26,724 bases of DNA from a virus: the IMG/VR virus record IMGVR_UViG_3300046467_001259, positions 1-26,724 of that record, one strand, 5' to 3'. Below are positions 1-26,724 of this stretch, one piece after another. Within the stretch, counting starts at the first letter, position 1. Every line of letters begins with the position of its first letter. Position numbers and translations under genes: made by a program. Under the pieces are notes generated by a model that was not told where the DNA came from, did not search any database, and was given only the letters and a program-made list of their open reading frames with translations.

Positions 1-3000
1 CTATATCCCTGAAGGTGGCTGGAGTGAGGCCAGTGTTGTAGTCCATCCTTCCGAACTCTCCGTCTGGCGTGGGCCTGACGACAGAGAAGTTAATCATTTC
101 GGGTGGACCTTTCCCCTCTTGGAATCTCTCGAAAGTTTCTTTAACTGAAATTTTCTTTCCAGTCTCTAGCCCCTTCACACTACTAACAAGGTATAGGTTA
201 CCGGGTGTGCTCAATGAGTCAGCGTCTATAAGAAATCCGGGGCCGAAAGGTACAGTGTCTTTCTTCCCTTTAGATTCTACTTGGAACTCAAGCTTGGGCG
301 CTCTTCCTTCTACGAATTTAAGAAGGGTTCTATAGTTTCCTATCTGCTCTACCTTCTCCCACTTTCCACCAACTCCATCGTAGAACGTCTGTCCAATACC
401 AAGTTCAATCAATGGTTTATTCTTTGCATCATCTTGAGAAAGGGTGTCGGCTGATGCGGGAGGATTTTTAGGGAAGGTATCTGTAGGTGGTTTAGAAACT
501 GTCTTCTTCATAGACTCAGCGTCTGTAATTGTGTCAGTAACTACTGTTGATTCTTCTTCAATCCTCTCGTAATAAGCATCCTCTGATTCATTTTCTTTCC
601 TTGGAAAAATGCCTTCCATTCTTTCAAAATAATCATCTTCGCTTTCGTCTGGCTTTCTTTCCCAATTTTCCCTTGTCTCAGACTCTACAACTGGCGCAGT
701 AACATCTGTAACATCTGTAACATCTGTTTCTGTTACATCTGTATCAGTCACCTCTGGCTCTGTTGTAACCACAGTAGCGGGAGTGGTGTTATTCAAGACA
801 GCATCAGCTATCTTCTTTGTCCCGTCCTCTGCTTCCTTAATGATGGACGCTTCGCTTTCACCTAGTTTGGGGCCAGCGAGATCAGCGAAAGGACTAGCCC
901 CCGGTTCCCAGACCTTCGTTAGGGGCAGAGTTCCAACAGGAGTATTGAACTCTCCTTTCTTGAACCCTGCTATTCTTGGCTTTGCCTCTCCAGTTCTAGT
1001 TACCTCAAGCAATTCAGTAGTTAGAATTTCATCCGGTATAGAAACAACTTCTATCCCTTCCATTCCTCTAGTTTGTTTTACTAGATTATTAACAAAGCCA
1101 ATAGCCTGATTGATGCCGAATGTTTCACCACCCATTGGGTTGGGTTCTTCCATGTCATCTACTTTAATAACGTAACGGGTTCCCTTCTGCGTGGTTCCCA
1201 ACCCAGTCTTGCGTACTTCAAGACGAGTCAATCCCTCTGGAGTAGCAGTTGGTTTCTTTCTGACTACCTGTTCTGGCCTAACAATGATAGGAACATACCA
1301 AACATTATCTGTAAGTGGTCGATCAAGAGGATCATCAGGAAGTTCCTCACGAGTTTTACCGGGTGTATATATTTCGGCTGGTTTCTTTTCTGCCTGTATG
1401 CGGTCATAACCCAAGATGTCTACTTCGACATAATCGAATCGTTGCTTGGCTTCTGGTCGAGGCTTGGCTTTAGGTATGCCAATTGTAAATGTGTTGGACT
1501 CACGATTAACATCTATTAGCTGTCCTTCTACAGCGGCTCCGTCAAAGTATTCGACTAGAACATTCCTTCCCTTGGCCTCTTCTAGTTGACCAGTCCTGCG
1601 TTCAAGCGCCGCCTCTTTGTTCTTTCCAAATGCACCAAAGGCATGGGTCTGAGGAACAAACATGTCAGCCATGAGTTGTTCCATGTCAGCAACGTCACTG
1701 GAAATGCTGCCCTTATAAGAGCCAATCAACCTTACGCCTCTCTCTGGTCCAGAGGCAGCAAGGTCTTCATACGGGAGCATCACGCCAACTCTTTCTGGAG
1801 TTACTCTTTTTTCAAATCCCCTCTTTATGCTGGTTACATTTATCGCCCTTGAGTAGGAACCATCCGCACCATGATAGGTAATCATTACTTTGTTTTGAGA
1901 GGGCGCTTTTAATGGGGTGATAAACTCACGACCAGAGGTTCCAGTCTTTAACACATCTATAGGTGGTAACCCTTTACTCTTACGTATCTTTTGCAGTTGC
2001 TCTACATCATGCATTGCAAGCGGTCCTTCACCAGTCTCAACATAGTATGGTGACACCCTGAACTTAGAAGTAAACGGGAGAGTAGAAAGTCCAGCCTTCT
2101 TTCTCTCATTGTTTATTGTCCTAATCATGCTAGGTGTAACTTCTACCTCAATCTCTGCGCCCCTTGAGTTCTCTTCAAAATTCGCAAAGAAATCTTTAAC
2201 CATTGAGGGGAGTATCTTTTTCGTACTCTTGTAAGACTTATCCTTAGTCCCTCTGTATATATTTAGCAGTCTATCTTTGGTTTCAGCCAGTTTGATTCTA
2301 TGTTCTTCACGGTCATACCAAGTGACGTAGACTTCGTAGTCATAAGGATAATCAACATCCATTTTGTCAATGTCTTCCAACTTAACGGACGCTTCTCTCT
2401 GAATAATAATTATCCCTGTCTTGTTATCTATCCAGAACTCACGCACAGTTTCAGGATGAGGTATACCTTCTGGAAGTTCGGCAATCCTTTCCATGCCACG
2501 GAAGTAACCAGTCCTGTATCTTGCTTTGTTTTCTGATGACTGGCCCCGAATAAAGGAAGGGGCTTCTTCCAATACTTTATTTAATGCATCTATTTCCTTT
2601 TCTGCAACTCTTGCTAGGTCTTTATATTTTTTACCTTCCTGAGAAAGACTTAACCTTCTCAATTTTTTAATGAATTTTGTTCGTTCTTTTTTAGCCCATA
2701 GTCCGTGGGGAGAACTGGCAAGCCTGCCGTAGATGGCGGCCTCGTCGTACTGACCTTGAAGTTCTTTTACCTGCGCCTTAAATTCTTTTGAAGCTTCTGA
2801 TAGTAGTTCTTTTCTTTGCTCCTCTAGGGCTTCTATCTCCTGCTCAATCTCTGTACGTTCTGCAAAGGTAAGTGTGGGGGTTGGTGCTTTAGCCCTTCCC
2901 GTTATTTCCTGAATATCAACGACATCATCCTTACGAATGTGATGCCCAATGACACTGATAAAGTCACCTACCTTTACTCCTACAGATTCAAGGAGTTTCC

Positions 3001-6000
3001 AATGAGCCGCATCATCAGGAGTAACCTCAGTATAAGTATAGAAAAACTCTGGATTAAGCCCTCTTGCTTTTGCCACTACTGGGCTAATCTTAACTTCATA
3101 GGTTGCAGGGGTAGGAACTTCCTCTGTCTCTGGGTCAATAGAATCAACTAGGTTTTGTCCTTTGGGAAGCGCCTTTGGACGAGTCTTTTCTTTAGCAGCA
3201 TCCTTTTCTTTCTTTGGCCCCTTGGCTAATGTTCTAAGTTTTTCCTTGGCCTTTGCACTTTCTTTTTTTCTGGCTGCCGTATCTAATACAGCCGCTTGCG
3301 TCTGTTCTTTCTCTACCTGTTCAGCTACATCATCCAAGACTTGCTTCTCTTCTTCCTCAGTAAGAACTGATGCGCCCCTAGTCTCTAGCTTCTTAGCCGC
3401 CTTACGATTCTCCTCTGATAGCTTAGAAAGCTTGGCTTCACGAGCCTTATCTAAGGCCGCTATCTCTAGGCCGTGCAGTTTTTCATCTGCAATCCTTTCT
3501 CTTTCCTTAATTACAGACTCTTCTGTAACCCTTTGACCAAGCCCAGTCTCAAGGGTGGGGCGTTTAACTCCTGCTCTTTCTTCATCAATTCGTGGCTTAG
3601 TCTTGCCACTCTCTTCTATGAATCTTTCTATCTCTTCTTTAGATTGATGCTGAAGTTTGCTGATGTTATTCGCTACTTTTTCTCCGCGCAGATTAAATGC
3701 TTCTTCAAGCGCATCTCCCAACCTCTTCCTGAATTCTTTATCCTGTATATATTCAAAGAATCTTTCTGCATTCTCCCTTCTCGCTTGGGTTGCAGCAATG
3801 CTCTCTCCCTCTTGAGTGAAGGGAAATAGCGCGGTCTTTTCTTCCTTAGAGAGGAACTCATCCATGAACTCAATGTCAGCAAGAGTAACTCTACCTACAG
3901 TCTCAGGCGCTTTACGTGCGCCCCTTTGTCTAATAACAATCCTTAAGTCATCTTCTTCTTCTGGCAGAATAGATAACTCTTCTTCTTTTCCGGTCCTATC
4001 GTTGATAACTGTGTAAACTGTTTGTTTAGAAGAAGCCGCCGTTACTCCTGTTACTCCATATTGAGGAGCAGTTATTCTCTCTGGTTCAGTACCAACAGTA
4101 CGACCTTGACGCGGAACTGAGCGCTCCTCTACACTTCTTACAATATAAGTATCGAACTGTTTGTCAGTCCTAAGATCAACATTACCCCAATTACCAGCCT
4201 CATCGGCCATTTCGATTGTTACTCTATCCGATACTCCGGGTAACAACTTACCCTGTCTTGAGAGTTCTCTTTCATATTGTTCGCTAAGATCAGTAGCTTC
4301 TGCTACATCAAACTCAGCTTGGCTTGGTCTTTTCTGAAAACCAGCCTGAGTAAATTCTTCTTCTGTTAGTTTTTCATCAGTCCTATAGTCCTGTTGTCGT
4401 ACTGGCGCACCTTCATACTTATCCCTTAACTCTCTCCATTTTCCAGAATCAATTACGTCACCTGATGAATTCTCTACAACTACCCAGTCAGATACTTTGG
4501 TTTCATTTCTCCTCTTAAGAGTAATGTCACGTGTAGGATTGACGTAAACATTAGAGGTATCAGGTTTACCTCTCTTCATAGAGGGATTACCCTTTGCTGT
4601 CAAGATTGGTTGCGTTCTATCTATACGCCAACCACCTTCAGCAATTAGACCTGCTCCTCCTGTTGGTATTTCACCCCAACTTGCGAACACTCCTCCCGTA
4701 GGAACAGTCAGCGGTCCACCCCTCTGTATTGGAAGAGGTTCAGTACCTTCAAATGTTTCCCTTCCTTCTTCAACAACAGGTGGTGCTGGTGGTTCAACGT
4801 AAGGAGTAAGCGCTCTCTCTCTGCCTATTATAGAATTCGTTAAAAGGAAATGCTTTGTTCTCTCCTTATCTATGAGGTTATCAAAGAGAGTGGCATCTGC
4901 ATCCCCTAATACCTTCTCCATCTTTGAATTAAGAATGGCATCAAAAAGGGCAGAGTCTCTTCGGTAGTCTTCCTCTCGTCCTTGTGGTTGCCATCCCTGA
5001 TGCGCTTCTTTAACAACCTCTTGTCTGGCTTCATTAACTTGTAAATCTATGTGGGAATCCCTAATCTTATCTCCAAGGGCTTCCTCTATGGGAGCATTCA
5101 GAAATTTTAATTCATGCGTAAGCTGGGGATCGCGCATCATTCTCTGTTGTTCATCCATGAAATTCTGTAGCCACGCAGCCTTTCTTTTTGAAGCCCGTCG
5201 AGCACCCATGAAGGAAACACCACCACCTAATAGAGTGCCGATCAAAGCACCTCTGGCCCCTGCTTCCTCTTGCTCATGCAACGCTCTCTCTTTCTGGAAA
5301 GATTCCCACAAGTCTTCTTCTTTTACATACGCAGTAGCCATGTTCTCAAAGATTGTCTGGACGTACTCTGTCGAGCCTTCCAAAACTCCAGATTCTAAAG
5401 CGCCAGCTATAGTTCTTTTTAATACCTGATCAGGATTCTTTAACCTACGACCGAACCACCCTGCAAAAGCTGAACCATGTCCCATTTTTCCTAGAATCTT
5501 GAGAGGGAGTACCATATCTAGAGCGCTCATGGCGGCTCCAGTTGTAGCGGCAACAGCAGGACGAGACTCTCCTGCCTCCATCATTAACTGGGAATACACC
5601 TCTGCGGTGTTCATGAAATCTATAGTGCCAAGGGCAGTAAGGGTAGTTGCAGTGCGGGGATTCTTTTGAGCCAATCTTCCGATAGCAGTTTTACCTGCTA
5701 ATCTTCCCCCAAAACTTGCTGGGTTTTTGGTCAAAGCAAACATTGCGACGGCGGGTGCAAATTGCATCATCAAGGTAGGTGTTTGTTCTGCGACGGAGTT
5801 GACACCCCACGCAATGGCCCCTTTCCAATCCTCTATATCACGTACAGTCTGGGGGCCAGTCATTTTTTCACTGATCTCGTTCATGTCCATGCCCATTAAA
5901 ATACCACGGGCATAAGCATCTCCAATCCAGTTCTCTCCCATTTCCTCTAGGCCGATACTTCTTAAGAAGTCTCCACCCATCCCACGGAGCATTACAGAAC

Positions 6001-6103
6001 CGGAGCCTATCAAGGCTTCTTTACCTTTCTTAAAGGCTAGTCCTATATCTGAACTCTCAGTTTGTGGGGCAGAAAATAACGGGTTACTTGGTATGTAAGC
6101 CAT
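1..6103 (-). CDS. Giant phage protein, 2034+ residues, 3' end cut by window edge (putative ejected/polyvalent internal virion protein)
   Basis: An uninterrupted reading frame runs from ATG at 6103 to the left edge without a stop, so only the first 2034 residues are visible. The start follows an AGAGGAAAA ribosome binding site 18 bases after the previous stop. The N-terminus begins MAYIPSNPLFSAPQ. Small-residue-rich, partly hydrophobic helices lie at about residues 95-210, and a Gly-rich hydrophobic stretch followed by Arg/Lys lies near 284-305. A long Lys/Glu-rich, probably coiled-coil part covers about 750-1180. A Thr/Asp/Val repeat sits near 1780-1805, followed by two ESED-Y/F-ER repeats near 1820-1853. 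I recognise no catalytic motif. Being last in an ejection-type gene block, and of this size and helix content, it resembles giant internal virion or polyvalent proteins of podoviruses (DarB-like is an alternative). That role is inference; the open frame is directly seen. Confidence 0.85.
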   Translation of the reverse strand, partial: MAYIPSNPLFSAPQTESSDIGLAFKKGKEALIGSGSVMLRGMGGDFLRSIGLEEMGENWIGDAYARGILMGMDMNEISEKMTGPQTVRDIEDWKGAIAWGVNSVAEQTPTLMMQFAPAVAMFALTKNPASFGGRLAGKTAIGRLAQKNPRTATTLTALGTIDFMNTAEVYSQLMMEAGESRPAVAATTGAAMSALDMVLPLKILGKMGHGSAFAGWFGRRLKNPDQVLKRTIAGALESGVLEGSTEYVQTIFENMATAYVKEEDLWESFQKERALHEQEEAGARGALIGTLLGGGVSFMGARRASKRKAAWLQNFMDEQQRMMRDPQLTHELKFLNAPIEEALGDKIRDSHIDLQVNEARQEVVKEAHQGWQPQGREEDYRRDSALFDAILNSKMEKVLGDADATLFDNLIDKERTKHFLLTNSIIGRERALTPYVEPPAPPVVEEGRETFEGTEPLPIQRGGPLTVPTGGVFASWGEIPTGGAGLIAEGGWRIDRTQPILTAKGNPSMKRGKPDTSNVYVNPTRDITLKRRNETKVSDWVVVENSSGDVIDSGKWRELRDKYEGAPVRQQDYRTDEKLTEEEFTQAGFQKRPSQAEFDVAEATDLSEQYERELSRQGKLLPGVSDRVTIEMADEAGNWGNVDLRTDKQFDTYIVRSVEERSVPRQGRTVGTEPERITAPQYGVTGVTAASSKQTVYTVINDRTGKEEELSILPEEEDDLRIVIRQRGARKAPETVGRVTLADIEFMDEFLSKEEKTALFPFTQEGESIAATQARRENAERFFEYIQDKEFRKRLGDALEEAFNLRGEKVANNISKLQHQSKEEIERFIEESGKTKPRIDEERAGVKRPTLETGLGQRVTEESVIKERERIADEKLHGLEIAALDKAREAKLSKLSEENRKAAKKLETRGASVLTEEEEKQVLDDVAEQVEKEQTQAAVLDTAARKKESAKAKEKLRTLAKGPKKEKDAAKEKTRPKALPKGQNLVDSIDPETEEVPTPATYEVKISPVVAKARGLNPEFFYTYTEVTPDDAAHWKLLESVGVKVGDFISVIGHHIRKDDVVDIQEITGRAKAPTPTLTFAERTEIEQEIEALEEQRKELLSEASKEFKAQVKELQGQYDEAAIYGRLASSPHGLWAKKERTKFIKKLRRLSLSQEGKKYKDLARVAEKEIDALNKVLEEAPSFIRGQSSENKARYRTGYFRGMERIAELPEGIPHPETVREFWIDNKTGIIIIQREASVKLEDIDKMDVDYPYDYEVYVTWYDREEHRIKLAETKDRLLNIYRGTKDKSYKSTKKILPSMVKDFFANFEENSRGAEIEVEVTPSMIRTINNERKKAGLSTLPFTSKFRVSPYYVETGEGPLAMHDVEQLQKIRKSKGLPPIDVLKTGTSGREFITPLKAPSQNKVMITYHGADGSYSRAINVTSIKRGFEKRVTPERVGVMLPYEDLAASGPERGVRLIGSYKGSISSDVADMEQLMADMFVPQTHAFGAFGKNKEAALERRTGQLEEAKGRNVLVEYFDGAAVEGQLIDVNRESNTFTIGIPKAKPRPEAKQRFDYVEVDILGYDRIQAEKKPAEIYTPGKTREELPDDPLDRPLTDNVWYVPIIVRPEQVVRKKPTATPEGLTRLEVRKTGLGTTQKGTRYVIKVDDMEEPNPMGGETFGINQAIGFVNNLVKQTRGMEGIEVVSIPDEILTTELLEVTRTGEAKPRIAGFKKGEFNTPVGTLPLTKVWEPGASPFADLAGPKLGESEASIIKEAEDGTKKIADAVLNNTTPATVVTTEPEVTDTDVTETDVTDVTDVTAPVVESETRENWERKPDESEDDYFERMEGIFPRKENESEDAYYERIEEESTVVTDTITDAESMKKTVSKPPTDTFPKNPPASADTLSQDDAKNKPLIELGIGQTFYDGVGGKWEKVEQIGNYRTLLKFVEGRAPKLEFQVESKGKKDTVPFGPGFLIDADSLSTPGNLYLVSSVKGLETGKKISVKETFERFQEGKGPPEMINFSVVRPTPDGEFGRMDYNTGLTPATFRDI
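700..726. repeat. Three tandem 9-bp units inside the giant gene
   Basis: The unit taacatctg occurs three times head to tail at 700-708, 709-717 and 718-726, with a related degenerate copy following near 733. In the coding strand it encodes a repeating Val-Thr-Asp register, giving an acidic, Thr-rich low-complexity linker. Being a multiple of three, copy number can change without breaking the frame. Confidence 0.85.
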
Positions 6104-6121
6104 ACGTTTTCCTCTTTGATC

Positions 6122-7393
6122 TTAGGCTAAAGCTTCAGATTCTGTCATTAGATGTGATTGTAATTCGTTTTTAGCTGAGTTAGATAAAATAGAAAATTCT
6201 TGAGACAACATGACACGGGCTTCTTCTTCTCCATAAGCTGTCATATACTCAAGTAGTTTAGCTAGGAATGAGGCCGCTTCCTGAGAGATGTCCCTCTCAG
6301 CACTAGCCACTGGAATTGACTTAGGTTTCTCCTCGATTAATTCTCTTTTCCGTGCATCAGTCTCGACATCTTCTAGACTCTTTACTGTTTTCTCTAGCGT
6401 TTTAATGTCTTTAGCTTTAGGCATTCCCGACTCTTCCCTAATAGCTTCTCCTTTCATAAAATCAGAGATACCGCTTATTAATCCGGGTGACCCACCAAAT
6501 CTACTTGGAGGAGGGGTGGTGGTTGGTTTGCTGTCGTTAGACCCTCCAAAAGAAATGTCCGGTGGAAAAACAGGAGGTAATTTTCTAACTGGATTTCCTT
6601 GCAGCTTATCTTTTATTGCTCCAGCAAGGTCAGCAACAGTCATCGTTTCCTGATTCGATAGCCACTCACGACCACCAACTGGCGGTGGAAGCTGATCTTC
6701 TTCACTAAGGAAAAGGTTCGCCGCCTGAGTTCCTAAATCTGGAAGTAACCCAGCTACGTTGCTGGCTACACCACCAATTATTCCTCCTCCTCCAGCCCAA
6801 GGCATCTCCCAAAAAGAACGACCCTCTCCTGCTACCTTCTTTCTGTCGCTGAATGTACCCTCCCACATTTTACTCCAGACAGCATGAGCATCATCTCTAT
6901 TAATGCTGGGGTCTAGTTTCCCAATTACATCTCCCCAGAGTCCATCTTCTTTGCCCCACTTGAGAGTAGCAGGATCACCTTTAGGATTCTTTTTATCCCA
7001 GTCATCAAAAATACTCTTAAAGAATGGACTAAGATGGGTTATGGTATCGTCAGTTCCCTCTTGGCCTACACTGTTATAGTAATCTCTTTGGGTTTTTGCA
7101 TATCTATTAAACGCTTCAGTATATATATCTAGATTAGCGTCATCTAAGGTGACACTTCCGTCCCATATCCCCGTATTCATAGCATTAAGGGTTTCAGCGT
7201 GATGATCCAGAGCAACCTTTAAGGCTTCTGTTCTCCTTTCCGCTCCCCATTTAAGGCTCTCTACAGCAGCGGCTTGAGCAGCAGTGTCGGCGGCTATCTT
7301 ATATTTAGCCATTGGCTCCCAAAGTTGAGCAGCTTCCTTGACTCTCTTAGCGCCGTAACTAACGTTGGCTGATCGGCTTGGACTGTATGCCAT
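6122..7393 (-). CDS. Putative internal virion / ejection-associated protein, 423 aa
   Basis: I do not recognise a named family. The first 110 residues are Ala/Lys/Glu-rich and look helical (KRVKEAAQLWEPMAKYKIAA and on). The centre has a Gly-rich hydrophobic patch (GGGGIIGGVASNVAGLLP, near residue 200), then a Pro/Ser/Gly-rich disordered part (TTTPPPSRFGGSPG, about 285-305), and a charged helical C-terminus. It starts at ATG 7393 in a TAATG overlap with the preceding stop, with a GGAGGGATGG Shine-Dalgarno inside the upstream gene, so translation is probably coupled. Its place between the 209-aa repeat protein and the giant ORF suggests a capsid-internal or ejected protein. That assignment rests on context only. 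Confidence 0.7.
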   Translation of the reverse strand: MAYSPSRSANVSYGAKRVKEAAQLWEPMAKYKIAADTAAQAAAVESLKWGAERRTEALKVALDHHAETLNAMNTGIWDGSVTLDDANLDIYTEAFNRYAKTQRDYYNSVGQEGTDDTITHLSPFFKSIFDDWDKKNPKGDPATLKWGKEDGLWGDVIGKLDPSINRDDAHAVWSKMWEGTFSDRKKVAGEGRSFWEMPWAGGGGIIGGVASNVAGLLPDLGTQAANLFLSEEDQLPPPVGGREWLSNQETMTVADLAGAIKDKLQGNPVRKLPPVFPPDISFGGSNDSKPTTTPPPSRFGGSPGLISGISDFMKGEAIREESGMPKAKDIKTLEKTVKSLEDVETDARKRELIEEKPKSIPVASAERDISQEAASFLAKLLEYMTAYGEEEARVMLSQEFSILSNSAKNELQSHLMTESEALA

Positions 7394-8022
7394 TAGACCA
7401 TCCCTCCTATCATTCCTTGTTGGCCCATAGGTGGCGCTCCTTCATCTGACATAGCCTCTGGTGGAGGCCCACCTTCAGACATAGCCTCTGGTGGTGGTCC
7501 ACCCTGTGGAGGCATTCCCTGTGGAGGCATTCCCTGTCCTGACATGTCTCCCAACAGACCCTGTTGAGCCTCTGCTGAATCAACCTGACCACCCATAACT
7601 TCTTCAGTTAATCGAGAGGCAGCTTCTCCATCTACTTTCTCATCACCAAGGCTCATGTAGGCATCTACAGCGGCAATTAAAGAGTCACCTTGAATTTGCT
7701 CTAACTGTTGTTCGTCTTGAATCTGTAGCATCCCAGCTTCCATTGCGAGTTCAATAAGCATATTGATTATTTCACCAGCTATGGACATTAAAATATCTCT
7801 TGAGATATCAGCACCAGTTCCATCTGCAATCACCACCTGTAAGTGGATAAGCTGTCCTGTGATGGCTCCAATAGCAGTGGCTGGATCGTTCTCACCTATC
7901 TTTGCTAACAGTTCTGGTTGGACTGACTCGTCGTATATGAACTCTTCCACATTAGCAAGGAGTGTCTGAGCATCACGATCTTCTTTCCCAGTGGCTGGGG
8001 CTGTATGTCCGTTTCCAATCAT
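7393..8022 (-). CDS. Acidic protein with Pro/Gly/Met repeat tail, 209 aa
   Basis: The N-terminal about 140 residues are acidic and predicted helical (DPATAIGAITGQLIHLQVV, then EIINMLIELAMEAGMLQIQD). The C-terminal 60 residues are low complexity: two GMPPQ-type units followed by two GGPPPEAMS-type decapeptides, then APPMGQQGMIGGMV. The start at 8022 is a TAATG overlap with the preceding gene, and the stop overlaps the next start in the same way, making it the middle member of a coupled trio. No enzyme motif is visible. It may be a minor internal virion protein or an assembly partner of its neighbours; this is inferred only from position. The overlapping minus-strand frame at 7410-7592 is a repeat-driven shadow. 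Confidence 0.72.
   Translation of the reverse strand: MIGNGHTAPATGKEDRDAQTLLANVEEFIYDESVQPELLAKIGENDPATAIGAITGQLIHLQVVIADGTGADISRDILMSIAGEIINMLIELAMEAGMLQIQDEQQLEQIQGDSLIAAVDAYMSLGDEKVDGEAASRLTEEVMGGQVDSAEAQQGLLGDMSGQGMPPQGMPPQGGPPPEAMSEGGPPPEAMSDEGAPPMGQQGMIGGMV
7445..7504. repeat. Two tandem 30-bp units (decapeptide repeat)
   Basis: Copies at 7445-7474 and 7475-7504 share the core gacatagcctctggtgg and differ at a few third positions. In the coding strand each encodes GGPPPEAMS plus an acidic residue. The third-position differences suggest the peptide repeat is retained rather than freshly duplicated. Confidence 0.85.
7505..7534. repeat. Two exact tandem 15-bp units
   Basis: The 15-mer tgtggaggcattccc is present twice without mismatch at 7505-7519 and 7520-7534, directly next to the 30-bp repeat. 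It encodes the pentapeptide GMPPQ. Exact identity implies a recent duplication or slippage event. Confidence 0.85.
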
Positions 8023-9347
8023 TATACTTGCCCCTGTTTTGAGGCACCAAGAATGCCTTGAGGACTATTATTTATTGCCGACATTCGGGTATTGCCCATT
8101 GGCTTTGTTCCGGTCTTAACCTTTGAAGATGCTGTTAGTCTGCCTTGGTTTCCTGCGTCAGCGCTTTTCCAGAAATCTGACTTAGGTCCACCGGGAATAC
8201 CACCATATTTTTTTCTCAGATCATCCCAATTGGTTTGCCCTGCGAATCCCATGACATGTGAGGCGGCATAAGCCTCTTGCTCTTCGGACTTATCTAGTAG
8301 CGTGGCAATTGTTTCAATGATCTTACTTGCAGACCACAAAACCATTCCGGGGTCTTTCTCTATAGCAGCCTTTAAAAGCCCCCAAGCCTTTCCACCCCAA
8401 GACATGATTGTATTAGCCGCGCCTTTCATCCCTCCACCGCTAACTGGCGCACCAACATCATCATCATATGTAAAAGAAGGGGTAACGCCCGGATAGGTTC
8501 CTTGCATCTGACCACCGGGAAAATCTGAAAAGTCACCAGACAGAGCCTGATTAGCCGCTTGTTGATTTATATCAAGAACACTAGGATCAGTCATGTGACC
8601 AAAGCCGGGAGAAAAGTCTCCCAATGTATACTTCTTTTTCATCCAGTCAGGAACCCAGTCTGGGCCATCCCAAAAATCTTTTAGCTTATCACCAACCTTA
8701 TCGAATGGACCCATTGCTTGGTAGTCACCAGTAGGTGGAATGGTTGCTATTTGATTTTGGGAGTGAAGGTAATCAGAAAAGGATGGCACTAATCCAGTTG
8801 AATCATATTCTTCCTTCATAGCATCAAATACGTTATTGATTCGTGGCCCACTAATAAGACCGCCTCCTTCAGCAACGCTTTCGGCAGTGTCTCCCATTCC
8901 AGAAATCATACTTTCGGGATCAGTAGCCATATTAGACGTATCAATTCCTTCTGTACCAAGAAGACCATCAGGTGCGGCATCTTGCAAGACAGATGGATCA
9001 GCAAATGGCTCTGCACCCTCGAACTCAAATGGAGTCCCAAGGGCTGTCAAAGATGGGTCCGTTGGTGGTACGAATGTTGACTCTAGGCCCGGTCCAGCAA
9101 CAGAACCCGGACCACTTACAGGGAATGTTTGAGCACTCGCTGCGGCTTCTGAAAGCGGCATTCCACCGCTAACATTTCCCATCAGGGATTTGCCCCAGTC
9201 AGTTACTTGAGTCCATCCTCCTCCACCAGTCATATACCCATAACCAATGTAAGCAACTGCCGCAACCAAAAGAATAGGTGCTATCTTTTTGATAGCCTTC
9301 CCAATCTTTTTGATAACTTTTCCTATTGTCTTTACAATGCTTCCCAT
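8022..9347 (-). CDS. Putative membrane-active internal virion (ejection) protein, 441 aa
   Basis: The N-terminus is striking: a Lys-rich amphipathic segment built on IGK/IKK repeats (KTIGKVIKKIGKAIKKI, residues 6-22) leads straight into a hydrophobic stretch (APILLVAAVAYIGYGYM, 23-39) and a Gly run. This resembles a membrane-inserting or pore-like helix, not a cleavable signal peptide. The rest is Gly/Pro/Ser/Asp-rich and probably poorly ordered, with a helical part near 330-360 and a basic C-terminus. It starts at ATG 9347, abutting the GNAT stop, with an AAGGAGAAAT Shine-Dalgarno. Downstream linkage is a TAATG overlap. The position in the ejection block supports a virion protein delivered into the envelope at infection; this is inference. 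Confidence 0.72.
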   Translation of the reverse strand: MGSIVKTIGKVIKKIGKAIKKIAPILLVAAVAYIGYGYMTGGGGWTQVTDWGKSLMGNVSGGMPLSEAAASAQTFPVSGPGSVAGPGLESTFVPPTDPSLTALGTPFEFEGAEPFADPSVLQDAAPDGLLGTEGIDTSNMATDPESMISGMGDTAESVAEGGGLISGPRINNVFDAMKEEYDSTGLVPSFSDYLHSQNQIATIPPTGDYQAMGPFDKVGDKLKDFWDGPDWVPDWMKKKYTLGDFSPGFGHMTDPSVLDINQQAANQALSGDFSDFPGGQMQGTYPGVTPSFTYDDDVGAPVSGGGMKGAANTIMSWGGKAWGLLKAAIEKDPGMVLWSASKIIETIATLLDKSEEQEAYAASHVMGFAGQTNWDDLRKKYGGIPGGPKSDFWKSADAGNQGRLTASSKVKTGTKPMGNTRMSAINNSPQGILGASKQGQV

Positions 9348-9800
9348 TTATTTCTCCTTGGGTAAGACGTAACTATCGCCTACTTGTACTGCTCCCAATT
9401 TTTCATATAGTTTCTTTGTTCTGTCCATGTCTCCAATCCCAGAATTAACTCCAAGGTTGATCTCTGCCACACCTTTGTTTACTCTGGCCCATTGGATGTA
9501 TCTTCTTAAAAGACTTGAACCCCATCCCCTTCCTTTCTGAGTTACATAAAAGAAAAGATCAGCAGATTGTTTCTTTCTGGAGTACCATAACTGGTTAGTA
9601 ACACCAATAAAGACACCCTCTATTACACCAACTATCTCTACTACATTAACCAAGTGCTCTGCTGAGAGAATACAAACTTGAACATTCTTTCTGATAATTT
9701 CTTCAGCTAAAGGAACACCCTTAGAGGAGGATTCTTTATGTGCTTCCTTAACAACTTTTATTATTTGAGGAATGTCGCCATTAACAGCGGCTCTAATCAA
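9348..9800 (-). CDS. GNAT-family N-acetyltransferase, 150 aa
   Basis: The length and layout match a single GNAT domain: an N-terminal MIRAAVNGDIPQI segment (strand 1 and helix 1), a central beta strand, then the acetyl-CoA pyrophosphate-binding motif A (QKGRGWGSSLLRRYIQWA, about residues 88-105), and the C-terminal DRTKKLYEKLGA motif B typical of the family. Such enzymes move an acetyl group from acetyl-CoA to an amine of a protein or small molecule; the substrate is unknown here. The start is TTG at 9800, overlapping the preceding TGA as TTGA, with GAAGGTGG upstream. No ATG closer to the start would preserve the N-terminal fold. Its place between two putative ejection proteins suggests acetylation of a virion component or of a host target. 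Confidence 0.82.
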   Translation of the reverse strand: MIRAAVNGDIPQIIKVVKEAHKESSSKGVPLAEEIIRKNVQVCILSAEHLVNVVEIVGVIEGVFIGVTNQLWYSRKKQSADLFFYVTQKGRGWGSSLLRRYIQWARVNKGVAEINLGVNSGIGDMDRTKKLYEKLGAVQVGDSYVLPKEK

Positions 9801-11062
9801 GTGCCACCTTCATAGTTACTATATGGATGAGCGCCTTGGAACCAATCTAGTATCCCTGCCGCGCTAGCACGATCCCTCATTTCTGACCAATTGGCTCTAG
9901 TTATATTGGTATTTATATAATCTTTTTCGGAGGACTGTTCATCAGTATCTCCACCATCATCATCATCGTCGTCATCTTGGTTGTCCCACATGTCCTTCCA
10001 TTTATCTATCCACTCACTAGGTGCCAAGTTCTCACCAAATATCATATCCCATATAAATGCGCTGGCTTCTGCATTGTCTGATATGGTTGACAAAATAGTT
10101 GCCGCATCAATCTTTATGCCCTGTAACTGTACGTCTATGCCCATCTTACCTAGTTGAAACTGAAGATCGGCTACGTATTTAGCCTTATCAAATCCAACAT
10201 CTATCCCATACTTTTGCATGTCGATACCGTATTCTTTTAATTCTGCATCGGTATCTATTCCATATCTTTGCAACTCAGCGGCAACTTTTGTTTTCCACCT
10301 GTTAGTAATATCCGCTATGTTAGCCGCCTGAATCTGATAACCACCGGCTATATGGGATAATGTTTCTTGAATAACACCCTTCAATCGAGTGTTCATATCC
10401 TCATAGTAAGCTGTGTTCTGCAATGTTCTATGCCTTTCAAGCATTCTTGCATCAGCTTCTGCTATAGGACCGGCTACAGAGAAAAGCGCTCTCATAACCT
10501 CCTCTTGTCCCATAGAAGCGTTACGACCTAAACCACGACCAGCCATCGCTCTAACTCTAGCTTCTGCGGCCTCTCTAAATAGTGGGCTATTCTTATCAAG
10601 GAGATCGCGGATTCTATTTTCTACATATTCATCATCTGATACTGGTAGTAACTTAATGTTAGTCGGGATAATGCTTTTATTGGGGTCATGCGCTGGCCCT
10701 TCATATTTTGCTTTTTCTGTGGGTTCAGTAGGAATATTTAACTTAGTAGTCTTGGTATAAGTTGGTGCTTTAGCAGTCGAGGCAGGTGCTGTACTTGTTG
10801 CTGTTCCTGTTCCTGTTGCTGTGCTCGTTGCTGTACTCGTAGTTGTTGATGTTGCCTTCTTCCACGAATGACCATGAGTCTGTACTGTTGCTTGCGCTTG
10901 GGTTAGGTTACCTTTCTTTATTAAATCTTTTACTACAGTTTTATAATTATCATAGTAACCTTTCATATTCTTATCATTTGGATCAAGCTTTTGACCCGTT
11001 TGATAAGTGCCACCTTTTACCCAGTCATCATAAGAGGGAATCTTTAAATTCGGATTTGCCAT
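9797..11062 (-). CDS. Putative internal virion / ejection protein with Thr-rich linker and YGID repeats, 421 aa
   Basis: Residues about 70-100 are an almost pure Thr/Ser/Ala/Gly linker. Residues about 155-220 carry a pattern I associate with phage structural proteins: SPLFREAAEARVRAMAGRGL, then GRNASMGQEEVMRA, then AGPIAEADARMLERH. A helical part follows with three near-regular YGID units (RYGIDTDAELKEYGID, QKYGIDVGFD) and a fourth, MGID. Near the C-terminus is an Asp run (about seven residues). The start at ATG 11062 follows AAAGAGATAAC, four bases after the nozzle stop. It opens the ejection block behind the tail genes, where podoviruses usually encode internal core proteins. The exact function is not known to me. 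Confidence 0.75.
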   Translation of the reverse strand: MANPNLKIPSYDDWVKGGTYQTGQKLDPNDKNMKGYYDNYKTVVKDLIKKGNLTQAQATVQTHGHSWKKATSTTTSTATSTATGTGTATSTAPASTAKAPTYTKTTKLNIPTEPTEKAKYEGPAHDPNKSIIPTNIKLLPVSDDEYVENRIRDLLDKNSPLFREAAEARVRAMAGRGLGRNASMGQEEVMRALFSVAGPIAEADARMLERHRTLQNTAYYEDMNTRLKGVIQETLSHIAGGYQIQAANIADITNRWKTKVAAELQRYGIDTDAELKEYGIDMQKYGIDVGFDKAKYVADLQFQLGKMGIDVQLQGIKIDAATILSTISDNAEASAFIWDMIFGENLAPSEWIDKWKDMWDNQDDDDDDDGGDTDEQSSEKDYINTNITRANWSEMRDRASAAGILDWFQGAHPYSNYEGGT

Positions 11063-11066
11063 ATTG

Positions 11067-12980
11067 TTATCTCTTTAAGCCGCGATCAGAATATTGAACT
11101 ACAGCGCCCTGCAATGTTACAGGCTTATCGTAGATAGAACTATTTTTTATAAGAATTCCCATATTTTCTCCCTGTCCTGCAATTCTTGTTCTTGCTTTAT
11201 CCATGATAGCAACACCTAATGAGTCATTAGAAACATCATCTACATTCCACTCATCATTTGTAACATCTACAGAGTAAACAGTAGATACTGGGACAGTCCC
11301 ATCTCCATAATTAAAATCTGGGTATATATCTAATGTTGTACTAGTATCAGCAGACAATTCTAGCAAAATTTCTCTAAATCTTTTCTTAAGTTGTGGAGTC
11401 CCGTAATGGAAATAAGCTAATCTAATAAAAGAAGCTACCGTGGCACCATCAAAGGACGTACCAGAATCAATTTTTCTAACGTAGCCATCTTCAAATCCAC
11501 CGTATAGAACCTCATCTCCATTAGCATCTTCTGCGGAACAGGCACAAATTATTTGATCAGACAGAGTAAAAGGAAGTATCCCTTCATTCTTTCCATTTAT
11601 AAATGTCATGGCTATGCCAGTTTTGTCAGTAAAATATAATCTGTATTGATTTTTTTCTCTAACTCTAAGAGCGGTAGCAACATTATCTTTATATTTTTGT
11701 ACGAGAGGGTCTACTTTTTCTGATATGACGGATTGCTTGAAGTCGCCAAAATTCAAAGTAGCATTTACAGATGTAATTCCCCTATCATCTAAGAATATAG
11801 TGCTATGTATCTTTTGTACTGTCTTATCTACTGCACCTGAACCGCTATAAAATGTTGTTAGATTCCAATCAGCAGAAGAAGTTCCATACAAAACGTAAGT
11901 ATTGTTTCTTCCAAATACAGCTAAAGCATCTTTAGATTCTATAGACAGTCCTGTTATTTCATCGCCTACAACAATTTCAGCCGCACCAGAAGTGGTACTA
12001 AAAATGGTAGGCAATTGTAGACTTGAGTTTTGTAGAGAGCCTTTGGGAAAGGTAAGAAACAAATGATTATTGTAAGCTTCTACATACTTTGGGGTATCGA
12101 CTGTCATCCCGGTGCGTATTTTTACAAAAGTAGTTCCATCATACTCAAATGCGTTATCTACAGTATTAGCACCGTACATCTTTGCAATGCCTTCAGAGCC
12201 TTTGAAATTAAAATTTACAAAATCATAAACGCCATTGACTTCAAGTGTTTGAGCATATTGAGTCCCATAAGCCTTCGCAATCGTTTGGGAAGCTGGTTGT
12301 CCTGAACCATTAATGTCAGCCCTTTTCGCTCCCGAAACTGTGATGTCTTCTCCATCAGTCCATGTCCCGCTACTATCTATAACAGATAAAAATCCTGCTG
12401 CATCATCACTAGACCATGCACCAGATGCTATCTGAATCTTTTTAACTGTTGCAGTCTGTCCAGAGGTTCCACCGACGATAGCGTCACCTTCTAAAATCTC
12501 TACAAGACCTCCATCAAAAGCAATTGTAGGACAGCTAAGATTCTCATCTGTTACAAAAGTTCCAGTAACACTTGTTAAAACGACTGTTCCACTTGCGCCC
12601 GTGTCCCAGTTTCCATAATAGGAAACACCAGCTATTGTTCCAGTTGCTCCATTTGCGCCCGTTAAAACAGCACCAACAACCATTTCACCATTAGTGGTTG
12701 TTGAGTCAAAATTAAGGGCAGTTCCTAAAGCTATTTCTGACCACCCAGAAGTGGTGGACTTGTACATACCAGCAGAGGCTCCGCCAGATTTATTTCTAAA
12801 GGCATATATATCCCCACTATATCCCCATACACCTAGAACATTTCCCTCACCGGGAACAACAGTAATAGTTTCCCTCTTCTCTTCAATTCTACCTTGTAAC
12901 TCTGTGACTAGTGTAGAGTCAGCGGTGGCATCCCTTAATACAGGGGGACCATGTGAAAGACAAGTGGCATAAAGCCCCAT
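11067..12980 (-). CDS. Tail nozzle / tubular protein B-like, C-terminal main part, 637 aa
   Basis: After a short leader, the sequence LVTELQGRIEEKRE, VPGEGNVLGVW and GYSGDIYAFRN is what I expect from the middle of phage tail nozzle or stabilisation proteins (SU10/T7-gp12-like beta-propeller proteins), not from their start. Two Gly-rich beta modules follow (NGATGTIAG and GGTSGQTATVKK), then propeller-like repeats with W/Y-rich strands such as NTYVLYGTSSADWNLTTFYS and a C-terminal beta part (LDIYPDFNYGDG). The usual N-terminus (FPFAGGLN and LDGYER) is missing and sits instead in the ORF at 13600-14121. The start is ATG 12980 in a TAATG overlap. The protein would plug or extend the tail tube below the adaptor. 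Confidence 0.72.
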   Translation of the reverse strand: MGLYATCLSHGPPVLRDATADSTLVTELQGRIEEKRETITVVPGEGNVLGVWGYSGDIYAFRNKSGGASAGMYKSTTSGWSEIALGTALNFDSTTTNGEMVVGAVLTGANGATGTIAGVSYYGNWDTGASGTVVLTSVTGTFVTDENLSCPTIAFDGGLVEILEGDAIVGGTSGQTATVKKIQIASGAWSSDDAAGFLSVIDSSGTWTDGEDITVSGAKRADINGSGQPASQTIAKAYGTQYAQTLEVNGVYDFVNFNFKGSEGIAKMYGANTVDNAFEYDGTTFVKIRTGMTVDTPKYVEAYNNHLFLTFPKGSLQNSSLQLPTIFSTTSGAAEIVVGDEITGLSIESKDALAVFGRNNTYVLYGTSSADWNLTTFYSGSGAVDKTVQKIHSTIFLDDRGITSVNATLNFGDFKQSVISEKVDPLVQKYKDNVATALRVREKNQYRLYFTDKTGIAMTFINGKNEGILPFTLSDQIICACSAEDANGDEVLYGGFEDGYVRKIDSGTSFDGATVASFIRLAYFHYGTPQLKKRFREILLELSADTSTTLDIYPDFNYGDGTVPVSTVYSVDVTNDEWNVDDVSNDSLGVAIMDKARTRIAGQGENMGILIKNSSIYDKPVTLQGAVVQYSDRGLKR

Positions 12981-12985
12981 TATCC
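12976..12985. repeat. 10-bp direct repeat, copy 1 (stop/start junction)
   Basis: The plus-strand decamer cccattatcc (coding strand GGATAATGGG) spans the TAA/ATG junction between the jelly-roll gene and the nozzle C-terminal gene. An identical copy lies at 13596-13605, exactly 620 bp away, at the other end of the jelly-roll gene. Confidence 0.85.
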
Positions 12986-13600
12986 TATCCTATATACCAT
13001 TAACTGCCCAAACCACAGAAGCATATTCTGGCTACTTCCATTGTCATGCTTTAGCCTAGCGTATACGTCTGTATAGGTTGTATGTCCAGTAGCGTCAATT
13101 ATTCCGCACATATTAAAATTAGCAGAATCATTGGCATTAGTTATATACTGTGATGATTTTAAAGCCGGAGCGTCTGTAGTACTTCCTCCTGTATTATCGG
13201 TAGATATCATAGCAGTCCAAATGATATTGGCAGTAGCTGATTGCTTTATTGATAAGTTACAATTAACAGCGTAAAACCCTTTGTCATAAATTCTAATCTG
13301 GTCATTAGCAAAATCCGCGTCTGATCCAACAGTTGTTGCTGATACCGTTCCAGTATCCTGTGCTACGTCTGATCCAGATGACCCTAAAGACCAATCCACA
13401 GTTACTGTGGTTGCATTAGCTACTGCTTGAGTAGCTGGAGTTCCATCCCCTGCGGCATTGTTTATACAAGCGTAACCGCCCATACCGGATTCTGTAAATT
13501 GCCTAACCATCTGAGCCGTAATTGCCCCTGTGGTGTTATTAGCAAAACTAGTTCCGGTTAAGTACGCTCTAGTTTGCCTTAATGCTGTTGGTGTTCCCAT
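12980..13600 (-). CDS. Jelly-roll (C1q/TNF-like) structural protein inserted between nozzle halves, 206 aa
   Basis: The N-terminus contains FANNTTGAITAQMVRQFTES, similar to a leader I know from many phage tail-fibre and surface proteins. The remainder has the strand pattern of a C1q/TNF-type trimeric jelly roll: a Val/Thr-rich first part, then IRIYDKGFYAVNCNLSI, IIWTAMISTDN and a closing LLWFGQLMVYRIG strand. Such proteins decorate capsids or tails and may bind host glycans. It starts at ATG 13600 and stops at 12980, both in TAATG overlaps, and is bounded by the same decamer at each end. It separates the two parts of the apparent nozzle gene, so it looks like an acquired cargo gene. Fold assignment is by eye. 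Confidence 0.7.
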   Translation of the reverse strand: MGTPTALRQTRAYLTGTSFANNTTGAITAQMVRQFTESGMGGYACINNAAGDGTPATQAVANATTVTVDWSLGSSGSDVAQDTGTVSATTVGSDADFANDQIRIYDKGFYAVNCNLSIKQSATANIIWTAMISTDNTGGSTTDAPALKSSQYITNANDSANFNMCGIIDATGHTTYTDVYARLKHDNGSSQNMLLWFGQLMVYRIG

Positions 13601-13605
13601 TATCC
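13596..13605. repeat. 10-bp direct repeat, copy 2 (stop/start junction)
   Basis: Identical to 12976-12985 and placed in the same way over the TAATG junction, here between the nozzle N-terminal ORF and the jelly-roll gene. Part of the identity is the functional TAATG itself; the flanking GG and GG bases are the informative part. Confidence 0.85.
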
Positions 13606-14121
13606 ATACTCCACATTGAATCCAGCGCCAAATGCGCTATCTGTATTTAGAAAATATATAGTCTCTCCGTCTTGAAGAGTTCCACTAGTGACCGTAAAGT
13701 AGATGTATCCTTCTGCGTCATCATCTATGAATGCACCAGCGGCGGTAACTATCTCTTCTACAGTTACAACCAGAACTTGGCCTATAGCCCCGCTAGTCTC
13801 TCCCTTAATCGTGCTACCCACGCGAGGTATCTGAAGATCAAATGCTATGCTATACGCGCTATCAAAGACAGAATCTTTCGCGCTACCAATAGTGTATGGT
13901 ATTCTGTAATACGTTATAGCAGACGGTAGCCCAGTGCCATCATCCCTTTCATACCCATCTAACCTATGGTATCTTCCCCTAATATCCACTTCAAAATTAT
14001 TTGCTGCCATGCACTCTCCCGGCTGTAGGGAAAGAACTGGATCAATAATATTTAATCCACCTGCAAATGGAAAGTATTTAGTATTAGTGGAGCTTCTCGC
14101 GCCAGTATTAAACAAACTCAT
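13600..14121 (-). CDS. Tail nozzle protein, N-terminal part (split gene), 173 aa
   Basis: The opening (KYFPFAGGLNIIDPVLSLQP, then NNFEVDIRGRYHRLDGYERD) matches the start I know for phage nozzle or stabilisation proteins of the SU10/P22-like type, which normally run 600-900 residues. Here the frame ends at residue 173, after one Gly-rich beta module (KGETSGAIGQVLVVTVEE) of the kind repeated in the 637-aa ORF further downstream. It starts at ATG 14121 in an ATGA overlap with the adaptor gene. The stop is a clean TAA in a TAATG overlap. It could be a separately made N-terminal subunit that assembles with the C-terminal protein, or a relic of a broken gene; intact spacing and coupling favour the first. 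Confidence 0.72.
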   Translation of the reverse strand: MSLFNTGARSSTNTKYFPFAGGLNIIDPVLSLQPGECMAANNFEVDIRGRYHRLDGYERDDGTGLPSAITYYRIPYTIGSAKDSVFDSAYSIAFDLQIPRVGSTIKGETSGAIGQVLVVTVEEIVTAAGAFIDDDAEGYIYFTVTSGTLQDGETIYFLNTDSAFGAGFNVEYG

Positions 14122-14807
14122 TCTGGCACTACCGTATAGTTTTCAAGATTCTGAACAACAGAGAACCTTCTATCCCTCTGTGATGGAAGTTGGTCAGCTT
14201 CTAACTTACCAAGCAAGTCATTAAACTCAGAAATAGCAGAACCCATAACTTCTGCGGCATCGTTCTGCTCTGCATAATACACTTTAGCCCTACATATAAT
14301 AATTCTTTGGAATCTTGTAGGTATCACAGGGGTATCTGTAGTAGCGCTTAATGTGGTTGGAGTTTTCCAATATTCGGCAGTAAGTGTTGTTGCCGCATCA
14401 GGAGTAGGATATAAATCAATTACATTATCTGGCTTAACTGAAAAGAACTCTGGAACTCCAGTGTCTACAGTTCCATATTTATAATCTTCCCTATATTCTC
14501 TCCATCCTACATATCCAAGGGGTTGCCAATTTGCAGACGTTGGGGCATAGACAACAGAATCTATGTTCCACTGAGCCAGATCAGATGGAGAACTTATGGT
14601 TGATGTTGAAGCAACAGTAGTTGTAGAATGTTCTCCCCATAAAAAATCCCAGTTAAACCACATACTACAGATATCTGTATTAGCATCTTTAATGTATCGA
14701 ACTACGTCTGCTTCATCTTCTGCTGTTGGTGTAACAGTAGACGGGCCTGTGCCGGGTATTCCAACTTCCCTAGCCATATCTTGACAAAGTTCTATATATG
14801 TACTCAT
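14118..14807 (-). CDS. Head-tail adaptor (connector) protein, 229 aa
   Basis: The protein begins MSTYIELCQDMAREVGIPGT, followed by a helix with an EADVVRYIKDANTDICSMW segment. A beta part (QWNIDSVVY, LGYVGWREYREDYKYG, PEFFSVKPDNVIDLYPTPD) and a long C-terminal helix (AISEFNDLLGKLEADQLPSQ) follow. This order and length match adaptor proteins of the SU10 or P22-gp4/T7-gp11 functional class, which form the ring between portal and nozzle. It sits directly upstream of the nozzle gene, with an ATGA overlap on both sides (glycosyltransferase before, nozzle N-terminus after), exactly where an adaptor is expected. The residues PTPDAATTLTAEYWK are the kind of conserved beta hairpin seen in the family. 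I am fairly sure of the role but not of the exact subfamily. Confidence 0.75.
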   Translation of the reverse strand: MSTYIELCQDMAREVGIPGTGPSTVTPTAEDEADVVRYIKDANTDICSMWFNWDFLWGEHSTTTVASTSTISSPSDLAQWNIDSVVYAPTSANWQPLGYVGWREYREDYKYGTVDTGVPEFFSVKPDNVIDLYPTPDAATTLTAEYWKTPTTLSATTDTPVIPTRFQRIIICRAKVYYAEQNDAAEVMGSAISEFNDLLGKLEADQLPSQRDRRFSVVQNLENYTVVPE

Positions 14808-15880
14808 TTAAGATTCCTTAATATATCTTGCGCTACTTTAAGATGGTCTATATTTGCGGCGCATAAAGAAGCCCCTGTTTCCTTATCCCTATTACAAGTG
14901 GCAAAGCCAAAATGTAACTTATGGCAAGGAAAGCAAGGGCAATCATCTGGTTCCATAGATGTGGTGTTTCTCCAATGCTTTGTTAAATTCTCTTTAGATG
15001 AATGAGAAAGAAAAATACACTTGTGATTTTTCATGGCACTAGCAGCATTTAACAAACCAGTTTCTGGCCCTACAATTACATCACAATGAGGAAGAAACGA
15101 AAGAGTTTTTGTAATAGACCATTTTCCAGACTTGGTTATTACTCTAGGTTCATTCTCCCATCCAGCCTCAAGAAGCTGGCAAATTTCGTCACCCATTGTA
15201 ATTATGCTAACATCCTTTCTTTTTAAAAGAAGAGTAGCAATAACATTATCTATCCAAGGATACACTTTATGAACAGAAGAACCAGAGAGAACAACCATTA
15301 CCACATTCTTTGTCTTAATTTTCTTCCTAGTTTTTTTAGCCCATCTCTTTTCTAATGATGAAGGATAATAAAAAGGAGCATGTTTAAAATCTATACCCGC
15401 TATTCTATGAGTTTCCTCAAGATAGTTTTTATTACACAGTTCGTGTATCCTTTCCTTGGGCCAATCATATTCTTCACAGCCTTCAACAACATGAGGTCTA
15501 CCATCAATCTCAATAGTTCTTTTAGGATTAAGAAGTAAAGTTCCTTCTATAGATTCTGATAACTGGATAAACTTATCAAAACATAGCGACATTTTTTCCC
15601 AGTATTCGCCAAGAGAAAAATTACTTATTTGATTATCATTTTGAACTATCAACTCATCAACATAAGGATTATTCAAAAGAAGAGAATTACCTATCTCAGT
15701 AGTATTAACACAGACCCTATATCCCATTTCCTTTAACACTGGAAACAAAGAGGAAGCCTGAATCATATCCCCAAAACCACCGTACCTTACAACACATGCA
15801 GTTTTTTCTTCTCTTATACCACCAAAATCTTTTGGCAAGTAGTCTTCTACTATTTTAGTAGTAACATATATCTTCTTCAT
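14804..15880 (-). CDS. GT9-family glycosyltransferase (ADP-heptose transferase-like), 358 aa
   Basis: The N-terminal half has the GT-B/GT9 opening VVRYGGFGDMIQASSLFPVL (residues 30-49). The C-terminal half has VVLSGSSVHKVYPW (196-209), a TMGDE turn (228-232) and the nucleotide-sugar site CDVIVGPETGLLNAASA (266-282), followed by an HSSKENLTKHW segment. These are hallmarks of heptosyltransferases such as RfaF/WaaF. The length is typical. A Cys cluster near the end (C314, C316, C319, C329, C340) could bind a metal. Likely reaction: transfer of a sugar from a nucleotide-activated donor to a glycan or protein; the acceptor is unknown. The gene overlaps its neighbours by ATGA and lies between head and adaptor genes. 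A sampled 60 bases (15301-15360) is 32% GC against 48% in the coat gene (17101-17160), so it may be acquired. Confidence 0.83.
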   Translation of the reverse strand: MKKIYVTTKIVEDYLPKDFGGIREEKTACVVRYGGFGDMIQASSLFPVLKEMGYRVCVNTTEIGNSLLLNNPYVDELIVQNDNQISNFSLGEYWEKMSLCFDKFIQLSESIEGTLLLNPKRTIEIDGRPHVVEGCEEYDWPKERIHELCNKNYLEETHRIAGIDFKHAPFYYPSSLEKRWAKKTRKKIKTKNVVMVVLSGSSVHKVYPWIDNVIATLLLKRKDVSIITMGDEICQLLEAGWENEPRVITKSGKWSITKTLSFLPHCDVIVGPETGLLNAASAMKNHKCIFLSHSSKENLTKHWRNTTSMEPDDCPCFPCHKLHFGFATCNRDKETGASLCAANIDHLKVAQDILRNLK

Positions 15881-16128
15881 GACATATGCGTTATAACTTT
15901 TTCTCTGACCGACTCAATCTTTTCATTATTCGAGAATTTAATACCCTCATCTCTTGCATAATGCATTAAAAGAGTTCTGCCACCTAATCCTTTTTGTTTT
16001 TTCGCCCAGTTAATATCTTTTTCTGTTACTTCTTCACCAGACGCATCAAAATTAAAACCGCCTTGCTCATACCTTATTTTTCGAGCGCCATAAATTGTGG
16101 CATAAGGTTTCTCCCAATCAATCTCCAC
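15877..16128 (-). CDS. Hypothetical small protein, 83 aa
   Basis: No family is recognised. The product is charged and mixed helix/strand: MEIDWEKPYATIYGARKIRY, then NFDASGEEVTEKDINWAKKQ, and a C-terminal helical part ending REKVITHMS. The start is GTG at 16128, supported by a strong GAGGAGATTAA ribosome binding site; no ATG in this frame has one. It follows the 64-aa gene after nine bases and its stop overlaps the glycosyltransferase start (ATGA). The middle (NWAKKQKGLGGRTLLMHYAR) contains a short basic stretch, but no DNA-binding motif can be claimed. It could be a minor head-completion protein or an accessory to the downstream enzyme. Confidence 0.65.
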   Translation of the reverse strand: MEIDWEKPYATIYGARKIRYEQGGFNFDASGEEVTEKDINWAKKQKGLGGRTLLMHYARDEGIKFSNNEKIESVREKVITHMS

Positions 16129-16137
16129 TTAATCTCC

Positions 16138-16332
16138 TCAGTCTACAGACCAACCAACCCATTCAGGTTTGTTTCCAACTCTAGCGTTGTTCTGTTTTTG
16201 GTTATCTTCATTCATATAAGTATCTTTTCCATCTACCAAAGTATAGCCACTCTCACGTGGATTATTTTCTGGCTTTGATTTCTTATTGAAAGTATCTCTT
16301 TGAAATTTACCACCCATGATAATTTCTATCAT
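16138..16332 (-). CDS. Hypothetical small hydrophilic protein, 64 aa
   Basis: No family is recognised. The protein is very polar, rich in Asn, Lys, Asp and Gly (GGKFQRDTFNKKSKPENNPR, then DTYMNEDNQKQNNARVGNK), and ends EWVGWSVD. I chose ATG 16332 because GGGGAAGATT precedes it at a suitable distance. The frame can be extended to a TTG at 16344, but that lies inside the terminator tail, and an internal ATG at 16317 has no visible binding site. It is the first gene after the hairpin terminator, so it needs either read-through or a promoter I could not identify. Confidence 0.55.
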   Translation of the reverse strand: MIEIIMGGKFQRDTFNKKSKPENNPRESGYTLVDGKDTYMNEDNQKQNNARVGNKPEWVGWSVD

Positions 16333-16342
16333 AATCTTCCCC

Positions 16343-16368
16343 AAGAGAAAGGGGGGCTTTCACCCCCC
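16343..16368 (-). terminator. Rho-independent terminator between head and tail gene blocks
   Basis: On the minus strand GGGGGG (16368-16363), loop TGAAAG and CCCCCC (16356-16351) form a six-pair all-GC stem followed by TTTCTCTT (16350-16343). It lies just after the last small head gene, in the only clear non-coding gap of the operon. The T tract is interrupted by C, so termination is probably partial, which would reduce but not abolish expression of tail genes relative to the coat protein. Confidence 0.75.
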
Positions 16369-16376
16369 GATCCATA

Positions 16377-16559
16377 TTAACGAAAGTTAAAAGAGCCTTC
16401 GGAAGGCGTTGAAACTTTCTTTTTTACGATTCCCATGGGCATCTGGTTTGGGCCGTGACTATCCATCCCCAATTCCTTGGGGCTTTCAGTAGCCTTTTCC
16501 AAACTAGACAAACCATTTTCAGGAATTTTACCGTCTGCTGAATGTTTATTACTAGCCAT
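16377..16559 (-). CDS. Hypothetical small polar protein, 60 aa
   Basis: The frame begins MASNKHSADGKIPENGLSSL and ends EGSFNFR; it is polar with Ser, Lys and Pro, probably disordered, and of unknown family. The frame is open further upstream to a TTG at 16577, but that start overlaps the preceding gene, whereas ATG 16559 has an excellent GGAGG five bases before it and leaves the preceding stop (16568) intact. It directly precedes the terminator. A minor head component or an accessory of the 131-aa protein is possible; nothing in the sequence decides this. Confidence 0.65.
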   Translation of the reverse strand: MASNKHSADGKIPENGLSSLEKATESPKELGMDSHGPNQMPMGIVKKKVSTPSEGSFNFR

Positions 16560-16563
16560 ATTT

Positions 16564-16568
16564 CCTCC
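16564..16568 (-). promoter_or_regulatory. GGAGG ribosome binding site fixing the start of the 60-aa gene
   Basis: GGAGG on the minus strand lies four bases before ATG 16559, ideal spacing. It includes the last bases of the preceding stop region, and it argues against the longer TTG-initiated version. Confidence 0.8.
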
Positions 16569-16963
16569 TAGTACCAAAGAACTGATACATAACCGTAGCC
16601 TTTACCTGCCGCAGTACCAGAATCAGTTCCCTCTGTAACGGTAACTTCAATCTGTGTATCCGCAGGTAACGCTTCGATAATGATCGCATCAGTATCGTCT
16701 TGGACATTAAAGCAGTTAGTCAACGCAGTTCCATCCGGGATGTTTAACTGACCATAATAATTTGGATCAGCAGTTGTGCCAATCGAAATATTTGCTTCAG
16801 TTGCATCATCTGCGAATGTCTCAGTGACATGAAGACCTATATCAATAAGCATTCCCTGCTTACCAGTTGGGCCTTTGAAACTCCAATCAACAGCAGTTCC
16901 ATTACCCATATCATTGTCATGACCATAAGAATAGGTGGTCATTAATGCTTGTGAATAACTCAT
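16568..16963 (-). CDS. Putative head decoration / minor capsid protein, 131 aa
   Basis: The protein is small, beta-rich and acidic, with no Lys/Arg-rich part: MSYSQALMTTYSYGHDNDMG, KQGMLIDIGLHVTETFAD, ATEANISIGTTADPNYYG, DTQIEVTVTEGTDSG and a closing GKGYGYVSVLWY strand. It follows the major capsid gene by 13 bases with a strong GGAGG site before ATG 16963, suggesting high expression like the coat protein. Position and composition fit a capsid decoration or stabilising protein, but I see no diagnostic motif; a minor tail protein is an alternative. Confidence 0.62.
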   Translation of the reverse strand: MSYSQALMTTYSYGHDNDMGNGTAVDWSFKGPTGKQGMLIDIGLHVTETFADDATEANISIGTTADPNYYGQLNIPDGTALTNCFNVQDDTDAIIIEALPADTQIEVTVTEGTDSGTAAGKGYGYVSVLWY

Positions 16964-16976
16964 AATATACCTCCTA

Positions 16977-17945
16977 TTAAGATGCGCTGTCCCAAATCAC
17001 GATACGTGACTGGGCTGCTTGAGTGTGTGTAATGCCAAAGCCACCTAAGTAATACCAAGCTATGCCACGGTCCCTTCCAAAGTCGCCGGGAATTTTCCCA
17101 CGAATTTCTTCTGGAACTGCGATAGCTTCTGCAACCGTATCCTCGCCAAAGAATACAGCCCAATCACTTAGACCATTGCTCCAAGCAGCGGCAGATGTAC
17201 CCATACCAGAACCTTTAGCAATGTGTGTCTGCTCGACGAAACGAACGCCATCGTATCTACCTATTTCACCATTCATGATCATCTGAAATCCTTGATCCAC
17301 ATACTGGTGGATAGATTCAAGATCAGCCTTCAAGGTGGCGTAGGTTGACGGCCATGCAAGACAGTAATAATCATCGCCGGTGTAGGCGGGGATATTACGT
17401 TCTTTCATAAGATCGACCATCAATCGAACATGTAACTTACCAAGGGCAACACTGTTGACTAGTGTAGCTGTACCATTCGTGGTTAATGTCAACGCAGTTG
17501 TACTAGACCCACCAGTTGGGACTGCACGTAGTGCGGCGGCATCAAACTGAGCGGCGGCTAAAACGTCAAATGCTTTCTTGGCATCGTTCTTTAACACTTT
17601 TCTAACGATCTCACGAACTGGTTGTTCGCTTAAGTCGTCAAGTTTCCCGGTCCATGGGACTGAGTTACCTGCTTCTGTAATCGTCATCGTACCCTGAGAA
17701 ATCGTAAATGATGTCTCTGGGATGGTATTCGTTTCCGTCAGGGTAGTACCCTGAGTGGCAACGTCACTAAACACGTTCCAATGGAATGTATCGCCACGGT
17801 GCAAACCTTGATGTGCGGCATCTTTAATGTCGCAAAACTGTCGAAATTTGACAACAGGCTGAACCGCCATTCTCAACTCACGGCTGAGATTTAGCGCATA
17901 CATATACCCACCGGAAGTGTTGACAGACCATACTTGTCCTGCCAT
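16977..17945 (-). CDS. Major capsid protein (HK97 fold, N4-gp56/SU10-like), 322 aa
   Basis: The length and pattern fit a HK97-fold coat: N-terminal helix (NLSRELRMAVQPVVKFRQFC), an E-loop-like GDTFHWNVFSDVATQGTTL, TNTIPETSFTISQGTMTITE, then the spine helix (QPVREIVRKVLKNDAKKAFD) and P domain (ALGKLHVRLMVDLMKERNIP; DDYYCLAWPSTYATLKADLE). It ends with an A-domain-like GRDRGIAWYYLGGFGITHTQ. This layout resembles the N4-gp56 type family. The gene follows the scaffold gene, and ATG 17945 has a near-perfect GGAGG site. The protein should form the icosahedral shell. No N-terminal propeptide is obvious. Family placement is by eye; the coat role is well supported by position and fold pattern. Confidence 0.85.
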   Translation of the reverse strand: MAGQVWSVNTSGGYMYALNLSRELRMAVQPVVKFRQFCDIKDAAHQGLHRGDTFHWNVFSDVATQGTTLTETNTIPETSFTISQGTMTITEAGNSVPWTGKLDDLSEQPVREIVRKVLKNDAKKAFDVLAAAQFDAAALRAVPTGGSSTTALTLTTNGTATLVNSVALGKLHVRLMVDLMKERNIPAYTGDDYYCLAWPSTYATLKADLESIHQYVDQGFQMIMNGEIGRYDGVRFVEQTHIAKGSGMGTSAAAWSNGLSDWAVFFGEDTVAEAIAVPEEIRGKIPGDFGRDRGIAWYYLGGFGITHTQAAQSRIVIWDSAS

Positions 17946-17954
17946 AACTACCTC

Positions 17955-18971
17955 CTATACTATGTTTATGGGTTGCCCTCTTGACTTCCTCATATCTTCA
18001 ATAACTTGGCTTGGAGTTTTCTCCAGTTCCTCGTCCTCTCCAATCTTAGCTGTCTTTCGGGCCTGTTTTGGTTCAGAGACTATTCTTTTCTTTCTTGCGG
18101 ATCGTTCATTACTCTTTCCGTTAGATAGATTAAGATTAGCCCATTCTCTCGCATACTCAGCGGCGGCTTGGATAATGTGTCCCGGTGCCATGTCAGGTCT
18201 TTCCTTCATAATGGTAACCGTTCTATTATCTGCAATAGCCCTTAACTCAGGCGTATTGGCAATCTCAGGATACTCAGACTCAAACCAAGAAACTGCTTCC
18301 TTGACTGATTTTTCATATACCTGCTGTTGCTGTTTAGCCTGTGCCACTTGTTGGCGAGCAAAAGCTTGATTTAAAGCTTTATTAACTGCTTCCTCTACAT
18401 TTGGGGTGGCATCTTGCGAGCGTCCCGTAGTCAAAGTCTGCAACAATTCTGCGGCTTTATCCGCATCATCTTCATACAACGCTTGGTGGTACTCCTTTAC
18501 TTTTTCTTTATAAGAATCAGTATCGGGTACTTCCTCCTCGCCCTCTGGGGGTGGAGAAGATTGTTTTGCTTTTAACTGCATTACGTAATTTCGTAATTGC
18601 TGTTCTTTTTCCTGAAGAAACCTTTCCTTTTGGGCGGCTGCTTCAAACCTTCTTTGTGAGGCTACATCTTTTTGATGAGAAGTTTTTAATCCCTCAAAAG
18701 GAACCTGAACCTCTTCACCATTTACTTTGACTGAAGTAACCCACTGTCCATCATTTGTCTGCCATACAGGAGATTTCGGGTCTTCTTGTTGTATTTCTTC
18801 CTCAACCCCCTCTTCAGACAATTCTTCTGAGGATTCTTCAATCATTTGCTGGACTGCTTCTTCTCCAACAATATCTTCTAAAACTTCAATTTCCCTAGAA
18901 GCCGCGATACTTTCCATCATCTCTTCTCTAGGTGTTACAACTTCCGCATCCTGTGGGGTAGCGTCTGCCAT
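17955..18971 (-). CDS. Scaffolding / capsid assembly protein, 338 aa
   Basis: The first 65 residues are extremely acidic (ESSEELSEEGVEEEIQQE). A short beta hairpin with WQTNDGQWVTSVKVNGEEVQ follows, then a long helical coiled-coil part (RRFEAAAQKERFLQEKEQQL), a Pro/Glu linker, and a second helical part (FARQQVAQAKQQQQVYEKS). The C-terminus is basic (SARKKRIVSEPKQARKTAKI), as expected for the coat-binding end of scaffolds. It sits between the 108-aa gene and the coat gene, the classic scaffold position, and starts at ATG 18971 after TTAGGAGATG. No protease motif is visible, so it is probably a non-proteolytic scaffold that leaves the procapsid. Confidence 0.8.
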   Translation of the reverse strand: MADATPQDAEVVTPREEMMESIAASREIEVLEDIVGEEAVQQMIEESSEELSEEGVEEEIQQEDPKSPVWQTNDGQWVTSVKVNGEEVQVPFEGLKTSHQKDVASQRRFEAAAQKERFLQEKEQQLRNYVMQLKAKQSSPPPEGEEEVPDTDSYKEKVKEYHQALYEDDADKAAELLQTLTTGRSQDATPNVEEAVNKALNQAFARQQVAQAKQQQQVYEKSVKEAVSWFESEYPEIANTPELRAIADNRTVTIMKERPDMAPGHIIQAAAEYAREWANLNLSNGKSNERSARKKRIVSEPKQARKTAKIGEDEELEKTPSQVIEDMRKSRGQPINIV

Positions 18972-18986
18972 CTTACATCTCCTAAG

Positions 18987-19313
18987 TTATTCCGCTTCTT
19001 TGTACCTAGCCAACTTTTCAGCATTGTCTCCGTCTGCAATAATCGCATCCAGCCACTTAAGTAGCTTTAATGGGGTAGCGAGGTCATTAGATATTTTACG
19101 GTATTGTTTTAGTTCTTCTTCTGAAGAACCAGACCACTCCTGAAAAGTCATTTTCTGAAGTTCACCAAGAGCATTTCTATAATCAGCTATTGCTCTCTCA
19201 ACTAAAGCTTTCCCGGTTGGAGTTCTTATAAATTCTTGTGTGCCACGACCAATTTTAGTTCTTGTTATTAACTCATCTATTTTAGGTGCGGCTGGGTTTT
19301 GATAATCTGTCAT
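18987..19313 (-). CDS. Hypothetical head-region protein, 108 aa
   Basis: An all-helical, charged small protein: IDELITRTKIGRGTQEFIRT, then RAIADYRNALGELQKMTFQE, and a C-terminal LKLLKWLDAIIADGDNAEKL. It starts at ATG 19313 in an ATGA overlap with the portal stop and ends 15 bases before the scaffold gene. Helical proteins of this size between portal and scaffold occur in many podoviruses and are thought to help assembly, but I do not recognise this family. The helix pattern could mediate binding to the portal crown or to the scaffold. Confidence 0.68.
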   Translation of the reverse strand: MTDYQNPAAPKIDELITRTKIGRGTQEFIRTPTGKALVERAIADYRNALGELQKMTFQEWSGSSEEELKQYRKISNDLATPLKLLKWLDAIIADGDNAEKLARYKEAE

Positions 19314-21526
19314 CCTACCTCATATGGTATTTTATTATATTTATCTCTTGCCATGGTTCCGACCTTACTTACATTATCTTTGTCTTCTACCATGCGCCTT
19401 TCGATTTCTTGATCAATAACTTGATTGAGTAAGGCATCTCTTTGCAACATCAATTCCGCTCGTCTAGTATCTGCATCTTGTTGTTTTATACTAGCCTCAC
19501 TTTTTTGAACATTAAGTTTTCCAGCATCAGCTTGAGTTCCTATAATTGTTTTCTGCAATTCTGTCTGCGCTCTTAACTGAGCAGCCCTTAAGGTAGCTTC
19601 TGCCTTCATCTCTTCTATCGTCAAGCGACCCTGCATCTTAACCTGATCAGTTTCAAGCATCTGTCCCATCTGATCAATCTGTGCTTGCATTTCTTCTACC
19701 TGTGGATCAACATCATCGGTCGGCATTAAGAATCTTGAACCATCCTTATATCCAAGTTGTGCAAAAACTTCTTTTGCTACCTCTTCTACATTAAACATTC
19801 CTTCCATCTGTGGAAACTGAGAAAGACTTCCAATGCCATAAAGAAGATTCTGAACTCTTCCAACGGGATCAGTAGCATTCATTCCAACATTGACTTTTAA
19901 TAGAACATTCTGCTTAAGAAGTTCATCCATAACTTCATCTTGTCCGAAATCTATAGGACTTTCGGCTTCTTCAGACTCATCACCTATACCAGCAAATGCC
20001 ATTACATGCTCATCTGTTTCGTAATACTGTTCAAGCTTTAACAGTTGTTTCAATACTGGCTCAACCCAAGTTTCTGCAAAAGTTCTTAAAACAAATTCAG
20101 AAACACTATTAGTATTGCCAGCAATTAACTCCATGCCGCCTACTGTCTCATTAAGGTTACGAGCGCCACCTACGGTGGAGGCTGAGAAGTTACCTTGCAG
20201 TTCATCGAAATCCATATTTATTCGATCCTGCTCTTGGTAAGCAGACGCAGTGACATCTCTCGTTTCAACGATTCTGACGTCTTGGTCTGGATCATCCATC
20301 TCAACCGCACCACCGGGAACAGACCTAAATAGGGCATCTAAGTCTATATTTCGATCCCTCCGAATATGGTAGCGCTTATTCATCGCCAACTTAATGTTGT
20401 CGAATCTTTGATTCCATATATCGTTTGATGCGGCTTGCAACTCTTCGGTGAGTTCTACAGTTGCTGATGGATAAACACGGTGCGCTTCAATGTTCAGCTT
20501 TCCCATCACGTAGGGGCGCTCGTTGTCTTTTAACCACGGATACATCTCTTGCAAAGGTTTAGGATCAGTTAAAAGATATTGAGTGCCAGCAGTAAAAAAG
20601 CACCAATCCTGACCTTCTTTCTTAATAATATTTTTATGGACCCATACAATTTTAAATTCATCTACGGTTTCAAATTGATCTTCTAATGGGTCTTCTCTAG
20701 GTTCTTCCCTAGTCAATCGCAAAGTATCATCATCTTGTGTCTGAGTAGACAGAAGTTCACCCATAGATAATTTGTGCCATTCTTTGCTATCAATCCTTTC
20801 CATGACATCTTGAACGAACATAGGAATTAAATGGATAACATATGGAGATGAAGAGATAGGATCATACCAATCTGAAGCTGGATCAATTCTAAAATTCTCT
20901 GGCTCTACAACTTCTATAACTGGAAAGTCTTTTATAGTGGAGGTTACTTTCTCCCTAACAGGCTTTCCTTCCATATCAACAACTTCGCCACCATCATCAT
21001 CCACAGAAGCAAAAGTCTCATCTCTCTCTTCAAATTCCCAATACTGATGAGATACAACAGTTCCATAAATAGCCGCATCCTGAAGGGCTGTCACCATAGT
21101 GGTGAACCAAGGAATGGTATTAGTCAGTCTATACTGCATAATTGACTGGGCAATAGCTGCTCCAGCAATTTGCTGTGGATCATTAGGATTAGCGGGACTA
21201 ATGCTCATCATATCTTCATTAGTGAAGAATGCTGTAGCCATAGCCGCTTCTAACTTTCTAACGGTTGTCCTTGTCTTTGGTCTGAATAATCTAGACCTCT
21301 TATCATACGCGGAAGTTAAATACTTAGACCCCGGCGGATGCCTACTATTAAAGTTAGATAAATTCTTTTCCCATTGATATCTTAGATTAGTATCAACCCA
21401 GTCAGTAGAAGAATCATAGGCATTCCTAGCAAGGCTTAACCATTGCTCATTTTTATCACCTATCTCTTCACCACCAGCAGGAGGAATATCTTCATTTAAT
21501 GGTGGTTGTGGATTAATAAGTGACAT
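19310..21526 (-). CDS. Portal (head-tail connector) protein, 738 aa
   Basis: The length fits large podovirus portals. After a Pro-rich leader come LFRPKTRTTVRKLEAAMATA and ALQDAAIYGTVVSHQYWEF, with an acidic beta wing (DDGGEVVDMEGKPVREKV), then VIEVVEPENFRIDPASDWYD, a conserved-looking portal segment. The stem region has LNETVGGMELIAGNTNSVSE and LRTFAETWVEPVLKQLLKLE. The last about 110 residues form a long coiled coil (QVEEMQAQIDQMGQMLETDQ on to QVIDQEIERRM), typical of the crown or barrel of P22-type portals. It forms a dodecameric channel for DNA at one capsid vertex. ATG 21526 overlaps the preceding stop as TAATG, and the next gene overlaps by ATGA. It likely works with scaffold and coat just downstream. 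Confidence 0.87.
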   Translation of the reverse strand: MSLINPQPPLNEDIPPAGGEEIGDKNEQWLSLARNAYDSSTDWVDTNLRYQWEKNLSNFNSRHPPGSKYLTSAYDKRSRLFRPKTRTTVRKLEAAMATAFFTNEDMMSISPANPNDPQQIAGAAIAQSIMQYRLTNTIPWFTTMVTALQDAAIYGTVVSHQYWEFEERDETFASVDDDGGEVVDMEGKPVREKVTSTIKDFPVIEVVEPENFRIDPASDWYDPISSSPYVIHLIPMFVQDVMERIDSKEWHKLSMGELLSTQTQDDDTLRLTREEPREDPLEDQFETVDEFKIVWVHKNIIKKEGQDWCFFTAGTQYLLTDPKPLQEMYPWLKDNERPYVMGKLNIEAHRVYPSATVELTEELQAASNDIWNQRFDNIKLAMNKRYHIRRDRNIDLDALFRSVPGGAVEMDDPDQDVRIVETRDVTASAYQEQDRINMDFDELQGNFSASTVGGARNLNETVGGMELIAGNTNSVSEFVLRTFAETWVEPVLKQLLKLEQYYETDEHVMAFAGIGDESEEAESPIDFGQDEVMDELLKQNVLLKVNVGMNATDPVGRVQNLLYGIGSLSQFPQMEGMFNVEEVAKEVFAQLGYKDGSRFLMPTDDVDPQVEEMQAQIDQMGQMLETDQVKMQGRLTIEEMKAEATLRAAQLRAQTELQKTIIGTQADAGKLNVQKSEASIKQQDADTRRAELMLQRDALLNQVIDQEIERRMVEDKDNVSKVGTMARDKYNKIPYEVG

Positions 21527-21888
21527 TAATGATATTCTCCATTCAACTTTCCTTTATCATCCATTTTTAAATCGTTATACAAAGTGTTGTTAAACTGACC
21601 CCTTTGCTGTCTGAATCTTTCTAATATTTCTCCACCAGCATTAGTCACAACTTTGTAATTCTTGTCTATCTTTTCTTCATGAAGAATAAACCCCCAATTT
21701 CCAGACAAGCGCATGGACTTAACTCCAACAACTCCATCCATAACATGGACAGCCCATAACCAACCCGGATATTTTTTCTCAAGATGTTCTGCAACATTTT
21801 TAGCTAGAGTATAATCATGAACATTAAAGTCTTCATTTTTTTCTACTTCAAATGCATCTGTATGAACAGCGGCTTTATCTGAAAGCAT
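21526..21888 (-). CDS. Hypothetical protein upstream of portal, 120 aa (start corrected)
   Basis: The frame is open up to TTG 21951, but that version would overlap the 45-aa gene for most of its extra length. ATG 21888 comes directly after that gene's TAG and has AGGAAAAG before it, so I take MLSDKAAVHTDAFEVEKNED as the true N-terminus. The domain continues with LAKNVAEHLEKKYPGWLWAV, a helix-strand pair, then GVVGVKSMRLSGNWGFILHE and a polar C-terminus. The family is unknown to me. Position just before portal suggests a small head-assembly or packaging-related protein; a terminase small subunit is possible but there is no helix-turn-helix to support that. Confidence 0.7.
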   Translation of the reverse strand: MLSDKAAVHTDAFEVEKNEDFNVHDYTLAKNVAEHLEKKYPGWLWAVHVMDGVVGVKSMRLSGNWGFILHEEKIDKNYKVVTNAGGEILERFRQQRGQFNNTLYNDLKMDDKGKLNGEYH

Positions 21889-21889
21889 A

Positions 21890-22027
21890 CTATCTTTTCC
21901 TTTTTGGAGCGTGAAACGTTCTTTTACCATCATTAAATACATATGTAACAACAGGTCTGGTTCTTCTTGTAGGGTCAGCTTTATCTACTAACTCTGTCCA
22001 AGGAATTCTTTTTTCTTTTGTGTTCAT
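21890..22027 (-). CDS. Small basic protein, 45 aa
   Basis: A complete short frame starts at ATG 22027, overlapping the preceding stop as ATGA, and ends with TAG at 21890. It fills what would otherwise be an unexplained gap. The peptide starts MNTKEKRIPWTELVDKADPT and ends in a strongly basic tail (FNDGKRTFHAPKRKR). The overlap style is that of the whole operon, and the next start follows its stop by one base, so it is probably translated. Net charge is clearly positive; binding to nucleic acid or to an acidic partner is possible, but no family is recognised. Confidence 0.65.
   Translation of the reverse strand: MNTKEKRIPWTELVDKADPTRRTRPVVTYVFNDGKRTFHAPKRKR
21894..21901 (-). promoter_or_regulatory. 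AGGAAAAG ribosome binding site deciding the start of the 120-aa gene
   Basis: AGGAAAAG on the minus strand, inside the last codons of the 45-aa gene, lies five bases before ATG 21888. It supports the shorter start over the TTG at 21951. Confidence 0.65.
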
Positions 22028-22668
22028 GTAATGATTATCTCTGGAATATACTTAGGTTGACGTACTAAAGGCCACTCAGGATCATAAGGAGTTAGCACAA
22101 GATTTCCAGCAGAATCTATAGTAAACCCGTATGTAACTCCGACTATTGGGAATAGAGTTCCTTTTCCCCATGTATCTGAAGAAGCCGCCCACGTTCCAAC
22201 TACTTCATCCCAAGGAGCTCCAAGATTTAATCCAGTTAAAGAAGCGGCATCTGGATAAAATAAATGTCCAGCTAATTCAGTAGGAGCATATCCAGTAAGA
22301 GCTAAAGAAGCAACAGGAATTACAGTATGATGTAATTCATCTACTGATGGGATACTTGTCGTAAGAGTTAAACTAACACCATCTGGAGTTATAACTCTTC
22401 CTATTGATATAGTAGGAGAAATTGGATTTTGATCCCAATCCCAATAAGCATCATTCCATTGGTTAGGTACATCTGCCCAGTCATAAGTTTGTATTAACTC
22501 TAGATTGGTATTACCTACTGCTATATTAAAGTTAGTAGAGTCAGAAGGTGCATGCCCAGTTAAGGCTAATGACCCCACAGCAGGATTTATATAAGGACCA
22601 TTCCAAGCCCTACTAAATTTAGAGTCGTCCCAATCTCCAGTTGTTGCCGCCCATGTGCTGATTGCCAT
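22024..22668 (-). CDS. Beta-rich structural protein with repeated SLALTGxAP units, 214 aa
   Basis: The protein starts with a Trp-rich leader (MAISTWAATTGDWDDSKFSR). It has two clear copies of a SLALTG(H/Y)AP motif (near residues 33-41 and 124-132) plus a weaker ASLTGLNLGAP copy, alternating with beta-strand-like Thr/Ser/Val segments (TPDGVSLTLTTSIPS). Another Trp motif, GTWAASSDTWGKGT, resembles the leader. Such repeats are common in phage fibre or decoration proteins, so a virion surface role is likely but not proven. ATG 22668 follows CAGGAGCATAA, one base from the carbamoyltransferase stop. It may be an early head or tail appendage, or the substrate of the preceding enzymes; the latter is speculative. 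Confidence 0.68.
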   Translation of the reverse strand: MAISTWAATTGDWDDSKFSRAWNGPYINPAVGSLALTGHAPSDSTNFNIAVGNTNLELIQTYDWADVPNQWNDAYWDWDQNPISPTISIGRVITPDGVSLTLTTSIPSVDELHHTVIPVASLALTGYAPTELAGHLFYPDAASLTGLNLGAPWDEVVGTWAASSDTWGKGTLFPIVGVTYGFTIDSAGNLVLTPYDPEWPLVRQPKYIPEIIIT

Positions 22669-24297
22669 TTATGCTCCTGTTAGCATCGTGCCCTTTTCTG
22701 GAAACCACAACACATCTATTTTGGTAGTTTCAAACATATCTATTGCCTCTTCTACTGTTTCTATCAATGGATTTCCAGCCACATTAAAACTTGTATTTAA
22801 TAGAACAGGCACACCAGTTATGAGTTCAAACTCTCTTAATAGTTCATAGTAATGCCACAAATCTTCATCTACGGTTTGTATGCGACAAGAGTTATCAACA
22901 TGAACAATGCCCGGAATTATATCTAATTTATCCTCCTTAACAGGAAATGATACAGTCATAAATGGAGAATCGTTTAGCCCATGCATTTCAAAATATTCTT
23001 TTGCTCGATCCTTTAAAACAGACCCAGCGAATGGCCTGTACCATTCTCTATTTTTTACAGAGTTTATTATTCGTTTAGCATCTGGATTTCTTGCATCAAA
23101 CAAGATTGACCGATTACCTAACGCTCTAGGGCCAGCCTCTGCTTGACCGTTATAAACTGCTACTATCTTTTGTTGGGATATTAATGAAGCAATCTCACCA
23201 GTTGTAACTTGATCTCCGATATCTGGAACAACATCTTTAACATGATTAAAGAAAGTATCCTTTAATTTATGCACGTCAGAGGAATTACTTTTCTCTCTAT
23301 AAACAAGCATTGCAGACCCAATGCTATTACCACTATCATCTGCAAGAGGCTCGAAATAGAAATTAACGTGAGGTAAATTCTTTACAAGATACTCGTTAGT
23401 TACAACATTTAATCCATAACCACCAGTCATACAAACATTATGTATGGCGTACTGTTGTACCATATCCTCAACTAAATTTAAAACTACTGATTGTGTTTGC
23501 TTCTGTACCTGATAAGCGTAATCAGCATATAAAGAATATCTATACTCAGAAACATTATCTACCTGATAAAAAATATAATCTTTGTATGCTGACTCTTTTC
23601 CAACATAGTGAAAAAACAAATTAGTATTCGGTACGCCCCCAACAAACAGTGGTTCAAATTCTGAATCTTCACCGTAGGCGGCCAGACCCATCGTCTTCCC
23701 ATTCTCTAGTATATTCTGTCCAATCAATGAAGTGGCAGTCTCATAAACCTTAGTTATGTTCATAGTGCTATCCGCAACAAACTTACAATTGGGATACCTG
23801 CCTTTCAACTCAACTAACTTCTTATGATTATCTACATCATACTCCTGACCTATATTCTTAAGCCAGAAAGATTTGTATACGGGCCTAAACTCATGCGGAT
23901 AACGGGCAATGAAGACAGTTTCCGCCTCTCTCATAGAACCATGATTTGAGCCATTCCTATCTATAACAAACAATAAAGACTCTTCAAATCCGCTATTATA
24001 AAATGCAAGACTTGCATGAGATAGGTGATGCTCATCACACATTCGAGACACTGGACATCCAAAGTGCTCTTTTATGTATTCCTCTAATTTATTATTAGAG
24101 TCATCAAGGTAGTCGGGAGAAGAGATAACAGCGTAATCAACGTCATCTAACGATGAGGCATAATCTAGACATCTATATGGGTGCTTATCTCTTTTTACAC
24201 CAGACAAGCGCTCTTCCTTTGAAAAATAAACTACCCTTCCATCTTCAACAATAGCTACACTGCTGTCGTGAAAAGGGGAAACCCCAAGCACTCTCAT
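22669..24297 (-). CDS. NodU/CmcH/TobZ-family O-carbamoyltransferase, 542 aa
   Basis: The length matches the two-domain family. The N-terminal Kae1-like (ASKHA) part has GVSPFHDSSVAIVEDG (5-20), SKEERLSGVKRDKHP (26-40), the metal/carbamoyl site EHHLSHASLAFY (89-100) and FVIDRNGSNHG (about 110-120). The C-terminal part has the hallmark EAGPRALGNRSILFDARNP (near 390), EWYRPFAGSVL and PVLLNTSFNVAGNPLIET. In known members carbamoyl phosphate and ATP form carbamoyl-adenylate, and the carbamoyl group is placed on a hydroxyl of a sugar or antibiotic. It follows the oxygenase gene by one base; no clear Shine-Dalgarno precedes ATG 24297, so expression may depend on coupling. All landmark motifs are present, so it is probably active. 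The acceptor is unknown. Confidence 0.88.
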   Translation of the reverse strand: MRVLGVSPFHDSSVAIVEDGRVVYFSKEERLSGVKRDKHPYRCLDYASSLDDVDYAVISSPDYLDDSNNKLEEYIKEHFGCPVSRMCDEHHLSHASLAFYNSGFEESLLFVIDRNGSNHGSMREAETVFIARYPHEFRPVYKSFWLKNIGQEYDVDNHKKLVELKGRYPNCKFVADSTMNITKVYETATSLIGQNILENGKTMGLAAYGEDSEFEPLFVGGVPNTNLFFHYVGKESAYKDYIFYQVDNVSEYRYSLYADYAYQVQKQTQSVVLNLVEDMVQQYAIHNVCMTGGYGLNVVTNEYLVKNLPHVNFYFEPLADDSGNSIGSAMLVYREKSNSSDVHKLKDTFFNHVKDVVPDIGDQVTTGEIASLISQQKIVAVYNGQAEAGPRALGNRSILFDARNPDAKRIINSVKNREWYRPFAGSVLKDRAKEYFEMHGLNDSPFMTVSFPVKEDKLDIIPGIVHVDNSCRIQTVDEDLWHYYELLREFELITGVPVLLNTSFNVAGNPLIETVEEAIDMFETTKIDVLWFPEKGTMLTGA

Positions 24298-24298
24298 T

Positions 24299-24844
24299 CT
24301 AAATATAGTTTACATTTACTACTAATCGTGACCTGCTATTAGTGCAGGTAGTAGAGCAGTGCTTAGTCAGTCCATCAAAAAGTAAAGCCCTATTTTCTAC
24401 TGAATCTACTTTAGTGCCGTCCTCTAGTGTCGTCATTCCATTATTTGTATTAATATAAAGAATAGCCACTTTATGTGGATAAAAATTATCAACATGAAAG
24501 TTATTCTGTATTTTTTTATGGGTATGAGGGTAATTATTTACCCTTAATTTAATTAATGAATTAACTTCTAACTTGTGGACAAAGGGAAGAAATAGATTAT
24601 AGAAGCCACTTGTAACCCCTCTTGGATATCCTTCTTCACTATCCTGTCTAATGCTTGAAAATAGAACGTGTGAAAAGTACGTGTCCAACATGCTCTCTTC
24701 ATCACCAACCCCAGATACCTTATCTTGATGATACCAAGGAAACCCGGCGCTAAGTAACATATTCTTTATTGGTAGAAACTCACTCTCGATTAAGAAGTTA
24801 TCTATTACTTCATAAGGTTTCAAACGTAACTTCTTATTCGGCAT
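24299..24844 (-). CDS. 2-oxoglutarate/Fe(II)-dependent oxygenase (prolyl-hydroxylase-like), 181 aa
   Basis: The jelly-roll core carries the complete iron triad: HVD at 117-119 (NNFHVDNFYPHKVAILYINT), distal His 162 (LLFDGLTKHCSTTCTNSRSR), and Arg 171 or 173 to hold 2-oxoglutarate, ending in the family-typical LVVNVNY strand. The length is that of compact phage and bacterial hydroxylases. Known relatives hydroxylate protein side chains, small molecules or nucleobases using O2 and 2-oxoglutarate. The gene overlaps the other oxygenase by 11 bases and is followed after one base by the carbamoyltransferase, so the three are surely co-expressed. Sampled 24541-24600 is only 27% GC, lower than the coat gene. 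Confidence 0.85.
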   Translation of the reverse strand: MPNKKLRLKPYEVIDNFLIESEFLPIKNMLLSAGFPWYHQDKVSGVGDEESMLDTYFSHVLFSSIRQDSEEGYPRGVTSGFYNLFLPFVHKLEVNSLIKLRVNNYPHTHKKIQNNFHVDNFYPHKVAILYINTNNGMTTLEDGTKVDSVENRALLFDGLTKHCSTTCTNSRSRLVVNVNYI

Positions 24845-25610
24845 AAAGTGTTACTTCTCCACAAAGAGTAACCCTTTGCACGTCTGCCTGAAACGCATGA
24901 ACATAATGGTTAACCCAAGAGGGCCAAATCATTAGGTCACCTCTTTCAGTTAATTTTGCAAACTGCGCTATACAAAACGGCAACCTCTCTTCTCCATAAT
25001 TCCATTGAGTAGTTCCCGGCCCTTCAGATGTTACTCTATTAGAATTAAGTAAGTATTCTTCCTGTATCTCTTTAGGAATTTGTAATGTTATGCAAAATTG
25101 TAAATCACCGCCGTGAGTATGTGAAGGGAAATACTCTGTTTTACTTTGAAAATTTACCCACAACTTATCAAGCCGCCAGATTATATTATGATCTCCTGAA
25201 CTATCTACGTCTAGTTCTGGATTCCTTCCTATTATATGCCTAAAGGAGTTAGGGTTATATTTTTTAGCGGCTTCTAAATATAAAGAAATATACTTTGAAA
25301 ATTTTGAATTAAACCACACAGAAGGGTTCTTGAATTCAAATCCATAGGTTCTTACTAAGGAACCCCAACTAGAGTTTTCTTCTTCAGTTTTTAATGCCTT
25401 CTTTCTGTTCTTCTTGCTTTTATCCAAGAGAAACTTCACAAGATCAGGATGTATCTTACTGCAAAGGAGGAATGGCCCCCAGAAAGGAAACCAATAACCT
25501 ATCTCTTCATCTTCACCATTTTCTCGCATCATCTTTTCATAAAGGTAATCTTTTACTTTAAACTGGGGAGTCAAACCTCTATCTCTTGCCCCCACTTTCC
25601 TACGGGACAA
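24834..25610 (-). CDS. Second 2-oxoglutarate/Fe(II)-oxygenase-like protein, up to 258 aa
   Basis: The C-terminal half has a double-stranded beta-helix pattern of the PF13759-like phage oxygenase group: LDKLWVNFQSKTEYFPSHTH, GGDLQFCITLQIP, a variable loop, then GDLMIWPSWVNHYVHAFQAD and RVTLCGEVTL. Candidate iron ligands are H164/H166 (HTH, not the classic HxD, with D169 just after) and H235 or H238; R246 could bind 2-oxoglutarate. The N-terminal half (YWFPFWGPFLLCSKIHPDLV and a helical middle) is a family-specific extension. The start is uncertain: TTG 25610 gives the longest form and overlaps the upstream gene by 40 bases, while TTG 25574 (TTGA overlap) or ATG 25532 are alternatives. The protein differs clearly from the other oxygenase, so they are not a recent duplication. 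Confidence 0.75.
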   Translation of the reverse strand: MSRRKVGARDRGLTPQFKVKDYLYEKMMRENGEDEEIGYWFPFWGPFLLCSKIHPDLVKFLLDKSKKNRKKALKTEEENSSWGSLVRTYGFEFKNPSVWFNSKFSKYISLYLEAAKKYNPNSFRHIIGRNPELDVDSSGDHNIIWRLDKLWVNFQSKTEYFPSHTHGGDLQFCITLQIPKEIQEEYLLNSNRVTSEGPGTTQWNYGEERLPFCIAQFAKLTERGDLMIWPSWVNHYVHAFQADVQRVTLCGEVTLYAE

Positions 25611-25735
25611 GACATAAACTTATACTTAGTTTTAACCGCCATCACGCATCCACACTTCTTGCAAAAATAGTTTTTATAATACTCGCATTCTTCGCATATG
25701 TCCAGTCTCTTTTTGGCTAAACTCTTATCCCTCAA
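25571..25735 (-). CDS. Cys-rich putative zinc-binding mini-protein
   Basis: The recognisable part is RLDICEECEYYKNYFCKKCG followed by CVMAVKTKYKFM, then SCPVGKW. Cysteines at CxxC, CxxCxC and a final C give six possible ligands, as in small zinc-ribbon-like proteins I associate with marine myoviruses and podoviruses. I place the start at TTG 25735, where it overlaps the preceding stop by 11 bases. ATG codons at 25849, 25792 and 25783 would extend the protein by 16-38 residues, but only by running 59-125 bases into the upstream gene, unlike the operon's usual 1-11 bases. The function is unknown; a protein-protein adaptor or nucleic-acid binder is possible. The stop overlaps the oxygenase N-terminus. 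Confidence 0.68.
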   Translation of the reverse strand: MRDKSLAKKRLDICEECEYYKNYFCKKCGCVMAVKTKYKFMSCPVGKWGQEIEV

Positions 25736-26105
25736 AGTCTGGGTCGTATTCAGAAACAAAGTCCCACTCTCCAGTGCCTTCATTCCATTCATATAAATAT
25801 CTTTCATCTGGATAGGGTTTTGGACACTCCCATAGACAAGTACTTTCATTTAAAGTCCATGATGGGTATGGTTGCGGTGGAATAAACACATCCCTAGTTA
25901 CGTCATATGTGAATCCAACACCTGCATAGTTTTTCCTAAGCGCGACACCATTATCTTCTTCATTTGAATTTGGAGCGTAATGCTTTCCGCCCCTTGTATT
26001 GTAAGAGGTCTGAACCCATTGCCCATCTACAGTATCTACATGGTTCTGTTCAGCAACTATAACATTGGTGACAATTCCACTTTCTACTTTAGCAAAATGA
26101 CTCAT
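25725..26105 (-). CDS. MSHF-type marine phage protein, 126 aa
   Basis: The opening MSHFAKVESGIVTNVIVAEQ and the middle NYAGVGFTYDVTRDVFIPPQ, then PYPSWTLNESTCLWECPKPY, match a small protein I know from cyanophage and other marine phage genomes, where it occurs alone or joined to tail or fibre proteins. The function is unproven; the Trp/Tyr-rich strands suggest a small beta domain. ATG 26105 overlaps the preceding TGA as ATGA, linking it to the Gly-rich tail gene, which supports a tail-associated role. The C-terminus is acidic (EWDFVSEYDPDFEG). It is complete, with no missing part seen. Confidence 0.75.
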   Translation of the reverse strand: MSHFAKVESGIVTNVIVAEQNHVDTVDGQWVQTSYNTRGGKHYAPNSNEEDNGVALRKNYAGVGFTYDVTRDVFIPPQPYPSWTLNESTCLWECPKPYPDERYLYEWNEGTGEWDFVSEYDPDFEG

Positions 26106-26724
26106 ACTTCATACCTCACTACTACAATTCCTGAACCACCGTTTCCGCCAGCATAACCACCCTGACCGCCGCTACCGCCGCCCCCTGCACCGAGGTTTGC
26201 GGTTCCTGACGTACCAGCGGAATTTCCTACTGCTCCAGCACCACCTCCGCCATTCCCACCAGCGCCAGCCGAGCCGCACCATGCGCCCCCGCCGCCCCCG
26301 CCGCCGTAATAAACGTCTGAGCCAGTTTGGTAATCATTTTGGAGTCCAGTATATCCAGCAGTAGGCCCATTGCCTGATGACCAGCCTGCTCCTGCTCCGC
26401 CACCTCCGCCTCCGTAGTGACAGCCACCCCAATATCCTGTTCCTCCGGTATTTCCATAGCCAGTACCCGTATGGGTGCTTGGGTCACTTTGGTTACTTGT
26501 ACCTCCGGGCCACGTTGCGCCACCCCACGGAGCGCCACCACCGCCTCCCGATCCACCGACTTGGCCGGGACCGTTTGACTCGTAGTTTCCTCCACCGCCT
26601 CCAGCATTAGCAGTTTCACTAAAAGCAGTTGTATTATTTCCGGGATACTGACCAGAACCAGCCGAGCCAGTTCCACCGCCACCTATGGTAATGGTATATT
26701 CTTGAGCACTAAGAACTGCCTCTG
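26102..26724 (-). CDS. Glycine-rich tail/adhesin-like protein, C-terminal 207 residues (5' end cut by window edge)
   Basis: The frame enters from the right edge and ends with TGA at 26102. Visible sequence begins EAVLSAQEYTITIGGGGTGS. It continues as a long Gly/Ala/Ser/Asn-rich part with many GGGGG runs punctuated by Trp and Tyr, and ends YAGGNGGSGIVVVRYEV, a closing strand I know from Gly-rich phage and bacterial appendage proteins. Poly-Gly-rich tips of this kind (for example the S16-type gp38 adhesin) can form packed polyglycine helices that contact the receptor; this link is by analogy. Sampled 26521-26580 is 70% GC because of Gly codons. The minus-strand frame 26227-26682 is a shadow of this gene. 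N-terminal domains lie outside the window. Confidence 0.78.
   Translation of the reverse strand, partial: EAVLSAQEYTITIGGGGTGSAGSGQYPGNNTTAFSETANAGGGGGNYESNGPGQVGGSGGGGGAPWGGATWPGGTSNQSDPSTHTGTGYGNTGGTGYWGGCHYGGGGGGAGAGWSSGNGPTAGYTGLQNDYQTGSDVYYGGGGGGGAWCGSAGAGGNGGGGAGAVGNSAGTSGTANLGAGGGGSGGQGGYAGGNGGSGIVVVRYEV

Follow-up and report, generated by a model that had tools for sequence, protein, structure and literature searches.

A cassette of two 2-oxoglutarate oxygenases and an O-carbamoyltransferase among the virion genes of a marine tailed virus

The 26.7-kb marine virus record investigated here (G000; the window, comprising the whole stretch of 26,724 nucleotides) carries its genes almost exclusively on the minus strand and contains a cassette of three enzymes, namely two 2-oxoglutarate (2OG) oxygenases, OxyA of the PF13759 type and OxyB, and an O-carbamoyltransferase (CTase) of the TobZ/NodU type in full length. 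Our comparison of related loci shows this cassette to be one of several alternative contents of a cargo slot for tailoring enzymes, located within the late virion operon of a lineage of marine tailed viruses, and makes it somewhat probable that its enzymes act on virion appendages or surface glycans. The features on which the argument rests are the following.

14804..15880, minus strand: GT9-like gene, a core gene of the virus lineage (36/36 relatives; Pfam GT9 E=0.032)
19310..21526, minus strand: portal protein, which fixes the slot within the virion structural operon (phrog_1216, 6.6e-26)
22024..22668, minus strand: g214, Trp-rich tail-like protein, downstream slot border (alignment; border conserved)
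22669..24297, minus strand: CTase, full-length O-carbamoyltransferase of the TobZ/NodU type (PF16861, 6.6e-57; PF02543, 5.9e-23)
24299..24844, minus strand: OxyB, 2OG-Fe(II) oxygenase with predicted prolyl-hydroxylase-like fold (model pLDDT 89; Foldseek PHD2/PHD/P4H)
24834..25610, minus strand: OxyA, 2OG-Fe(II) oxygenase of the PF13759/phrog_81 type (Pfam 1.4e-9; phrog_81 2.6e-15)
25571..25849, minus strand: small Cys-rich ORF with a DUF6171 match, located between OxyA and the slot border (PF19668, 3.5e-8)
25725..26105, minus strand: phrog_7759-like gene, upstream slot border (phrog_7759, 1.6e-29; border conserved in relatives)
26102..26722, minus strand: Gly-rich fibre-like protein of the Gly_rich_2/phrog_2295 type, truncated at the end of the window (PF21722, 2.7e-9)

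The cassette and its enzymes

The cassette consists of three intact minus-strand ORFs (OxyA 25610-24834, OxyB 24844-24299 and CTase 24297-22669), with OxyA and OxyB overlapping by 11 bp (24834-24844), a gap of 1 bp (24298) separating OxyB from the CTase, and the ATG of g214 (22668) directly abutting the CTase stop. This organization, two unlike 2OG oxygenases packed against a full-length NodU/TobZ-type enzyme with 11-bp and 1-bp junctions, had been described in an earlier note on the sequence and is borne out by the ORFs, the Pfam and PHROG matches and the structural model. Since copies with 100% identity are found in two further IMG/VR contigs, an assembly accident can be excluded. The gene order in the window proceeds from the Gly-rich fibre-like protein via the phrog_7759-like gene, DUF6171, OxyA, OxyB, the CTase, g214 and g141 to the portal, followed by a scaffold-like gene, the capsid, the GT9-like gene, tail genes, an acetyltransferase and a very large ORF, and it is the portal gene that confirms the previously noted placement in a virion operon. 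The DUF6171 ORF, whose true start is probably located near 25732, has relatives at the slots of several related loci (L032, L055, L086 and L006, by tblastn).

OxyA matches PF13759 (2OG-FeII_Oxy_5) with an E-value of 1.4e-9 and 38.7 bits, above the curated cut-off of 27. Its candidate metal ligands are H164 and H166, which form an HxH motif, and H235, and R246 is a candidate for 2OG binding (numbering of the 258-aa ORF). Together with W151, these residues are invariant across an alignment of nine family members, and HxH is also found at the same place in the solved PF13759-type relatives 3bvc and 2rg4. As H164 and H166 do not vary among the nine aligned sequences, HxH is the norm of the OxyA family, and the suggestion that HTH in place of HxD might reflect altered metal binding is ruled out by the alignment and the two structures. 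A model of OxyA (pLDDT 77) is predicted to adopt a double-stranded beta-helix fold, with 3bvc (E=8.4e-9) and 2rg4 (7.7e-8) as best Foldseek matches and prolyl hydroxylases next, at modest TM scores of 0.40-0.50. It is doubtful whether OxyA starts at the TTG of the listed ORF; another in-frame TTG, at 25574, shares a TTGA with the upstream stop and may be the real start, resulting in an N-terminus shorter by about 12 residues.

OxyB itself has no Pfam match but matches phrog_274 at 1.7e-42, a family labelled 'DNA endonuclease V', which is a name carried by many cyanophage genes. This label is very probably wrong in light of the PHD-like model, the invariance of H117, D119 and R173, the match of 2OG-FeII_Oxy_3 by 6 of 18 relatives and the missing endonuclease domain. 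The HxD...H...R motif of OxyB comprises H117, D119, H162 and R173, and in the 18 relatives N103, H117, D119, F156 and R173 are invariant while H162 is kept in most. An AlphaFold2 model of the protein (pLDDT 89) retrieves PHD2/EGLN1, a Dictyostelium PHD and a Pseudomonas P4H in Foldseek, with the best 50 PDB matches all belonging to the 2OG superfamily and most being prolyl hydroxylases. No endonuclease is found among the listed fold matches and no DenV/Pyr_excise domain is detected by Pfam in OxyB or in 17 relatives, which speaks against an assignment as endonuclease V/DenV and for a 2OG oxygenase. For both oxygenases, the resemblance to prolyl hydroxylases is evidence for the fold that says nothing on the substrate, and searches of PDB sequences with either protein alone gave nothing significant. 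Genes of the OxyA and OxyB type at other loci were detected by local HMMs run on fetched loci, as alignment-based scans of viral contigs had offered too few conserved stretches; upon iteration the two HMMs recruit each other's members (183 shared matches) and they were used only as a generic oxygenase detector.

The CTase scores well above the Pfam cut-offs for both of its domains (82 bits against PF02543, cut-off 24; 192 bits against PF16861, cut-off 27). Its Kae1-like N-terminal part contains HHxxH at positions 90-94 and D321, supported by invariant columns, and its YrdC-like C-terminal part contains GPRALGNRS at 389-397. With TobZ, NodU, GdmN and NovN it shares homology over the full length and both domains, including the HHxxH and GPRALGNRS motifs, and in a PDB sequence comparison the alignment covers the TobZ/GdmN/NovN range; it differs from them as a 542-aa phage form encoded in a virion operon adjoining 2OG oxygenases. 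The activity predicted from its family, carbamoylation of a hydroxyl from carbamoyl phosphate, is well supported by this membership. No ATCase or OTCase domain is matched by Pfam in the protein, which led us to discard a role as aspartate or ornithine carbamoyltransferase in the pyrimidine or arginine route. A cyanophage homologue has been taken for an enzyme of pyrimidine biosynthesis (PMC9146016), a reading to which the predicted family of the cyanophage CTase gives no support.

A variable slot in the virion operon

The surroundings of the cassette were mapped at the loci of 80 capsid relatives and 36 g214 relatives. In these relatives, a constant frame consists of four conserved ORFs, the Gly-rich protein (complete in L003 with 286 aa; L003:4649-5509, 1.1e-12), the phrog_7759-like gene, a variable cargo, g214, g141 and the portal. 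Tailoring enzymes, comprising oxygenases, tryptophan halogenases, sulfotransferases and carbamoyltransferases, occupy the slot in 13 of 23 distinct relatives (clustered loci with visible borders), a number that is an undercount since the enzymes of L195 and L032 are found just outside the counted span and L200 was omitted with an unlabelled border gene. The content varies even between close relatives, with three oxygenases in L018, whose capsid is 97% identical to that of the window, and a CTase alone in L026 (96%). Three oxygenases are also contained in L207, oxygenases together with a halogenase in L086, L194 and L200, and oxygenases, a phrog_2954 gene and a tryptophan halogenase in the L029/L188 group. 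A sulfotransferase is found in L063, L192, L202 and L204, whereas the slots of L196, L201 and L203 are empty. At some loci, part of the cargo precedes the phrog_7759-like gene, as in L195, where oxygenases and a sulfotransferase are located upstream of it.

The slot has received CTases at least twice in separate acquisitions. A maximum-likelihood tree built from 61 CTases places the protein of the window with L107-L111 and L127 (support 100/100), and the enzyme found in the same slot of the nearly identical virus L026 belongs to another well-supported clade that includes L129 (100/99).

A different behaviour is displayed by the GT9-like gene, which had been proposed as part of a decoration route together with the cassette. 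This gene is located 6.8 kb downstream and is found in all 36 relatives with enough sequence, whatever cargo their slot contains, and it is thus not tied to the cassette. Its assignment as GT9 relies on a weak Pfam match (14 bits, below the cut-off of 22), and we have rejected its participation.

Carbamoyltransferase neighbourhoods beyond the lineage

The association of CTases with tailoring genes extends beyond the lineage of the window. Marine phage contigs and cyanophages yielded 60 CTase clusters at 70% identity, of which 23 contain a direct tailoring neighbour, with oxygenases, halogenases and sulfotransferases counted as tailoring. When a random non-enzyme gene is drawn from each locus instead, 9.3 such clusters are expected, and 23 was not reached in any of 20,000 draws. 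The clusters are partly related by descent, which is answered in part by the 14 changes of the adjacent-tailoring state on the CTase tree, at least 11 of which are located on well-supported branches. The independent occurrence of these genes at random loci, named in the earlier note as an outcome that would contradict its proposal, is thus not what we find for oxygenases and CTases, and their association, which includes other tailoring genes, is non-random.

This association is manifested in several arrangements rather than in a single fixed operon. Within the CTase clade of the window, L109 encodes a phrog_274-type oxygenase followed by the CTase with a 4-bp overlap, in the same order as in the window, and eight oxygenase-type ORFs were found beside the CTase in L140 and L144 by first labelling. 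Other neighbours include Gly_rich_2 fibres, phrog_7759, tryptophan halogenases, tail-fibre distal subunits and tail-fibre genes. In the cyanophages S-CAM8 and P-RSM4, the CTase adjoins 4-5 oxygenases in the tail-fibre region, and in P-SSM2, S-CAM1 and Sf-FS3 it is grouped with heptose-activating and sugar genes, an arrangement that speaks for sugars as its target. Oxygenases are often found without a CTase and CTases also without oxygenases (L026, L127), and their sequential action is for this reason not obligatory.

Proposed function and alternatives

2OG oxygenases hydroxylate C-H bonds, and enzymes of the TobZ type transfer a carbamoyl group from carbamoyl phosphate, via a carbamoyl-adenylate, to a hydroxyl. 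In the window, OxyA and OxyB would hydroxylate a substrate using Fe(II), O2 and 2-oxoglutarate and the CTase, with carbamoyl phosphate and ATP, would carbamoylate a hydroxyl, possibly one made by either oxygenase, so that the enzymes might act in series in a late route that installs a hydroxyl and then caps it. Hydroxylation followed by carbamoylation had been proposed as the simplest chemistry, a proposal that has gained support from L194, where the same slot encodes a fusion of a 2OG oxygenase and a sulfotransferase, the match of the latter spanning only part of the profile. This fusion suggests that making a hydroxyl and then capping it is a general logic of the slot.

The target could be a virion appendage that is made alongside the enzymes, such as the Gly-rich fibre or g214, or a glycan on the virion or host surface, and appendages would in the former case be chemically varied while their genes stay unchanged. 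Of the two we favour the side chains of appendages, owing to the constant position of the slot by the Gly-rich protein and g214, its inclusion in a late operon and chemistries of its contents that are compatible with side chains. The variation of these contents suggests a swappable kit that chemically alters surface molecules of virus or host, although a shared variable slot may mean only a tolerated insertion site. As a tentative proposal, we regard it as possible that a swappable slot for post-translational (or glycan) modification, located by the fibre genes, lets marine phages hydroxylate their virion appendages and then carbamoylate, sulfate or halogenate them, so that the receptor-binding surface would be diversified chemically with unaltered appendage genes.

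It appears rather unlikely that the CTase would instead carbamoylate a sugar of a host-surface or virion glycan in a NodU-like manner, with the oxygenases acting on the same glycan or its lipid and with receptor masking or superinfection exclusion as the outcome. Several cyanophage CTases found in tail-fibre regions by genes for heptose kinase/adenylyltransferase, phosphoheptose isomerase and nucleotide-sugar epimerase would be consistent with such a route, as would a GT9-like gene in the genome and sulfotransferases in the slot that could act on sugars too. However, neither the vicinity of the cassette in the window nor the slots of related viruses contain a sugar-activating gene, the GT9-like gene is a core gene that does not depend on the cassette, and the slot has a late structural position. 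Moreover, we know of no PF13759/P4H-like oxygenases that act as glycan hydroxylases.

The highly variable contents would also be expected of a merely permissive slot filled with unlinked accessory genes of unrelated roles, such as nitrogen signalling by 2-oxoglutarate and NtcA, which Sullivan et al. have proposed for cyanophage oxygenases (PMC3037559), or the synthesis of a small molecule. We consider this improbable in light of contents that are almost wholly tailoring chemistries as opposed to general metabolism, the recurrence of the same enzyme set by fibre genes in T4-like phages and an adjacency of CTases and tailoring genes that exceeds the same-locus control.

DNA hypermodification, where 5-hydroxymethylcytosine made by an oxygenase or other enzyme would be converted by the CTase to 5-carbamoyloxymethylcytosine, is very improbable despite a sewage phage TobZ-type CTase that carries out exactly this chemistry in vitro (MetaGPA, PMC8670742), since the CTases of that system are accompanied by dCMP deaminase and by genes of the thymidylate-synthase type, OxyA and OxyB match prolyl-hydroxylase folds and PF13759, with a weak Tet-like match of OxyB (E-value 0.44), and the slot sits among structural genes. 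Among 48 CTase-bearing virus records, only 2, both about 350 kb in size, contain thymidylate synthase, and it is missing from all 14 records of the window lineage, although most records are fragments and its absence is therefore provisional; while protein and sugar are retained as possible targets of hydroxylation, the base that had been named alongside them is disfavoured.

The CTase of the window shares with the 5-hydroxymethylcytosine carbamoyltransferase (PMC8670742), whose specificity positions correspond to W408, G421 and R423 of TobZ, its phage origin, its enzyme family and the predicted action on a hydroxyl that would be installed by another enzyme, whereas it is surrounded by oxygenases and fibre genes instead of thymidylate synthase and dCMP deaminase. 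Genes for 2OG-Fe(II) oxygenases and CTases have been reported in the T4-like cyanophages S-CAM8, P-RSM4 and S-SSM5 (PMC3037559), with the same enzyme families mixed beside tail-fibre genes, but there as separate accessory genes and neither as a swappable slot nor as a pathway. The tryptophan-halogenase family, to which the marine viral flavin halogenase VirX1 belongs (cited in PMC10452541), likewise fills the slot in relatives, although the window itself does not encode a halogenase. We found no description of the cassette, the slot or the pathway in the open-access literature, in agreement with the earlier assessment that each enzyme type is known from phages but not as part of a described pathway of this kind.

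The oceans are rich in phage 2OG oxygenases, CTases and halogenases, which tend to be catalogued as isolated auxiliary metabolic genes, and one of them goes by a name, endonuclease V, that is very probably wrong. If they were part of one system for the tailoring of appendages or surfaces, many unexplained genes of ocean viruses would share a role that could be tested by mass spectrometry of virions, and phages would possess chemical means to vary their receptor-binding surface.

Oxygenase-like genes under other annotations

OxyB, one of the two 2-oxoglutarate (2OG)-Fe(II) oxygenases of the window (24299-24844), belongs to the phrog_274 family, whose relatives were found in 260 phage records and which carries the annotation 'denV / DNA endonuclease V' across cyanophages. 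Despite this endonuclease label, the family very probably consists of 2OG-Fe(II) oxygenases with a prolyl-hydroxylase-like fold. An HxDR...H(W/Y)R pattern is common to phrog_2954 proteins, annotated as 'ferrochelatase', which by their sequences look like a further 2OG oxygenase subfamily. Proteins with this pattern are found, among others, in the following phage loci:

L114:11969-12598
L188:1838-2434
L096:3815-4423

A single open reading frame in the slot, the variable cargo site, of L194 (2475-3476) combines an N-terminal sulfotransferase (PF03567, partial match) with a C-terminal 2OG oxygenase. In PQ898602.1 (L098:5001-6593), the label '2OG-Fe(II) oxygenase' sits on a carbamoyltransferase, and in cyanophage S-RIM44 (L099:4998-6619) the carbamoyltransferase is split into two reading frames in swapped order, with the gene of the C-terminal domain coming first and a ThyX gene adjoining.

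Junctions between tailoring genes

Exact overlaps of 11 bp are commoner between adjacent tailoring genes, which encode oxygenases, halogenases, sulfotransferases or carbamoyltransferases, than between other gene pairs (13 of 170 compared to 20 of 1376; Fisher p=1.8e-5). Those between tailoring genes are located at:

window, junction of OxyA (24834-25610) and OxyB
L009, L096, L097, L113, L114, L126, L144 and L145

Surroundings of the slot

A small Cys-rich DUF6171 reading frame (window 25571-25849) is found again at the slot in L032, L055, L086, L006 and L204, and a phrog_1249 acetyltransferase gene located amid tail genes (9348-9800) is retained in relatives such as L029, L053, L060 and L093. 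At the downstream border of the slot, the tail-like g214 family (22024-22668) contains many W(x)nGDW-like repeats and has a strongly conserved N-terminus. The location of this Trp-rich appendage next to a site that is able to hold tryptophan halogenases is suggestive of a possible connection between the two.
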